From: Bacillota bacterium
GTDB taxonomy: Bacteria; Bacillota; Dethiobacteria; Dethiobacterales; Dethiobacteraceae
Direction of reading: 5' to 3'
Length of the DNA stretch: 64,000 nt
Assembly (NCBI GenBank): GCA_018725565.1
Contig: QLUR01000002.1
Location: 62,001-126,000, forward strand
Each line of letters starts with the position of its first letter. Within the stretch, counting starts at the first letter, position 1. Shown one piece after another: positions 1 through 64,000 of the stretch. Both the position numbers and the translations under genes were made by a program. Below the pieces are notes generated by a model, which had not been told where the DNA came from, did not search any database, and was given only the letters and a program-made list of their open reading frames with translations.

Positions 1-2
1 CG

Positions 3-410
3 CTGACTGAATACATAACGTTTAACTGCTACGAATTGCTGGAGCTGGAGCTTAAACGGGCCTACCGGGGGAAACAATCCCTCTCTTTGCTGTTGATCTC
101 CTTCCTGTTCCCGTTAAAGTCGGGGGCAGGACAACTTGTCAGCGTATTGGAAGGGCTGTTACGGGATATTGATGTAGTCGTCCGCTATAGCCTCCATGAA
201 CTGCTGCTTATTCTGCCCATGACCGGAAAGGACGGGGCGCTGCATGTTTTGGGAAAAGTTACTAGGGCCCTTGATTCCCTGGAGTATTTAACCGAGACAA
301 CCGGATACAGCCGCTTTGTTGCTGCAGTCGCTACTTTCCCCGAGGACGCCATTGATAAGAAAGGGCTCTTTGTCCGCCTGGAACAGCAACTTCGCCAAAA
401 AGAATTGTAA
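3..410 (+). CDS. C-terminal part of a degenerate GGDEF-domain protein
   Basis: The reading frame is open to the left edge, so the gene starts outside the window. The visible 135 residues align by pattern with a diguanylate cyclase GGDEF domain: the LTGLYNRR-like beginning reads LTEYITFNCYELLELELKRA, and the helix and strand after it (SLSLLLISF) fit. The active loop that should read RYGGDEF reads RYSLHELLLILP, so the catalytic GG(D/E)EF signature is lost, as is the metal-binding DIDxFK. It is therefore probably not an active cyclase and may be a sensory or pseudo-enzyme domain. The fold assignment rests on motif spacing only. Confidence 0.55.
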   Translation: MTEYITFNCYELLELELKRAYRGKQSLSLLLISFLFPLKSGAGQLVSVLEGLLRDIDVVVRYSLHELLLILPMTGKDGALHVLGKVTRALDSLEYLTETTGYSRFVAAVATFPEDAIDKKGLFVRLEQQLRQKEL

Positions 411-433
411 TCGGTTTTATGTGGGGGTTTAGT

Positions 434-949
434 ATGCACGCTCTGCTGGTGATCGACATGTTAAATGATTTTTTGCTGCCGGAAGGCAAGTTGTATGTGG
501 GAAGCGCAGGACGAAACATTATTTCATTTATCCGTGACCGGATCAAGGAATGCCGCAAAACCGGAGGAAAGGTTGTCTATATCTGTGACAGCCACAGGAA
601 TGATGATGCTGAGTTTGCGATGTTTCCGCCGCATTGCCTCCAGGGAACGGCCGGAAGCCAAGTGGTTGACGAATTGGCGCCGTCCCAGGAAGACATTCTT
701 ATCGTAAAGCGCCGCTACAGTGCTTTTTTTGCCACTGACCTGGACCCTACCCTGCGGGAGCTTGGCCTCACTCACCTTGTGCTGACCGGGGTATGCACCA
801 ACATTTGTGTCTTATATACCGCGGCAGACGCCCGCAACCTGGGCTATCAGGTTACCGTTTTCCGTGAAGGTGTCGCCAGTTTCAGTACAGAAGCCCATAG
901 TTTTGCCTTGGGAGAAATGGGGCAAGTGCTTGGTGTTACCGTAAAATAA
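434..949 (+). CDS. Isochorismatase-family cysteine hydrolase
   Basis: This 171-residue protein has the isochorismatase/nicotinamidase fold signature: VIDMLNDF with the catalytic Asp8, a conserved lysine (about Lys92, in IVKRRYSAFF) and the nucleophile Cys121 in GVCTNICV, preceded by the LTGV strand. The family hydrolyses amides or enol ethers such as nicotinamide or isochorismate; CDSHR near residue 53 could bind a metal as in nicotinamidases. I start at ATG 434, which follows a GGGGG stretch at good spacing, rather than at the in-frame ATG 419. The substrate is not determinable here. It follows the GGDEF gene closely. Confidence 0.82.
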   Translation: MHALLVIDMLNDFLLPEGKLYVGSAGRNIISFIRDRIKECRKTGGKVVYICDSHRNDDAEFAMFPPHCLQGTAGSQVVDELAPSQEDILIVKRRYSAFFATDLDPTLRELGLTHLVLTGVCTNICVLYTAADARNLGYQVTVFREGVASFSTEAHSFALGEMGQVLGVTVK

Positions 950-950
950 A

Positions 951-987
951 TTTATTCTCCGGGTCCAAGTTTCGTCAGGGGAATAAA
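951..987. other. 10-bp inverted repeat (hairpin) without T-run
   Basis: TTTATTCTCC (951-960) pairs with GGGGAATAAA (978-987) through ten pairs with one G-U. The hairpin lies directly after the hydrolase stop codon. It lacks a clear poly-T tail, so it may be a weak terminator or mRNA-stabilising structure. Confidence 0.4.
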
Positions 988-1052
988 AACAGCCTGTCTG
1001 TACATATTATATGCTTGTAACGAAGTAACTAATGAGCAATGAGTGGTGAAAA

Positions 1053-1649
1053 ATGCCTGACGAATTCCCCCAGGAACAGCTTTCAGAAGCTGAGCAGCTT
1101 TTTTATGCCTCGACGAGCAAAAAGAACCTCAGCGGGGTTCGCGGCCGCGCTTCCAGAACCGGGCGCACCGGTGCAATCATGACCCCTGTGGATTTCCTTA
1201 AAGGAAAAGCAAAAAAAGATTACATGAAGAACAGTGAGGTGATTTTATACAACATGTACGACAGTCAGATTATTCCCTACGACGAATTTAAGACTCTGCC
1301 TGTGGAAAAGCAGGTAGCACTGATGACCAGATGGAGAGAGGAGATAGGGACCAACAATATTATCAAGGAACTCAGAATTTCCCGCAAAAAATTTTATGAG
1401 GAAGTTCTGAAAACCCTGGGGATTGAGACAAAGCCCCGGGGCAGCGGCAGGCGTCAGCCGAAGAAAGGGGAAACTGTACTCAGTGAAACAATAATTCAGC
1501 CGATTTTCATGATTGTAGCCGAAGGTCATTATCCGGGCAGATCTCTGGCCGCAAAAATGGCGGGACTGGCCGGTGCCCTTGACAGTGACGGTGAATACGC
1601 GGTTAAAATAGAAATAAAGGAGCTAAAGACTGGAGTTGGTATTGTATAA
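1053..1649 (+). CDS. Hypothetical protein with HTH-like segment
   Basis: I do not recognise this 198-residue protein. It has no signal peptide or membrane segment. The N-terminal 40 residues are low-complexity and basic (GVRGRASRTGRTG). The middle (about residues 85-125: QVALMTRWREEIGTNNIIKELRISRKKFYEEVLKTLGI) is predicted helical and could hold a helix-turn-helix, with IIKELRISRKKFYEEV as the candidate. A GSGRRQPKKGE linker then leads to a C-terminal part that reads as beta strands ending in VKIEIKELK. GTGGTG before ATG 1053 may serve as ribosome site. It is followed by ridA after about 45 bases. Function unknown; a DNA-binding role is only a guess. Confidence 0.6.
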   Translation: MPDEFPQEQLSEAEQLFYASTSKKNLSGVRGRASRTGRTGAIMTPVDFLKGKAKKDYMKNSEVILYNMYDSQIIPYDEFKTLPVEKQVALMTRWREEIGTNNIIKELRISRKKFYEEVLKTLGIETKPRGSGRRQPKKGETVLSETIIQPIFMIVAEGHYPGRSLAAKMAGLAGALDSDGEYAVKIEIKELKTGVGIV

Positions 1650-1693
1650 TCCCAGCCGCTATTGTATGATATTCGTGAGTGACTGGGGGATTT

Positions 1694-2146
1694 ATGATGA
1701 CGGTCGAGGAAAAACTTAAAACGTCAGGTTTATCGCTGCCACCGGCTCCAATGCCTGTCGGTGCTTATGTGCCGGCGGTGCTGGCTGGCAAACTGCTGTT
1801 TACTTCGGGGCAACTGCCCCTGCAGGACGGCGTTTTACGGTACAGCGGCAAAATAGGGGTTGACCTAACGGAGAAGGAAGGCTGCGAGGCGGCGCGCCTC
1901 TGCGCGATTAACGCGCTGGCTGCGGCCGGAAGCGTAGTGGAACTTTCCCGTTTGAAGCGGGTGCTTAAGGTGACCGGTTATGTAAACTGCCTGCCGGAAT
2001 TTACGGCACATGCCAAGGTAATCAACGGTGCCTCGGAGTTGCTTGCACCGTTGTTCAGCGGGGGGCACGCCCGCGCAGCCGTAGGTGTGGCCTCGTTGCC
2101 GCTGGGTGCTGCCGTGGAGTTGGAAATGATTATTGAAATTGAATAG
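1694..2146 (+). CDS. RidA/YjgF/UK114-family protein
   Basis: The 150-residue protein matches the RidA family (reactive enamine/imine deaminases): GAYVPAVLAGKLLFTSGQLPLQDG at the start, NALAAAGSVVELSRLKRVLKVTGYVN in the middle, and the HARAAVGVASLPLGAAVELEMI ending that carries the family Arg and Glu. This is the longer, YjgF-like subgroup of about 150 residues. I start at ATG 1694; GGGGGA lies just upstream, and the adjacent ATG 1697 would be better spaced. An upstream GTG at 1679 is less likely. The likely role is clearing 2-aminoacrylate-type intermediates in the cytosol. Confidence 0.88.
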   Translation: MMTVEEKLKTSGLSLPPAPMPVGAYVPAVLAGKLLFTSGQLPLQDGVLRYSGKIGVDLTEKEGCEAARLCAINALAAAGSVVELSRLKRVLKVTGYVNCLPEFTAHAKVINGASELLAPLFSGGHARAAVGVASLPLGAAVELEMIIEIE

Positions 2147-2191
2147 GCTGAGGGCTGATTTTTGAGTGCGGCGCGCCTTTGGCCGGACGAA

Positions 2192-2220
2192 AAAAACAGT
2201 GGTACCTGCCCACTGTTTTT
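2192..2220. terminator. Rho-independent terminator after ridA
   Basis: An 11-bp perfect stem (2192-2202 with 2210-2220) includes the ACAGTGG/CCACTGT core and ends in five T on the plus strand and five A-paired T on the other, so it could work in both directions. It separates ridA from rluB. Confidence 0.75.
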
Positions 2221-2287
2221 CTATGTTGCTGTCATTGGACGCATGATGGCCTGAGCAGTTACGATAAATAGAAGTACAGGTGTAATT

Positions 2288-3007
2288 ATGAGGCTACAGA
2301 AATTTTTAGCGGCAGCCGGTATTTGCTCGCGGCGTGCCGCAGAGGAAATGATCGCCGAGGGCCGGGTACGTGTTAACGGCGTAATTGTTACTTCAGCGGG
2401 AACGACTGTAAAACCGGAACGGGACTTGGTGGAAGTTGACAACAAAAGGGTTTTCCGGCTGCCGGAAAAAGTTTGCCTGTTGTTGTACAAGCCCACCGGC
2501 TGCTTGACATCTTTGTATGATGCCTGGGGCCGTCCCACTGTGGGGGAGTTGGTCAGAGATGCCGGTATTCGTCTCTTTCCCGTGGGACGGCTGGATCTGG
2601 AAACAAGCGGCGCACTGCTATTGACTAACGACGGGGAGCTGGCCCACCGGCTGACGCATCCTTCCTTTGGCGTGCCAAAGGAATACTTGGCGCGTGTCGG
2701 CGGCCTGCCAACCCCGCCTGTGCTGCAGCGCCTCAGGACAGGCGTACCGCTGGAGGACGGCATTACAGCTCCGGCCAAAGTAAGTTTGGTTAAAAAAGGA
2801 AGGGCAAGTGCGCTGGTCTCATTGATCATCCATGAAGGCAGGAATCGTCAGGTGCGCCGTATGCTGGCGGCGGTGGGGCACCCTGTCCTTAGTTTAAAGC
2901 GTGTTCGTTTCGGGCCGCTGACATTAACCTCTCTTCAGCCGGGAGAATGGCGGCGGCTCCGGGAGGATGAAGTAAACGCCCTGCGGGAAGCGGTAAAGGG
3001 ATTCTGA
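2288..3007 (+). CDS. rluB: rRNA pseudouridine synthase of the RluB/RsuA family
   Basis: The 239-residue protein begins with an S4 RNA-binding domain (RLQKFLAAAGICSRRAAEEMI, residues 2-60) followed by the RsuA/RluB catalytic domain. The catalytic Asp lies in the hallmark GRLDLETSGALLLTNDG near residue 100, and the second family motif EGRNRQVRRML is present near residue 180. It should isomerise one uridine in large-subunit rRNA. The start has only a weak AGGTG upstream. It sits just before the RNase J gene. Confidence 0.92.
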   Translation: MRLQKFLAAAGICSRRAAEEMIAEGRVRVNGVIVTSAGTTVKPERDLVEVDNKRVFRLPEKVCLLLYKPTGCLTSLYDAWGRPTVGELVRDAGIRLFPVGRLDLETSGALLLTNDGELAHRLTHPSFGVPKEYLARVGGLPTPPVLQRLRTGVPLEDGITAPAKVSLVKKGRASALVSLIIHEGRNRQVRRMLAAVGHPVLSLKRVRFGPLTLTSLQPGEWRRLREDEVNALREAVKGF

Positions 3008-3046
3008 AGGGTATCTAAGACGAAGATAGCTAAAGGAGGTGAACAG

Positions 3047-4765
3047 ATGAAAAAACACTTTTCTTACAACAAAAAAGCAACCGGCAAAGACGAGATTGGG
3101 GACAAACTGCAGATTATCCCGCTGGGTGGCATTGGTGAAATCGGTAAAAACATGTATGTTATCCGTTGTCAGGATGAAATACTGGTCATTGATGCCGGCC
3201 TGGCTTTTCCGAGCGATGAAATGCTGGGAATAGACGTGGTGATTCCTGATATTTCGTACCTGCTTGAGAACCGCGACAAAATCCGCGGCATTGTCCTGAC
3301 CCATGGTCATGAAGACCATATCGGGGCTCTGCCCTACATTTTGCCGCAATTAGACGTACCCGTTTACGCTACTAAGCTGACGCTGGGTCTGACCCGTGAA
3401 AAACTGCGCGAGCACAACCTGCTGGAAGACAGCCGGCTTTATACTTTCGACCCGCAGGAAAAGCTGCACCTTGGAAATTTTAAGCTGGAGTTTTTTCGCA
3501 CCAATCACAGCATTCCGGATTCGGTTGGCGTGGCTGTCCACACCGCGGCAGGCACGGTGGTGTGTACCGGAGACTTCAAGTTTGACCAGACACCGGTCAA
3601 TGACCGGCCGACCGACTATTACCGCCTTAGCAAACTGGGCGAAAAAGGGGTTCTGGTGGTGCTTTCAGACAGCACCAACGCTGAACGGCCCGGTTACACC
3701 CTGTCAGAAAAAGAAGTGGGTGTAGCAATCATGGACATCTTTCATACGGCGAAACAGCGCATTATTCTGGCGACCTTTGCTTCCAACATTCACCGGATTC
3801 AACAGGTGATAGACGCCGCCTGCTACTACAGGCGCAAAGTGGCGGTAGTAGGGCGCAGTATGGAAAATGTGGTGAAAGTAGCTAATGAATTGGGTTATTT
3901 GCAGGTCTGCGAAGGTACTATGGTCGACATCGACGAACTGAATAGCCTGCCTCCCGAACAGGCGGTGATTCTGACTACCGGCAGCCAGGGCGAACCAATG
4001 TCCGCTCTGACACGCATCTCGATGTCCGAACACAAAAAAGTGGAGATTATGCCCGGTGATACGGTAATTATTGCCGCCACACCCATCCCCGGCAACGAGA
4101 AGCTGGTTTCCAGGACGATTGACAACTTGTTTAAAAGAGGGGCCAATGTTATTTATGAGCGCGTTTCAGGCGTTCATGTTTCGGGCCACGGCTCTCAGGA
4201 AGACCTTAAACTGATGTTGAACCTGTTGAAACCGCTGTATCTTATCCCGGTCCACGGCGAATACCGCCACCTGATCCATCATGCCAAACTGGCCACAAAA
4301 GTAGGTATCCCGGAGGAAAACATTTTTATAGCCGAAAACGGACAGATTCTGGAATTTACTGCTGACTCCGGACGTCCGGCGGGCAGCGTGACAGCCGGCA
4401 GGGTCCTGGTAGACGGACTGGGTGTGGGAGACGTAGGCAACATTGTCTTGCGCGACCGCCGGATTTTGTCCCAGGACGGCATTCTGATTGTGGTCATGAC
4501 TGTGGACCCGCTGACAAACAAAGTAGTGGCCGGCCCGGAAATTTTCTCACGCGGCTTCGTTTATGTGCGCGAATCGGAGAAGCTGATGGAGGAAGCACGG
4601 GAACATGTGACCCGCTGCCTTGAAAAGAACAGCAATAATAATGGCAGAAGGTCCGAGTGGGGCCTGCTGAAAAGCCTGATTCGTGACACGCTTTCCCGTT
4701 ATGTCTGGGAGAAGACGCGCCGCCGGCCGATGATCCTGCCGATTATCATGGAGGCTTCCCACTAA
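3047..4765 (+). CDS. rnj: Ribonuclease J
   Basis: This 572-residue protein is a beta-lactamase-fold RNase with beta-CASP domain. The zinc motif HGHEDH (about residues 86-91) follows VLTH, and later metal or RNA residues are in TNHSIPDSVG and GDFKFD. SDSTNAERPG and LSDGS-like segments, TTGSQGEP and VSGHGSQEDL are typical RNase J blocks, and PVHGEYRHL carries the C-terminal His. It performs 5'-to-3' exonuclease and endonuclease mRNA turnover in the cytoplasm. A near-perfect AAAGGAGGTGAACAG precedes the ATG. Length is normal for the family. Convergent with ylzJ, 18 bases downstream. Confidence 0.96.
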   Translation: MKKHFSYNKKATGKDEIGDKLQIIPLGGIGEIGKNMYVIRCQDEILVIDAGLAFPSDEMLGIDVVIPDISYLLENRDKIRGIVLTHGHEDHIGALPYILPQLDVPVYATKLTLGLTREKLREHNLLEDSRLYTFDPQEKLHLGNFKLEFFRTNHSIPDSVGVAVHTAAGTVVCTGDFKFDQTPVNDRPTDYYRLSKLGEKGVLVVLSDSTNAERPGYTLSEKEVGVAIMDIFHTAKQRIILATFASNIHRIQQVIDAACYYRRKVAVVGRSMENVVKVANELGYLQVCEGTMVDIDELNSLPPEQAVILTTGSQGEPMSALTRISMSEHKKVEIMPGDTVIIAATPIPGNEKLVSRTIDNLFKRGANVIYERVSGVHVSGHGSQEDLKLMLNLLKPLYLIPVHGEYRHLIHHAKLATKVGIPEENIFIAENGQILEFTADSGRPAGSVTAGRVLVDGLGVGDVGNIVLRDRRILSQDGILIVVMTVDPLTNKVVAGPEIFSRGFVYVRESEKLMEEAREHVTRCLEKNSNNNGRRSEWGLLKSLIRDTLSRYVWEKTRRRPMILPIIMEASH

Positions 4766-4783
4766 AGAGCAGCCGGCCGGGCC

Positions 4784-5017
4784 TTATTGACTGGTCCTGC
4801 GCAATGTGGCAAGCTCTAATATGTTTCCAGGTCTTAAATCCGGGTCCAGATAATGCCTGGGATCGGTGGAAATCAGCCGTACCACTTTCACTTTGCCGGA
4901 GCCAAGCGGCTCAACCAGGAGTGTCGCGCCGTTGTGCCAGGGGAGTTCGCTATACGAAGGCTGACAGCTGCAGCTGCCCTCCATGACGGCTTCCAGGGGC
5001 ATTATAGTCCAGAGCAT
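4784..5017 (-). CDS. ylzJ: YlzJ-like protein
   Basis: This 77-residue protein starts [14 protein letters not shown] and matches the small YlzJ-like family found next to tepA in spore-forming Firmicutes; its function is unknown. The pattern is a conserved LWTIMPLE start, an LVEPLGSGKVKVVRLISTDP middle (typically described as VE.....VVRL.STDP) and a short tail. Its ATG overlaps the tepA stop codon (ATGA), so the two are translationally coupled. In Bacillus the pair lies between an RNase J gene and ftsK/spoIIIE on one strand; here it is inverted. Confidence 0.85.
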   Translation of the reverse strand: MLWTIMPLEAVMEGSCSCQPSYSELPWHNGATLLVEPLGSGKVKVVRLISTDPRHYLDPDLRPGNILELATLRRTSQ

Positions 5018-5796
5018 CAGGGTTTCATCTCCCCGTTATAACGCTCGTCTACCAGCTGCTGAAGTTTTTTAAACGCCTGACCCAGTCCTCCCATTTCATT
5101 GATGAGCCCGTCCCGGACCGCGTCCCTGCCTACCATTACGGTACCGATGTCCCGCGCCAGCTGATCAGTGCAAAACATCAGCTGGCGGAATTTTTCTTCC
5201 GATATGCGGGAATGTCTGGTAACAAACTTGATAACGCGGTCCTGCATTTTATCCAGATACTCATAGGTTTGCGGCACGCCGATGACCAGACCGCTTAGGC
5301 GAATGGGATGAATAGTCATCGTCGCCGTTTCGGTAATAAACGAGTAGTCGGCACTGACGGCGATAGGGACACCGATGCTGTGGCCGCCGCCTACCACCAG
5401 TGAAACGGTGGGCTTGGACAAAGTGTCGATCATTTCGGCGATAGCGAGGCCTGCCTCCACATCGCCTCCCACGGTGTTCAGGATAACCAGTAACCCGTAA
5501 ATTTTAGGGTTTTGTTCGATTGCCACCAGCTGGGGGATGATGTGTTCGTACTTGGTCGTCTTGTTTTGGGGCGGCAGGGTGATATGCCCTTCAATCTGTC
5601 CGATAATAGCCATACTGTGAATGTTGCTGTCCGCTAACTGGGGAACGGTTGCCTGTCCTAACTGCTCGATATTTTGCAGCACGCCGTCTTCTTTGGTTGC
5701 TTCTTTTTCTTTGGTTTCTTCAGGTTTCGGCGGTTCGTCAGCCTGCTTGCCGCCGACAGGCGGCAAGAGACGTTGCCGGCGTGGGAAAAAAGCCAA
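5017..5796 (-). CDS. tepA: TepA, ClpP-like translocation-enhancing protein
   Basis: A ClpP/SppA-fold serine peptidase of about 259 residues. Family blocks are [58 protein letters not shown] and the nucleophile serine in [25 protein letters not shown] follows. TepA proteins are linked to protein export and sporulation. I start at TTG 5796, which has GGGAG eight bases upstream and gives the short charged N-terminus usual in the family; TTG 5853 is an alternative that adds 19 residues. It is coupled to ylzJ downstream and lies downstream of the hydrogenase operon on the same strand. Confidence 0.9.
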
Positions 5797-5895
5797 GCGA
5801 TCAACTCCCGGGACTGTTTTTTTGTAACTGCTCAGGCCATCATGCAACGCCAACTGCTTGCTTATTTTTCCTGAGGTTCGGCCCGCTTATACAAG

Positions 5896-6363
5896 TTAAG
5901 GGCGGCGCCCTCCCTCTGCAAGAAACGAACTGATTTCCAGGGATGCCAGACGCATATAGAGCGGCAGGGCAGCGCGAACCTCAGGGGAGAAAAAGACTCC
6001 CGGGGAAAGGTGTGCCGGCTCAAGCCCGAGGACAGTGATATCACGCAGACGCGCCGGGAAAAACCGCGCTGCCAGGTGCAGCAGGTGCATCTCGTGCAAG
6101 GACAGGGCCTCTGTCAGCAGCAGGCGGCCGGCGCGCAGGCGATAGACAGTTCCCGGCCGCTGCCCGCCCTGCAGAGCGTCCAGCAAAAGCAAGCACCCCG
6201 GGCGTCGCAGTAAAGTCACCGCGGACAGGCTGCCGATTCCCAGGGAATGAAAGCGGACCTGCGGCGGCCAGGCCGCTTGTCTAAGCATGGACAGGGTGTG
6301 CGGGCCTATCCCGTCATCCGACAGCAACTCGTTGCCGAGGGCGGCCACCTGCAACTCAGGCAT
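5896..6363 (-). CDS. [NiFe] hydrogenase maturation endopeptidase
   Basis: The 155-residue protein has the HyaD/HybD/HupD motif GNELLSDDGIGPH at residues 10-22, with Glu12 expected to probe nickel; a second acidic ligand is in LLLDALQGG, and SLHEMHLL carries the conserved His. It removes the short C-terminal tail of the large subunit after nickel insertion. It ends the hydrogenase operon, starting four bases after the cytochrome b stop codon. Its substrate is almost certainly the large subunit at 6980-8392, which still has the tail. Confidence 0.9.
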   Translation of the reverse strand: MPELQVAALGNELLSDDGIGPHTLSMLRQAAWPPQVRFHSLGIGSLSAVTLLRRPGCLLLLDALQGGQRPGTVYRLRAGRLLLTEALSLHEMHLLHLAARFFPARLRDITVLGLEPAHLSPGVFFSPEVRAALPLYMRLASLEISSFLAEGGRRP

Positions 6364-6366
6364 GGT

Positions 6367-7035
6367 TCACAACCTTTTCTTTCTAGTTGTCAGAGGATGC
6401 TTAACTGTTCCGCCGAACATGGCTTTCAGTTTAACAGCGCTGCCGGTGAGGGCGAGATAAATATGGACGGCGATGACGGCGGCAAGCAGTACAGCGGCAA
6501 GGTAATGTATGAGACGGGCCGCTCCCGGGCTGCCGAACAGTAAAGTCAGCCCGGCTAACTGCGGCGGAGGCCGGAGCAAGACGACTCCGCTGACAAATAA
6601 GAAGGGCATGGTGAAAAAAATCCCGGTAAAGAGCAGGCGTTGCACGACAGTATACTTGTGAGGCTGCGGGGGTTTTCCCACCAGAAAAAAATAATAGCGC
6701 AGCCAAGGTCCGATTTCCCGTAATTCGTGGCGCCGGCAGACAAGGAGTTCACGCCAGCCGCGCTCCGGGAACGCCAGGTACAGCCGGAAAATAAGCAGGG
6801 CAGCCAGCAGCGGGGTCAGCAGCGCGTGTGCCAGGCGCGCCGAGTACAGATTGGGAAAACCGGCGAGAGGAAAACTGATGGCAAAGCCGCTCCACAGCTT
6901 TAAGGCTATGACGCTCAGAAAAAGAAAATGAAAGAGGCGGATCGCCAAAGGTTGGCGCAACGGCTCACCACCCTGACTGTCAGATTTGCCGCCAGAGGCG
7001 GGAGGCGCCGTCACGCTGCAGCACGTGTACGGCAC
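6367..7035 (-). CDS. Hydrogenase b-type cytochrome subunit
   Basis: A 222-residue membrane protein with about four hydrophobic helices (RLFHFLFLSVIALKLWSGF, LAHALLTPLLAALLIFRLYL, LLFTGIFFTMPFLFVSGVVLL, LIHYLAAVLLAAVIAVHIYLAL). Histidines in helices (HF, H of LAHALL, LIHYLA and VHIYLA) suit two b hemes. It matches the Ni/Fe-hydrogenase cytochrome b / formate dehydrogenase gamma type that passes electrons from the periplasmic-side hydrogenase to menaquinone. The frame overlaps the large-subunit end by 56 bases; the true start may be slightly later, since the first 20 residues look non-family. Confidence 0.85.
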   Translation of the reverse strand: MPYTCCSVTAPPASGGKSDSQGGEPLRQPLAIRLFHFLFLSVIALKLWSGFAISFPLAGFPNLYSARLAHALLTPLLAALLIFRLYLAFPERGWRELLVCRRHELREIGPWLRYYFFLVGKPPQPHKYTVVQRLLFTGIFFTMPFLFVSGVVLLRPPPQLAGLTLLFGSPGAARLIHYLAAVLLAAVIAVHIYLALTGSAVKLKAMFGGTVKHPLTTRKKRL

Positions 7036-8392
7036 AGGAGATACAAGGGTCGAAAGAGCGTATCACGCGGCCCGCTTCCACCGGGTTGTCCGGATCGGCT
7101 ACCGGAGTGCCGATGAGCGCCTCTTCCAGCGGGCCGCGGCGGCCCTGCCCGTCCCGCGGGGACAGGTTCCAGGCTGACGGGGTGACAATCCGGTAAACAG
7201 AGATGCGCCCGTTTTCGCTCTGCAGCCAGTGGGCCAGCGGACCGCGCATGGAGTCGCTCATTCCCGAACCTTCTCCTGAGGCCGGCAGGGGGTCGAGCCA
7301 GTTAATGGTTGGGCCGCCGGGAACAAGTTGGCGCAGCCAGTCGTTCATCCTGACGGCAATTTCTTTCGCTTCCAGGGCGCGGGCCATCAGCCGGTCCATC
7401 ACGGAAATACCGTTGCGGTAGATGCCGGCCAGCCACAGGCGGGCCAGCGGGCCCCCCTCAAAGGGGAGTTCTTCATAGCGCGGCGCCTGAATCCAGGAAT
7501 AGCCCGCCTGCTTGTTTGGCGCCGGCTGGCTGTGCTCCTGCAGGGGCGCCAGCGGCTCTTCCCTGCCGTGGTACCAGGAGTGAGAGATTTCTCGGGTAAT
7601 CAATCCAGCTTGCAAGGCTTCCTGTTTTTGCCCGAAGCGTACCGCGCCGGCGGGGAAGACGCGGCCGGCGCCTTTTGCTCCCACCCGGTACTGCCCGAAG
7701 GAGAGCAGGTTGCCATAGCCCGTGCCGACAGCAAAATAGTCTGCGTAGCAGCGGGAGATGTCTTCAACATCCGGCAGGAGTTTATCCCGGATGAATTTGT
7801 CAAGATGTGAAAGCAGCGACTGAAAGCGTACGACCTTGTCGGCGGCCACTTTTTCAGTTACCCCGCCGGCCACAATTGCTTGCAGGTGCGGGGCTTTGCC
7901 GCCGAAAACCGCGACCGCCTTGTGGGCCATACCTGAGGTTTCCAGTGCTTCCAGGTAATGTTGCTGAATTCGTGACTGCACCGGCTTAGGCAGGCGGTAA
8001 TCGCCGCGGCGCGGTGCTCCGCCGGGCGCGCCCGGCGGAGCGCTGATATAGTCCGGGATAACCAGCAGGTAAAGGAAGCGCAGATGGTTTTGCAGCGTGT
8101 CGGCGCCATACATCAGGTTGCGCAGCAGCAGCCCGTTATGCGGCACTTCGATCCGGAAGGCGTCCTCCAGTGCCTGAGCGCCGGTTATGGCGTGAGCCGA
8201 GGAGCAGATGCCGCAGATTCGTTGCGTGAGATACACGGCGTCATGCGGGGCGCGGCCCTGCAGCATCTGCTCAAAGCCGCGAAACAGCAGGCCGCTGGCC
8301 CTGGCCTCACTGACCCGGCCGTCCCGGATCTCCAGCTCCACGGAAAAATAGCCGTGCGTGCGGGTCAGCGGGTTAATCGTGATCTTGCGCAT
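6980..8392 (-). CDS. [NiFe] hydrogenase large subunit
   Basis: The 470-residue catalytic subunit begins MRKITINPLTRTHGY. The L1 nickel motif RICGICSSAH (Cys60, Cys63) and the L2 motif DPCISCAVH (Cys450, Cys453) supply the four NiFe cysteines. Fifteen residues at most follow the L2 cysteines, ending the cleavable tail after His456. I chose ATG 8392, with AGGAGG upstream, over a longer open frame to 8623 that lacks family sequence. It is shorter than many group 1 enzymes (about 550-600). It overlaps the small-subunit end by 20 bases. Confidence 0.93.
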   Translation of the reverse strand: MRKITINPLTRTHGYFSVELEIRDGRVSEARASGLLFRGFEQMLQGRAPHDAVYLTQRICGICSSAHAITGAQALEDAFRIEVPHNGLLLRNLMYGADTLQNHLRFLYLLVIPDYISAPPGAPGGAPRRGDYRLPKPVQSRIQQHYLEALETSGMAHKAVAVFGGKAPHLQAIVAGGVTEKVAADKVVRFQSLLSHLDKFIRDKLLPDVEDISRCYADYFAVGTGYGNLLSFGQYRVGAKGAGRVFPAGAVRFGQKQEALQAGLITREISHSWYHGREEPLAPLQEHSQPAPNKQAGYSWIQAPRYEELPFEGGPLARLWLAGIYRNGISVMDRLMARALEAKEIAVRMNDWLRQLVPGGPTINWLDPLPASGEGSGMSDSMRGPLAHWLQSENGRISVYRIVTPSAWNLSPRDGQGRRGPLEEALIGTPVADPDNPVEAGRVIRSFDPCISCAVHVLQRDGASRLWRQI

Positions 8393-9488
8393 CTTTTCCT
8401 CCTGAAGTTTCTTGGGGTGCAGAGACCGGGGCGAGGCGGTTTTTGCCCAGTCGCCGCCTGGCGAAGCCGGCAGCCAGATGGCCGCCGATGCCCAGGGCGG
8501 TGGCGGCGCCAACCGCTTTCGTAACGCTGACGGCCGTGGACCTGATGCCGGCGGGAAGATGTACGTCGCCCAGGCGGGCAAAAAACGGGGCGGTGCCCCC
8601 GTCCGGAAAATCGGGGGCGGCACAGCCGATACATGGATTACCGGCGTTGATGCACCAGTTCACGCCGTCGTTAAACTTTCTGGTCGGGCAATCGGCATGG
8701 GTGATAGGCCCCTTGCAGCCCACTTTGAGCAGGCAGCCCTCCCCGCCCGGCGCTTGCGCGAATTTGCCGTCAAAAAAAGCAAAGCGGCGCGGGCAGAGGT
8801 CATGAACCAGCTTGCTGAAAAAAAGGCGCGGGCGCCGGAACTCGTCCGTTTCTGGCAAGCCGTACAGCAGCAGGTGTACCAGGGTGCCCACCATCCAGTC
8901 GGGATGAGCGGGGCAGCCGGGCACGTTGATCACCGGCTTACTAGTGACCACCTCCCAGACCCCTTTCGTGCCGGTCGGGTTGGGGATGGTTTTGGCCGGA
9001 CCGCCGAAAGCCGCGCAGTTTCCCACCGCCACCACCGCCCGCGCCGCTTCAGCCAGCCAAGGAATCACTTCTGTCGCATAAAGAGGGAGACCGTCATTTG
9101 CACCGATTATTACTGCTTCCGGCATACCTAGCGGGATACCGCCTTCTACTACGAGAATAAAGTTGTCACGCTGCTTTTCCCTGGTGTCGTACAGGATTTG
9201 CACCGCCTCGTTGTTTTGCGGCCACATCAGGAGCTGACTGTAGCGCAGGTCGATGATTTCCTCCAGCACTTCACGCAGCGCCGGGTCGGCGCTGTTGTCC
9301 AGGGAAACGGTATTCCCGGTGCAGGACGTTCCCTCAATCCAGAGCACCGCAGGTTTTCCGCCCGGCAGCAGCCGCAAAGCCCTGGCCAAATCCGGCAGCA
9401 GCAACTGCGACAGACTGGCGGCGACGGTCGTTTGTACGCATAGTTTCAGGAATTTGCGCCTTGTCAGCAAAAAATGACGCCCCTTCAC
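8373..9488 (-). CDS. [NiFe] hydrogenase small subunit, Tat-exported
   Basis: The 371-residue protein starts with a twin-arginine signal (LTRRKFLKLC, Arg10-Arg11) followed by a hydrophobic stretch, so the heterodimer is probably exported folded. Iron-sulfur ligands follow the standard order: EGTSCTGNT (Cys56), GNCAAFGG, PGCPAHPDW, then THADCPTRKFNDGVNWC, NPCIGC for the medial and distal clusters. A C-terminal hydrophobic segment (VTKAVGAATALGIGGHL) may anchor it beside the cytochrome b. This is the first gene of a small-large-cytochrome-protease operon for membrane-bound hydrogen uptake. Confidence 0.94.
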   Translation of the reverse strand: MKGRHFLLTRRKFLKLCVQTTVAASLSQLLLPDLARALRLLPGGKPAVLWIEGTSCTGNTVSLDNSADPALREVLEEIIDLRYSQLLMWPQNNEAVQILYDTREKQRDNFILVVEGGIPLGMPEAVIIGANDGLPLYATEVIPWLAEAARAVVAVGNCAAFGGPAKTIPNPTGTKGVWEVVTSKPVINVPGCPAHPDWMVGTLVHLLLYGLPETDEFRRPRLFFSKLVHDLCPRRFAFFDGKFAQAPGGEGCLLKVGCKGPITHADCPTRKFNDGVNWCINAGNPCIGCAAPDFPDGGTAPFFARLGDVHLPAGIRSTAVSVTKAVGAATALGIGGHLAAGFARRRLGKNRLAPVSAPQETSGGKDAQDHD

Positions 9489-9560
9489 GGTTTGCTGCTA
9501 TTTTTTCATATTCTGTGCAGATTTATAACTGGCGGGGCATACCTTTTAGCGGTGAGGCAG

Positions 9561-10478
9561 TTGCAAGTATTTATTGCCCTGGCAATTGGACTGTTGTTTT
9601 TTTTCACAGGCCTGCGGTTAATGACCGGAAGCCTGAAGAGGCTGGCAGGAACGGGAAGGCCGTTTATCCTGGAGCGCTGCTCCCGCAACCGCTGCAGTGC
9701 CTTTATGTGCGGGCTGCTGTTTACTTCCCTGACGCAGAGCAGTTCTCTGACCACAGTCCTGGTAGTGGGTGGCGTTGATGCCGGCCTCCTGCCTTTCAGG
9801 CCGGCATTGGCCATGATCATCGGAGCCAATGTCGGGACTACGGTAACCGGGCAGCTGCTGACTGCCGGCCTGCTCGACTTTGCAGGCTGGCTTACTGTGA
9901 CCGGGACGGCAGCCGCGCTCTTTTCCCCGTCCGGCAGGGCACGGTCTGCCGGACGGGCTGTCGCCGGACTTGGTTTACTGCTTTATGGTTTCAGAGCAAT
10001 GTCCCAGGCAGTTGTACCCCTCGGGCAGGCAGTGTGGTTTTCCGGCCTGCTTTCCGCAGCAGAGCACCATCCGCTGCTTGGAGTGCTGGCCGGCGTGGCG
10101 GCGGCGGCCGTGGTCCAGAGTTCAAGTGCCGTAATCGGGATGGTCCTGATGCTGGCGCAAACCGGCCGGCTTTCCCTGGAGGCCGGTGTCAGCCTAGTGG
10201 TTGGCGCCGATATCGGCACCTGCGTAACAGCGCTGCTGGCGGGCCTTGGCGCCGGAACCGCCGCTAGGCGGGCGGCGCTGGCCCACCTGTTGTTTAACCT
10301 TTTCAGCGCAGCGCTGGTGCTGATAATTTTCCCGCTGTTTATTCCTCTAGCGGCAATTACAGCCGATGGTGCGCCGCGCCAGCTGGCCAACGCCCACACT
10401 CTTTACAACCTGATTGGCGCGGCAGTGCTGCTCCTGCTTCTCAATCCTTTCCAGCGGTTAACGGAAAAATTGCTTTAA
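9561..10478 (+). CDS. Na/Pi cotransporter-family membrane protein
   Basis: A polytopic membrane protein of about 305 residues with the two QSSS repeats of the PNaS family (TSLTQSSSLTTVLVVG and AVVQSSSAVIGMVLM), each followed by a GANVGTT or GADIGTC loop. It likely moves phosphate or another anion with sodium. No C-terminal PhoU domain is present, so it is a short form. I start at TTG 9561 (GGTGAGG upstream), which gives the typical VFIALAIGLLFFFTGLRLM start; the frame can be opened to ATG 9474, but that would overlap the divergent hydrogenase gene. Confidence 0.82.
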   Translation: MQVFIALAIGLLFFFTGLRLMTGSLKRLAGTGRPFILERCSRNRCSAFMCGLLFTSLTQSSSLTTVLVVGGVDAGLLPFRPALAMIIGANVGTTVTGQLLTAGLLDFAGWLTVTGTAAALFSPSGRARSAGRAVAGLGLLLYGFRAMSQAVVPLGQAVWFSGLLSAAEHHPLLGVLAGVAAAAVVQSSSAVIGMVLMLAQTGRLSLEAGVSLVVGADIGTCVTALLAGLGAGTAARRAALAHLLFNLFSAALVLIIFPLFIPLAAITADGAPRQLANAHTLYNLIGAAVLLLLLNPFQRLTEKLL

Positions 10479-10565
10479 CTGGAAAAACCCGTAGGGAAAA
10501 AGGATTTTCCTTTTGTCTGACGAACAATAACCGCGATACCCTCAACATTGTTGAAGGATGATGAG

Positions 10566-11354
10566 ATGAGTTTACTGGAAGGAATTTTACTCGGTATTTT
10601 ACAGGGATTGACGGAATTTCTCCCGGTTTCCAGTTCGGGACACCTGGTAATTTTCCAGGACTTTTTCGGTGTCCGTCTGCCGGGGATTACTTTCGAGGTC
10701 ATGGTCCATTTCGGCACGGTATTATCGGTATTCTGGGTTTTTGGCGGCGACATTGTCAGAATTATTCGTTGTTCTCCTCATAAAAAAAAGGAACGCCGTT
10801 TTTTGCTGATGCTGATGCTGGGTGTCATCCCCACCGGTCTGATGGGGCTGTTGTTCCGCGATTTTTTTAAAGCGTTTTTTGAATCGACCCTGACTGTCGG
10901 GATTATGTTGCTGCTGACCGGAGCAATCCTTTACTCCCTGCAAAACTTGCGGCCCGGCGTAAAAGATGAAGCGACGATCAAACCAAGGGAGGCCCTGTTT
11001 ATCGGCTTTATCCAGGGGTTGGCCATTATGCCCGGCCTTTCCCGCTCCGGTGCCACCATTGCCGCCGCCCTGTGGAGCGGGTTGGACCGCCAAACGGCGG
11101 TCAGGTTTTCTTTTCTTGTTTCTGTCCCGGTGATTCTTGGCGTCACAATGCTGGAGGTCATAACCCTACGGGAAGCAGGGTTTAACAGCCTGACCGGCGG
11201 CGTATGGGCCGGGACGCTGGCCGCCTTTTTGTCCGGGATATTGGCGATTAAGGTTTTTGTCCGCCTCTTGCAGGCGGGCCGCTTCCGCTACTTCGCCTAC
11301 TACTGCTGGCTGGCCGGCGGTCTGGTTATTGTGCTGAAACTGGCCGGACTTTAA
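10566..11354 (+). CDS. uppP: Undecaprenyl-diphosphatase
   Basis: A 262-residue membrane enzyme of the UppP/BacA family that recycles undecaprenyl pyrophosphate for peptidoglycan synthesis. The signature blocks are [20 protein letters not shown] at the N-terminus and [16 protein letters not shown] in the middle, with seven to eight hydrophobic segments. ATG 10566 has GAAGGATGATGAG before it and is preferred to the TTG codons at 10548 and 10551. Confidence 0.95.
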
Positions 11355-11374
11355 TTAATTTTTGGAGGGAGAAT

Positions 11375-13651
11375 ATGCCTCTGCGCGCTTCAGGATGGGA
11401 CATAAGAGCACAGGTCCGGGCGGTAGTTTTTTTGGCCGCGGCGGCCCTGAGTTTTGCGGCGCTGACGTTTACCGCCCAGACAGGCGAGGTGGGCATCTTT
11501 TTTAACAATGTCCTGCGCCTGCTGGCCGGGGAAGCGGCTTTACTCGTGCCTGTTCTCCTGATCAGTTGTCTATTGCTGAACGCTTTGCAGACGAAGGTGG
11601 CGAACGTACGCCAGCGGCTGCTTGGAACAGTGCTGATCTTTTGCCTGGCCTTGGTCTTTGCTCAGATGCAGGGTATGACCGGGCAGCTGGATCCCATCCG
11701 GGAACACGGCTTCCCCCGGGCCAGCCTGCGCTTTGGCTACGAGCAGCAGGGGGGCGGCCTGATAGGAGCCCTGTTTTCCGTGATCTTATTTGTTCTGTTC
11801 CGGGATGTCGGCAGCTATATAGTTTTAGCGGCGCTGGCACTGATTGCCTTTCTGCTGGTTACCAACTACTCGCTGACACGGCTTTTTGCCGGCATATGGA
11901 TTGTCCTTGCCGCTGCCGGGAGGGCTGCAGGAAGGATGTTTAAAGCTTTGTTTGCCTGGATAACCGTCTCTTCCGCAGCCGGTGACGATGACGAGGAGGA
12001 CGGGGAAGACGAGGCAATAAACACCGGAAAAACGACGGCGACGGCGGAACCACAGCCGGAGGCCGGACCGGCAGTGCCCGACCCGCTGCCGTTTACGCTG
12101 CCGGTGCAGCAGTTGCCGTCTGTGCAGGAGACGGCGCCGGCGGCGTGCAAACGCCCGCTCGGCACTGAGGCTTTTAAGTCGTACAGCAACTGCGGCATTC
12201 CGGCAGCCGCCAGACGGGCGGACTACCTGCTGCCGCCGTTGTCGCTCCTTTCCAGGCTGCCGCGCGCAAAAGACAATCAACAACAGAAGAGTGTGGCTGA
12301 ACGGGCCAAAATTCTGGAGCGGACACTGGAGAGCTTTGGGGTTAAGGCCAAAGTGGCTGATGTTCAAACCGGGCCAACTGTAACGCGCTTTGAAGTTCAG
12401 CCGGAAGCCGGCGTGAAGGTCAGCAAAATTGTGGCTTTGGCGGATGACCTGGCGCTGAATCTGGCCGCTCCTGACGTGCGGATCGAAGCACCTATTCCCG
12501 GCAAGGCTGCCGTGGGCATTGAAGTTCCCAACAAAGCGGTGGCACCGGTATACTTGCGTGAGGTGCTGGAGGACGAGCTGTTTCAAAAGGCCGACTCCTT
12601 CCTGACTGTTGCTTTGGGTAAAGATATTACCGGCAATCCTGTTTTGGCGGATTTGATGAAGATGCCGCATCTGCTGATTGCCGGCTCTACCGGTTCCGGC
12701 AAAAGTGTCTGCCTCAATGCGCTGATTGCCAGCATTCTGTTTAAGGCGACGCCCAAAGAAGTAAAATTCGTGATGATCGATCCCAAAATTGTAGAACTGA
12801 GCATTTTTAACGGGATTCCCCACCTTCTGCTGCCGGTCGTCACCGAACCCAGGAAAGCAGCGCAGGCCCTAAAAAATATGGTAAAGGAAATGGCCCGCCG
12901 TTACGAGCTTTTTGCCCGTGAAACCGTACGGGACATTCGCAGTTACAATGAAAAAATAAGGCAGCTGACCACAGCGCAGGAACAGCTCCCGTATATCGTG
13001 GTGATTATTGATGAGCTGGCTGACCTGATGATAGTGGCGGCTGCCGATGTGGAAGATTCCATCGCCAGGTTGGCCCAGATGTCGCGAGCCGCCGGCATCC
13101 ACTTGGTTATTGCCACGCAGCGTCCTTCCGTAGACGTGATTACCGGTGTCATCAAAGCCAACATCACTTCCCGGGTAGCCTTCGCCGTTTCTTCACAGGC
13201 CGATTCCCGGACTATTCTTGACATTGGCGGAGCCGACCGCCTGCTGGGGCGGGGCGACATGCTTTTTCATCCCCTTGGCGCGCCTAAGCCCTTCCGCGTC
13301 CAGGGCGCGTTTATCAATGAGCGGGAGCTCCATGCGCTGCTGGAATTTATTAAGGAGCAGGGAGAGTCCGTGCCCTGTGAACAGTTTCTGCCTGGTGAAG
13401 ACGTTGAGGAAGAGTGGCAGGATGAAGACGGACTGTTTCCGGAAGCGGTCATGTTAGTCGCCGAAGCGGGAACGGCTTCTATTTCCCTGCTGCAGCGCCG
13501 CCTGCGTATCGGCTATACCCGCGCGGCGCGGCTGATAGACGACATGGAGCGGCGCGGCTTTGTCGGCCGGTTTGAAGGAAGCAAAGCCCGGGAAGTCATG
13601 CTGACGGCTGACCAGGCACAGCAGCTGCTGTTTAGCGGCCGGGAACAGTAA
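11375..13651 (+). CDS. ftsK: DNA translocase FtsK/SpoIIIE
   Basis: The 758-residue protein has four N-terminal membrane segments (residues about 10-185), an acidic and proline-rich linker ([10 protein letters not shown], then PDPLPF), the FtsK beta domain, a P-loop GSTGSGKS near residue 442, Walker [13 protein letters not shown] and a C-terminal gamma winged helix ([24 protein letters not shown]). It pumps DNA during division or sporulation. Length matches SpoIIIE. GGAGGG precedes the ATG. Synteny with rnj-tepA-ylzJ is that of Bacillus, apart from the inverted block between. Confidence 0.96.
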
Positions 13652-13679
13652 GCCAGTTGATTAAATGAGGTGGGGGAAG

Positions 13680-14495
13680 ATGGCGGAAATCGGCCGCGAG
13701 TTGCGGCAGGCACGGGAGGAAATTGGCCGGAGCATCGAGGATATTTCCGGCGCCACCATGATAAGTCAAAAGTACCTGCGGGCTCTGGAAACGGAAGACT
13801 GGACGGTTTTCCCCGGCGAAGTTTACTTAAAAGGCGCCTTGCGCAAATACGCCGGAGAAGTCGGGCTTGATCCTGGACAGGTGCTGGCCTGGTATGAGGC
13901 GACTAAGACCAGCCGGAACAAGGGAGAACAAGCAGTGCCGGCACCGGCATTGCCGCTGCCTGAAAAAGAAAGGGTCGTCCGCGTTGCTGCCAGGCGGCTG
14001 AACAAGCGGCGGCTGTTCCTGGTGCTGTCAGTCCTGACGCTTGTTGTTTTGCTGTTCCGCTTCACTTACGTCTGGCTTGTCGGCCGGGAAAACGCAGTAC
14101 AGCCGCCCCCGCCTCCGCCGCCCGTCACAGACCCGGTCTACGAGCCCCCGGCCCTGGCTCCGGAGGTTCCGCTCCGCCCGCCGGAGCAGGAAGCGCCATT
14201 ATTGCGGATTGAACGGGATCCCACGCCGGGAGTGGTGGCGTTTACAGTTTATGGCGCGGAAAACCTGCAGGCGGAACTGTCTTTCAGCGAACGCTGCTGG
14301 ATAGCGGTGACCGCGGACGGCCGTCGTATCCTGGAGCGGAATTTTGCGCCCGGCCAGACCTACCAGGTGCTGGCGGCAAACAGTCTCCGCCTGCGTATCG
14401 GCTATCCTCCGGGCATCGCTATGTCGGTGAACGGTCTGACGCTGGAGCTGCCTGCCGGGGCGCATCCTGTCACACTGGAAATCAACCGCCGGTAA
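13680..14495 (+). CDS. RodZ-like HTH membrane protein (HTH_25 plus DUF4115)
   Basis: The 271-residue protein has an N-terminal Xre-type HTH (GRELRQAREEIGRSIEDIS..TMISQKYLRALE), a basic stretch, one membrane helix at about residues 107-130, a proline-rich linker (QPPPPPPPV) and a C-terminal beta domain with LSFSERCWIAVTADGRRIL of the DUF4115/RodZ kind. RodZ-type proteins link cell-shape machinery to the membrane; in Firmicutes this gene often follows ftsK. ATG 13680 follows GAGGTGGGGGAAG at good spacing. Confidence 0.88.
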   Translation: MAEIGRELRQAREEIGRSIEDISGATMISQKYLRALETEDWTVFPGEVYLKGALRKYAGEVGLDPGQVLAWYEATKTSRNKGEQAVPAPALPLPEKERVVRVAARRLNKRRLFLVLSVLTLVVLLFRFTYVWLVGRENAVQPPPPPPPVTDPVYEPPALAPEVPLRPPEQEAPLLRIERDPTPGVVAFTVYGAENLQAELSFSERCWIAVTADGRRILERNFAPGQTYQVLAANSLRLRIGYPPGIAMSVNGLTLELPAGAHPVTLEINRR

Positions 14496-14570
14496 AAAGC
14501 AGGTAACTACCCTTTTAACGGCCTGTTTAGTTACAAAAGCAGCCTGCCCCCTTTTTGGAGGTTGAATTTT

Positions 14571-16310
14571 ATGAAGGAAAAATACAGTTTAACCGGGGAG
14601 AGAATGTACGCGGTCCTCAACTCCACTTACGACGGGATTGTAGCCATAGACACCGCCGGCCGGGTCACATTGTTCAACGCCGCGGCGGAGCGGCTGCTGG
14701 GCCATTCCGCTGAGACGGCTTTGGGTATGCACGTCAACGAAGTTATACCGGGCACCACGCTCTGCCAGGTTCTGGAAGACGGCAGGCCTCAGTTGGGTGT
14801 GATTTTGGAGGTAAACGGCAATACGCTGCTGACAAACCGTACCCCTGTGTTAAGAGGAGGAGAGATCGCCGGCGCGGTCGCCGTCTTTGAAAATATCGCC
14901 GGGATTAAAGAATTGCACAAGACGCTGGATGATACCCGCACTTCCGTAGAAGTACTGGAAACGATCCTGGACAGCACCTACGACGGCATTGTTCTGGTGG
15001 ACAAACAGGGCATTGTCACGAAAATCAACCGGGCTTATCTGGATTTTCTCCGAATCAAAGAAGAAGACGCCGTGGGGAAACATGTTACCGAAGTGATAGA
15101 GAATACCCGAATGCATATTGTGGTGGAAACAGGCAAGGCCGAAATTGGCCACGCCCAAAAGATTCGCGGCAGTGAAATGGTGGTAATGCGTCTGCCCATT
15201 TTCAAAAACGGGGAAGTGGTCGGTGCCGTGGGTAAAGTGATGTTCAGGGACCTGCGCGAACTGAAAGCCCTGGCCGAAAACCTGAACCTGATCGAAAACG
15301 AACTGAAATATTACAAGACTGAACTTCACCGTCTGAAAGGCGCAAAATACACGTTTGAAAACATTATCGGCAACAGCGAACAAATTTCCGCGGCCAAGCA
15401 ACTGGCCAGACAAGCGGCAGCTTCTGACTCCACGGTGCTGATTTACGGAGAAAGCGGCACGGGCAAAGAAATTTTTGCCCATGCTATCCATAATTACAGC
15501 TACCGTCACTTCGGGTCTTTTGTGCGCGTTAACTGCGGGGCGATCCCCGGGACGCTGTTTGAGTCGGAACTGTTCGGCTATGAAAAGGGAGCTTTCACAG
15601 GTGCCCAGAAGTGCGGCAAGCCCGGCAAGTTCGAACTGGCTAACAACGGGACGATTTTCCTGGATGAGGTCGGCGAGATGCCCCTGGAGATGCAGGTTAA
15701 ACTGCTCAGGGTCCTGCAGGAAAAGGAAATAGAACGCGTGGGCGGGACAAAGCTGCTGCCGCTCGATGTGCGCGTCATTGCCGCTTCCAACAAACCGCTG
15801 GAAGAACTGGTAAAAGAAAAGAAGTTCCGGGAGGATTTGTTTTACCGGCTGAATATCTTCCGGATCGAGCTGCCGCCGCTCAGGGACATTCCCAAGGATA
15901 TTCCGCTGATGGCCAGGCACCTGGTCGCCGAGCTGAACGAGTCTCTTGGCACCGCGGTATACGGCTTAAGTGAAGAAGTGGTGCGGATTTTTCAGAAATA
16001 CACCTGGCCCGGCAACGTACGTGAACTGCGCAACGTACTGGAGAGAACGGTAATTGTCAACCGGCACGGCGAAATCCAAAAAAACCAGCTGCCCCTTTAC
16101 TTGCTGCAAAACGAGCTGCGCTTGACCGATGATTTGCTGCAACTGAAAAAAGATTTCCCCGGCAAACTGGACCGGGTTTTACAGGACGCGGAAAAAGCGC
16201 TGATTCTCAAAGCGCTGGAAATGACCGGCAATAATAAACGGCAGGCCGCTCACCTGTTGGGCATTCACCGTTCGGCATTGTATCAGAAAATAAATAAATA
16301 CCACCTGTAA
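14571..16310 (+). CDS. PAS-domain sigma-54-dependent transcriptional activator
   Basis: A 579-residue enhancer-binding protein. Two PAS domains occupy about residues 10-110 and 125-235 (both contain ILDSTYDGIV-like starts). The AAA+ domain has Walker A GESGTGKE near 292, the sigma-54 contact loop GAFTGA near 340 and Walker B GTIFLDEVGEM. A Fis-type HTH ends the protein (ALEMTGNNKRQAAHLLGIHRSALYQKI). The PAS pair suggests a small-molecule or redox signal. It lies directly upstream of a -24/-12 promoter and paired palindromic sites in front of a CoA-transferase, its probable target. Confidence 0.95.
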   Translation: MKEKYSLTGERMYAVLNSTYDGIVAIDTAGRVTLFNAAAERLLGHSAETALGMHVNEVIPGTTLCQVLEDGRPQLGVILEVNGNTLLTNRTPVLRGGEIAGAVAVFENIAGIKELHKTLDDTRTSVEVLETILDSTYDGIVLVDKQGIVTKINRAYLDFLRIKEEDAVGKHVTEVIENTRMHIVVETGKAEIGHAQKIRGSEMVVMRLPIFKNGEVVGAVGKVMFRDLRELKALAENLNLIENELKYYKTELHRLKGAKYTFENIIGNSEQISAAKQLARQAAASDSTVLIYGESGTGKEIFAHAIHNYSYRHFGSFVRVNCGAIPGTLFESELFGYEKGAFTGAQKCGKPGKFELANNGTIFLDEVGEMPLEMQVKLLRVLQEKEIERVGGTKLLPLDVRVIAASNKPLEELVKEKKFREDLFYRLNIFRIELPPLRDIPKDIPLMARHLVAELNESLGTAVYGLSEEVVRIFQKYTWPGNVRELRNVLERTVIVNRHGEIQKNQLPLYLLQNELRLTDDLLQLKKDFPGKLDRVLQDAEKALILKALEMTGNNKRQAAHLLGIHRSALYQKINKYHL

Positions 16311-16328
16311 GCCTTATGTTCATAATTA

Positions 16329-16422
16329 TAGACATGTCTAAAACTGTAGACATGAGCGCTCCCCCTTAATTTTTGTCAGCAGGCACCCTAGTCAGGCTGC
16401 CGATGTCTAGAAAAATAGACAT
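16329..16422. promoter_or_regulatory. Two copies of ATGTCTA-N6-TAGACAT, probable activator sites
   Basis: The inverted repeat ATGTCTA-N6-TAGACAT occurs at 16334-16353 and again at 16403-16422, 69 bases centre to centre. An extra TAGACAT half-site overlaps the first copy, making a perfect TAGACATGTCTA palindrome at 16329-16340. They lie about 60-155 bases upstream of the -24 element, the usual place for sigma-54 enhancer sites. Binding by the adjacent activator is inferred from position. Confidence 0.78.
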
Positions 16423-16452
16423 AGGGTGTTCGCGGAAAGGCAGTATAAGTAG

Positions 16453-16478
16453 AAAAAGCCCGAAATTTCGGGCTTTTT
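16453..16478. terminator. Perfect palindromic terminator after the activator gene
   Basis: AAAAAGCCCGAAA (16453-16465) is mirrored exactly by its complement (16466-16478), ending in a run of T. It probably ends the activator transcript and works in both directions. It lies between the enhancer sites and the sigma-54 promoter, insulating the CoA-transferase gene. Confidence 0.85.
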
Positions 16479-16483
16479 TGTTT

Positions 16484-16500
16484 TGGCAGCAGTTTTGCAA
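16484..16500 (+). promoter_or_regulatory. Sigma-54 (-24/-12) promoter
   Basis: TGGCAG-N5-TTGCAA at 16484-16500 matches the sigma-54 consensus TGGCAC-N5-TTGCA with the invariant GG and GC separated by exactly ten bases. Transcription would start near 16510, about 35 bases before the CoA-transferase ATG. Confidence 0.85.
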
Positions 16501-16545
16501 TATAGAATTTGTTGCAGGCTGATTTAAGGAGAGGAAGTATAGGCG

Positions 16546-18081
16546 ATGCAGATTATTACAGCAAAGGACGCTGCAGCGTGGATTGAAGACGGCGATACAG
16601 TGGCGATTGACGGATTTGTCGGTTTCGGCCACCCCGAGGAATTAACGCTTGCCATAGAAGAACGCTTTAAGAACGAAAGCAGACCAAAGGGGTTAACGAT
16701 TGTTTACGCGGCCGGTCAAGGCGACGGGAAAGAGCGGGGAATGAATCATTTGGCCTACGAAGGGTTGGTACGGCGGGTCATCGGCGGCCACTGGAACCTG
16801 GCTCCTAAGCTCGGCCGGATGGCGGTGGAAAACAAAATAGAGGCCTACAACTTTCCGCAGGGGGTAATTACGCACCTGTTCAGGGATATTGCCGCCGGCA
16901 AGCCGGGCACCATTACTCATGTGGGGTTACGGTCTTTCGTTGACCCACGCCTGCAGGGAGGCAAATTAAATGAGATTACCACAGAAGACCTGGTGGAACT
17001 TGTGGAGCTGGCCGGGAGGGAATGGCTATTCTACCATGCTTTCCCGATTAACCTGGCTCTCCTGCGCGGAACGACTGCCGACCTGAACGGCAACATTACC
17101 ATGGAAAAAGAAGCGCTGACGCTGGAGGTCCTTTCACTGGCCCAGGCCGCCAAAAACAGCGGCGGCAAAGTTATCGTCCAGGTAGAGCGCGTCGTGGAAG
17201 CTAATACGCTGAACCCGCGGCTGGTTAAGGTCCCAGGAATTCTTGTTGATGCTGTGGTGGTGTCACGGCCGGAAAATCATATGCAGTCCTTTTCCTGTCA
17301 GTACGAGCCGTCCTTCAGCGGAGAACTGAAAATGCCGCTCTCCGCTATCCCGCCGATACCGCTGGATGTTCGCAAGGTAATTGCCCGGCGCGCGGTGATG
17401 GAACTGCGACCCGGCATAATCGTAAACCTGGGGATCGGAATGCCGGAAGGCGTCTCCGCGGTGGCAGCGGAAGAAGGGATAGGCTCATTTATGAAGTTGA
17501 CTCTGGAGTCGGGGCCGATTGGCGGGTTGCCGGCCGGCGGGCTTTCCTTCGGGGCGGCGTACAACCCGGAATGCATTATAGACCAGCCTAACCAGTTTGA
17601 TTTTTATGACGGCGGCGGGATAGACCTGGCTTTTCTCGGCTGCGCCCAGGTCGATATGTCGGGCAATGTCAATGTCAGCAAGTTTGGTCCCAGAGTAGCC
17701 GGCACCGGCGGTTTTATCAATATCAGCCAAAACGCCCGCAAAGTAATTTATATGGGTACTTTCACCGCTGACGGCCTGGAAGTTAACGTGAACGAAAGCG
17801 GCATCCGTGTTGTTCAGGAAGGACGGCAAAAAAAGTTTGTGCAGGCAGTGGACCAGGTTACCTTCAGCGGCGAGTACGCGCGTGAGAAAGGAAGGGAAGT
17901 TATTTATATCACTGAAAGGGCTGTTTTTGAGCTGCGGCCGGAAGGGCTGACCCTGACGGAGATTGCCCCGGGCGCGGATTTGGAGCGGGATATTCTGTCA
18001 CAAATGGCCTTTAAGCCGCTTTTGGCGGAACAGATAATCACGATGGATTTAAGGATCTTTCGTAAAGAAAAAATGTTTTAG
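16546..18081 (+). CDS. Propionate CoA-transferase-like acyl-CoA:carboxylate CoA-transferase
   Basis: This 511-residue single-chain protein fuses the alpha and beta halves of class I CoA-transferases, as in propionate/lactate CoA-transferase (Pct). The catalytic glutamate is Glu321 in [18 protein letters not shown], and [11 protein letters not shown] plus [10 protein letters not shown] are family blocks. It would exchange CoA between acetyl- or propionyl-CoA and short carboxylates such as lactate or propionate. It is the only gene between the sigma-54 promoter and the next promoter region, and sits upstream of a GlcD-type dehydrogenase. The exact substrate is inferred from context. Confidence 0.88.
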
Positions 18082-18125
18082 CCCTGTTATAAAAATTATT
18101 TTAAATATTTTTAAAAAAATAAAGG

Positions 18126-18164
18126 ATTATTCAAATGTTGTGAATAATATTTAAGTGGTATGAT
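18126..18164 (+). promoter_or_regulatory. Promoter region with inverted repeat upstream of the FAD dehydrogenase
   Basis: ATTATTCA (18126-18133) and TGAATAAT (18141-18148) form a perfect 8-bp inverted repeat with a seven-base spacer. TATGAT at 18159-18164 with TG one base upstream is an extended -10 box; TTGTGA at 18138 is a poor -35 (15-base spacing). The repeat overlaps the -35 area, as expected for a regulator site. Confidence 0.5.
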
Positions 18165-18210
18165 GGTCAGGCCATTAGACCGACTTTTGGCACAGGAGCG
18201 TGACACTTAA

Positions 18211-19623
18211 ATGTATAATCCTGTAACTCCAGAAATTGTTGCCAGGCTGCAGGCCATTGTCGGGGCGGATAATGTCATCTTTGACGACCCGGAAAGGCTG
18301 GAGAGTTACTCGCATGATGAAATAGCGGAAAAAGAATATGCTCATTTCCCGGAAGTGGTGGTAAAGCCCGGCAGCACCGCGGAAGTATCGCAAATTATGC
18401 AACTGGCGAGCAAAGAAAAGATTCCGGTAACGCCGCGCGGCGCCGGATCCGGTCTTTCCGGGGGAGCCGTGCCTGTCTACGGCGGGATTCTGTTATCGGT
18501 GGAAAAGATGAACCGTATCCTGGAAATTGACTTGGATAATCTGATGGTTGTGGTCGAGCCCGGTGTGGTGACAAACGATATTAACGAAGAGTTGAAAAAG
18601 CACGGTCTTTTTTTTGCCGGGTATCCCATGAGCCTGCAGTCCTGCTTTATCGGCGGAAACGTGGCGGAAAATGCCGGCGGCGGCAAGGCTATTAAATACG
18701 GGGTCACCGGCCGCTATATCACGGGGCTGGAGGTGGTGCTGGCCGGCGGCGAAGTTGTGCAATTCGGCAGCAAGTGTGTAAAAGATGTCACCGGGTATAA
18801 CGTGGTCCAGCTGATGGTCGGTTCAGAGGGGACACTGGGAATATTTACTAGCATTATTATTAAACTCTTACCGCTGCCGACGGCTAAAATCGACTTGCTG
18901 GCCCTTTTCCCCGACGTGGAGACGGCTATCAGCGCCGTGCCGCTGATGATGACCAAGGCCCGGATAGTGCCGACCGGCATTGAATTTATGGACCGCCTTT
19001 CTATGGTTACGACCCACGAGTTCCTGGGAGAAAAAATGCCTTACCCGGAAACAAACGCCGCCCTGTTAATTGAACTTGACGGCGCTAATCAGGAGCAGCT
19101 GCTTAACGAGGCCATAACCCTCTCAGAAATCCTGGAGGAACATGGAGCCATAGAAGTGTACGCCGCCGAGACGCCTGACATGCAGGAAAAAATGTGGAGA
19201 GTACGGCGCAATATCGCCGAAGCGTTTAAAGCCGTCAGCCCTGTGCAAAGCCTTGAGGACATAGTCGTTCCTATCGCCAGTATTCCCAAGCTGATGCCAA
19301 TCCTGGCCAGGCTGGCGGAAAAATATGATGTGCTGATTCCCTGTTACGGGCATGCCGGTGACGGCAACCTGCATGCTACGCCGGTTAAAAAAGCTGACGA
19401 CACCATGGAGCGCTGGGCGGAAATCCTGCCGCAACTGCTGACTGAGCTGTACGCAGCCGTTCATGCCCTCGGCGGCACCATCAGCGGCGAACATGGCATC
19501 GGCCACAAACGTAAAAATCACCTGCCGCTGGTCATGGGAGACAAAGAACTTTCCCTGATGAAGGGTATCAAAGCGGTTTTTGACCCGCAAAACATTGTAA
19601 ATCCGGGAAAAATTTTTAGCTGA
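18211..19623 (+). CDS. GlcD-type FAD-dependent 2-hydroxyacid (D-lactate/glycolate) dehydrogenase
   Basis: The 470-residue flavoprotein has the PCMH FAD-binding fold: TPRGAGSGLSGGAVP, MSLQSCFIGGNVAENAGGGKAIKYGVTGRYI and GSEGTLGI near residues 80-215, then the FAD-oxidase C-terminal domain with CYGHAGDGNLHATP and GGTISGEHGIGHKRK. It oxidises D-lactate or glycolate to the 2-oxoacid, passing electrons to an acceptor not encoded here (no adjacent Etf or iron-sulfur partner). Neighbouring CoA-transferase, LarA and lactate permease favour lactate. Confidence 0.92.
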   Translation: MYNPVTPEIVARLQAIVGADNVIFDDPERLESYSHDEIAEKEYAHFPEVVVKPGSTAEVSQIMQLASKEKIPVTPRGAGSGLSGGAVPVYGGILLSVEKMNRILEIDLDNLMVVVEPGVVTNDINEELKKHGLFFAGYPMSLQSCFIGGNVAENAGGGKAIKYGVTGRYITGLEVVLAGGEVVQFGSKCVKDVTGYNVVQLMVGSEGTLGIFTSIIIKLLPLPTAKIDLLALFPDVETAISAVPLMMTKARIVPTGIEFMDRLSMVTTHEFLGEKMPYPETNAALLIELDGANQEQLLNEAITLSEILEEHGAIEVYAAETPDMQEKMWRVRRNIAEAFKAVSPVQSLEDIVVPIASIPKLMPILARLAEKYDVLIPCYGHAGDGNLHATPVKKADDTMERWAEILPQLLTELYAAVHALGGTISGEHGIGHKRKNHLPLVMGDKELSLMKGIKAVFDPQNIVNPGKIFS

Positions 19624-19633
19624 AGCAGTCTGA

Positions 19634-19656
19634 CAGTCAGACCAGAAAATTCTCTC
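19634..19656 (+). promoter_or_regulatory. 23-bp element upstream of dctP, shared with lctP
   Basis: CAGTCAGACC followed by AGAAAATTCTCTC lies 80 bases before the dctP start. A near-copy (20 of 23 identical) lies 88 bases before lctP at 25217-25239. It overlaps a CTGACaGTCAG palindrome and contains a GGTCTGAC half-site (complement) reminiscent of LldR/PdhR-type FCD regulators. A common operator or promoter element for both transport units is likely. Confidence 0.55.
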
Positions 19657-19735
19657 AGGGGGTGGTTGGGGAAAAAAAGAACTGTCAAGCAGCGGTGCCC
19701 TATCGTCTCGATTAAAAAAATCAGGAGGGAAGACT

Positions 19736-20839
19736 ATGAAAAGCAGAAAGACAATTATCTTGGCCCTGTTGTTGGTACTCTCGCTCGTTATCGCGGTTGT
19801 CGCCGGCTGCGCCCCGAGGCAGGCGGCCCCGGGGCCAGCCGCACCCCCGGCTCCGGAAACGATCAGGCTGCGGCTGGCCACCACCTGGCCGAGCGCCATT
19901 ATGCTGCAGCAGATGCCGGTCAGGTGGGCTGAAGACATTAAAGCCGCCAGCGGCGGCCGCCTGGAAATTGAAGTTCACCCGGCCGGCGCCCTGGTTCCCG
20001 CGCCGGAAGTGCTGGATGCCACCACTGCCAGGACGATAGACGCCTATCATACTTTCGGCGGTTACTGGCTCGGCAAAATGCCGGCGGCTCCGTTCTTCTC
20101 CTCGGTGCCGATGACCCTGGAACCCTTCATGCACCTGGTCTGGGTGTACGAAGGCGGCGGTCTGGAGCTGTGGCAGCGCATGTACGACGAGGCCGGCTAC
20201 AACGTCAAAATTCTTCCTCTTGGCATGACGCACCCCGAAACATTGGCCTGGTCCAACAAGCCTCTGAGAAAGTTTGAAGACTGGGATGGGCTGAAATACC
20301 GGACCGTCGGCTGGTGGGCGGAAATTCTGAGGGAGAGAAGAGTTTCCGTAACTTCCATCCCGGCCGCTGAACTGTACCCGTCTCTGGAGCGCGGCGTTAT
20401 TGACGCCCTGGAGTTCAGCACCCCCTACAATGACAGGGTACTGGCCTTCTACCAGGTCGCCAAGTATCTTACCGGACCCGGCATGCACCAGCCCGGCACC
20501 CTCTTTTATGTCGGCATCAACAAAGACTCTTGGAACGCCCTGCCGCCAGACCTGCAGGCCCTGCTGGAAACCTCTGCCCGGTCCGCCACCATGTGGAGCT
20601 GGGCCAAGGACTTTAACGAAAGCATGGCGGCTATTGACTACTTCAGAGAAAAAGGCATTCAGTTTGTAGAAGTGGACGAGTCCGTCCAGAAACAGCTCAA
20701 AGCAGATACGTTCGCCTTGCTTGATAAAAGAGCCGCGGAACAAGGCGGCATCTTCGCGGATATCTGGAATTCGATTAAGGCCTTCCGGACCCGGTTTATC
20801 CAGTACGAAGACCTGATGGTACCGGTCCGCGTCAAGTAA
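19736..20839 (+). CDS. TRAP transporter substrate-binding lipoprotein (DctP type)
   Basis: The 367-residue protein opens with a lipoprotein signal ending in the lipobox VAGC (Cys25), then APRQAAPGPAAPP linker and the DctP fold: IRLRLATTWPSA, MPVRWAEDIKAASGGRLEIEVHPAG, a central LKYRTVGWWAEILR segment that normally carries the ligand-binding arginine, and ALEFSTPYNDRV. It would be anchored outside the membrane and deliver a carboxylate to the DctQM permease encoded next. AGGAGGGAAG precedes the ATG. The ligand, likely a 2-hydroxy or 2-oxoacid, is inferred from neighbours. Confidence 0.92.
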   Translation: MKSRKTIILALLLVLSLVIAVVAGCAPRQAAPGPAAPPAPETIRLRLATTWPSAIMLQQMPVRWAEDIKAASGGRLEIEVHPAGALVPAPEVLDATTARTIDAYHTFGGYWLGKMPAAPFFSSVPMTLEPFMHLVWVYEGGGLELWQRMYDEAGYNVKILPLGMTHPETLAWSNKPLRKFEDWDGLKYRTVGWWAEILRERRVSVTSIPAAELYPSLERGVIDALEFSTPYNDRVLAFYQVAKYLTGPGMHQPGTLFYVGINKDSWNALPPDLQALLETSARSATMWSWAKDFNESMAAIDYFREKGIQFVEVDESVQKQLKADTFALLDKRAAEQGGIFADIWNSIKAFRTRFIQYEDLMVPVRVK

Positions 20840-20937
20840 GACACTCCGGGGAACGGCAAAGCCCTGCCGGAAGCCTGTTGCTTGCGGCTTTGGGCTTTGC
20901 TTGCTCCCGGCAATTCACTGGGGAAGGAGTCATTCGC

Positions 20938-21456
20938 TTGCAGATTGTAAAGAGTATCTTCGGCACAGTTGACAAAGTAAACGAATTCCTGGCCAAGCTG
21001 TTTGCCTGGACCATGCTGCTGCTGGTCCTGACGATGACTTTCGAGGTTGTCTCCCGCTACGGCTTCGGCCGCCCGACGCTCTGGAGCTTTGATGTAAGCT
21101 ACTTTTTGTCCAGCATGATGATTATGCTGGGCATGGCATATACCTGGCGCATCAAAAGCCACGTCAGAATCGACATTTTTTATAACAAGTTTTCACCGAG
21201 AAAGAAAGCGCTGGCAGACGTAATTTTTGCGCTGCTTCTTTTTTTCCCGCTCCTTATCCTGCTGACAGGGGCCATGGTCCCGCATGTCATGTTTTCCTGG
21301 GCGCAAGGAGAAAGAAGCTGGGTCGGCACCTGGCTGCCCATCATTTATCCCTTTAAGACCTGGGTTACGGCGGGCGTAATCCTGCTGTTGCTGCAGGGAA
21401 CCGTGGAGTTTATCCGTGACTTGTATGTGGCAGTTACCGGGGGTGAGCGTCCGTGA
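20938..21456 (+). CDS. TRAP transporter small permease (DctQ type)
   Basis: A 172-residue membrane protein with four hydrophobic segments of the DctQ family (VNEFLAKLFAWTMLLLVLTMTFEVVSRY, WSFDVSYFLSSMMIMLGMAYTWRIKSHVRID). RYGFGRPTLWSFD and YTWRIKSHVRID are the family signatures. I start at TTG 20938, with GGAAGGAG eight bases upstream; a TTG at 20878 gives an unlikely extension. It overlaps the large permease gene by four bases. Confidence 0.9.
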   Translation: MQIVKSIFGTVDKVNEFLAKLFAWTMLLLVLTMTFEVVSRYGFGRPTLWSFDVSYFLSSMMIMLGMAYTWRIKSHVRIDIFYNKFSPRKKALADVIFALLLFFPLLILLTGAMVPHVMFSWAQGERSWVGTWLPIIYPFKTWVTAGVILLLLQGTVEFIRDLYVAVTGGERP

Positions 21457-22772
21457 GCAGTGAGATGATTACTCTGCTGATGCTGGTCTCGCTGATTGCC
21501 CTGATTATGCTGGGCTACCCCATTGCCCTGGTGCTTGGCGGTCTGGCCGCCATCTTTGGGCTGATCTTTATCGGGCCGCAGGTCGGTACTTTCTTTATGC
21601 TGCGTATTTTCGGCATCACCGCCGACTACATCCTGATTGCCATTCCGCTCTTTGTCTTTATGGGGGTGATCATCGAAAAGTCCGGTCTGGCCATGCGTCT
21701 TTATGAGGCTATGCACGTTTTATTGGGCCGCCTGCGCGGCGGATTGGCCCTGGCCACTGTGGTGGTCTGCACCATTTTTGCCGCCGCCACCGGCGTAATC
21801 GGCGCTTCTGTCGTAACCATGGGCTTGCTGGCCCTGCCCGCCATGCTAAAACACAAATACAACAAGTCATTGGCTACCGGTGCGATCTGCGCTTCAGGCA
21901 CGCTGGGTATCCTGATCCCTCCGTCCGTCCTGATTCTGGTTTACGCGCCGCTGGCCGGGCTCTCTGTCGGCGAAATGTACATGGCCGCCTTTCTTCCCGG
22001 CTTTATGCTGTCCGGTCTGTACCTGCTCTATATAGTGATCCGCTGTTACCTCCGGCCCCAGGACGGACCGGCTATGCCCGCGGAAGAACTGGCCGGATAT
22101 ACCACCGGTAAAAAGCTGACCATGCTGGCCACCTCCGTATTGCCTGTCGCCGTCCTGATTCTGGCGGTGCTCGGCTCAATTTTCTACGGCCTGGCCGCGC
22201 CCACGGAGGCGGCCGGTATCGGTGCCTTTGCCTCCATGCTCCTGGCGCTGGCCTACAAATCGCTTAACAAAGAGACTTTGAAAGCTGCCGTGTACAGCAC
22301 CATGAGCATTACCTGCATGATTTACCTGGTATTGATGGGGGCCAACTTCTTCAGCTCCGTTTTTCTCCACGTTGGCGGCGGCAGGGTGGTTACCGACCTG
22401 GTGCTTGGGCTGCCGTTCCCGGATTGGGGTATCACTTTGGCCATGTTTGCCATCGTTTTTCTGATGGGGGCCTTCATTGACTGGGTCGGGATTTTAGCGA
22501 TTATTGTGCCGCTGTTTACACCGATTGCGGCAGGGCTTGGTCTTGACGCGCTCTGGTTTGGCATGATGATAGTGGTGATCATGCAGACCTCGTTCCTGAC
22601 GCCGCCTTTTGCCTATGCTATTTTTTACCTGAAAGGCATAGCTCCCCCGGAAGTGGAAACGATGCATATTTACCGCGGGATGGTGCCGTTTATCCTGCTG
22701 CAGCTTCTTGGTGTTGTCATTTTAGCCATTTTCCCGCAAATTATCTTATGGCTGCCGGGCTTGATGAAATAA
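21453..22772 (+). CDS. TRAP transporter large permease (DctM type)
   Basis: The 439-residue protein has about twelve membrane segments and matches DctM: PLFVFMGVIIEKSGLAMRLYEAM, TGVIGASVVTMGLLALPAMLKHKYNKSLATGAICASGTLGILIPPSV and QTSFLTPPFAYAIFYLKGIAP. It forms the sodium-coupled channel of the TRAP importer with DctP and DctQ. It begins at GTG 21453 overlapping dctQ (GTGA). Confidence 0.95.
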   Translation: MSSEMITLLMLVSLIALIMLGYPIALVLGGLAAIFGLIFIGPQVGTFFMLRIFGITADYILIAIPLFVFMGVIIEKSGLAMRLYEAMHVLLGRLRGGLALATVVVCTIFAAATGVIGASVVTMGLLALPAMLKHKYNKSLATGAICASGTLGILIPPSVLILVYAPLAGLSVGEMYMAAFLPGFMLSGLYLLYIVIRCYLRPQDGPAMPAEELAGYTTGKKLTMLATSVLPVAVLILAVLGSIFYGLAAPTEAAGIGAFASMLLALAYKSLNKETLKAAVYSTMSITCMIYLVLMGANFFSSVFLHVGGGRVVTDLVLGLPFPDWGITLAMFAIVFLMGAFIDWVGILAIIVPLFTPIAAGLGLDALWFGMMIVVIMQTSFLTPPFAYAIFYLKGIAPPEVETMHIYRGMVPFILLQLLGVVILAIFPQIILWLPGLMK

Positions 22773-22845
22773 CGCGGAGTTACCATGAGAAATGCGGCAG
22801 GAGGTTTGCCGGGTGTAAAGAATTATTATATACGCAACGTCGGAA

Positions 22846-22877
22846 GACCAACGGAAAAGCGCGCTTTTCCGTTGGTC
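22846..22877. repeat. 32-bp perfect palindrome upstream of the FadR-type gene
   Basis: A 16-bp arm (22846-22861, starting GACCAACGG) is followed without a loop by its exact reverse complement (22862-22877). It lies between dctM and the regulator gene and would form a very stable hairpin or cruciform. There is no T-run, so it is not a typical terminator. Confidence 0.85.
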
Positions 22878-22880
22878 GAA

Positions 22881-22911
22881 ACGTCGAAAATGCAGGACGG
22901 ATTTTCGACGT
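22881..22911. repeat. Second inverted repeat, 11-bp arms
   Basis: ACGTCGAAAAT (22881-22891) and ATTTTCGACGT (22901-22911) flank a nine-base loop, beginning three bases after the 32-bp palindrome. Together the two hairpins fill most of the leader of the regulator gene. Confidence 0.85.
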
Positions 22912-22961
22912 CATGTATGGTGTCTATGCAAGGTAAATTACGCCTGAACGAGGGGAAGCCG

Positions 22962-23708
22962 TTGTTTAAGCCTATCAAGCAAAAACGGGTTTACGAGGGG
23001 ATCCTGGAGCAGGTCCAGCAACTGGTGACGGAAGGCGCGCTGAAGTCAGGTGACCGCCTGATTTCCGAACGCGAGATGGCCGAGCGCCTGCAGGTCAGCC
23101 GCGCTTCGGTCCGGGAAGCTTTCAGCGCCCTGGATATGCTGGGCATCCTGGAAAGCCGGCCGGGGGAGGGGACCTATATTCGCACCGTTCCCCGGGAGTC
23201 TGCCTTAAAGCCGCTTGCCCTGATAGTCATGCTGTATAACGAACGAAAACTGGATATCATGGAAGTAAGAATGATCCTGGAAGCGGAAAGCGCGGCCCTG
23301 GCAGCGCAGCGGGCCACGGCGGCGGACCTGGTCAGGATCAAGGCCTGTCTGAACCGCCTGGAGCAGGACTTTTTAAACGACCGGCTGGGTGAAACATCAG
23401 ACGCCGATTTTCATATGGCGATTGCTGACGCCACGGAGAACATGGTGCTGGCCTGGTTCATGGATACCGTTTCCGATTTGTTGAAGGCCACCATGCGTTA
23501 CAGCAGGCAGCGCCTGTTTGAAAATCCGCAGAACAAGGAGATGCTTCTGCAGCAGCATAGAGAAATCTTTGAGGCTATCAGCTGCCGGAACCCGCAGGGG
23601 GCCAGGCAGGCTATGACGGAGCACCTAAAATTTGTCTGCGATATAATTGCCGTGTATGAGAAAGAGTACGAGGAGAGCGAGAACGGCTGCCTCCTTACTG
23701 CGGAGTAA
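22962..23708 (+). CDS. FadR/GntR-family regulator (FCD domain)
   Basis: A transcription regulator of about 248 residues. The winged HTH reads VYEGILEQVQQLVTEGALKSGDRLISEREMAERLQVSRASVREAFSALDMLGILESRPGEGTYI, and the all-helical FCD ligand domain follows (VRMILEAESAALAAQRAT, DADFHMAIADATENMVLAWF, HREIFEAI) with the Asp and His residues that bind metal and carboxylate ligands. LldR-like members sense lactate. I start at TTG 22962 (GAGGGG upstream); ATG 22926 or 22785 would add residues encoded by the hairpins, which look non-protein. It is followed by larA after 16 bases. Confidence 0.88.
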   Translation: MFKPIKQKRVYEGILEQVQQLVTEGALKSGDRLISEREMAERLQVSRASVREAFSALDMLGILESRPGEGTYIRTVPRESALKPLALIVMLYNERKLDIMEVRMILEAESAALAAQRATAADLVRIKACLNRLEQDFLNDRLGETSDADFHMAIADATENMVLAWFMDTVSDLLKATMRYSRQRLFENPQNKEMLLQQHREIFEAISCRNPQGARQAMTEHLKFVCDIIAVYEKEYEESENGCLLTAE

Positions 23709-23724
23709 AAAAGAGGTGAGATCA

Positions 23725-25005
23725 GTGCAGGAATATTTATTCGCCTACGGCAAGGATGACCTTACCTGCCGCCTGAGCCCGGAGAGAATTTTAGGCACGC
23801 TGCGCCCCAAACCCCTGCCGTCCCCGGACAACGAGCAGGAGGTAGTGCGCCGGGCCATGGAAAACCCCATTGGCTCGCCCCGCCTGAAAGAACTTGTCAA
23901 ACCAGGTGAAAAAGTTTGCCTGATCGTCGGCGACATGACCAGGCTGTGGGCCCGCTACCAGGTCATGGCACCGGTTATCCTGCAAGAGCTTAACGAGGCA
24001 GGCCTTCCCGACAAGGATATCACCATTGTCTCCGCTACCGGCGCCCACCGCGCGCAAACGCCGGAGGAGCATGAAAAGCTGGTGGGCGCAGAGGTTTACA
24101 GACGGATCAAGATGCTGGACCACGACTGCCGGGACGCCGGCCTGGTGAAACTGGGCACCACTTCCCGCGGCACACCGGTACTGGTCAACCGCCTGGTCTA
24201 TGAAGCGGACCGCGTGATTTGTACCAGCGGCATTGTCTATCATTTCCTGGCCGGTTACGGTGGCGGGAAAAAAGCCATTATGCCGGGAGTGTCCGGCTTT
24301 GCCAGCATTATGGCCAATCACAGGCTTTCCCTCAATTCCGAAGGACCGGGGCTTAATCAGGATGTCCGCGCCGGAAAGCTGGCCGGCAATCCGCTCTCGG
24401 AGGATATGCTGGAGGCGGCACGACTGGCGGGCGCCGATTTTATGGTTAACAGTATCATAAACGATGAGCATAAAGTGGCATTGGCAGTCGCCGGCGATTT
24501 GGCCGCGGCCCATGAGGCAGGCGCTGCCCTGGTGGATGAATATTTCGGCGTGTCCATCAGCGAGCTGGCCGACTTGGTCATCGCTTCCTGCGGCGGCTAC
24601 CCGAAAGATATCAACCTGTACCAGACATACAAAACCGCCCATAACATGGTCAAGGCCATGAAACCGGGCGGAGTCGGCATTTTGCTGTCCGAGTCGTGTG
24701 AAGGGATCGGCAACGATAAATTCCGGACCATCTGCACTGATTTTCCTGACAACGAGTCGCGGGAGCAAGAGCTGAAAACAAACTACGAGATAGCAGGTTT
24801 TATGGGTTATACCCAACTGCTGTGGGCCCAGCAAAACCATATTATTCTGGTCAGCAGCCTGCCTCCGGAGCAGGTCCGCCAGATGAACATGATTCCGGCC
24901 CGCAACCTGGACGAGGCGCTCTCGCTGGCCGAAGGATACCTGAACAGCGACTACCGGGTTTACCTGATGCCGGCGGCGGCCACCACATTGCCATTGTTAA
25001 GCTGA
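23725..25005 (+). CDS. larA: Nickel-dependent lactate racemase LarA
   Basis: The 426-residue protein matches LarA. Residues known from the family to bind the nickel-pincer cofactor and act in catalysis are all present: His108 in TGAHRAQTPEEH, His173 in VYHFLAGYGGGKK, Lys183 of the GGGKK and His199 in IMANHRLSL. It interconverts D- and L-lactate or a related 2-hydroxyacid. GTG 23725, with AAGAGGTGAG upstream, gives numbering that matches the known enzyme within one residue. No cofactor genes (larB, larC, larE) are in the window. It shares the FadR transcript. Confidence 0.92.
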   Translation: MQEYLFAYGKDDLTCRLSPERILGTLRPKPLPSPDNEQEVVRRAMENPIGSPRLKELVKPGEKVCLIVGDMTRLWARYQVMAPVILQELNEAGLPDKDITIVSATGAHRAQTPEEHEKLVGAEVYRRIKMLDHDCRDAGLVKLGTTSRGTPVLVNRLVYEADRVICTSGIVYHFLAGYGGGKKAIMPGVSGFASIMANHRLSLNSEGPGLNQDVRAGKLAGNPLSEDMLEAARLAGADFMVNSIINDEHKVALAVAGDLAAAHEAGAALVDEYFGVSISELADLVIASCGGYPKDINLYQTYKTAHNMVKAMKPGGVGILLSESCEGIGNDKFRTICTDFPDNESREQELKTNYEIAGFMGYTQLLWAQQNHIILVSSLPPEQVRQMNMIPARNLDEALSLAEGYLNSDYRVYLMPAAATTLPLLS

Positions 25006-25015
25006 GTAAAGACCA

Positions 25016-25155
25016 TTAACTAATCTTATTTGTTCCGGCCAGCCCCATAATCTCATAAATCCGGCCAATAAAAATATCCGCGCTTTCGCTGACCACCTGG
25101 GCCAAGCGGTCCTATTTACTTTGCCGCTGTTCCCCGGTGGTTATGCTTTCAGGCA
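25016..25155 (-). pseudogene. Decayed duplicate of the cobQ 3' end
   Basis: On the minus strand this stretch reads PESITTGEQRQSK, an in-frame stop, then [24 protein letters not shown], closely matching the cobQ C-terminus ([19 protein letters not shown].. [10 protein letters not shown]). A 27-base block is identical between 25044-25070 and 26994-27020. The fragment carries a stop codon and a two-codon insertion and cannot be functional. With the intact cobQ end it forms a direct repeat bracketing the lactate permease gene. Confidence 0.88.
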
Positions 25156-25216
25156 GGGAAAATGGAGCAAACACTTCAATAGCTTCAATTGAATCCGGGA
25201 AAAATTCTTACTGGAG

Positions 25217-25239
25217 CAGTCAAACCGGAAAATTCTCTT
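25217..25239 (+). promoter_or_regulatory. Second copy of the 23-bp dctP/lctP element
   Basis: CAGTCAAACCG followed by GAAAATTCTCTT is 20/23 identical to 19634-19656 and stands at nearly the same distance from its gene (88 against 80 bases). A promoter cannot be fixed, but the conservation argues for shared regulation of the TRAP system and the permease. Confidence 0.55.
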
Positions 25240-25326
25240 GAGTGAGGGAGGGCAAAGTGTGGGAGATTAAGGTGGTGAGGATGGCCGGAGCTGTTACAAT
25301 AATAGTTAAGAAAGGAAGTGAGAAAT

Positions 25327-26982
25327 GTGGGTTTGTTTGTACAGGCGTTTTTGGCCGCGTTACCTCTTTTGGCGACTATAGTGCTAATAGGAGGCTTTTT
25401 ATGGCCGGCCCAAAAAGCTATGCCCATTGCCTGGGCTTTGGCTGCCCTGTTGGCTGCCGTCGTCTGGCAAGTGGATTTGGTACGTGTGTTGGCGTCGGGT
25501 ATGCAGGGTGCGTTAATAGCCCTGGATATTCTGGTCATTCTTTTTGGCGCTGTTCTGGTACTGAATATTATGCAGAGCAGCGGGGCCATGGGAGTAATTA
25601 ATAAAGGCTTGCAGGGAGTTACTGCCGACCGGAGGGTGCAAGTGCTGATTATCGCTTATGCTTTTGGCGCCTTTATTGAAGGTGCTGCTGGCTTTGGCAC
25701 ACCGGCAGCATTGGCGGCGCCGCTATTGATCGGCTTGGGCTTTCCCCCGCTGGCAGCGGCTGTGGTAGCCTTAATCTGCAACTCTACGCCGGTGAGCTTC
25801 GGCGCTGTCGGCACACCCATCATGGTAGGGCTAAGGGCGGCAGTAGATGGTTTGCTGCCGGCGGAAATGCCGATAGCTGATTTTCTGGTTTATGTCGGGC
25901 ATTGGGTAGCTTTGCTTCATTTCCTGATTGGTTTGCTGGTGCCGCTTATAGCCGTTATGGTATTGACACGTTATTATGGCAAGAGCCGTTCCGTTAAAGA
26001 AGGACTGCAGGCAGCGCCGTTTGCTCTTTTTAGTGCTTTGGCTTTTCTGGTGCCGTATTTTATAACTTCACGCATCGCTCCTGAGTTGCCTTCGGTTATT
26101 GGCGGGATTATTTCTCTGCCAGTCATTATCCTGGCGTCACGGGCCGGCTTTATGACGCCGAAGAGTCCCTGGGAATTTGATGAAAAGTGGGAGAGCGGCT
26201 GGGGCAAGCCGCCTGAAACAGTTGAGGAAAATGCCGGCAAAGAAGCTCCCATGTCGCTTTTCTTAGCCTGGCTTCCTTACGTTGTTATCGGGCTAATATT
26301 GGTAGCGACACGCATGGGTGTGGGGCAAGATGTTTTACGGGGGGTTACCTTATCCTGGAGCGGCATTTTTGGGGTGCCAGGCATTAATTACACGATGATG
26401 CCTCTCTGGCTGCCCGGCACGCCTTTTGTGCTTGCTGCTTTCCTCGCGGCGTTTATGTACAGAATGAAATTTGAACGGGTAATGACAGATTTCAGCAAGA
26501 CGTTCAAACGAGTAGGCCCGGCGGCGGTTGCTCTTGTATTCGCCGTTGGTGTGGTGCGCATCATGATGAATTCGGGGGTTAACCTGTCGGGATATGAGGG
26601 TATGATTTTGGTTATGTCCAGATTTACGGCTGACGTGGTAGGCGGCGCCTGGCCGCTGGTTGCGCCGTTTATAGGTGTGGCTGGCGCTTTTATCTCCGGC
26701 AGCAATACTGTTTCCAATATTCTTTTTGGAGGATTTCAGTACAGTATAGCTTCTTTGCTGGGGATTTCACATGTAATTACCGCGGCATTACAAGTCGTTG
26801 GCGGGGCTTTAGGTAATATGATTTGCGTACATAATCTGGTTGCCGTTGCTGCTGTGGCTGGTGTTTTAGGCCTGGAAGGGAAGATGATACGGATAAACTT
26901 AGCGCCATGCCTGATCCTTACCTTTCTGGCGGGTCTTTTAGGGTTGTTATTGATTTATGTCATTGGTGCCGGAGTATTTTAG
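25327..26982 (+). CDS. lctP: L-lactate permease (LctP family)
   Basis: A membrane protein of about 551 residues with twelve or more hydrophobic segments and the LctP signatures [37 protein letters not shown] and [19 protein letters not shown]. It imports lactate or glycolate with protons. GTG 25327 is better spaced from AAAGGA than GTG 25318. Codon choice (more TTA/TTG and GCT) looks less GC-rich than the neighbours, and the gene is bracketed by the cobQ repeat, both signs of later arrival. Its end overlaps the convergent cobQ end by 23 bases. Confidence 0.93.
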
Positions 26983-28516
26983 TTATAGGCAGACCCATAA
27001 TCTCATAAATCCGGCCAATATCCACGCTGTCCCTGACCACCTGCGCCAGGCGGTTGTAATCCCTCAGCCGCTGTTCTCCGGTGGTCATTGTTTCAGACGG
27101 GGACAGGGGGTCCAGCCCTTTCCCGCGCCTGATGGTATTGATAATATGCCGGCGCAAAAAGTCATTGTCAAAGAGGCCGTGCAGATAAGTGCCGAAAACC
27201 CTGCCGTCAGCGCTGACAGCTCCGTCAGGGATTGCAACCTTTTCTTGGGAGCGGCTGGTCAGGATAAAGGCTGGCCGATTGCTGCCCCTAATGGAACTTT
27301 GTCCCATATGAATCTCATAGCCGGTAACCCTTTGTCCCTGCAGCCCGGCGAGGAATATTCCGTCTCCGGTAATTTCGCCTTCTGCCTGGTAGGTGGCCTT
27401 GATGGGCTCAAAAATAGTAACAACTTCCAGCAATCCCAGTCCTTCCGCCCTTGCCTGGTCAGACTCGGCCCGCAGAGGATCAAGGATTTCCCGGCCCATG
27501 ATCTGGTAACCCCCGCAAATACCGATCACCGGCACCCCTCTGGCCGCCAGCCCTTTGATTTCCGCGCCCAGTCCGCTGCTCCAGAGATATTGCATATCAG
27601 CGATGGTATTCTTGCTGCCCGGTATGATTAGCAGGTCACAGCTGCCGATTCTTTGTCCTTTGCGCACATAACGCAGGTTAACATCAGCTTCATCTTCCAG
27701 GGCATCGAAATCTGTAAAATTAGAGATATACGGCAATGCTACCACGGCAATTTCTATTTCGCCGCCGGAGCCCTCACGGGCTCTTCGTTTTTCCAGAGCC
27801 ACCGAATCTTCGTCCTGAATCCGGAAACCCTGGAACCAGGGAACCACTCCCAAAACCGGCTTGCCGGTCCTGGCTTCCAGGAAATCCAGCGCCGGTTTCA
27901 ACAGTTCAATATCTCCGCGAAACTTATTGATGATAATCCCGGCCACCAGTTCCCTCTCATCGGGGTCCAGCAACTCCAGGGTGCCAACCACCGACGCCAA
28001 AGCGCCCCCCCTGTCGATGTCCGCCACCAGCAGCACCGGCGAACAGGCCATCTTAGCCACTCTCATGTTAACCACGTCCCTGGGTTTCAGGTTGATCTCC
28101 ACAGGGCTGCCGGCCCCTTCAATCACGATCACGTCAAAGTCCCGGTGAAAATTTTCCAGGCACTCTTCAATAAGTTTCAGCGCCCTTAAGTTGTACTCCA
28201 AGTGATATTCCCTGGCGGATTTGCTGCCTATGGCTTTGCCCATGACTACCACCTGGGAGCAGGCATTGCCTGAAGGCTTTAACAGAATCGGGTTCATTTC
28301 CACCATGGGTTCGATTCCCGCTGCTTCAGCCTGCACTGCCTGGGCCCGCCCCATCTCCCCCCCGTCTTTGGTGACGAAAGAATTCAGAGCCATATTCTGA
28401 GACTTAAACGGAACTACCCGGAAACCGTCCTGGAAAAAGATTCTGCACAGCGCCGTGGCCAGTACGCTTTTGCCCACGCTGGACCCGGTGCCCTGCAGCA
28501 TAATAGGTTTAGCCAT
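26960..28516 (-). CDS. cobQ: Cobyric acid synthase
   Basis: The 518-residue enzyme amidates four side chains of the corrin ring in adenosylcobalamin synthesis. It has the N-terminal dethiobiotin-synthetase-like P-loop ([19 protein letters not shown]), the [13 protein letters not shown] segment and a class I glutamine amidotransferase domain with the nucleophile in [10 protein letters not shown] and the distal YLHGLF His. The last residues (after YEIMGL) differ from the duplicate fragment at 25016, consistent with replacement of the end when lctP arrived. No other cobalamin gene lies nearby. Confidence 0.95.
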
Positions 28517-28795
28517 AAATTAACCTCCCGCCTGGCGTCCGTTGTCCGGTTCCGGGATTACCGCCTGTGCCGCTCGCATAACCATCGCATACAATTCCCG
28601 AAGCATTTTAGGACGCTCGCCTGTCTTGGCGTATTATTTTTTCGTCCGACTGGCGGATTATCCTTCCTGGTTTATGAAAATAACTCTGCCTTGCGGCCGG
28701 CCTGAATGACCACAAACCGGCCTGCCTCACCCGGCGTGAAACGAACTGCCTCTGCCGGTAACAATCAGGGGTTGAAGTCTTCGCACGGTTACTCT
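28517..28795. other. Divergent intergenic region between cobQ and rimO
   Basis: No convincing gene is visible. A 28-codon minus-strand frame (28520-28606) ends four bases before the cobQ ATG but has a weak ribosome site. I see no B12-box, so no cobalamin riboswitch is supported. Confidence 0.4.
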
Positions 28796-28824
28796 TTGAC
28801 AGGGACAAAAGCTTGAATTATACT
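28796..28824 (+). promoter_or_regulatory. Sigma-A promoter of rimO
   Basis: TTGACA (28796-28801), a 17-base spacer and TATACT (28819-28824) form a near-consensus promoter. Transcription would begin just before the rimO ribosome site GGAGGATG. Confidence 0.85.
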
Positions 28825-28852
28825 GTTCATGGAAAACGGTGCGGAGGATGTT

Positions 28853-30178
28853 ATGTGGAAATTATCTCTTATTTCACTGGGCTGCGCCAAGAACCTGGTG
28901 GACAGCGAAGTGATGCTGGCCGGCCTGCAAGACGCCGGATTTGCCCTGACGGCCGAGCCGGGGCAGGCCGAAGTAATTGTTGTCAACACGTGCGGGTTTA
29001 TTAACGACGCCAAGGAAGAATCGATTGCAGCCATTCTGTCTGCGGCGCGTTTTAAGGAACAGGGCTGCCGCGTCCTGGTAGCGGCGGGATGTCTTGCCCA
29101 GCGTTACGGCGGTCAATTGCTCGCGGAAATTCCGGAACTGGACGCTGTAGTGGGCGTCAATGACCTGCACGGGATAGAGGAAGCAGTCAGGCGCGCTTTT
29201 GGCGGCGAAAAGGCAGTGCTTACGGAGGGCGAGTATCAGGCTCCGGAAGGGGCGGCCCGCCTGCTGGCTACGCCAAGTCATACCGCCTATCTGAAAATTG
29301 CCGAGGGCTGCGACAACCGCTGCACTTACTGCGCTATACCGTCTATCCGCGGTCCGTACCGCAGCCGGGAGCGCCGGGTGGTGCTGGCCGAAGCGGAAAA
29401 ACTGGTCGCCTCCGGTGTCAAAGAGCTTAACCTGGTTGCTCAGGACATCACGCTGTACGGTCAGGATAAAACGGGCAGGCTGGAAATAGGCGAACTGCTG
29501 AAGGAACTGTCCTTGCTGCCGGGTCTGGTGTGGATCAGGCTGCTTTACGCCTACCCGGAAAGGCTCGATGACAGGTTGATTGAGGCGGTGGCGGAGAATA
29601 GGAAGGTTTGCCGGTATCTTGACTTGCCGCTGCAGCACGGCTCGGACAGCATCCTGCAGCGCATGGGCCGGAAGCTGACCGGGGACCGGATGCTGCAATT
29701 ACTGGAAAGATTACGCCGGGAAATTCCCGGCGTTACGCTGCGCTCTTCGTTTATCGTCGGCTTTCCGGGGGAAAAAGAGCAAGACTTCCGGCGCTTACTG
29801 GAATTTCTGGCGGCGGCGCGCCTGGAGCGGGCAGGATTTTTTGCGTATTCACGGGAGGAAGGGACACCGGCGGCTTCCTTCTCCGGCCAGCTGAGCGAGA
29901 AATGCAAGCAGGAACGGCTGGCCCGGGCCGTGGAGCTGCAAAGCCGAGTTATTTCTGAACACAACCGCAGCCTGGTCGGCAGTAATCTGACGGTAATGCT
30001 CGACGGCCGTTCGGGGCAGGAGGCAACGGTTACCTTAGCCCGTTCGGAAGGACAGGCCCCCGAAGTTGACGGATATGTACGGCTGCGAGGTTCTTGCGGC
30101 CCGTTCGGGTCCTTTATCACTGCCAGGATAACCGGGTTTGAGGGAATTGATTTATTGGCTGAAACTGTCGCCGTCTGA
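28853..30178 (+). CDS. rimO: Ribosomal protein S12 methylthiotransferase RimO
   Basis: The 441-residue radical-SAM enzyme adds a methylthio group to an aspartate of ribosomal protein S12. The N-terminal UPF0004 domain has LISLGCAKNLVDSEVM, NTCGFI and AAGCLAQRY cysteines for the second cluster; the radical-SAM motif is EGCDNRCTYCAIPSIRG, and LDLPLQHGSD and the C-terminal TRAM domain complete it. CAKNLVDSE marks RimO rather than MiaB. ATG 28853 follows GGAGGATGTT; ATG 28829 is an alternative. Confidence 0.95.
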   Translation: MWKLSLISLGCAKNLVDSEVMLAGLQDAGFALTAEPGQAEVIVVNTCGFINDAKEESIAAILSAARFKEQGCRVLVAAGCLAQRYGGQLLAEIPELDAVVGVNDLHGIEEAVRRAFGGEKAVLTEGEYQAPEGAARLLATPSHTAYLKIAEGCDNRCTYCAIPSIRGPYRSRERRVVLAEAEKLVASGVKELNLVAQDITLYGQDKTGRLEIGELLKELSLLPGLVWIRLLYAYPERLDDRLIEAVAENRKVCRYLDLPLQHGSDSILQRMGRKLTGDRMLQLLERLRREIPGVTLRSSFIVGFPGEKEQDFRRLLEFLAAARLERAGFFAYSREEGTPAASFSGQLSEKCKQERLARAVELQSRVISEHNRSLVGSNLTVMLDGRSGQEATVTLARSEGQAPEVDGYVRLRGSCGPFGSFITARITGFEGIDLLAETVAV

Positions 30179-30217
30179 GCCGCCGGTTACGCATTGAGCG
30201 ATTGGAGCTTTTTCCAG

Positions 30218-30246
30218 TTGGCTTTGCCCTGCTGCTGTGCTATAAT
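30218..30246 (+). promoter_or_regulatory. Sigma-A promoter of the FtsH-like pair
   Basis: TTGGCT (30218-30223), 17 bases, TATAAT (30241-30246), 33 bases before the ATG of the membrane protein gene. Confidence 0.75.
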
Positions 30247-30278
30247 TTTTTATGTAAACAGGCAGAAGGGCGATAACA

Positions 30279-30812
30279 ATGAAGAACTTTCGATGGCCAG
30301 TCGCGGTATTAGTATTTTTTCTGACTTTGGCTGTTTCTGCGGGAGTAATCATCTTCCGCGAGCGGCAGCTGCAAAAAGAGCCTTTACTTAACCGGCTGAG
30401 AGAATTCGAAGCGGTGGAAGCAGTTGAGTTGCGCCAGAGCGGTGGCGTGTACCTTGTTTCCATGCAGTTGGCCTATGTTCCGGACCTGGCAGCTGTGTAC
30501 CGGAAAATCGACGGGGAAATAGCAGGAGTTCTGGGGCGGACGAACTACCGGCTGGAACTGCGGGACAGGCGTGATGAGCTGCTCGCCGAAGCTTATTTTG
30601 TTGTGCACCTGGCTTTGTATGAAGGGGAACGCCGGGGCAATTTTACCGAGATGTCAGAACGGATTGATTCTGTGATGGCGGGTTTCGGCCTGCCTGAACA
30701 CCGCCTGACAGTGGATGCCGAGCGTATCTATTTTCAGGCCCGCAACGGCGCAAATTACCTGTACGCCGTTATCGCCAGGCGCGGCGGAACGGGAGAAGGA
30801 GAAGCGGTATGA
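30279..30812 (+). CDS. Small membrane-anchored protein of unknown function
   Basis: I do not recognise this 177-residue protein. One N-terminal hydrophobic helix (residues 6-26) anchors it, leaving a mixed alpha/beta domain of about 145 residues, predicted outside. It overlaps the FtsH-like gene by four bases (ATGA) and shares its promoter, so the two probably act together. The FtsH-like protein lacks the extracytoplasmic domain that lies between the two FtsH membrane helices; this protein could supply that part or be a substrate adaptor. That is inference from context. Confidence 0.7.
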   Translation: MKNFRWPVAVLVFFLTLAVSAGVIIFRERQLQKEPLLNRLREFEAVEAVELRQSGGVYLVSMQLAYVPDLAAVYRKIDGEIAGVLGRTNYRLELRDRRDELLAEAYFVVHLALYEGERRGNFTEMSERIDSVMAGFGLPEHRLTVDAERIYFQARNGANYLYAVIARRGGTGEGEAV

Positions 30813-32284
30813 TTCGTGAGGTTGCAGCCGGCAGCGCGCTTGCGCTGCTGGCGGTACTGGCCTGGCAGGGGGTAAACGTAATGCCGCTGCTTTTTATGGG
30901 CGGCCTGTTCCTGTTTCTTTATCATTTCGCCGGTACCAGGGGTACAAGCAAAAATTTTTCCCCGGTGCAGCCCGGCAAAAACAGCGTACTTATCTGTTTT
31001 GAACAGATAGGGGGTCAGCAGACTGCCAAAAAGGAGTTGCTGGAAGCCCTTGACTTTGTCCGTTTCCCTGAGCGGGTGGCTCGCATGGGCATCCGCCCGC
31101 TCAGAGGAATTTTGCTGGCAGGTCCCCCGGGAACGGGAAAAACGCTGCTGGCCAAAGCAGCCGCGGCATACACCGAGTCGGTATTCCTGGCAGCATCGGG
31201 GAGCGAGTTCATAGAGATTTACGCCGGCGTCGGAGCGCAGCGGGTGCGCCAGCTTTTTGACAGGGCCCGCAGCCTGGCTTTGCGGGAAAAAAAGCAAAGT
31301 GCGGTTATTTTTATTGATGAGATTGAGATTCTTGGCGGCAAGCGCGGTTCTCATGCCTCTCATCACGAGTATGACCAGACTCTGAACCAGCTGCTGGTGG
31401 AAATGGACGGCCTGCCGTCCGATGCCCGGGTCAGGACGCTGGTGATCGGTGCAACAAACCGTTCCGACTTGTTAGATGCCGCATTGCTCCGCCCGGGGCG
31501 TTTCGACCGGATTGTGCAGGTTGCTCTGCCTGACCTCGCGGACCGCATGGAGATTTTGACCCTGCACCTCAGCAACAAGCCGGTGGCGGAGGATGTTACC
31601 CTTGATAGCCTGGCCCGGGAGACATTCGGATTTTCCGGGGCCCACCTGGAAAGCCTGACAAACGAAGCAGCCATCCTGGCCATGCGGGAAGGCTCTGACA
31701 AAGTCAGGCAGCATCATTTCACCGAGGCGATTGACAAGGTGATTATGGGTGAAAAACTGGAAAGGAAACCTGCGCGCGAGGATTTGTGGCGAGTTGCCGT
31801 CCACGAGGTGGGGCATGCCCTAGTCAGTGAAATGATTCGACCCGGCTCCGTGGCAGCGGTGACAATCACCTCCCGGGGCGGGGTGCTGGGATATGTGCGC
31901 CAGACAGCAGAAAAGGATAGTTACCTGCATACACTGGATTACCTGGAAGCACAGATAGCTATCCTGATGGGCGGGGCGGTCGCGGAGGAACTGCTCCTTG
32001 GCACCCGCTCAACAGGGGCGGCCGGTGATTTCGCCCAGGCGGTGGAGACAGCCAGAAAAATTGTCGCCTCCGGGATGTCTTCCCTAAGCGTTGTTTCCCT
32101 GGAAAATCTGCCCGGAAGCATCTTGCACCGTGTCATCAGGCAAATAATCGCAGACCAGGAAAAACGGGTGCGCTCCATGCTGGCAGAGCGCGAAGCGCTG
32201 CTGCGGGAAGTTGCCGCCTGCTTGCTGGAAAAAGAAAAAGTTTCCGGTGATGCACTGCGCCGGTTCGAGTCAAAAAAACAATAA
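30809..32284 (+). CDS. Short FtsH-like AAA+ zinc metalloprotease
   Basis: A 491-residue protein with two closely spaced N-terminal membrane segments (about residues 5-40), an AAA+ domain with Walker A GPPGTGKT (105-112), Walker B SAVIFIDEIE, second region of homology GATNRSDLLDAALLRPGRFDR, and an M41 peptidase domain with HEVGH (332-336) and GAAGDF for the third zinc ligand. It degrades membrane or regulatory proteins with ATP. It is about 120 residues shorter than standard FtsH because the extracytoplasmic domain is missing. It is probably a paralogue, not the housekeeping FtsH. Confidence 0.9.
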   Translation: MIREVAAGSALALLAVLAWQGVNVMPLLFMGGLFLFLYHFAGTRGTSKNFSPVQPGKNSVLICFEQIGGQQTAKKELLEALDFVRFPERVARMGIRPLRGILLAGPPGTGKTLLAKAAAAYTESVFLAASGSEFIEIYAGVGAQRVRQLFDRARSLALREKKQSAVIFIDEIEILGGKRGSHASHHEYDQTLNQLLVEMDGLPSDARVRTLVIGATNRSDLLDAALLRPGRFDRIVQVALPDLADRMEILTLHLSNKPVAEDVTLDSLARETFGFSGAHLESLTNEAAILAMREGSDKVRQHHFTEAIDKVIMGEKLERKPAREDLWRVAVHEVGHALVSEMIRPGSVAAVTITSRGGVLGYVRQTAEKDSYLHTLDYLEAQIAILMGGAVAEELLLGTRSTGAAGDFAQAVETARKIVASGMSSLSVVSLENLPGSILHRVIRQIIADQEKRVRSMLAEREALLREVAACLLEKEKVSGDALRRFESKKQ

Positions 32285-32430
32285 AGGAATCCGGAAGCAA
32301 ATTCCAGAATAACATTAAAAGCAAAAATTCGATTCATGATATTTAAAGGTACAACATCGAAGGTATGGCCCGGAGGGCCAATAAGGAGATTGGCGATTTG
32401 ATATGTGCGACTAAAGAGGGGGTACAAGGG

Positions 32431-33357
32431 TTGTCGATAATGGTGGAGGTACAGTCTCTAAGTAAGGGTTACGGCGCATTGCTGGCCGTGGATGATGTCA
32501 GCTTTGCGGTTAAACAGGGTGAAATATTTGGCTTTCTGGGACCCAACGGCGCCGGTAAGACCACTTGCCTGGAGATGATGGAGGGCTTGCGCAAACCGGA
32601 CAGCGGGAAGGTCTTAATCAAGAATATTCCGGTCTGGCCTGAACCGGGGAAAATAAAAAAGATAATTGGTGTCCAGTTTCAGTCGTCTGCCTTTTATGAG
32701 GAACTGACGGTGCAGGAAATTCTGCAGCTGTTTGCCGCCATGCACGGAGGCAAACTGGCGTTGCCGGAGCTTGACGCCTTGCTGGAAATGGGGGGGCTGA
32801 GCGAAAAGCGCCGTGCCTATACCGGCACACTTTCCGGCGGGCAGAAACAACGGCTGGCGCTTATGACCGCCCTGGTCAACAAGCCGGAGGTGATTTTTCT
32901 TGACGAGCCCACTACGGGGCTTGACCCTCAGGCGCGGCGGCGGAGCTGGGATGTCATCAAAGAGCTGCAAACCAGCGGCAAAACAATAATTCTTACCAGC
33001 CACTACATGGAGGAAGCAGAGTATTTATGCGACCGGGTAGCCATTATTGATTACGGGAAAATAGTAGCCCTCGACGAGCCGAAGAAGCTGATTGACAAGC
33101 TGGGAGAAAAGACGAAAATATCTTTTACCAGCAGCCGCCCCCTCGACGGTGCGCTGGCTTTGCTTCCCGGTGCGGAAGTGGTGAAAGCGCGATCCGGCGA
33201 GGGGCAGGTACTTCTTGCCCAGGATCAGGGGCAGGCCATTGCCGCATTGTTGGAAGCGGCACGAAAAGAAGGAGTAACGATCAAAAACCTGCAGGTCAGC
33301 GTACCGAATCTTGAGGATGTTTTCCTGGCGCTGACCGGAAAGGAGCTCAGGGACTGA
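32431..33357 (+). CDS. ABC transporter ATP-binding protein
   Basis: The 308-residue ATPase has Walker A GPNGAGKTT, Q-loop, signature TLSGGQKQRL, Walker B VIFLDEPTTGLDPQ and an H-switch TSHYMEEAE, plus a C-terminal DUF4162-like extension (about the last 85 residues) typical of drug or antibiotic exporters. I start at TTG 32431, preceded by GAGGGGG; ATG 32440 is nearly as good. It forms an exporter with the permease overlapping its stop codon. Confidence 0.93.
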   Translation: MSIMVEVQSLSKGYGALLAVDDVSFAVKQGEIFGFLGPNGAGKTTCLEMMEGLRKPDSGKVLIKNIPVWPEPGKIKKIIGVQFQSSAFYEELTVQEILQLFAAMHGGKLALPELDALLEMGGLSEKRRAYTGTLSGGQKQRLALMTALVNKPEVIFLDEPTTGLDPQARRRSWDVIKELQTSGKTIILTSHYMEEAEYLCDRVAIIDYGKIVALDEPKKLIDKLGEKTKISFTSSRPLDGALALLPGAEVVKARSGEGQVLLAQDQGQAIAALLEAARKEGVTIKNLQVSVPNLEDVFLALTGKELRD

Positions 33358-34463
33358 TGGCTTTCATAGCTCTTATATTGGCCAACACACGCATGCAGCT
33401 GCGCAACCGCAGTTCACTTTTCTGGCATTTTGCCTTCCCGCTGCTTTTTATGGTCCTGTTCGGCCTGATTTTCGGCCGCGGGCAGGGAACACTGAACATC
33501 GGCCTTGTTTCGACCGGTTCGGCATGGGAGGAACATTTCCGGAGCGCCCTGTCCCAGGTTGAGGGGGTAAATTTTACTGCAGGGGAACAAAACCTCTTGC
33601 TGGAGGAGCTAAAAGACGGAAATCTACACGTTGTTGCTGCTTTTGGCCCCTCTGCCGCCGGACAAATGGTGGAGGTGGAGTTGTTTTATGACCCCGGAGA
33701 AATGCTAGCCGGCAGCACTGCTTTGGCAATGGTTAAAGGAACCCTGGACGGGATTGCCAGAGTGGTACAGCAGGTCCCCCCTCTGTTTAGCATTAAGGAA
33801 ACCGGGCTGGCCGCGGAGGGCTTGACTTTTATGAGTTTCTTATTGCCGGGGGTAATCGGCATGTCGGTCATGTTCTCTGCTTTGTTTGGCACGGCTTACC
33901 CTTTGGTAATGGAGCGGGAAAAAGGTATCCTGAGGCAGATAAAATTAACCTCTGTTAAGACGGCAGTATTCTTAAGCGCCAAGGCGGTCGGGATGACTAT
34001 TATCGCCTTTCTGCAGGCGGGGATTATTATTACCATAGGGGTGCTGCTGTTTGATGTCAGGATTAAAGGCAGTCTGGCTGCGGCGGCACTGGTTGTTCTG
34101 CTGGGTGCGCTGATGATGGTGGCGCTTGGGCTTGTAGTGTCGGGAACCGCAAGGAGAGTGGAGTCGGTCGATTCCATTGCCAATGTTATTGCCATGCCAA
34201 TGATGTTTTTGGCCGGCACTTTCTTTCCCATTGAAACGGCGCCCGGCTGGCTGCAATCAGCAGCGGCCGTTTTGCCTCTAACATACTTTAACAATGCGCT
34301 GCGGGAAGTGCTGGTCAGGGGAGAAATGCTGAGCGGCGTTCTGTCGCCTCTTGGCGCAATGGCCTTATGGACGCTCGTCTTCGTTGCCTTGGCCGCTCAC
34401 CTTTTCCGGTGGGAAGCGGCCAAAAACCAGAACGGCAGGCCAAGCCAAGCGGCCAAAAAATAG
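33357..34463 (+). CDS. ABC-2 type transport permease
   Basis: The 368-residue membrane protein has one N-terminal helix, an extracytoplasmic segment (residues about 45-160) and five helices at the C-terminal half, with LPGVIGMSVMFSALFGTAYPLVMEREKGILRQIKLT as the ABC-2/YhgE-NatB motif. Its ATG overlaps the ATPase stop codon (TGATG). The substrate is unknown. Confidence 0.9.
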   Translation: MAFIALILANTRMQLRNRSSLFWHFAFPLLFMVLFGLIFGRGQGTLNIGLVSTGSAWEEHFRSALSQVEGVNFTAGEQNLLLEELKDGNLHVVAAFGPSAAGQMVEVELFYDPGEMLAGSTALAMVKGTLDGIARVVQQVPPLFSIKETGLAAEGLTFMSFLLPGVIGMSVMFSALFGTAYPLVMEREKGILRQIKLTSVKTAVFLSAKAVGMTIIAFLQAGIIITIGVLLFDVRIKGSLAAAALVVLLGALMMVALGLVVSGTARRVESVDSIANVIAMPMMFLAGTFFPIETAPGWLQSAAAVLPLTYFNNALREVLVRGEMLSGVLSPLGAMALWTLVFVALAAHLFRWEAAKNQNGRPSQAAKK

Positions 34464-35126
34464 TCAGACAGTAAGGGAACGCATACGGTGAATTTTAACC
34501 AGCAGTTCAGTGACATTTTGGGCGGCGGCCAGGTCCTCGGTGTGCAGGTAGTGGTTGGCTGTCGAATCAAAAAGAATATTGGCGCCGGCAGGAAGTTCCT
34601 CGTCGCCGGCCCAGATACGGTACAGGAGCGGGACGCGGGGAAACAGATAAAGCAATGTTCCGCTTACTCCTTTTTTGTGATAGGGTAACCCGCCAAAAGG
34701 TGCGGCAGCTCTAGGCAGCATCTCCGGGCAGTTGCCGAACACTTGCGCCAGCGGTTGTACAGCTCTCTTCAGAAAGGCCCGCTCGTAGCTGCCGCCGCCG
34801 GCCAGCTGGCGGTAGGGGATGAAAGTATGGGAAAGCGGGGTTCCGTCAGCCCGCGAGAGGTAGTGGAGCATAATCAGCTGAAAAACAAAATGGGGCTCCA
34901 GGTCATTGCCAGAGTATTTTATCTGCCCCTTGGGATAAGAGACGGTAAATGAGTGATTCAGCATGGTTACGACGAAAGCGGACAGGTTGCTGTCGAAAAG
35001 ACAACCGCTGCGGGTCGCTTTATCCTCCGGACTGCCGCAAGCCAGCTCCTGCCGCGCCATTTCCAGGACATGACTGTAATTTTTGGGGTCTGAGTAACTG
35101 TAAAGCGGAATTGCCGAAGTGGTCAT
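34464..35126 (-). CDS. DUF3786-family protein
   Basis: The 220-residue soluble protein matches DUF3786: LYSYSDPKNYSHVLEMARQEL, FTVSYPKGQIKY, LLHYLSRADGTPLSHTFIPYRQLAGG (written here in parts: HYLSRADGTPLSHTFIPYRQ) and LYRIWAGDEELPAGANILFDSTANHYLHTEDLA. The family is common in strict anaerobes and has no proven function. I start at ATG 35126 (GGAG upstream), not at the longer frame to 35276, whose extra residues lack family sequence. It is divergent from ruvC and convergent with the ABC permease gene, ending directly at its stop codon. Confidence 0.78.
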   Translation of the reverse strand: MTTSAIPLYSYSDPKNYSHVLEMARQELACGSPEDKATRSGCLFDSNLSAFVVTMLNHSFTVSYPKGQIKYSGNDLEPHFVFQLIMLHYLSRADGTPLSHTFIPYRQLAGGGSYERAFLKRAVQPLAQVFGNCPEMLPRAAAPFGGLPYHKKGVSGTLLYLFPRVPLLYRIWAGDEELPAGANILFDSTANHYLHTEDLAAAQNVTELLVKIHRMRSLTV

Positions 35127-35290
35127 GCTTTCAACTCCAGGTATTCTTTTGGGGAAAGGTTTCGCTGCAACGCTTTCTTTCCCTTCTCTCCCAGGGCAAA
35201 ATAATGGTAAACTTATGGTGAGACAAGCAGGAGAACTGGTTCCGAAAGGCGAATATATGTTTGGTATGAAGGTCATGGAGGGAGAAAGGG

Positions 35291-35797
35291 ATGCGGATTA
35301 TCGGGGTTGACCCAGGATTGGCCACCACCGGCTATGGTGTGGTGGAAACTGATTTTTACCGCAGTACACTGGTCGATTTCGGCTGCATCCGCACCTCTCC
35401 TGAGGAAACGTGTCAGGAGCGCTTCGCACGCATTTACCGGGAGCTTGGTGCGGTGCTGCTCCAGTCTCGCGCTGAGGCAATGGCGGTGGAGAAGCTTTTT
35501 TTCTGCAAGAACAGCAGCAACGCCATGCAGGTAGGGGAGGCGCGAGGTGTAGTAATCCTTGCCGGTCATCATGCCGGCTTGCCGGTAGTTGAATATACTC
35601 CCCTGCAGGTGAAGCAGGCGGTTACTGGTTTCGGCCGCGCCGAAAAAAGACAAATTCAGCAGATGGTTGCCTGTCTGCTGTCGCTGGAGCAGCTCCCGCG
35701 CCCTGATGACGCGGCCGACGCCTTGGCTCTGGCCCTCTGTCACGCTCATACGGGATTGTCAAGAGCGGCTGTGTACCGGAAGGGCAAAGATGTTTAG
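35291..35797 (+). CDS. ruvC: Crossover junction endodeoxyribonuclease RuvC
   Basis: The 168-residue Holliday-junction resolvase has the four catalytic acids: Asp in RIIGVDPGLATTGYGVV, Glu in AMAVEKLFF, and the pair in PRPDDAADALALALCH. GGAGGGAGAAAGGG precedes the ATG. First gene of ruvCAB, overlapping ruvA by eight bases. Confidence 0.97.
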   Translation: MRIIGVDPGLATTGYGVVETDFYRSTLVDFGCIRTSPEETCQERFARIYRELGAVLLQSRAEAMAVEKLFFCKNSSNAMQVGEARGVVILAGHHAGLPVVEYTPLQVKQAVTGFGRAEKRQIQQMVACLLSLEQLPRPDDAADALALALCHAHTGLSRAAVYRKGKDV

Positions 35798-36434
35798 CTA
35801 TCTTTGCGGCAGCCTGGTGCAAAAAGGTAAAGATTATGTCGTTATTGACAACCAGGGAATCGGCTACCGTCTGGCTGTGCCGTCATCCGCGCTTCTGCAG
35901 CTCCCCGACAACGGGACGGTCAAACTGCATACATACCTGGCGGTGCGGGAAGACGGGATAGCGCTATACGGGTTTCCGACCGCCGCAGAGCAGGAGTTGT
36001 TCGAAATCTTGCTGTCTGTTTCCGGCATCGGACCCAGGGCTGCTTTGGCAGTATTGTCCGTTATGCCGCCGGAGGCTTTTTGCCTCGCGGTGCTGCAGGA
36101 GAATGTTCGCACTTTAACCGGGGTGCCGGGGATCGGCCCAAAGTCCGCCAAGCGCCTGATTCTGGAATTAAAGGACAAGGCAGCCATTGCTGATATCGGG
36201 GGCAGACCTCATCTGCCGGTTGGGCCTGTGCCGGGCGATACTTACGGCGACGTTCTGGCTGCACTTGTTGCCCTTGGCTGCAATGGCGCCGAGGCACAGG
36301 CCGCTGTGCGTGCGGCGGCAGGAAGCGGAGAAAATAATGTCAGCGCGCAGGAATTGCTGAAAAATGCCCTGAAACAACTGGGCCCGGCAGGAACAGGGAC
36401 GTCTCCTGAGAAAGGAGAGAGAAGCCGCAGATGA
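35790..36434 (+). CDS. ruvA: Holliday junction DNA helicase subunit RuvA
   Basis: The 214-residue protein has the OB-fold N-terminus ([20 protein letters not shown]), two helix-hairpin-helix motifs ([13 protein letters not shown] and [20 protein letters not shown]) and the C-terminal RuvB-binding three-helix domain ([20 protein letters not shown]). ATG 35790 with GGAAGGG is chosen; the frame is open further upstream inside ruvC. It overlaps ruvB by four bases. Confidence 0.97.
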
Positions 36435-37453
36435 AGGTTGAGGATAGAATTATATCAGCTCGGCGGCAGGGCGATGATTGGCAGGAAACAAGCCTGCGGC
36501 CGCGGTCATTGGCTGAATATATCGGACAGGAAAAGCTGAAGGAAAATATGCGCCTATTTATCACCGCCGCCCGGGAGCGCGGCGACTCGCTGGACCATGT
36601 TCTGCTGTACGGCCCTCCGGGTCTGGGCAAAACGACTTTGGCCGGCATTGTGGCGACTGAACTGGGAGTGGGCTTGCGGGTTACGTCAGGACCGGCCATA
36701 GAACGTCCGGGAGACCTGGCTGCCATCCTTACCAATCTGGCCCCCTACGATGTCTTGTTTATAGATGAGATCCACCGGCTGCACCGTACTGTGGAGGAAG
36801 TTCTGTATCCGGCGCTGGAGGATTTTGCCCTGGACATTATTATCGGCAAAGGACCAAGTGCCCGTACCCTGCGTCTGGAGCTGCCCCCCTTTACCCTGAT
36901 TGGCGCCACCACCAGAGCAGGGGCGCTGTCAAGCCCGCTGCGCGACCGCTTTGGCGTGGTAGCCCGCCTGGAGTTTTACCGGGAGGAAGAATTGCTGGAA
37001 ATTGTGTTGCGGGCGGCTAAAATCCTGACAGTCGATATTGACGGTGACGGCGCCAGGGAAATTGCCTGCTCGGCGAGAGGCACGCCCCGGGTGGCGAACC
37101 GCCTGTTAAAGCGGGTGCGTGATTTCGCTCAGGTCCGGGCCGGCAACCGGATAGACGGCGAGGTGGCCAGAGCTGCGCTGCAGATGCTGGAAATCGACGT
37201 GCTGGGCCTGGACCAGGTGGACCGTCAGTTGTTGCGGGTGCTTATTGAAAAATATGGAGGGGGTCCTGTTGGCGTGGAGACGCTGGCTGCCTGCATTGCC
37301 GAAGAGCCGGAAACGATCGAAGACATTCTTGAGCCTTATCTGATGCAACTGGGATTTCTGCAGCGCACGCCGCGCGGCAGGGTGGCGACTGCCCTCGCTT
37401 TCCGTCACCTGGGACTCAGTACTGCACATCCGGCACAGGAAACTCTCTGGTGA
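36431..37453 (+). CDS. ruvB: Holliday junction DNA helicase subunit RuvB
   Basis: The 340-residue AAA+ motor has Walker [10 protein letters not shown] near residue 60, Walker [10 protein letters not shown], sensor [18 protein letters not shown] and the C-terminal winged helix ending [15 protein letters not shown]. It drives branch migration with RuvA. Confidence 0.98.
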
Positions 37454-37463
37454 CCCGGGAATA

Positions 37464-37997
37464 ATGAAACTGCTGCTGCATATCTGCTGTGCGCCTTGCG
37501 CCACTTATTCATTAAGCCTGTTTCTGGAGCGGGGCTATATTGTCACAGGGTATTTTTACAATCCGAACATTCATCCGCACCTGGAGTACCTGCGCCGCCT
37601 GGAAACTTTACAAGGCAGCTGCAAAACGGGAAACACCCCTTTGCTGGTGGCGAATTACGACCCTGAAGCGTATTTCCGTGCAGTGACGGCAAACCGGGAC
37701 AAGCGCTGCCGTTATTGTTACCGCCTGCGCCTGGAAGAAACGGCAAAGGCCGCGGCGGCGTTGGGCCACGTGAATTTTGCCACAACTCTCTGCCTCAGTC
37801 CCTACCAGGACCCCCAAGCTTTGCGCGAGGAAGGGGAAGCAGCCGCCGCCAGGCATGGCGTGACGTTTGTCTATGAGGATCTGCGTTCCGGTTACAGGGA
37901 AAGCGTGGACACCTCCCGCCGTTTAGGGTTGTATCGTCAGACGTATTGCGGCTGCTTTTTCAGCAAGACAGAACGGTTGGACAGGAGGAGGCGATAA
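37464..37997 (+). CDS. queH: Epoxyqueuosine reductase QueH
   Basis: The 177-residue protein matches QueH (formerly DUF208): HICCAPCATYSL near the N-terminus, GYFYNPNIHPHLEYLRRLETL, the DKRCRYCYRLRLEETAK pair and the C-terminal YCGCFFS. These cysteines bind an iron-sulfur cluster and a second metal. It reduces epoxyqueuosine to queuosine in tRNA. The tgt gene for the same modification is 2.3 kb downstream; queA, often between ruvB and tgt in this group, is absent here. Confidence 0.92.
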   Translation: MKLLLHICCAPCATYSLSLFLERGYIVTGYFYNPNIHPHLEYLRRLETLQGSCKTGNTPLLVANYDPEAYFRAVTANRDKRCRYCYRLRLEETAKAAAALGHVNFATTLCLSPYQDPQALREEGEAAAARHGVTFVYEDLRSGYRESVDTSRRLGLYRQTYCGCFFSKTERLDRRRR

Positions 37998-37998
37998 A

Positions 37999-38214
37999 AT
38001 GGAGCAGCTGGGCCGTATCCTGCTCATGGCCGGTGCCGTGTTACTGCTGTTGGGCGTTCTGTTCACATTGGGAGCACGCTTTGGCCTGGGGCGCCTGCCG
38101 GGCGATATCATCATCCGCCGGGAAAACTTCGTCCTTTTTTTCCCGCTGATGTCGGGGCTGGTCCTCAGCCTCGTCCTCTCCCTGCTGCTTTTTCTGTGGC
38201 ACAGACTGCGGTAA
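37999..38214 (+). CDS. DUF2905 small membrane protein
   Basis: A 71-residue protein with two membrane helices around the conserved GRLPGDIIIRRENFVLFFPLM turn, the hallmark of DUF2905. Function unknown. It is often found in the ruvB-tgt region of Firmicutes and follows queH by one base. Confidence 0.88.
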   Translation: MEQLGRILLMAGAVLLLLGVLFTLGARFGLGRLPGDIIIRRENFVLFFPLMSGLVLSLVLSLLLFLWHRLR

Positions 38215-38577
38215 CACCGCCTTGGATTAAAAAAGACCCTTGACGCAAGGAGATACAATGACAACAATTATGTTGTGGTCATATGGTTGCAGAAAGGGTG
38301 ATCCTTTTGCGTAGGCCGAGTGTCGGGCTGGTTAGACCCTCCGAATCGCGCAGCGCGAGCTCCCCGAGCTGCTGGTATTAACTTTTGAGCAACGGCTTTA
38401 CCAGGCGTCCGCCGGAGAAAACATCGCCTGTGATATCAAGCGGACTCTTTGATGACGTCTGAGCGCACACTGGTGACTTCAGTCGTGAGAAGTTCAAATA
38501 CCGAAAACCGCATACTCTTGCGGCAGGAGATTAACAGCTGTCTGTCGAAATGTTTTCCGCAGACACGGAGGTAACTC
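38215..38577 (+). other. 363-base leader upstream of spoIID with broken coding potential
   Basis: No intact gene is evident. From ATG 38258 (AAGGAG upstream) one frame runs MTTIMLWSYGCRKGDPFA, TAG, six codons, TAG, then an open TLRIAQRELPELLVLTFEQR and on to TGA 38450, which overlaps an ATG (38452) opening a 40-codon frame that ends three bases before the spoIID start. This may be a decayed gene, coupled leader peptides, or chance. The 38452 frame's stop lies inside the spoIID ribosome site. Confidence 0.35.
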
Positions 38578-41665
<3,088 letters not shown>

Positions 41666-41762
41666 TTATTTTTTGAGCATTTTGATTCCTGACTATGCAA
41701 AGAGACATATTTTCTGGCCCGGACACATACATTGCAAGTAAAAACTTGCGGAGGTGACGTCC

Positions 41763-42161
41763 GTGCCTAAAAGGAGTACCGCAGCCCTCCCGCTAAAACC
41801 GCCGCCTACAGCCGTAATTATGGCCAAAGGAGTTCTCTATGCTTATATTGTTTCGCTCGTAGTTTTCCTGGTTTTCAGCGCCCTGATTCAGTATGCCCGT
41901 CTTACGGAAGCAATTTTGCCGTATATCGTCTACGCTACGTCACTGGGAGCAATTTTTGCCGCGGCAGCTTACGTGGCGCGCCGGCTGAAAACAAAAGGCT
42001 GGCTGAACGGCGGGGTTACCGGCTTGATCTACCTGGCGGGGCTTGTGGTCTTTGCCGCTGTTTTGCTGCCGGACTTTCAGGTGCACTTTGGCTACCTGTC
42101 CAAAGCCTTCCTGGCATTTGCTGCCGGTGCCGCCGGCGGTATTTTCGGCATCAATTCCTGA
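41763..42161 (+). CDS. TIGR04086-family membrane protein
   Basis: A 132-residue protein with four hydrophobic helices (GVLYAYIVSLVVFLVFSALI, ILPYIVYATSLGAIFAAAAYVA, GLIYLAGLVVFAAVLL, FLAFAAGAAGGIFGI) and a KGWLNGGVTG loop. This pattern and the position after yajC match the TIGR04086 family of unknown function. GTG 41763 follows GGAGG; GTG 41754 is too close to that site. Confidence 0.75.
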   Translation: MPKRSTAALPLKPPPTAVIMAKGVLYAYIVSLVVFLVFSALIQYARLTEAILPYIVYATSLGAIFAAAAYVARRLKTKGWLNGGVTGLIYLAGLVVFAAVLLPDFQVHFGYLSKAFLAFAAGAAGGIFGINS

Positions 42162-42183
42162 AAATCTTAAAGAAAGGTCCTTT

Positions 42184-42211
42184 AATTGCCCGACTATCAG
42201 ATCGGGCAATT
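42184..42211 (+). terminator. Terminator after the TIGR04086 gene
   Basis: AATTGCCCGA (42184-42193) and TCGGGCAATT (42202-42211) form a perfect 10-bp stem with an eight-base loop, followed by TTGTTT. Confidence 0.75.
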
Positions 42212-42321
42212 TGTTTCCGGTATAAATTTATTGTGTGAAACTTTTCATTATAATAGCCGCCAAGCAACTTGCACCATTCGCCCCGCCGGCGATATAATGT
42301 GATTGTCGGGAGGGGTGGATT

Positions 42322-43209
42322 GTGCCCAAGTCGCTGGTCGCCGCAGTGGTCCTGCACACGTTGCTTGGGAACGTCTTCTTGGTGTTATTGAAATATTTTG
42401 CCGGAACATTCGCCGGTAGCACGGCTCTGGTCGCAGAGGCCATCCATTCAAGCGGCGATATCCTGGTCAGCCTGGCGGTCCTGATCAGTATCAAAGTGGC
42501 CGGCAAACCGGCGGATGGACGGCATCACTATGGTCACGGGAAAATAGAGTCGCTTTGTTCAAGCGCGCTCGGGCTGTTGATGATTTTCATCGGCTTTGAG
42601 CTAGCCAGGGATTCACTTGCCCTCCTTGGCGCCGGCGTGCATGCGGTGCCTGGCTTGATAGCCCTGTATGTCTCGGCGGCAGGAATTTTAATTAAAGAGC
42701 TTATGTACCGTTATACCGCCAGCGCCTGCAGGAAAACTGGAAATCAGCTGCTTTTGGCCGACGCCTGGCACCATCGCAGCGATGTGCTGCTGTCCTCTGC
42801 AGTGTTTTTGAGCATTGCCGGGGCCCGGGCCGGCTTCCCGTTTCTGGAGGCGGTGGTCACGTTGCTGGTCAGTGTGCTTATTATTCGCCTGGGCTTTACT
42901 TTTTGCCGGCGGGGACTCGGTGAACTAGTGGACACCGCACCTGAAGAGGCACTGCTGGAAAAAATCAAGGCTGCCGCGACTGAAACGCCGGGTGTAGAGG
43001 GCCTGCATTGCCTGCGTGCGCGCCAGTTCGGCTCAGAAGTTCATGTGGAACTCCATATCGGGGTGGACGAAAATCTGCGTGTCTCCCAGGGCCACGCGGT
43101 GGCCAGGGAGGTTAAGCAGTCGCTGCTGCGCACCTTTCCGGTAATACGGCACGTGCTGGTTCATGTCAACCCGCTGCCGGGCAAACACAACAGCGAGCAG
43201 GAAAGATAA
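42322..43209 (+). CDS. Cation diffusion facilitator family metal transporter
   Basis: The 295-residue protein has six membrane helices and CDF hallmarks: ALVAEAIHSSGDILVSLAVL in helix 2, the HHYGHGKIESLCSS motif between helices 2 and 3, and LLADAWHHRSDVLLSS in helix 5 with the H-x-x-x-D metal pair. A C-terminal ferredoxin-like domain follows (VHVELHIGVDENLRVSQGHAVAREV). It exports divalent metals such as iron, zinc or manganese. GTG start at 42322. Confidence 0.92.
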   Translation: MPKSLVAAVVLHTLLGNVFLVLLKYFAGTFAGSTALVAEAIHSSGDILVSLAVLISIKVAGKPADGRHHYGHGKIESLCSSALGLLMIFIGFELARDSLALLGAGVHAVPGLIALYVSAAGILIKELMYRYTASACRKTGNQLLLADAWHHRSDVLLSSAVFLSIAGARAGFPFLEAVVTLLVSVLIIRLGFTFCRRGLGELVDTAPEEALLEKIKAAATETPGVEGLHCLRARQFGSEVHVELHIGVDENLRVSQGHAVAREVKQSLLRTFPVIRHVLVHVNPLPGKHNSEQER

Positions 43210-43240
43210 AAGTTGCAGAGGGTAATAATGTTGTCGGCAC

Positions 43241-43282
43241 TTGATTATAGTTGACATTAGTTTGCTGTCCTGCTATAATCAA
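43241..43282 (+). promoter_or_regulatory. Consensus promoter enclosed by a 10-bp inverted repeat
   Basis: TTGACA (43251-43256), 17 bases, TATAAT (43274-43279) is a perfect sigma-A promoter. TTGATTATAG (43241-43250) and CTATAATCAA (43273-43282) are exact reverse complements flanking it, the right arm covering the -10 box. This is a probable operator for the adjacent HTH-Uma2 protein or another repressor. Confidence 0.85.
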
Positions 43283-43299
43283 GGCAGGAGGATGATATC

Positions 43300-44049
43300 A
43301 TGGCCGATGATAAAGAGCTGGTCACCGCCCAGACCCTGGCCCGGGCGCTGGACCTTTCCGTGGAGACAATCTGGCGCTACACGCGGGATGGTAAAATTCC
43401 CTATATCGAACTGGGTGGCAGGCAGTACCGCTACAACCTTAATGCTGTAATAGGCGCGTTGTCCGGGACAATGGTGCGTGAAAAGGAGGCTGCATACAAA
43501 ATTGATGCCGCTAAAAAGTATACATACCGGGACTACCTGGAGATTCCGGAAGAACCGGGATACCGCTATGAGGTCCTCGACGGCGAGCTGATTAAGGAGC
43601 CGTCCCCCAATGTGCCGCACCAGCGGGCTTCCCGCCGGCTGCAGCGCGTCCTTGAGGATTACTTTTGGGGCCGCGACCCGGCAGGAGAAATTTTTAATGC
43701 GCCGCTGGACGTGACCTTTAACGACTTTAACGTGGTCCAGCCGGATCTCTTCTATGTAGCGGGGGAACAAAAGGAGATCGTAGAGCATGCCCGTGTCGGC
43801 GGACCTCCTGCTTTGGTCGTGGAAATCCTTTCCCCCTCCACCACGCGCAAAGACCGGCTGAGGAAAATGCTGATTTACCAGCGAGCCGGAATAAAACACT
43901 ACTGGTTGGTTAACCCGGAAGAAAAAACTATGGAATGCTTCTCGCTGCGCAACGATCTGTATGCCCTGGTTGCCTCCGGTATGGACGACGATGTTGTGGA
44001 ACACCCCGATTTTGCCGGATTATCCATTGAACTGAAAGCGTTATGGTAA
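43300..44049 (+). CDS. HTH (excisionase-type) fused to Uma2 PD-(D/E)XK nuclease-like domain
   Basis: The 249-residue protein joins an N-terminal HTH_17-type DNA-binding domain (VTAQTLARALDLSVETIWRYTRDGKIPYIELGGRQYRYNLNAV, residues 8-50) to a Uma2 domain (YEVLDGELIKEPSPNVPHQRASRRL, VVQPDLFYV, ALVVEILSPSTTRKDR, KMLIYQRAGIKHYWLVNPEEKTMECF). Asp in QPDLF, Glu in VVEILSPS and Lys form the nuclease-type core. Uma2 proteins are abundant but poorly understood; the fused DNA-binding head suggests site-specific action or self-regulation at the operator-like promoter. Confidence 0.88.
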   Translation: MADDKELVTAQTLARALDLSVETIWRYTRDGKIPYIELGGRQYRYNLNAVIGALSGTMVREKEAAYKIDAAKKYTYRDYLEIPEEPGYRYEVLDGELIKEPSPNVPHQRASRRLQRVLEDYFWGRDPAGEIFNAPLDVTFNDFNVVQPDLFYVAGEQKEIVEHARVGGPPALVVEILSPSTTRKDRLRKMLIYQRAGIKHYWLVNPEEKTMECFSLRNDLYALVASGMDDDVVEHPDFAGLSIELKALW

Positions 44050-44122
44050 TTAGTGTTCTGCCGGATACGCCTGGGAATGTTTCGAAACCAGAGCATGGTA
44101 GGAAAAAGAGCTGAAAAAGTGC

Positions 44123-44151
44123 TTGACAGTTGTGCTGCGGCGTGCTACTAT
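44123..44151 (+). promoter_or_regulatory. Sigma-A promoter of the trp T-box leader
   Basis: TTGACA (44123-44128), 17 bases, TACTAT (44146-44151). Transcription would begin near 44158, at the 5' end of the T-box leader. Confidence 0.85.
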
Positions 44152-44159
44152 TTGCGCAA

Positions 44160-44440
44160 AGCGATGAACGGGAAGAGTAAGCGGAGAGACGCTTTTTGCA
44201 GAGAGCCGGGGCAGGTGTGAATCCGGCAAAAGAATCGCCGCTGAATGGGCCCGCGAGCAGCAGACCAAATCACAGTAGGCTCTGACGGCTTGTCCCACCG
44301 TTATAGGGGGCGGGGTATCGGACTATTAATTTATCTGTCCCGTACCTGACTTGAGCGGGTCTTGCGGATTTCTGCAGGCCAATGAAGGTGGTACCGCGAA
44401 AGCGAAGCCTTTCGTCCTTCCCAGGGCGAGGGCTTTTTTA
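44160..44440 (+). promoter_or_regulatory. Tryptophan T-box riboswitch (leader RNA)
   Basis: The leader has the T-box core GAAGGTGGTACCGCG at 44384-44398 and then a terminator: 44407-44418 pairs with 44423-44433 with one bulged base, followed by TTTTTT. In stem I, CTGAATGGGCC contains the probable specifier codon TGG (44246-44248) for tRNA-Trp, fitting the trpE gene downstream. Uncharged tRNA-Trp would pair with the specifier and the T-box and prevent termination. Exact stem boundaries are approximate. Confidence 0.92.
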
Positions 44441-44470
44441 TTTGGGATTAACTTTAAGGAGGCTAGACAA

Positions 44471-45931
44471 ATGGCTTTGCCGCTGTCCGGGGAAAGGCTT
44501 AAACTGATCACTGACTGGTGCTCGCTGGCTGGTGACCTGGAAACCCCTATCGGCGCCTTTTTAAAGCTGTGCCCGGAGGGGCCGGCTTATCTGCTGGAGA
44601 GCGCCGCAGGGGGGGAACAGGTATCACGCTACTCCTTTATCGGCTACAGTCCCTTTCTGACATTGAAAGCGCTGGGTGAGGAAGTGGAGCTTGCCTGGCA
44701 GGGCGGGAGAACTGTCAACTGCCAGGGGAAACCGTTTGCAGTGATCAGGGAGTTACTGAGCCGGCTGGAAAGCGGCAGGCAGCCTGACCTGCCCCGTTTT
44801 TCCGGAGGGGCGGTAGGCTATTTTGCCTATGACGTGGCGGCGCTGTATGAACCGCTGGGGGCAGTACCTCCGGACGAACTGGGGTTGCCGGAGATTTACC
44901 TGCAGTTTATGCAAAACATTGTTATTTTCGATCACTTTACCCATACTCTGCACCTGCTGGTCCACCGGCCGCTGACAGACGGCGAAAATCCGGGCGGCGA
45001 CGAACAGGCCGCAGCAGAGCTGGAGAAGATGAAAGCGCTGCTGTCCGGGAGACTGCCGGCCTCAGCCGCGTATCCTGCAAAGGATGAACAGACGGCGATA
45101 ACGGCAGGTATGAGTGAAATCGAATTTGCAGAGCGGGTCCGGGCGGCCAAAGAACATATCCTGGCCGGGGATATCTTCCAGGTAGTCCTTTCCCAGCGTT
45201 GCCGCGTACCGGTGCCGGAGGATCCGTTTACCGTTTACCGGCGCCTGCGCAGCCTGAACCCGTCGCCGTACATGTTTTTCCTGCGCTACCCGGAAGTTGC
45301 GCTGGTGGGAGCTTCGCCGGAAATGCTGGTCAGAGTGGAGGGCAGGGCCGTGACTACCAGGCCGATTGCCGGTACCAGGCGACGGGGCGGCGTTCCGGAG
45401 GAGGACCGGCAGCTGGAGGCCGAACTGCTGGCAGATGCGAAAGAGATGGCTGAACATGTGATGCTGGTGGACCTGGGGCGTAACGACATCGGCCGCGTTT
45501 CCGCTTACGGGACTGTGCGGGTCAGTGAGTACGCCAGGGTGGAGCGCTATTCACATGTCATGCACCTGGTATCGGAAGTGACTGGAGAGCTGGCGGAGGG
45601 AAAGGATGCGCTGGACGCGCTTATGGCCTGCTTTCCGGCGGGAACCTTGACCGGAGCGCCAAAGGTGCGGGCCATGCAGCTCATCAACGAACTGGAGCCG
45701 GTAAGGCGGGGGCCGTATGGGGGCGCGGTAGGGTATCTTGATTTTAACGGTAATATGGATACCTGCATTACCATCCGGACAATTATCGTCAGGAACGGCA
45801 CGGCCTATGTGCAAACCGGTGCCGGCGTTGTTGCCGATTCCCTTCCGGCCAATGAATACCGGGAAACCTTGCACAAGGCCGCAGGCTTGCTGGCAGCGCT
45901 GGGGGTGAAGACAAGTGCTGGCTGTTATTGA
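44471..45931 (+). CDS. trpE: Anthranilate synthase component I
   Basis: The 486-residue chorismate-binding enzyme has the N-terminal regulatory part with [21 protein letters not shown], which holds the LLES-type tryptophan feedback site, and the catalytic part with [34 protein letters not shown] and [15 protein letters not shown]. With TrpG it makes anthranilate. ATG 44471 follows AAGGAGG. It is under T-box control and overlaps trpG by 17 bases. Confidence 0.97.
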
Positions 45932-46511
45932 TAATTACGATTCCTTTACCTATAACTTAGTCCAGCTTTTGGGCGAGCTGGGCGCGGAGCTAAGAGTATG
46001 GCGCAACGACGCGTTCACTTTGGCTGAACTGGAGTCTTGCCGGCCGGAGGCGATCGTCATCTCCCCGGGTCCCGGCCACCCTGAGGAGGCCGGCTTGTCG
46101 CTTGCCGTTATCCGGCACTTTGCGGGAAAGCTGCCTATTCTCGGGGTTTGCCTTGGGCACCAGGCTATCGGGCATGCTTTCGGCGGACAGGTGGTGAGGG
46201 CGCCTGAACCGGTACACGGCAAGCCGGCTGAAATCTGGCACAACGGCGATGCCATCTTTTACGGTGTTGCCAGCCCGTTTAAGGCGGGGCGGTATCACTC
46301 GCTGGTCATCAGGCGTGAAACGCTGCCGGAGTGCCTGGAGGTGACAGCCGGAACGCCGGACGGCTTAATTATGGCGGTACGGCACAAGACTATGCCGGTT
46401 TTTGGGGTTCAATTCCACCCGGAGTCGGTTATTACCCCGGATGGCCGTACTGTTTTAAAAAATTTCTGGAGGGGTGTGACAGGTGAAAGAGTTGCTGGGC
46501 AAGCTGTGTAA
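45915..46511 (+). CDS. trpG: Anthranilate synthase component II (glutamine amidotransferase)
   Basis: The 198-residue class I amidotransferase has the triad Cys79 ([10 protein letters not shown]), His168 and Glu170 (FHPES), and starts [22 protein letters not shown]. It supplies ammonia to TrpE. GTG start inside the trpE end. Confidence 0.97.
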
Positions 46512-47523
46512 CAAGGAGAATCTGACAACAGAGGAGGCAAGCCGGGCGATGACGCTGATAATGACCGGGGAAGCAACTCCGGCACAGGTGGGCGCGTTCC
46601 TGGCAGCTCTGAAAATGAAAGGTGAGACGGCGGAAGAAATATACGGCTGCGCCCTGACCATGCGGCAGGCTGCGGAAAAAGTGCCGACAAAGCGGGTCGG
46701 TCTGACGGACACCTGCGGCACCGGAGGCGATGGCAGCGGCACATTTAACATTTCGACTGCGGCGGCCCTGATCGCGGCCGGAGCGGGGCTGGCGGTGGCC
46801 AAGCACGGCAACCGCGCGGTGTCCGGCCGCTGCGGCTCTGCCGATGTGCTGGAAGCGCTCGGGGCAGTTCTCGAACTGACGCCGGAAGAAATGGGGCGCT
46901 GCCTGGATGAAGTGGGAATTGCCTTTCTTTACGCGCCTGTTTTACACAAAAGCATGCGTCATGCCGCGGCACCACGGCGGGAAGTGGGAGTCCGTTCCGT
47001 GTTTAACCTGCTTGGACCGCTGACCAATCCGGCCGGCGCAAAGCGACAGGTTCTCGGGGTTTACGCACCGGAGCTGGTAGGGCTGCTGGGCCGGGTCCTG
47101 CTGCTGCTGGGTACGGAGCGGGCTCTTGTCGTGCACGGCTCCGACGGCAGTGATGAACTGACCCTGGCAGGGGAAACAGCTTGCGCGGAAATCGGCGAAG
47201 GCACGATAAAATACTATCAGCTGACGCCGGAGCAGCTTGGCCTTCGGCGTGTTCCGTCCGCTGCGCTGCGGGGAGGCGGCCCGCTGGAAAACGCCGCGCA
47301 GCTCCGGGCGGTGTTAAGCGGGGAGAGCGGCGTTTTTGCCCAGGCTGCTATCCTGAATGCCGCGGCGGCACTGTACGTCGGAGGGCTGGCCGAAGACCTG
47401 CGCGAAGGGGCAAGTCTGGCGGAAAAAGCGGTTAACAGCGGTGAGGCGCTGTCCAGGATGGAAGCATTAATAAATTTCACCAGGGAGGCGAAGGGGCTTG
47501 CTGGCAGGCATTGTCGCAGCTAA
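46483..47523 (+). CDS. trpD: Anthranilate phosphoribosyltransferase
   Basis: The 346-residue enzyme has the family PRPP-binding motif [21 protein letters not shown] and [21 protein letters not shown], plus [15 protein letters not shown]. It joins anthranilate to PRPP. GTG 46483 follows GGAGGGG and overlaps trpG. Confidence 0.97.
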
Positions 47524-48271
47524 AAAACAAAGCGTTGCTAAGGCTAAGCGGGAGTTTCCCCTTCAGGTGCTGCAGGGAAGACTGGCGGCAGCGCCGCCGC
47601 CGCGCCCCTTTGCCGCCGCCCTGGAGGCGCCCGGCCTGTCACTGATTGCGGAAATTAAAAGAGCCTCCCCTTCGCGGGGAGATTTCGGACTGGCCATTCC
47701 GGTGGAGGAGCTGGCGGTCAGCTACCGGCGCGGCGGGGCACGGGCAATTTCTGTGCTGACAGAGGAGCAGTATTTCTACGGGAGTGTGGCCGACCTGCTG
47801 GCGGTGCGACGGGCCGTCGACCTGCCGGTGCTGCGTAAGGATTTCATCGTCGACCGCTGGCAGCTGTTTGAAACACGCCTGCTGCCGGCCGACGCCGTCC
47901 TGCTGATCGCCGCTCTCCTGCCCGGGAAGCTGCTCGCGGAGTTTTTGCAGCTGTGCCAGTCTTTAGGATTAGCAGCATTGGTGGAGACACACAACGCGGA
48001 GGAAGTACAGCACGCGCTCTCCGCCGGCGCCAAAATCATCGGTGTAAACAACAGGAACCTGCACACATTTGAAATTGACCCTGGGCTTACCGGGCGTATG
48101 GCCGGACTTATTCCGGCCGGAGTCCTGCTGGTCAGCGAGAGCGGGCTGGTGACGGCTGCCGATGTAAGCAGGGCGGCGGCGGCCGGCGCGAAGGCGGTGC
48201 TGGTGGGCGAAGCGCTGGTCCGGGCGGCTGACCCTGTGGAAGCAGCCAGGATATTAATGGGGGAGGCATGA
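47498..48271 (+). CDS. trpC: Indole-3-glycerol phosphate synthase
   Basis: The 257-residue TIM-barrel enzyme has LIAEIKRASPSRGDF with the catalytic lysine, ISVLTEEQYFYGS, LRKDFIVDRWQLFE and GVNNRNLHTFEID, and ends with LVSESGL and AVLVGEALV phosphate-binding loops. TTG start overlapping trpD. Confidence 0.97.
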   Translation: MLAGIVAAKKQSVAKAKREFPLQVLQGRLAAAPPPRPFAAALEAPGLSLIAEIKRASPSRGDFGLAIPVEELAVSYRRGGARAISVLTEEQYFYGSVADLLAVRRAVDLPVLRKDFIVDRWQLFETRLLPADAVLLIAALLPGKLLAEFLQLCQSLGLAALVETHNAEEVQHALSAGAKIIGVNNRNLHTFEIDPGLTGRMAGLIPAGVLLVSESGLVTAADVSRAAAAGAKAVLVGEALVRAADPVEAARILMGEA

Positions 48272-48273
48272 AA

Positions 48274-48882
48274 ATGGCTGTCAAAGTAAAGGTTTGCGGC
48301 CTGATGGACGCAGAGACGGCACTGTTTGCGGCGCATGCCGGCGCGGACGCCGTTGGCCTGATCTTTGCCGACGGACCGCGCCGGGTAGCGGTGGAAATGG
48401 CTAGAGCCATCTGTGCCGCGCTGCCGCCGTTTGTCGGGAGGGTAGGGGTTTTCGTCAACGCAGCGCAAGGATTCGTCCGGGAGACAGCGGCGGCCTGCGG
48501 ACTGACGGCGCTGCAGTTTCACGGCGACGAAGATGCCGAGTACTGCCTCAGGTTTACCCTGCCTGTGCTGAAAGCGGTCCGGGTGCGGCCCGGTATAAAT
48601 CTGGCGGAACTGGCCCGGATTCCGGCAGCGGGATTTGTCTTTGACAGTTATGACCCGCTGCTGGCCGGCGGCACGGGCCGGACCTTTCCATGGGAGCTGG
48701 CTGCAGAGCGCCCGGATCTACCTGTTATCCTTGCCGGGGGCCTTACTCCGGAAAACGTGGCAAGGGCTATTTACCTGCTACGGCCGTATGCGGTGGATGT
48801 CTCCAGCGGGGTGGAGACCGACGGAAAGAAAGATCTAAAAAAAATACAAGATTTTATCGAAGCAGTCAGGGGGTGCGCTTAA
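48274..48882 (+). CDS. trpF: Phosphoribosylanthranilate isomerase
   Basis: The 202-residue TIM-barrel enzyme has the catalytic Cys in [12 protein letters not shown] and Asp in FDSY, with [11 protein letters not shown] and [15 protein letters not shown] prefer ATG 48274, seven bases after GGAGG, to ATG 48268, which overlaps the trpC stop. Its TAA overlaps the trpB ATG (TAATG). Confidence 0.96.
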
Positions 48883-50087
48883 TGAACGGAAGAGGACGGT
48901 TTGGCCGCTTTGGCGGACAATATGTTCCTGAAACATTGATGGCGGCGCTGCAGGAGCTGGAAACGGCTTATTCTTTGGCCCGGGAAGAGGTCTCTTTTCA
49001 GGCGCAGTATCAGGAAGCACTTAAAACTTATGTGGGACGACCTTCCTTGCTGTACCGGGCTGACAAGTTATCACGCAGGCTGGGAGGCGCCACTGTTTAC
49101 CTCAAGCGGGAGGACCTGAATCATACGGGCGCCCATAAGATCAACAACGCTTTGGGTCAGGCGCTGCTGGCCAGAAGGATGGGGAAAAAGCGTGTGATTG
49201 CGGAAACAGGGGCCGGCCAGCATGGCGTGGCGTCCGCCACAGCGGCGGCGCTGTACGGTCTGGAGTGTGTCGTCTATATGGGGGAGGAGGACATGGCGCG
49301 TCAGTCGCTCAATGTCTTCCGTATGCGTCTGCTGGGCGCCGAGGTGGTTCCGGTGTGCTCGGGCAGCCGGACACTGAAGGATGCCATTAACGAGGCGCTG
49401 CGTGACTGGGTGACGAATGTGCGCGATACCTATTACCTGATTGGATCGGCAGTAGGCCCGCATCCTTACCCGCTGATGGTCCGCGACCTGCAGTCCGTTA
49501 TCGGCCGGGAGGCGCGGGAGCAAATGCTGGCGCAAGAAGGCCGGCTGCCTGATTTACTGGTGGCCTGCGTGGGCGGCGGCAGCAACGCCATCGGGCTTTT
49601 TTATCCCTTTTTGCAGGACAACGTGCAATGTATAGGAGTGGAAGCGGCCGGCAAGGGGCTCGATACGGCCGAGCATGCCGCCACTTTGGGCAAGGGCAGC
49701 CCCGGAGTCCTGCACGGGACGCTTTCCTTCCTGTTGCAGGACGAAAACGGTCAGGTGCTGCCGGCTCATTCCGTTTCCGCCGGCCTGGACTATCCGGGAG
49801 TAGGCCCGGAGCACGCTTATCTGAGAGAAAGCGGCCGCGTACGGTATGAGTCGGCCACTGACGAAGAAGCCCTGGCGGCGTTTGCGTTGCTGGCGCGGGA
49901 GGAAGGGATTGTACCGGCGCTGGAAAGCGCTCATGCCCTGGCCCATGTGATTAAAATCGCCCCGCAGTTGTCGCAGGCGAAAATAATTTTGCTTAACCTT
50001 TCCGGCCGCGGCGACAAAGACGTGGAAACAGCGGCGGGGCTTATACCGGCCGTGGCCGGCAGTAAACAGGGGAGGAGCAAGACATGA
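48882..50087 (+). CDS. trpB: Tryptophan synthase beta chain
   Basis: The 401-residue PLP enzyme starts [16 protein letters not shown]; the PLP lysine is in [15 protein letters not shown], the phosphate site in [10 protein letters not shown], and [10 protein letters not shown] is the TrpB1-type substrate loop. ATG 48882 is used; the frame is open upstream within trpF but has no family sequence there. It condenses indole and serine. Confidence 0.97.
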
Positions 50088-50899
50088 ATCTGTTAACCGA
50101 AAAACTTGACAACATGCAAAAGCGGGGAGAGAAAGCGCTTGTACCGTTTGTGATGGCCGGCGACCCGGACCTGCAGACCACGGAAGCGTTGCTGGCGGCG
50201 CTCGTTGCCGGCGCCGCCGATGTCATTGAGCTTGGCGTGCCGTTCTCGGACCCGCTGGCTGACGGACCGGTGCTGCAGGCGGCGGCGTCAAGGGCACTCC
50301 TGGCGGGGACGACCGTGCGTAATTGCCTGGCCCTGGCGGCACGCTTCCAGGGAGGGCAACCTCTCCCGCTGGTCTTGCTTATTTATTATAATCTGGTTTT
50401 CCGCTGCGGGCCGGAGATCTTTTGCCGTGAGGCGGCCAAGGCCGGAGTTTCCGGGCTGGTCGTGCCGGATCTGCCCTACGAGGAAGCCGACGCGCTGAAC
50501 TATGCGGCCCGCGGGGAAGGCCTAATCAATATCAGGATGATTTCGCCAACGACCGGCGGGGAACGGCTGGCGAATATCTGCCGTAGCGCAGAAGGGTTTA
50601 TCTATGCGGTTACCGTGACCGGGGTGACCGGGGAACGCCGGAGCCTTGATCCGGAACTGCCGCTCCTAATTCGCCGGGCGCGACAGTATACCAACATTCC
50701 GGTGTTGTTGGGTTTTGGGGTTTCAGGAGCTGCCCAGGCGGCACAGGCCGCATCCCTGGCCGACGGGGTTATTGTCGGCAGCGCTTTGGCCCAACGCTTA
50801 GCCGGCGTAAATGGTGTGCAAGATAAGTGCCGTGTCGCAACAGAGTTTACCAGGCAATTAAGAGAAGCACTCAACAAAGGCGCCAAAAATGAGGGCTGA
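50084..50899 (+). CDS. trpA: Tryptophan synthase alpha chain
   Basis: The 271-residue TIM-barrel lyase has [37 protein letters not shown] with the catalytic Glu, and the Asp of [21 protein letters not shown] and [10 protein letters not shown] complete it. It releases indole to TrpB. It overlaps trpB by four bases. Confidence 0.97.
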
Positions 50900-50903
50900 A
50901 AAA

Positions 50904-51725
50904 ATGACAGTCGCAACCTTGTCACGGGGCGTTGATGTGCGGGCACGCAAGGTTATTGAATCAGGAGCTCTGTCTTTTGGTGGGGGAGAACTGGTTGTTA
51001 TCGCTGGTCCATGTGCGGTGGAAGATGAGGAGACATTGCTGGAGGTGGCCCTGGGTGTCAGGGCGGCCGGAGCAAGGGCTTTGAGGGGCGGGGCCTATAA
51101 ACCGAGAAGCTCGCCGCATAGTTTTCAGGGGTTGGGCAGGCCAGGGCTGAAAATGCTGAAAGATGTGGCCGCCGCTGCCGGCCTTGCTGTAGTGACAGAA
51201 GTGCTGGATACGCGTGATGTGGAGATTGTCTCGGAAGTGGCTGACATCCTGCAAATCGGCTCGCGCAATATGCAAAACACCGCCCTGCTCAAAGAGGCCG
51301 GGCGGGCGCAACGGCCGGTGCTGCTGAAACGCGGCATGTCGTCTACCATCGAGGAATGGCTGCTGGCGGCAGAGTACGTCCGGGCGTCGGGCAACGAACA
51401 AGTTATTTTATGTGAACGCGGTATCCGTACTTTTGAGACAGCAACCCGGAACACGCTTGATTTGAGTGCAGTCTCCCTGCTGAAAGAACTCGGCGACCTG
51501 CCGGTGATTGTTGACCCCAGTCATGCCACCGGCCTGAAAGAGCTGGTGCCGCCGATGAGCCGGGCCGCTGTGGCTGCCGGTGCCGACGGGCTGCTGATTG
51601 AGGTCCACCCGCGGCCGGAACAGGCTCTTTGTGACGGGCAGCAGTCGCTGACACTGAGCGAATTCAGGCTGTTGATGGCCCAGGTGACACAGCTTGCCGC
51701 GTATACGCGTCAGTTTTCGTATTAG
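50904..51725 (+). CDS. aroF: 3-deoxy-7-phosphoheptulonate synthase, short type
   Basis: A 273-residue DAHP synthase of the AroA-beta/KDOPS type: VVIAGPCAVEDEETL, RGGAYKPRSSPHSFQGLG, EVLDTRDVEIVSEVADILQIGSRNMQN, LLKRGMSSTIEEW, VDPSHATGLKELV and EVHPRPEQALCDGQQSL. The metal ligands Cys (GPC), His (DPSHATG), Glu (IEVHP) and Asp (LCDG) are visible. It lacks the N-terminal ferredoxin-like regulatory domain of the approximately 340-residue Thermotoga form, so it may escape feedback control. ATG 50904 follows GAGGG. It ends the trp operon and feeds the aromatic pathway. Confidence 0.95.
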   Translation: MTVATLSRGVDVRARKVIESGALSFGGGELVVIAGPCAVEDEETLLEVALGVRAAGARALRGGAYKPRSSPHSFQGLGRPGLKMLKDVAAAAGLAVVTEVLDTRDVEIVSEVADILQIGSRNMQNTALLKEAGRAQRPVLLKRGMSSTIEEWLLAAEYVRASGNEQVILCERGIRTFETATRNTLDLSAVSLLKELGDLPVIVDPSHATGLKELVPPMSRAAVAAGADGLLIEVHPRPEQALCDGQQSLTLSEFRLLMAQVTQLAAYTRQFSY

Positions 51726-51812
51726 CACTGATGCAGTTTAACAATCGGACATGCAGTGGTCCCGTATGCTGTCAGCCAATTAATCGGTGCTGTCGTCGCC
51801 GTAAGGTTTGCT

Positions 51813-51870
51813 GCAAGGCGAAGTACGGAAGGGCAGGAAGTTTTCGCTCCGGTTAGACCTTGCTTTTTTT
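51813..51870 (+). terminator. Possible trp operon terminator
   Basis: GCAAGG (51813-51818) pairs with CCTTGC (51858-51863), with an inner CGGA/TCCG pair, followed by seven T. The stem is interrupted, so this is a moderate call. Confidence 0.5.
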
Positions 51871-51888
51871 GTCCGCCTGCTGTAAAAT
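51860..51888 (+). promoter_or_regulatory. Probable promoter of the tRNA pair
   Basis: TTGCTT (51860-51865), 17 bases, TAAAAT (51883-51888), with a start expected a few bases before the first tRNA. The -35 box overlaps the end of the proposed terminator. Confidence 0.55.
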
Positions 51889-51901
51889 AGGGTTGTACTT
51901 T

Positions 51902-51977
51902 GGGCGTGTAGCTCAGCCGGGAGAGCGCTTGGCTCGCATTCAAGAGGCCAGGGGTTCGAGTCCCCTCACGTCCACCA
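51902..51977 (+). tRNA. tRNA-Ala (CGC)
   Basis: A 76-base cloverleaf: acceptor GGGCGTG/CACGTCC with the G3-U70 pair that identifies alanine tRNA, D arm GCTC..GAGC, anticodon loop CTCGCAT (anticodon CGC), T arm AGGGG-TTCGAGT-CCCCT and encoded ACCA. It reads GCG. Confidence 0.95.
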
Positions 51978-51980
51978 TAA

Positions 51981-52055
51981 GGGGCTATAGCTCAGGGGGA
52001 GAGCGCTTGACTCACATTCAAGAGGCCGCTGGTTCGATCCCAGCTAGCCCCACCA
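51981..52055 (+). tRNA. tRNA-Val (CAC), target of the integrated element
   Basis: A 75-base cloverleaf: acceptor GGGGCTA/TAGCCCC, D arm GCTC..GAGC, anticodon loop CTCACAT (anticodon CAC, reads GUG), T arm GCTGG-TTCGATC-CCAGC and encoded ACCA. Its last 47 bases are repeated at 61321-61367. The gene stays intact after integration. Confidence 0.95.
52009..52055 (+). repeat. attL: left 47-bp core repeat
   Basis: Identical to 61321-61367. It covers the anticodon loop through CCA of tRNA-Val; the bases on both sides then diverge. Strand exchange probably takes place in the anticodon-loop part. Confidence 0.93.
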
Positions 52056-52115
52056 TTGAAAATAAAGGGTTCCAGGGTTTTTCAGAAGCCGGGAATCAAG
52101 CATAAAAGGGCTTCA

Positions 52116-52137
52116 GTAAAACAGTTGTAAAACAGTT
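52116..52137 (+). repeat. Left pair of integrase arm-site candidates
   Basis: GTAAAACAGTT is present twice in tandem (52116-52126, 52127-52137), 60 bases inside attL. The same tandem pair occurs near attR in the same orientation. Tyrosine integrases bind such arm sites to align att DNA. Confidence 0.75.
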
Positions 52138-52155
52138 TTTGAAGAACAATAAAAA

Positions 52156-52180
52156 TTAGCAGGGGTTACGGCCCTGCTAA
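52156..52180 (-). terminator. Terminator of the leftward integrase transcript
   Basis: TTAGCAGGG (52156-52164) and CCCTGCTAA (52172-52180) form a perfect 9-bp stem; on the minus strand it is followed by TTTTTATT. It lies 20 bases beyond the integrase stop codon. Confidence 0.8.
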
Positions 52181-52198
52181 TGGTACAACTAAATCCTT

Positions 52199-53488
52199 TT
52201 ACTGCTCGCCCTGCGCCTTTGCAGGGCCTTTTCTTTTGGCCAGCAGCCCGTTCAGGCTCTCCGCCGCCAGCTTCTGCATCTCCGGCGTGACGTGGCTGTA
52301 TAAGTCCAGCGTCATGGTTATACTGGAGTGCCCCAGCCGCTCCTGCACCAGCTTGGCAGGAATCCCACGGGCCAGCAGTAAGGTTGCGTGAGTATGCCGC
52401 AGGTCATGCAGCCGCACCTTCGGCAGGCCGGCGGCCTCAAGGCGCCGCTGGAAGGACTTCGTGAATCTTCCAGGGTCAAGCGGGTTTCCATCCTCCCGGC
52501 AGAACACCAGGCCGCTGTCCTGGTAGGCTGCGCCCAGCAGCAGTTTCTCCTGCGCCTGCCGCTTCCGGTGGCTTTTAAGTTCCCTGGTTGCGTCGTCGGT
52601 CAGGGTAACGCTGCGCCTGCCGCTTTTACTCTTAGTAGTTTCTTCCAGGAAAGCGCCTCCCTTTAATGTAATCAGTTGGCGGCTGACGGCGATAACTCCC
52701 CGCTCCAGGTCAACACAATCCCAGCACAAGCCTAGCAGTTCACCGCGCCTCAGGCCGGTTGTGGCCGCTACCAGGTAGGCCGCGAACAACCTATCTTCCT
52801 TAGCCGCCTCCAGGAAGTCCACCAGTGCCGCCTCAACCAATGGCTGCATTTGCTTGTTCCTTATGGTCGGCGGACTGGTGGCATCGGCTACATTGCGGAT
52901 TAAAAGCCCCTCTTTTACCGCCTGTTGGAGTGCTTGGCGGATAATAGCGTGCAGATAGCGCGTTGTCCGGGTGGACAGGCCGCCCTCACCGTCGTGGCGC
53001 CCGCTTTCCAGCTTCTGATTATAGAAGCTCTGCAGCGCGTTTGCCTGCAGTTTGGCCATCGGAATTTTCCCCAATGCCGGCTTAATGTGGACGTTAATCA
53101 GCGTTTCGTAACTCTCATATGTGCTGGTCTTAATCTGCCCCTTCTTGTAGGCCGTCAGCCACTTGTCCAACCATTCGCCGAAAGTCGTTTTGGTCGGCTC
53201 AATATAGCCGCCGGACTTTATCTCCGCAGTGGCCTTCTGCATGCCCTCGACGGCCTCTTTCCGTGTCTGGCCGTAGAAAGGCTTGCGGACAGGCCTGCCT
53301 GTGGCCGGGTCAAAGCCAAGGCTGGCCACAGCCACCCAAAGGCCGTCGCTGGGCAAGCTTGCCCCGCAATGCCGGCAAACTTTCAGGCTTTTCTCGTCCT
53401 CCCCGGTAGTCACTTTTTTGCAGTCAGGGTTTTGGCATGTTTTACGCTTGTAAATTGTTCCTTCGTTATTGCCGCGCCGCTTGCCCAT
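52199..53488 (-). CDS. int: Tyrosine-family site-specific integrase with zinc ribbon
   Basis: The 429-residue recombinase has the catalytic set Arg247 (TTGLRRGELLGL), His361 and Arg364 (HDLRHTHATLL), His387 (LGHSS) and Tyr397 (LDLYSHV). The N-terminal arm-binding AP2-like domain (GTIYKRK.. WVAVASLGFDPATGRPVRKPFYGQTRKEA) contains an inserted zinc ribbon with Cys18, Cys23, Cys38 and Cys41 and a glutamate-lysine-rich loop. A SAM-like core-binding domain spans about 100-200. It sits beside attL, reading toward it, and should integrate at tRNA-Val. Confidence 0.95.
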   Translation of the reverse strand: MGKRRGNNEGTIYKRKTCQNPDCKKVTTGEDEKSLKVCRHCGASLPSDGLWVAVASLGFDPATGRPVRKPFYGQTRKEAVEGMQKATAEIKSGGYIEPTKTTFGEWLDKWLTAYKKGQIKTSTYESYETLINVHIKPALGKIPMAKLQANALQSFYNQKLESGRHDGEGGLSTRTTRYLHAIIRQALQQAVKEGLLIRNVADATSPPTIRNKQMQPLVEAALVDFLEAAKEDRLFAAYLVAATTGLRRGELLGLCWDCVDLERGVIAVSRQLITLKGGAFLEETTKSKSGRRSVTLTDDATRELKSHRKRQAQEKLLLGAAYQDSGLVFCREDGNPLDPGRFTKSFQRRLEAAGLPKVRLHDLRHTHATLLLARGIPAKLVQERLGHSSITMTLDLYSHVTPEMQKLAAESLNGLLAKRKGPAKAQGEQ

Positions 53489-53663
53489 CGCTCACGCCTC
53501 CTATTTCAATGTGGGTATAGTGCGCCTTTCTCTCCCGCGCATGCTTTTCCAGCAGATACTTGATTAACTCGCTCTTGTTGTCCGCCTTGGACAGCGCATT
53601 GGCCGCACCTTCGCTTAAGCCTGCCGTCCGGAATGTGACTACCGCCGGTAGCCGTACATACAT
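53466..53663 (-). CDS. Small protein, possible ribbon-helix-helix regulator
   Basis: The 65-residue protein MYVRLPAVVTFRTAGLSEGA.. has a strand-helix-helix pattern (AVVTFRTAGLSEGAANALSKA, NKSELIKYLLEKHARE) that suggests a ribbon-helix-helix DNA binder, though weakly. ATG 53663 has AAAGGAGGGG; longer starts to 53816 lack one. It overlaps the integrase start by 23 bases and may control its expression. Confidence 0.65.
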   Translation of the reverse strand: MYVRLPAVVTFRTAGLSEGAANALSKADNKSELIKYLLEKHARERKAHYTHIEIGGVSDGQAARQ

Positions 53664-53733
53664 TGGCAACCCCTCCTTTGTCTGAATATTGGCCGTCACT
53701 TCCGTAATACTCAGATGCTTAAAAAAAAATTGG

Positions 53734-54000
53734 CTATGTGGCCCCCTGCCGCCGCTTGGCCATATCCGCCCAAATCGCCGCAGGACTTCCCGGCGCCGCT
53801 CCCGCCAGTATCTCAAGCCGGGACTTGATTCCCTGCAGGTGCCGCTGGTCGCAGCAGCAGATAAGCACCTTCAGCAGCAGCCGCGCCTCGGCTTCCGGCA
53901 GGGTGTCGGCCTCGTCCTGGCACTCAAGCACCGCCAGCAGCTTTGCCGCAGGTTGGGCTATATCGGTTATACGCAGAACATCAGTCAGCCAGCGGGTCAT
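53734..54000 (-). CDS. Hypothetical protein of the element
   Basis: An 88-residue soluble, mostly helical protein (ITDIAQPAAKLLAVLECQDEADTLPEAEARLLLKVLICCCDQ) with a CCC cluster. AAAGGTGATTAACCT precedes the ATG. I recognise no family. It is three bases after the upstream gene in the same minus-strand operon. Confidence 0.6.
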   Translation of the reverse strand: MTRWLTDVLRITDIAQPAAKLLAVLECQDEADTLPEAEARLLLKVLICCCDQRHLQGIKSRLEILAGAAPGSPAAIWADMAKRRQGAT

Positions 54001-54003
54001 AGG

Positions 54004-54195
54004 TTAATCACCTTTCTTGTATCCGATATTGACGCTAAAACTAAGGTCCTGCTCGCAGCCGTCAACCAGCACCCGCTCCCAGCCACTTGTTCCGGCAACC
54101 AGCATCATCGTGCCGCTGGAGCTTGGCTTGCCTGGCATATTCACCTTGAAAACCACCGTCAATTCATCGCCAGCCAGCTTTGCGGACTTAATCAT
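54004..54195 (-). CDS. Hypothetical small protein of the element
   Basis: A 63-residue protein rich in beta strands (GDELTVVFKVNMPGKPSSSG, MMLVAGTSGWERVLVDGC, LSFSVNIGYKKGD). ATG 54195 is preceded by AAAGGAGATTGACA, so the longer frame to 54279 is not used. No known family. Confidence 0.62.
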   Translation of the reverse strand: MIKSAKLAGDELTVVFKVNMPGKPSSSGTMMLVAGTSGWERVLVDGCEQDLSFSVNIGYKKGD

Positions 54196-54197
54196 TG

Positions 54198-54386
54198 TCA
54201 ATCTCCTTTCCGCTTCAGGCCTGGCGTTACCAGGCCGTAGCCTGTCTGTGTCGTTTCCGGCAGGCTGCAGGCCGGGCACCGTTTAGGCGGCGCCGGCCAG
54301 ACAAAGTCCAGCCAAAACCGATGTCCGTTGCCGCAGATGTAGCCAACCACTTGCTCCGGCTCTGGCAGCCTTTCAAGCGTGGCCAT
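54198..54386 (-). CDS. Small zinc-ribbon-like protein
   Basis: A 62-residue protein with YICGNGHRFWLDFVW and RCPACSLPET, giving a C-x3-H / C-x2-C arrangement that could hold one zinc ion. AGAGG precedes the ATG. It lies two bases before the next gene in a tightly packed operon. Function unknown. Confidence 0.62.
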   Translation of the reverse strand: MATLERLPEPEQVVGYICGNGHRFWLDFVWPAPPKRCPACSLPETTQTGYGLVTPGLKRKGD

Positions 54387-54390
54387 TGCT

Positions 54391-54675
54391 TTATGCCTCT
54401 TCCGGCTCTACGCCGAACGCTTCGGCAAAGTCAATCTCCTGCTCCGGCAGCCGCTCGTAATACTCCCTGGCCTCGTCCGCGCTTAGGGGTTCAATGTTCT
54501 CATGCTCGCCCTGCCATTGTGTTGTTCTGTGCAGGAAGAACGCTCCTTTGGCCGTCTTGTAAAGCATCGTATTCCGTCCGTGCCGCTCCCAGTTACTGCC
54601 GTCCCAGTACCTGTCACTGGCCACCATACGGGCCTTGTCCGTGTCGTACAGCTTGCCGTCAATTACCGCCTTCAT
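54391..54675 (-). CDS. Conserved mobile-element hypothetical protein
   Basis: A 94-residue protein: MKAVIDGKLYDTDKARMVAS.. then WDGSNWERHGRNTMLYKTAKGAFFLHRTTQWQGE and SADEAREYYERLPEQEIDF. This layout is common in Firmicute phages and elements but has no known role. GGGAGG lies upstream. First gene of the leftward operon that ends with the integrase. Confidence 0.72.
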   Translation of the reverse strand: MKAVIDGKLYDTDKARMVASDRYWDGSNWERHGRNTMLYKTAKGAFFLHRTTQWQGEHENIEPLSADEAREYYERLPEQEIDFAEAFGVEPEEA

Positions 54676-54720
54676 CTTTCTTCCTCCCTTTTTTGTTTGC
54701 TTACGTTTTTGTATGTTTAA

Positions 54721-54749
54721 TTATATACTTGTATTATCCAGGCGTCAAT
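54721..54749 (-). promoter_or_regulatory. Minus-strand promoter of the leftward integrase operon
   Basis: On the minus strand TTGACG (54749-54744), 17 bases and TATAAT (54726-54721) form a near-consensus sigma-A promoter, about 45 bases before the first leftward gene. Confidence 0.85.
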
Positions 54750-54761
54750 AAGCATTATGCA

Positions 54762-54796
54762 AATACGTTGTATTTCGTCATAAAACATAGTAAAAT
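54762..54796 (+). promoter_or_regulatory. Operator-like palindrome and plus-strand promoter
   Basis: AAATAC-GTT-GTATTT is a perfect short palindrome within a wider imperfect one (TTATG..CATAA). It overlaps TTGTAT (54769-54774), which with TAAAAT (54791-54796) at 16-base spacing makes a plus-strand promoter for the HTH gene. The palindrome is suited to a dimeric repressor controlling both directions. Confidence 0.6.
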
Positions 54797-54821
54797 ATCA
54801 GTAAAGAAGGAGGGGAGGCAA

Positions 54822-54989
54822 ATGGAAAAATATTATACCCCTGAAGAAGTCGCCGAAATATTGAAAACCCATAGGGAAACGGTATATAACTGGCTCCGCT
54901 CCGGAAAATTGAAAGGGGTTAAGGTTGTTAACCTCTGGCGCATCTCGGAAACTGAACTGCGCCGCATACTTGGAGGCGAAACTGAATAA
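54822..54989 (+). CDS. Excisionase-type HTH protein
   Basis: The 55-residue protein MEKYYTPEEVAEILKTHRET.. has the winged HTH of the HTH_17/MerR-like excisionase family (VYNWLRSGKLKGVKVVNLWRISETELRRIL). GAAGGAGGGGAGG precedes the ATG. It is the only clear plus-strand gene of the element and is divergent from the integrase operon, so it may be excisionase or the repressor of the divergent control region. Confidence 0.85.
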   Translation: MEKYYTPEEVAEILKTHRETVYNWLRSGKLKGVKVVNLWRISETELRRILGGETE

Positions 54990-55002
54990 TCACCAGACAG
55001 GA

Positions 55003-55024
55003 AGCAGGGGAACCTGCTTTTTCT
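55003..55024 (+). terminator. Terminator after the plus-strand HTH gene
   Basis: AGCAGG-GGAA-CCTGCT (55003-55018) followed by TTTTTTC, 14 bases after the HTH gene stop. It bounds a one-gene transcript. Confidence 0.8.
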
Positions 55025-55151
55025 TTCGCTTGTGCGCGGGTTTAGCGTCGCAGGCAAGGCAATCGTATGGCTTTTCGCAAATCGCCGCTCCTGGAGGCGT
55101 ACAGCCGCCTTGTGGCCGATTTTGACGCAAAAAGGCGCCGCAGACACCCGT

Positions 55152-55442
55152 TTAGGCCCGCTGGCTGTCGTACAGGGCGTGCTCTGCCGGCAGGAGAACG
55201 GTCCACACACGTCCGGCGCAGGGCCATCGTTTGCCGGAGGTTATTTCCATCCAGGCGGTGCAGGGTTTTCGGGTTTCCGCCTGGATTCGTTTCGCCACAA
55301 TCTGAGCCTTTCGCTTCCGCAGAACATCCGAGCCGGCCACACACTCGCCGCCGGCGGCGTGGACGCAAAGCCGGTCGTGGGGACAATCGCCGGCGGCGAC
55401 AAGGCGGCTGCCAATGGTTTTGAGAAGTAATCGGTCAAGCAT
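55152..55442 (-). CDS. Hypothetical protein of the element
   Basis: A 96-residue basic protein starting MLDRLLLKTIGSRLVAAGDC with several cysteines (DCPHDRLCVHAAGGEC) and an arginine-rich helix (LRKRKAQIVAKRIQAETRK). AAGGAGG lies 11 bases before ATG 55442; it overlaps the upstream gene end by eight bases. It is the last gene of the long minus-strand operon. No family is recognised, and plus-strand frames here are weaker. Confidence 0.55.
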   Translation of the reverse strand: MLDRLLLKTIGSRLVAAGDCPHDRLCVHAAGGECVAGSDVLRKRKAQIVAKRIQAETRKPCTAWMEITSGKRWPCAGRVWTVLLPAEHALYDSQRA

Positions 55443-56130
55443 GGTCGCCCGAACCTCCTTCATGGTTGCCTGCCTCCAGCAGCCGCTGGCTTACCCGCGA
55501 CAACACGTTGATATCTGCAATTTCTTGTTTCAAGATGAAGACAACCTGGTCAATCACCGGCCCAGCCTGAATTAAAATTTTCTCCGGAGCCAGTTCGCCC
55601 GTAATTTTGGCCAAAAGCTCAATCTGCCCCTGAAGCCTGGTGGCTGTTTTGAGGATTAGCTCTCGCGGGTCTGCGGTTCTGCTTCCGCCCCAACCTTCTA
55701 CCTGATAGCGCCCGCCTTCAATCTTTGCCAGCAGATGAGCAAGGCTGGCCTTCCTAAGTCGCCCCATGTCCCCGTCCTGGCCGGGTTCAAAATAAGTCAC
55801 CTTTACTTCGTCCGCCCTGAGACCGATGTCATACCTGGAAGGGTCGTCAGCGTCCCTAAGCCAGCGGTCACAGGCATCAAACAGTAGGTTTACCCGCTCA
55901 AAGCACCGCTGCAATTCGGTCATTACCTTGTTGCTTTGTACCATTTCCTGTGCAGCCTTAGCTTTGCTTAACGTTTTCGGTATGTGGTTTTGTTTATGCC
56001 GATGGAGCGACATGTCGCCTAGATCGTTGAAAACCGTGATTATTTCGTTATGGGAAACGTTTTGGATAAGCATCGCGTTGATCTTGTCAAGCGATGGATG
56101 AGAGCAAACGGAACATTTGCGGCCGGGCAT
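55435..56130 (-). CDS. Cys/His N-terminal HTH-like element protein
   Basis: The 231-residue protein starts MPGRKCSVCSHPSLDKINAM, LIQNVSHNEIITVFNDLGDMSLHRHKQNHI: a zinc-like CxxCxH knuckle followed by a putative helix-turn-helix, a layout seen in many phage and element proteins. The rest is helical (TELQRCFERVNLLFDACDRWLRD; LILKTATRLQGQIELLAKITGELAPEK). Proteins of this kind sometimes resemble small terminase subunits, but no large terminase is present. GAGGAG precedes the ATG. Confidence 0.7.
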   Translation of the reverse strand: MPGRKCSVCSHPSLDKINAMLIQNVSHNEIITVFNDLGDMSLHRHKQNHIPKTLSKAKAAQEMVQSNKVMTELQRCFERVNLLFDACDRWLRDADDPSRYDIGLRADEVKVTYFEPGQDGDMGRLRKASLAHLLAKIEGGRYQVEGWGGSRTADPRELILKTATRLQGQIELLAKITGELAPEKILIQAGPVIDQVVFILKQEIADINVLSRVSQRLLEAGNHEGGSGDHA

Positions 56131-56178
56131 AATAGTATCACTCCTCGTTTTCTTCTGTTGTGGCGCCCACGTATGCCG

Positions 56179-56277
56179 TTATCGCCCGAACAGCCAAACC
56201 AGGCTGGCAAGCACGAAGGCAATTTGTGCCGCAAAAATAATCTTCAGCGCCTTTGGACATTCACGAAACTCCCGCAT
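56179..56277 (-). CDS. 32-residue single-pass membrane peptide
   Basis: A tiny gene coding MREFRECPKALKIIFAAQIA and then FVLASLVWLFGR. It has a basic N-terminus and one hydrophobic helix. Its ATG overlaps the stop codon of the preceding gene (ATGA) and has GAGGTGAAC upstream, which argues that it is translated. Too short for most gene finders. Function unknown; small membrane peptides of elements may act in exclusion or toxicity. Confidence 0.6.
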   Translation of the reverse strand: MREFRECPKALKIIFAAQIAFVLASLVWLFGR

Positions 56278-56483
56278 CAGATGTGTTCACCTCTTTCCCT
56301 GACAGATTCCCCGTTCCGCTTCATACCAACTGGCCGCTCAAACCGCTGCAGCTGCTTTACGGCCTTGCCCCGCTGGAGTGCCAGCATCCAAAGCTCCCGG
56401 TCGCGGGCCAGCAGGCTTTGGATTTCGCGCTCTGTAAGCAGCAACAAACACTTGGACAGCTTTATCTCAAGCATTTTAAGCAT
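56277..56483 (-). CDS. Hypothetical helical protein of the element
   Basis: The 68-residue protein is one or two charged amphipathic helices (MLEIKLSKCLLLLTEREIQS, LARDRELWMLALQRGKAVKQLQRF). AGGAGG lies 12 bases before ATG 56483. It is coupled to the membrane peptide downstream and overlaps the gene before it by eight bases. Confidence 0.6.
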   Translation of the reverse strand: MLKMLEIKLSKCLLLLTEREIQSLLARDRELWMLALQRGKAVKQLQRFERPVGMKRNGESVRERGEHI

Positions 56484-56751
56484 GTGGCACCGCTCCCTCC
56501 TGTGGCATGTCCTCGTCCAGTGGGCTTATGTGCGTAACATTAAACCAGTCCTCTCGCCGTGAGTCGCCAATTTCGGTGAGGTGGATTGGGTGTCTGTTTC
56601 CTGGCCAGAAGGCCAGCCGCGTCACCCTGCAAATCGCGCCCACCCCCGGCGTGTGCGGGTCAAAGTGCGGCAGCAAGCGCTCAACGCGCACCAAATCGCC
56701 AACCTGGTATCCGACGGCGGCATCACTCCGGGAGCTCTGTTTATGTTTCAT
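56476..56751 (-). CDS. Hypothetical protein, SH3-like (KOW-type) fold likely
   Basis: The 91-residue protein has YQVGDLVRVERLLPHFDPHT, PGVGAICRVTRLAFWPG and HPIHLTEIGDSRREDWFNVTHISPL, a run of short strands beginning with GDLVRV as in small beta-barrel domains. ATG 56751 has GGGGG upstream; the longer frame to 56910 is not favoured. Function unknown. Confidence 0.62.
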   Translation of the reverse strand: MKHKQSSRSDAAVGYQVGDLVRVERLLPHFDPHTPGVGAICRVTRLAFWPGNRHPIHLTEIGDSRREDWFNVTHISPLDEDMPQEGAVPHA

Positions 56752-56828
56752 GTGTCGGCCCCCTCTCCCTCTCAGTTTGTTCGAGTCAAAAGCGCTTTCC
56801 CTGCCGGCGTCGCACCTGCAGCGCCTGC

Positions 56829-57146
56829 TCACGCCCGCACCCGTTCCCGGCACCAGCCGGGCCGCACCGGGTATAACATGCAGTCGGACTCCAGGGAAAA
56901 CCTTCGACAAAAGCCCGATTCCTGGCAGGTGGTTCGCCAGGGTTGCAGTTGGATTACTTTGTCTTTGACCATAGTGGTCGCGCCTGTGCCTGCGGCCTTG
57001 AGATACTGGACGACCTCGGTTTTGTGTCTGCGGATAAGCGCCCGCAATTTGTCCGTGAGCGGGCCGGAAACCTTAATTTGCTCGCCGGTCAGCGTTACCC
57101 GGCAGCCGGCCTGGGTCAGCTTGTTCAGCAGTTCCTGCCCGGTCAT
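56829..57146 (-). CDS. TubC-N-like docking-domain protein with Cys-rich tail
   Basis: The 105-residue protein starts MTGQELLNKLTQAGCRVTLT, GEQIKVSGPLTDKLRALIRRHKTEVVQYL, matching the small TubC N-terminal docking-type fold often seen at the start of element primases. The tail has TTCQESGFCRRFSLESDC and WCRERV, a possible zinc site. ATG 57146 overlaps the upstream stop (ATGA). Being near the primase-helicase, it may be a protein-protein adaptor of the replication complex. Confidence 0.72.
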   Translation of the reverse strand: MTGQELLNKLTQAGCRVTLTGEQIKVSGPLTDKLRALIRRHKTEVVQYLKAAGTGATTMVKDKVIQLQPWRTTCQESGFCRRFSLESDCMLYPVRPGWCRERVRA

Positions 57147-57379
57147 GGCTGCGCCTCTAGGCACTCCGCCAGCGCCTGGTATTCTCGCCAGGCTTTTTCA
57201 AGAGCAGCCCGCGCCCTTTCGCTAGCGCCTTGCCGTGTCAAGTATTTAAAAAATGGTAACAGTGTGCGCCCTCGCGGCCAGTGCGGGTCACGCAGTACAT
57301 CCCGCGCCAAATCGCCGATTGGGTCATTCCGCTTGTATTGACGTTTCAGCCAGCCGGTGAAGCTGTGCGATGCGGTCAA
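57143..57379 (-). CDS. YozE/SAM-like small protein
   Basis: The 78-residue protein MTASHSFTGWLKRQYKRNDP, IGDLARDVLRDPHWPRG.., FFKYLTRQGASERARAALEKAWREY matches the YozE-type sterile-alpha-motif-like fold: an aromatic start, D.PIGDLA.DV..D..WP, and a terminal helix. Such proteins are common in phages and elements and lack a defined role. It starts directly after the helicase stop codon. Confidence 0.75.
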   Translation of the reverse strand: MTASHSFTGWLKRQYKRNDPIGDLARDVLRDPHWPRGRTLLPFFKYLTRQGASERARAALEKAWREYQALAECLEAQP

Positions 57380-59755
57380 TTAAAACACCTCCCAGGGTTC
57401 GCCCTCGTCCTCGCCCGGTTCTCGTTCTTGCGCTTCGCCCGCCGTCTGGGGTGAGTTTAAAACACCCGAAACACCCGAAACACCCAAGAAGTCAATGTTT
57501 ACGGGGGGTTTTTGCCAGTTGTTTTGCCGGGTGTTTTTAGAATCGGTTTGCAAAACACCCGGAGACGCGCTGGGTGTTTCGGGTGTTTTTGCTCTGGATC
57601 CGGCAAAACACCCGAAGGCATCAGTGTCTAAAAAGTCAATGTTTACGGGGGTTTCTGTTCCTGCGTCGAGTGTTTCGGGTGTTTCGGGTGTTTTTGAAAC
57701 ACCCGCAGCGCTGGCCGCGCAAAGTTCAAGGCGATACGCCGCGTTCCGCGTCACCCCGTCCAGGCCGGCTGCCCGGATAACATAGCGCCCGAAGACGCGA
57801 TCGCGTTTTTTGCTCAACGCGTGTCCCATCCGCTGCAGTGCGCCCGTCCTGCTACGCCCGCCCCAGACGCTCATCAATAAATCGTGCTCTTTAACAAGCT
57901 CAAATAAATCACCGGCCGTAATCGCGCGGTCTCCGGAGCTCCCCCACCATAGGCCGACGGTGGCCATCCACTCCTGTGTCTCGGTATCCGCCGCCCCGTG
58001 CAGACGCGCCCTGTCCCGCAAGAATCCCTGGTATCCGGCCACATCAAGCAGGCCGCCCATCACAGCCGCCCATGATTCGTAACGGCCTAATGTTGCGGCA
58101 CCCCGTGGCTGTCCGGAATCAATCCATATTTTCGCGATGGAGAGACAGGCCGAAACCAATGCAGGCCGGTTTTCGTGCGCCCAGCCAGGGAGTTCGCGCT
58201 TGAAGCCTGTCCGGTCCTCTGGCCGCTCCACCTGTGCGTCAAGTCGAATCGGGATAGTCCGCCGCGCCATCTCGTCCGACACTTCAACATTGTTGCCGGT
58301 TGCAAGCCAAGTGGCACGGTTAGCCAAGTACACCATTTCGGACTTCCCCAGGCGACGGCCATTCCAATAGAGGGTCGTCAATGCAGCTTCGAGGTGGGCT
58401 GAGCGCAGCGTCCGCACGTTGTCAAGCTGGATGTGGCTGCGCCCTCCCAGCAGCAGTGAAGTGATTCTTTTTTCCACCTCGTCGCCGTCGCCGACCAACG
58501 ACATCACAGGAGCAGGCCCGCCGGTCGGCACCAGTGTTGCCACCTCAGCCAACAATCCTTTGCCCGTTCCTCTCGTTGGCGCGTCAATCAAATAGCATGG
58601 TGTCGGACTGGTTATAAGCTCCCTGACGAATGGCTGGAGTAAAAGCGTGGCAGCGTGTGTCCGGCTCGGTTCATCGGCAAACGGAAAATCACAAAACAGT
58701 TCGTCAAGCCAGCCACGCGCTTCCGGCAATGCCATATCCGCGCGAATACCATTCAACCCATGCAGGCGCAACAACCACCCGCTGCCGGTGTCGTAACCCT
58801 CGGCGTAAAGCAGCCTGCCCCCCTGCAGGAATAGCGGCGCGTGACGCACCCCACGCAGTTCCGGAAAAGGGATGTCTGCCGCCGGCAGCGCCAAGATGTC
58901 TTGCGCCACGTCCATCGGGGGTCTTGCCGGGTTTTCCTCGCCATCGGCGCCGATTTTCAGGTAGTCTGCGGTTCTGTCCATTTTTCCCCGCAAAGCGGCT
59001 ACCGTCAGCGGCTCCGCCACGTCTGACGGGCCGATTCGCACGATCTCATTCCCAGTTTTAAAAAGTTCGGGAGGTTCGTTTGCCGCGTTTAGGCAATCCA
59101 ATGTATCCGCCGTTATCTCGCGCAGAAAACGGTTCGTGATCAAAATGCCGGGACGTATGTTGTTCTGACGCGCCGGTTCCCGTTCCTGTTCTTCTGCCAC
59201 TAGCGTCGCGCCAGACTGCAGCTTCTCCAGTTCCTCGACAAACGGCTTCCCCGATATGTGCAATTCTGACAGGTCTTTAATCCCGTCTGGCGCGTGAATC
59301 ACCCGCAAGCCAGGGATGGTTTTTCCTACTCGTTCTGCGAAGTCAACCGCCCCAGGTTCGCACCAGAGGAATACCTGCAGCCCGTTAGATACTTTTTCCC
59401 AGCCGGGTTTCCAGATCGATTTCCCCGGAACACCCAGAACCGGAATATCGTAATACCATGCTGTCCAACTATCAGATTCACCCTCGACCAGCAGAACGTA
59501 ACCAGCCTCACGCGCTTTCTCAAGCCGCTGCAGGCCATATAACGTGGTCTTATCGCCTTTGCGCCAGCGAAAACGCGTGTCGCCATCTAAAGCTAGCCGG
59601 TAACGAACAGCAATTTCCTCACCATCTTCAGCGAAATACGGAATTTTAACAGCTTGATTGCTTTGTAGTTTGATGGTCTGCAAACCTAGTTCGCGCAAAA
59701 ACTCCACCGGCAATTTCTTAGCTATCGCTAATTCTTTGAGTGTCAGGTTTGTCAC
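57380..59755 (-). CDS. TOPRIM-helicase replication protein
   Basis: The 791-residue protein has a TOPRIM-like region near residues 85-165 (YVLLVEGESDSWTAWYYDIP, VLGVPG) with the catalytic Glu in VEGESD, and an AAA+/RecA-like core with P-loop DAPTRGTGKG (391-400) and Walker B HIQLDN (441-446). It has the look of element primase-helicases that load on their own origin. The upstream CHC2 zinc-finger protein overlaps its start by four bases and would complete a primase. The last 115 residues form an unstructured tail with two PVNIDFL copies. TTG and ATG alternatives were not needed; the frame begins MTNLTLKELAIAK. Confidence 0.88.
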   Translation of the reverse strand: MTNLTLKELAIAKKLPVEFLRELGLQTIKLQSNQAVKIPYFAEDGEEIAVRYRLALDGDTRFRWRKGDKTTLYGLQRLEKAREAGYVLLVEGESDSWTAWYYDIPVLGVPGKSIWKPGWEKVSNGLQVFLWCEPGAVDFAERVGKTIPGLRVIHAPDGIKDLSELHISGKPFVEELEKLQSGATLVAEEQEREPARQNNIRPGILITNRFLREITADTLDCLNAANEPPELFKTGNEIVRIGPSDVAEPLTVAALRGKMDRTADYLKIGADGEENPARPPMDVAQDILALPAADIPFPELRGVRHAPLFLQGGRLLYAEGYDTGSGWLLRLHGLNGIRADMALPEARGWLDELFCDFPFADEPSRTHAATLLLQPFVRELITSPTPCYLIDAPTRGTGKGLLAEVATLVPTGGPAPVMSLVGDGDEVEKRITSLLLGGRSHIQLDNVRTLRSAHLEAALTTLYWNGRRLGKSEMVYLANRATWLATGNNVEVSDEMARRTIPIRLDAQVERPEDRTGFKRELPGWAHENRPALVSACLSIAKIWIDSGQPRGAATLGRYESWAAVMGGLLDVAGYQGFLRDRARLHGAADTETQEWMATVGLWWGSSGDRAITAGDLFELVKEHDLLMSVWGGRSRTGALQRMGHALSKKRDRVFGRYVIRAAGLDGVTRNAAYRLELCAASAAGVSKTPETPETLDAGTETPVNIDFLDTDAFGCFAGSRAKTPETPSASPGVLQTDSKNTRQNNWQKPPVNIDFLGVSGVSGVLNSPQTAGEAQEREPGEDEGEPWEVF
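57489..57651. repeat. Internal repeats in the helicase C-terminal tail
   Basis: A 19-bp exact repeat, AAGTCAATGTTTACGGGGG, is present at 57489-57507 and 57633-57651 and encodes PVNIDFL twice (residues 703-709 and 751-757). Around it the 9-mer GTGTTTCGG and its variants recur many times, encoding KTPETPETP and GVSGVSG runs. Confidence 0.85.
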
Positions 59756-60126
59756 CGCTGGCCCCCCTTATTTTTGCGCTTAGAATCCTTTTCCCCGGTC
59801 GTTATCCTGCGTTTTGTCACTTTGGCGCCGGCATTACCGATAGGCAAAGATACCCCTGCGCGTGCTGCAAGCCACTTGGCCGCATCCAGTGCGGCAATGT
59901 TTTTGCTCAACATCACTAAGTCAACAGCAGAAAATCGCCTGCCGCAGCCGAAACAAAACAGCCCGTCGTGGTAAACTTTGCATGACGGCGTTTTGTCGTT
60001 GTGCGCGGGGTCAGGGCACTGGATCATCCCTGAGCGGTTCGGGTTCAAACCGAGCGCGCTTACCAGTCCGCGGCAATCCGCGACTTGCTTAATCATCGAA
60101 AAAATGTTACCATTATGGTAGAACAA
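59752..60126 (-). CDS. CHC2 zinc-finger primase-like protein
   Basis: The 124-residue protein has the DnaG-type CHC2 zinc finger: CPDPAHNDKTPSCKVYHDGL followed by FCFGCG, then the helical FSAVDLVMLSKNIAALDAAKWLA segment. A basic tail ends it (KRRITTGEKDSKRKNKGGQR). It lacks a TOPRIM domain, which the overlapping downstream gene provides, so the two probably form a split primase-helicase. The start is TTG 60126 or ATG 60096; neither has a strong ribosome site. Confidence 0.85.
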   Translation of the reverse strand: MFYHNGNIFSMIKQVADCRGLVSALGLNPNRSGMIQCPDPAHNDKTPSCKVYHDGLFCFGCGRRFSAVDLVMLSKNIAALDAAKWLAARAGVSLPIGNAGAKVTKRRITTGEKDSKRKNKGGQR

Positions 60127-60181
60127 ACCAACTCGCCTCGCTTTCTCCCGTGCTGTCGGCGCGGGTTTATTTTTTGTGTGC

Positions 60182-60373
60182 CTAAAAATTTCCGTCTAGC
60201 CATCTCTCAAGCGCCGCTTTCGGAATAACAATGCGCCGACCGATCCGCAGCGCCGGAAAGTTTTCGGTTCTGGCCAGGTTATAAACTGTTATCGCGTTAA
60301 TACCCAGCAGCTTCGCGGCCTCCTGGACCGAGTAAACTAAGCGGTCCGCCTCTAAACATGTCACTTTGCCCAT
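60182..60373 (-). CDS. Excisionase/HTH_17-type DNA-binding protein
   Basis: The 63-residue protein MGKVTCLEADRLVYSVQEAA, KLLGINAITVYNLARTENFPALRIGRRIVIPKAALERWL has the MerR-like winged helix of excisionases: Y.VQEAAK.LGI...TVY.L.R....PA.RIG.R..IPK.ALE.WL. AAGGAGG lies eight bases before ATG 60373. It is the first gene of the replication operon and is a good candidate for excisionase or replication control. Confidence 0.88.
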   Translation of the reverse strand: MGKVTCLEADRLVYSVQEAAKLLGINAITVYNLARTENFPALRIGRRIVIPKAALERWLDGNF

Positions 60374-60415
60374 TCGTTTCACCTCCTTATTAAGCGAATT
60401 TTGGGCATGAAAAAA

Positions 60416-60437
60416 GCCGCCCCCTTTCGGGAGCAGC
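60416..60437 (-). terminator. Terminator of the MerR-like gene
   Basis: On the minus strand, GCTGCTCCC (60437-60429), a GAAA tetraloop, GGGGGCGGC (60424-60416) and TTTTTT. It isolates the rightmost gene from the replication operon. Confidence 0.85.
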
Positions 60438-60470
60438 CTAAATCTCTGGTCGGTCGTTCGCGTGATTCAG

Positions 60471-61025
60471 TTATTTTGTGGAATAGGTTTGGAACATCCG
60501 CCACCATAGCCGCGCATACTCGATTGCGACCGCAAACAGTATGTCCTCCTGCATAGCCGTTAGCAAATTCTCGCGTTCCGGCCCATCGCTTTCGCCGATC
60601 TCCTCCGCCATTTGTCGCGCCGCCACCATTTTTGCAAACGCCGCGCCTTCGTCCCAGCGACCGTACTCATCCATGACGAAGGCCAGCCGCCGCGACATCG
60701 CCACCGTTTTCTTTGTCCAACGGTATCTCCGCATAAACTCTACTGCCGTGGCCGCCTCCGCGAAGGACTGCTCAGAGAAATCAGCGTGAACGCCTTTTCC
60801 TCCCACTCGCTGTTCAGGCGGGGTCATAAGCCCCCATTTTACATAATTGGTTAGAGTTCGCCGGTCAATCTTTAATTCAAGCATCTCAAGTTTCTGCAAG
60901 AGCATTTCCGGGCTCACAACGGAATAACCCACCCTTCTTCTTTTTTTCGCCCTGCGCTTCGCGAGGGAAGTGTTCCAGTGAACATTGTCCCAGAACAGCG
61001 CCTCGGCGCTTCCCAAAAAAGGCAT
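60471..61025 (-). CDS. MerR-like HTH regulator of the element
   Basis: The 184-residue protein has a central winged-helix segment (VVSPEMLLQKLEMLELKIDR, RTLTNYVKWGLMTPPEQRVGGKG.. HADFSEQSFAEAATAVEFM) typical of MerR-like DNA binders, preceded by a basic RRAKKRRR stretch and followed by a helical domain of about 90 residues. ATG 61025 (GGAGC upstream) is chosen over the longer frame to 61118. It has its own consensus promoter and terminator, so it may be the lysogenic-type repressor or a status regulator of the element. Confidence 0.75.
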   Translation of the reverse strand: MPFLGSAEALFWDNVHWNTSLAKRRAKKRRRVGYSVVSPEMLLQKLEMLELKIDRRTLTNYVKWGLMTPPEQRVGGKGVHADFSEQSFAEAATAVEFMRRYRWTKKTVAMSRRLAFVMDEYGRWDEGAAFAKMVAARQMAEEIGESDGPERENLLTAMQEDILFAVAIEYARLWWRMFQTYSTK

Positions 61026-61065
61026 AGCTCCGCCCCCTATACTTGGAAACGTGATTTCTATCTTT

Positions 61066-61094
61066 ATGATAGCAGGACTAGTTTCATTTGTCAA
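61066..61094 (-). promoter_or_regulatory. Consensus promoter of the MerR-like gene
   Basis: On the minus strand TTGACA (61094-61089), 17 bases, TATCAT (61071-61066). It is stronger than any other promoter in the element, as expected for a constantly expressed regulator. Confidence 0.85.
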
Positions 61095-61186
61095 GGGTAC
61101 TTTAGGCATACCCTGCATTGTACGTTTTAGGCTTTATTATAGGCCGGCATATTCCCGCCCGCAGGCCGCCCTATTATGTAAACCTC

Positions 61187-61303
61187 GTAAAACAGTTGTA
61201 AAACAGTTGGGATGCAATTGAAGCAAACCAGACGAAACGAAACAGCTCGCCAATGCCGATTTTGCTTGATAGATGGAACTTCTTAAAACCAGGTAAAACA
61301 GGG
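61187..61303 (+). repeat. Right group of integrase arm-site candidates
   Basis: GTAAAACAGTT occurs in tandem at 61187-61197 and 61198-61208, and a variant GTAAAACAGGG at 61293-61303 beside attR. The tandem pair is exactly like the left pair at 52116-52137. Confidence 0.75.
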
Positions 61304-61320
61304 TTAAACGGCAATTCTGA

Positions 61321-61367
61321 GACTCACATTCAAGAGGCCGCTGGTTCGATCCCAGCTAGCCCCACCA
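61321..61367 (+). repeat. attR: right 47-bp core repeat
   Basis: An exact copy of 52009-52055, the 3' part of tRNA-Val. It is not a complete tRNA because the acceptor 5' half and D arm are missing. Confidence 0.93.
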
Positions 61368-61375
61368 AGTAATAT

Positions 61376-61404
61376 CCCGGAAGTTTCATGCTTCCGGGTT
61401 TTTT
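61376..61404 (+). terminator. Original terminator of the tRNA-Val transcript
   Basis: CCCGGAAG (61376-61383), a seven-base loop, CTTCCGGG (61391-61398), TTTTTT. It follows attR at the distance usual for a tRNA terminator, so it belonged to the tRNA pair before the element separated them. Confidence 0.88.
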
Positions 61405-61562
61405 GTTTTCTCTGGATAACCCGGCCCTTTCCGGCCTCTGTTTTAATACCGCCGGTGATTACCCATATGGTCAGGTCCACGTTAGACCTGATCAGCCCCA
61501 GCATTTCGGATTTTTTCCAATTTGGTTTTCAGGTAAAAGAAAAGCCTCTTAGGGCTAAAATC

Positions 61563-61724
61563 TCAACATGTCTTTGGTTGTCGCGATCCATCGTTTGCGA
61601 TTCGGCAGACATCTGAGTATTCCCTCCGAATTAAAACAAGCGAAGATAGGGCAATTCCGGACACCAGCACGGTGAAACCCGCAGCCAACCAAAGCTTTTT
61701 AGTTCTTGTAACCATAAAGCCCAT
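61563..61724 (-). CDS. 53-residue small membrane protein
   Basis: The protein starts MGFMVTRTKKLWLAAGFTVL and has one hydrophobic helix (LWLAAGFTVLVSGIALSSLVLI) followed by a short charged tail with two cysteines. AAGGAGG is eight bases before ATG 61724. The start lies five bases after the stop of the glycosidase-like gene, so the two probably share a transcript. No family is recognised. Confidence 0.65.
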   Translation of the reverse strand: MGFMVTRTKKLWLAAGFTVLVSGIALSSLVLIRREYSDVCRIANDGSRQPKTC

Positions 61725-61729
61725 AACCG

Positions 61730-63004
61730 TTACCTCCTTGTGATCGTTTGCCCGATTGCCGTCCACATGTCTGCTGTCACCAACCCCAGCCGCCAGAGTG
61801 AGATGCCCTGCAGGCGATAACGCTTGGCGACCCCGATTTTTTCAAGGATGCTTTCTCCGGTTTCGCTCGGAGCGGAGATGGCCAGGACAAGCTTTTCCCG
61901 GGGGACAGCGGCCAGCGCCATTTCAACGGCTTGCACCACTCGGTTTAGCGGTTCGGGCTTTGGCCCGTAATCGTGGGCCATAACGATTATGCGGTCGGCT
62001 AATTGACCGAGGGCTGCATAATCATAGCCGAGGAAGGAGCTGTTTGGCGGATGGATGGTGAGCGTCAGGGTTCTTCCGGCCTCCCGCAGCGGCGGTGCCA
62101 GCATGGCAATAAAGCGCGTAAAGCTGTCACGGATCTGTTGCCGCGTTTCCCCTGCAGCGTACAGGCCCAGTTCTTCCAGGTTCAGATTAACGCCGTGATA
62201 AAGGGCCGCTTCTTGCGCAATAGCGGCAACGGCGCGGGACATGGCCTGTTCATCGTTTAGAAAAGCGGTGAGCAGCCCGCCGCGGTCGTTCTCGTGGACG
62301 ACCATTTCTGTCCTGAACCCGAACTTTTTGGCCGTGGCCAGCACTATTTCCCAGCCAGAAGGCCGCTGCCAGGCTGTGCGCGGACTTCTGGTTAAAAGAT
62401 TGCCTTGCGCATCGATAGTATACCAGCCTAGGGCCAGCTCTCTCACTGTGTCTGTGTTTCCGCTGCCGGTAGCTGGGAAGGGCGCGCCGAAAAGGTTGGT
62501 CCAGCTGCTGGTTCTGGCATCTCCTAAAGCGTAAAAGCCAATGACGTTCATGGAACTAGGCGGAGAGACAATTCTTATAGTCCGGGTTTCCGAATCCCAA
62601 TTTACCAGGCAGCCGAATGCTTCACTGAAAAACCTCAATGGTACGAGCGTCCTGCCATTAATGATAACAGGGGGCGCATCGAGCGGGGAAGGCAGGTCAT
62701 TTACCTGAGCGGTTTTATTATCGATTTGAAGCATAACCCTTGTCTTGCCGTCGCTGGCAGAGATGGTGCGGGTATCGCCGTCCCAGCTTACGTTTATGTT
62801 TATCGCCTCTGCAATCAAGCGAAAAGGGACCAACGTCCGCCCGGTTATAATCTGGGGCGGCACGTCAAAGCGTATCGGCAAGCCGTCCAATAAAACGGTA
62901 ACCACCGGGGGACTGGCCGCTGCCCGTTGGTATGTAGGCGCGGATAGCGATATGACGATAGCAAACAAAAGCGTGGTTACTGCAAAAAATGCTGACCTTT
63001 TCAT
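61730..63004 (-). CDS. Secreted stalk-domain protein with GH18-like domain
   Basis: The protein of about 424 residues has a signal peptide, two copper-amine-oxidase-type stalk repeats (GRTLVPFRLIAEAININVSW and GRTLVPLRFFSEAFGCLVNW) at about 57-150, then a glycoside hydrolase 18-like barrel (VIGFYALGD.. LALGWYTIDAQGNL). The motif expected as DGVNIDFE reads HGVNLNLE: the catalytic Glu remains but the two Asp are His and Asn. Such proteins act on peptidoglycan or bind it; the altered motif makes catalysis doubtful. ATG 63004 is nine bases after AGGAGG; ATG 63010 is too close. Confidence 0.83.
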   Translation of the reverse strand: MKRSAFFAVTTLLFAIVISLSAPTYQRAAASPPVVTVLLDGLPIRFDVPPQIITGRTLVPFRLIAEAININVSWDGDTRTISASDGKTRVMLQIDNKTAQVNDLPSPLDAPPVIINGRTLVPLRFFSEAFGCLVNWDSETRTIRIVSPPSSMNVIGFYALGDARTSSWTNLFGAPFPATGSGNTDTVRELALGWYTIDAQGNLLTRSPRTAWQRPSGWEIVLATAKKFGFRTEMVVHENDRGGLLTAFLNDEQAMSRAVAAIAQEAALYHGVNLNLEELGLYAAGETRQQIRDSFTRFIAMLAPPLREAGRTLTLTIHPPNSSFLGYDYAALGQLADRIIVMAHDYGPKPEPLNRVVQAVEMALAAVPREKLVLAISAPSETGESILEKIGVAKRYRLQGISLWRLGLVTADMWTAIGQTITRR

Positions 63005-63028
63005 CGTCATATCCCTCCTCTACTGGTT

Positions 63029-63079
63029 ATTTTATCTTATTCTTGAAAGAAGGTAAAGCTAATTACCATAAGATGGTAA
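63029..63079 (-). promoter_or_regulatory. Promoter and palindromic site of the stalk-domain gene
   Basis: On the minus strand TTTACC (63057-63052), 17 bases, TAAAAT (63034-63029). Just upstream, TTACCAT-AAG-ATGGTAA (63063-63079) is a perfect 7-bp palindrome and a possible activator site; its TTTACCA-like arms resemble the -35 box. Confidence 0.6.
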
Positions 63080-63448
63080 ATTTAGCGGTCTGAGAGGAGA
63101 GTTGACTTCCAGCAGCGCATGGCCGGAGCGATAGCGACAGGGATCGCGCGCTTCCTGGGGGTGCGTCTTCAACCGACGCAATCTTAGTCACTTGCAGAAG
63201 CTGCGCTTGTTGCGGGAGTTGATTAATAGGCGGTAATCATCTTTCTTTGCCCCTTCGGGGGTTTATTTTTATTGCAAAGTAAGTGACACACAAGATACAA
63301 AAGCCGCTGAAGTGCTGTGGGAGCTTGTGTTTTGATTCGGTGCTCATTGACAAACCAGCTACGGCACCGTAAAATGTTAATAGCAATGTTCGAACGCTCC
63401 AGTCCAACACAGCGCGTAAAAAGAGAGAATTGTCGTCTGGAGGAACAG
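63080..63448. other. 369-base stretch without an intact gene
   Basis: I see only fragments: a frame reading NRRNLSHLQKLRLLRELINRR ends at a stop near 63235 and may be the end of a decayed gene. CCCC-TTCG-GGGG (63250-63261) followed by TTTATTTTTA is a small terminator. The antitoxin ribosome site is at the end. No consensus promoter for the antitoxin is obvious. Confidence 0.4.
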
Positions 63449-63751
63449 ATGGTTACGAGGATGCAAGCACAAGCGGATCTGGTGAAAGCCATTAGTGACA
63501 TCGCCGCGGCAATGCCGCTGGCGCGAACGGTGCAGCTCTACGAGTTCGCGCTTTTCCTCAAGTCGCATCCGCTGCCTGCCGAAGAAACATTCGAAGAAAT
63601 CGCAGCAGATGAGGCGCTATGGGACGCACAATTCGCGGCAACTGACGATGATAAGCTGGCTGCGCTGGTGGCGTCAGTCGAAGCCGAGATTAATGAAGGT
63701 AAAACAGTGCCGATGTTCGACGGACGCGGCGAATTCGTCGAACGCAAATGA
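63449..63751 (+). CDS. Putative antitoxin of a RelE/ParE-type pair
   Basis: The 100-residue acidic protein (MVTRMQAQADLVKAISDIAA.., then ETFEEIAADEALWDAQFAATDDDKLAALVASVEAEINEGKTV) is mostly helical. Its stop codon overlaps the ATG of a RelE/ParE-like toxin gene (ATGA), the usual order for type II pairs. The family of the antitoxin is not recognised; the EALWDAQFA..DD.L..L...VEAEI.EG.T.PM pattern is typical of uncharacterised antitoxins paired with plasmid-stabilisation toxins. CTGGAGG precedes ATG 63449. Confidence 0.75.
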   Translation: MVTRMQAQADLVKAISDIAAAMPLARTVQLYEFALFLKSHPLPAEETFEEIAADEALWDAQFAATDDDKLAALVASVEAEINEGKTVPMFDGRGEFVERK

Positions 63752-64000
63752 AGTCGCGAACAACTCAATCCTTCTGGAAGCATTATTGGGCTTTGCCTCC
63801 TGAGATTCGCCAGAGAGCTCGGCAAGCCTACGCGCTGTGGCGCGATAACCCAGTGCATCCAAGCCTTTTCTTCAAGCGGATAAAGGAAAGCCAGCCACTC
63901 TACCCGGTCCGCATCGGCTTGGCCTATAGAGCGGTGGGGTTGCTCAAAGCAGATACGGTTACTTGGTTTTGGATTGGCACCCACGACGAGTATGACCATC
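63748..64000 (+). CDS. RelE/ParE-family toxin, partial
   Basis: The gene starts at ATG 63748 and runs off the right edge. The visible 84 residues read MKSRTTQSFWKHYWALPPEI, RQRARQAYALWRDNPVHPSL, FFKRIKESQPLYPVRIGLAY, RAVGLLKADTVTWFWIGTHD EYDH. FW..Y..LP..I...A..AY.LW..NP.HPSL.FK.., then YPVRIG..YRAVG and W.WIG.H.EYD are hallmarks of the RelE-like mRNA-interferase fold (ParE/HigB plasmid-stabilisation group). It should be cytosolic and neutralised by the upstream protein. Confidence 0.85.
   Translation, partial: MKSRTTQSFWKHYWALPPEIRQRARQAYALWRDNPVHPSLFFKRIKESQPLYPVRIGLAYRAVGLLKADTVTWFWIGTHDEYDH

Follow-up and report, generated by a model that had tools for sequence, protein, structure and literature searches.

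A probable local sigma-54 control region with three operators before a CoA-transferase gene in a Dethiobacteraceae bacterium

Sigma-54 switches built from an activator and one adjoining operon are well known, and the locus described here is not a new mechanism. A survey of 57 Clostridiales species sorted 263 sigma-54 activators into 39 groups; it found TGT/ACA sites with 10-12 bp spacers for 15 groups, with PAS as the commonest sensor, several sites per promoter in most groups, one target operon for most activators, and most, but not all, upstream sites 100-250 bp from the promoter (PMC6615313). Groups such as PrdR, CrbR, XcgR, XhpR and YcbP resemble our locus in that they combine a PAS one-component activator, a Fis HTH and TGT/ACA repeats, usually with one adjoining target operon and with more than one site at 100-250 bp upstream; in that survey CrbR, AhcR and XcgR have targets named cotX or cotY (PMC6615313). 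In contrast to our locus, those regulons are annotated for butyrate or butanol and come from Clostridium and Geosporobacter, with no lactate group listed (PMC6615313). A similar or identical motif, notably that of PrdR, may already be among the survey groups. Our literature search found no paper naming Dethiobacter together with sigma-54. We take cotX and cotY to be CoA-transferase genes.

Two other systems are close in one respect each. In Desulfovibrio vulgaris, the sigma-54 activators DVU3023 and DVU0539 stand over lactate metabolism genes, but they are two-component response regulators and belong to another phylum (PMC4641369). NorR-norVW of E. coli has three enhancer sites, the number predicted at our locus, and these act as the scaffold on which its hexamer forms (PMC2941729). 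PrdR is the closest NCBIfam model to our activator, which scores 539.6 bits and so does not reach the curated PrdR cutoff of 795; the target and the cluster at our locus are unrelated to proline. As for NorR, it has a GAF domain, and its site sequence, spacing and signal differ from those found here. What appears to be new is the operator sequence, the conserved geometry of three operators and a switch of DNA specificity among relatives. The type of switch is ordinary, but its layout is unusually clean and testable, and it gives a concrete candidate DNA recognition sequence for a predicted activator.

The window analysed, a stretch of 64,000 nucleotides, contains the features collected in Table 1. 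We consider it very probable that the region between the activator gene and the CoA-transferase gene controls a one-component sigma-54 circuit in cis; in this circuit, the PAS-AAA+-Fis activator encoded upstream would drive the CoA-transferase gene. As read from the sequence, this circuit is local and concerns one operon.

Table 1. Features of the predicted control region and of the genes around it (positions in the window).
Feature	Sequence	Position	Strand	Evidence or remark
Activator gene, PAS-PAS-AAA+(GAFTGA)-Fis-HTH		14571-16310	+	Pfam PF00989/PF13426, PF00158, PF02954
Operator A (degenerate)	ATGTTCATAATTATAGACAT	16316-16335	.	2 mismatches; 18 bp before operator B
Operator B, perfect palindrome	ATGTCTAAAACTGTAGACAT	16334-16353	.	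Centre about 166 bp before predicted start
Operator C, perfect palindrome	ATGTCTAGAAAAATAGACAT	16403-16422	.	69 bp after B; centre about 97 bp before predicted start
Putative intrinsic terminator	AAAAAGCCCGAAATTTCGGGCTTTTTT	16453-16479	+	Perfect inverted repeat, A tract/T tract; between operators and promoter
Predicted sigma-54 -24/-12 promoter	TGGCAGCAGTTTTGCA	16484-16499	+	TGGCAG-N5-TTGCA; predicted start near 16510
CoA transferase, YdiF/propionate-CoA-transferase type (putative target gene)		16546-18081	+	PF01144, 2.1e-29
GlcD-type FAD-linked 2-hydroxyacid oxidase		18211-19623	+	PF02913/PF01565; GlcD model below cutoff
TRAP transporter DctP-DctQ-DctM		19736-22772	+	Binding protein nearest keto-acid and lactate binding proteins
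GntR/FCD regulator, LldR nearest (below cutoff)		22785-23708	+	Pfam and NCBIfam
LarA-type racemase		23719-25005	+	PF09861
LctP lactate permease		25318-26982	+	PF02652; TIGR00795 above cutoff

A preliminary description of this DNA had placed a PAS activator gene directly upstream of the region, and this is what we found: the reading frame ends at 16310 and Pfam recognizes two PAS domains in it. The AAA+ domain (PF00158, 3.4e-70), the GAFTGA loop seen in the translation and the C-terminal Fis-type HTH (PF02954, 2.5e-13, residues 536-576), with the recognition helix IHRSALYQK, mark the protein as a predicted bacterial sigma-54 activator (bEBP). The genome has a single RpoN gene (PF04552, 3.0e-58, at C1:184254) and about eleven sigma-54 activator domains. 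Between the activator stop and the CoA-transferase start there are 235 bases, in which operators A, B and C, the terminator, the -24/-12 element and a ribosome-binding site are accommodated.

Operators B and C match ATGTCTA-N6-TAGACAT without a mismatch in a pattern scan, and the 2.67-Mb genome contains no further exact copy, in agreement with the two identical palindromes of the same geometry reported before. Among 300 simulated 64-kb windows that kept the composition and neighbour frequencies, none contained twin palindromes with 7-bp arms within 200 bp, compared to one pair in the real window. An extra half-site had been reported as well; its sequence is real, but it is better regarded as half of operator A, which begins 5' of the interval then considered (16316 versus 16329), than as a separate half-site. 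Relatives repeat the 18-bp register in which operator A stands to its neighbour. All three operators have TGT-N12-ACA and fall in the TGT-N10-12-ACA class of upstream sites. Their starts lie upstream of the -24 element by 167, 149 and 80 bp, so that two of the three are at the usual 100-250 bp and operator C is slightly closer, an arrangement that we count as agreeing with the usual distance. Another site with two mismatches, at C1:169950, was not taken as a further operator, since it lies within an ORF. We assign the activator to the operators because their sole exact genome copies adjoin its gene and because no helix like IHRSALYQK was found in the other activators whose ends were read.

From the elements, their geometry and their conservation, which are seen directly in the DNA, we infer that dimers of the activator would bind the three TGTCTA-N6-TAGACA operators 3' of the activator gene, where B follows A directly at 18 bp and C lies 69 bp further. 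The PAS domains would sense a signal, probably tied to the 2-hydroxyacid or carboxylate in use. Three dimers could then form a hexamer, an assembly that three dimer sites would suit by analogy with NorR (PMC2941729), and the DNA would loop to bring it to RNA polymerase-sigma-54 at the -24/-12 element. Transcription from the predicted start would cover the CoA-transferase gene and perhaps later genes; the GlcD-type oxidase gene may be read from this promoter too. The terminator would halt the activator transcript, so that expression of the target would depend on the sigma-54 promoter.

The -24/-12 promoter described earlier as following the sites is present, with canonical GG-N10-GC spacing in a TGGCA-N7-TGCA context, and its position is kept before the orthologous gene in three loci of the same family (L006, L007 and L016) and in the Desulfosporosinus loci. 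The pattern by itself is not rare (39 near-matches in the window versus 39.6 expected), and since this frequency is at the chance level, the support for the element comes from its position and conservation. Its -24 part is off the consensus at positions 6-7, which counts against the promoter reading. The matching elements in L006, L007 and L016 stand at distances compatible with one helical turn. A perfect terminator between enhancer and promoter had also been described. It holds for the window, where RNA folding gives a z of -4.4 on the plus strand and -5.5 on the minus strand, and where the consensus-based terminator scan did not list it; among the relatives whose sequences were read it is obvious in L007 and not in L006 or L016, and the claim is therefore true of only some of them. 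The terminator could work in both directions and end the activator transcript before the promoter. We assume that it provides insulation and is not an essential part.

If the sites mattered, related genomes were expected, according to the preliminary description, to carry them upstream of -24/-12 promoters, and the orthologous regions indeed retain the operators, the spacing and the promoter. L006, L007 and L016 come from two Dethiobacter sp. MAGs and one Clostridiales MAG; these loci correspond to the genomes G004, G011 and G002 and are not additional samples. Several of the loci compared in this study are metagenome assemblies. The activators of the three loci are 69-71% identical to that of the window, and the operators recur in the same order. 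The B-C distance is 69 bp in the window and likewise in L006 and L016, and it is 80 bp in L007; the distance from C to the -24 element is 80 bp in the window, 91 bp in L006 and L007 and 90 bp in L016; the departures among the four loci thus amount to about one helical turn. Operator B is kept in L006 and L016 and half degraded in L007. The left half of operator A is poor in L006 and L016, a point against our reading.

A composite pattern of the operator, 60-90 bp and then a -24/-12 element was found in 6 of 398 genomes of the phylum, and the reversed control gave none. Four of the six matches are clearly linked to an activator (the window, G002, G129 and G102). The match in G170 precedes a gene like that of methylmalonyl-CoA decarboxylase, with no activator in the stretch read, and the match in G114, with no module around it, is probably due to chance. 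With more distant activators, 48-50% identical or from other families, the same motif is found next to a CoA transferase (G148 and G129) or prdC (G102). In G129, of another family, a fragment of the activator whose C-terminal half is 80% identical to that of the window is accompanied by three sites, a CoA-transferase gene and a terminator identical in sequence and place to that of the window; horizontal transfer of the module is likely, as these similarities suggest. The activator frame of this locus (L141, G129:C9 about 227200-228300) is broken in the assembly into two overlapping frames. In G148, which belongs to a different family again, an activator 48-49% identical is accompanied by three TGTCTA sites, together with a terminator, a promoter and a CoA transferase; G102 has a PrdR-like activator with TGTCTA sites before a true prdC. 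Two exact palindromes were not counted as members of the module. The one in G026 (L084, G026:C73:70213-70232) lies ahead of a gene for a GntR-type regulator, with a FAD-linked oxidase gene next, and may be an unrelated GntR operator; the one in G022, at the end of a gene, forms a hairpin with a T run that resembles a terminator. No palindromes were found at the class-level CoA-transferase relatives (L090-L107), a result that is uninformative because minus-strand loci were scanned unturned.

Desulfosporosinus and a few others have homologous activators in front of the same CoA-transferase gene, and the sites there are TGTAGC-N6-GCTACA; in L123, a TRAP-type binding-protein gene replaces the CoA-transferase gene as the neighbour, as its sequence was read. 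In these loci A and B are exactly 18 bp apart, B and C 68-73 bp, and C and the -24 element 90-95 bp, except in L123 (117 bp). The -18 register of operator A relative to B has a z of 5.2 in six TGTCTA loci and 7.1 in 11 TGTAGC loci, values that are a guide only because B was picked by its motif, the loci are related and, in the TGTCTA loci, the left half of operator A stands out less (z 2.4). The recognition helices read HRS[AG]-Y[QK]K in the TGTCTA set versus mostly HRTNLYRK in the TGTAGC set. A code of a single residue is ruled out by L105, in which the HTH PRSRLYRK goes with TGTAGC half-sites, and we claim no residue code because there are few independent lineages. The two groups of loci, as compared here, are in our reading a natural change of DNA specificity. 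They provide a natural experiment in which related activators and the same target gene occur with conserved spacing while the operator sequence and the recognition helix differ. This makes it possible to test how the recognition helices of Fis-type activators relate to the bases they read, and what spacing contributes to hexamer assembly. Two copies of the CoA-transferase gene lie a few kb apart in L011 and L012, each with three operators and a -24/-12 promoter, and both are apparently served by one activator gene.

Operator C of Desulfosporosinus and one related locus has a further property: it centres a long inverted repeat. At the ten sites compared, the flanks vary in sequence and keep their pairing, with 46 cells changed on both sides versus 17.6 in shuffled data and a covariation of 0.528 versus 0.189; sliding the partner abolishes the signal. 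The perfect extension is 15-17 bp at five of the ten sites. Perfect repeats of 48-52 bp with a TGTAGC-type operator C at the centre are found at L011:3701-3752, L011:8119-8170, L012:5561-5612, L014:5217-5268 and L029:6162-6213. In the window, no extension of the repeats beyond the operator was found. The covarying flanks make an enhancer-in-hairpin or enhancer-in-terminator element possible, and we found no paper treating an operator centred in a hairpin. A wider proposal, which we regard as rather doubtful, is that a specific activator hexamer is assembled on a conserved scaffold, with distances of 18 bp, about 70 bp and, up to the promoter, about 93 bp, which did not change when the recognised base triplet switched from CTA to AGC, and that the Desulfosporosinus operator, as a hairpin tip, may be both an enhancer site and a transcript end. 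A hairpin of a similar kind occurs in G218 (L137:3243-3282), where a TGTCTA-type site is extended by 11 bp of perfect pairing, is flanked by A and T tracts and looks like a terminator; it lies directly after a sigma-54 activator gene and before a 3-hydroxybutyryl-CoA dehydrogenase gene.

Alternatively, the palindromes might serve the LldR-like GntR/FCD repressor as operators through which it controls the cluster directly. The gene of this regulator, nearest to LldR, is part of the same cluster, and the palindrome in G026 stands before a gene of the GntR type and a FAD oxidase gene. However, L006 and L016 have the sites in the same place with no GntR/FCD gene among the downstream ORFs scanned, so that the sites do not co-occur with GntR/LldR there, and in every clear locus they come after the activator gene and before a -24/-12 element. 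The TGTAGC loci share the geometry and differ in sequence, tracking the HTH of the activator. We therefore consider repression through these sites improbable. It is even harder to believe that the inverted repeats work at the RNA level, by forming hairpins in the 3' untranslated part of the activator transcript, rather than as protein sites. RNA folding of operator C does beat the shuffles (z -3.3), and the covarying hairpin of Desulfosporosinus would fit such a role, but the primary sequence of TGTCTA/TAGACA is conserved beyond what pairing alone needs, A and B adjoin each other like sites of a DNA array, the spacing shifts by about one helical turn, and the repeats of the window stop at the operator edges.

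Least credible to us is a sigma-70 promoter in the gap that drives the CoA-transferase gene, with operators that belong to another regulator. Chance matches to -24/-12 are common enough to invite such a doubt; yet the promoter scan found no sigma-70-like site between the activator and CoA-transferase genes, the -24/-12 element is present in all four loci of the same family and in all Desulfosporosinus loci, and the genome has RpoN. A sigma-54 circuit with the adjacent activator is accordingly the reading that we retain.

The genes downstream suggest what such a circuit would serve. The best solved relative of the CoA transferase is YdiF (2ahu, E 2.5e-142), and the relatives of the TRAP binding protein are a ketoacid-binding protein (PDB 7ug8, 2.1e-44) and the lactate-binding protein TTHA0766. 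Because of this gene content, we think that the cluster probably serves the use of a 2-hydroxyacid, probably of the lactate type. The CoA-transferase gene and the GlcD-type gene are separated by an AT-rich gap (18082-18210), and the downstream genes may have a promoter of their own there.
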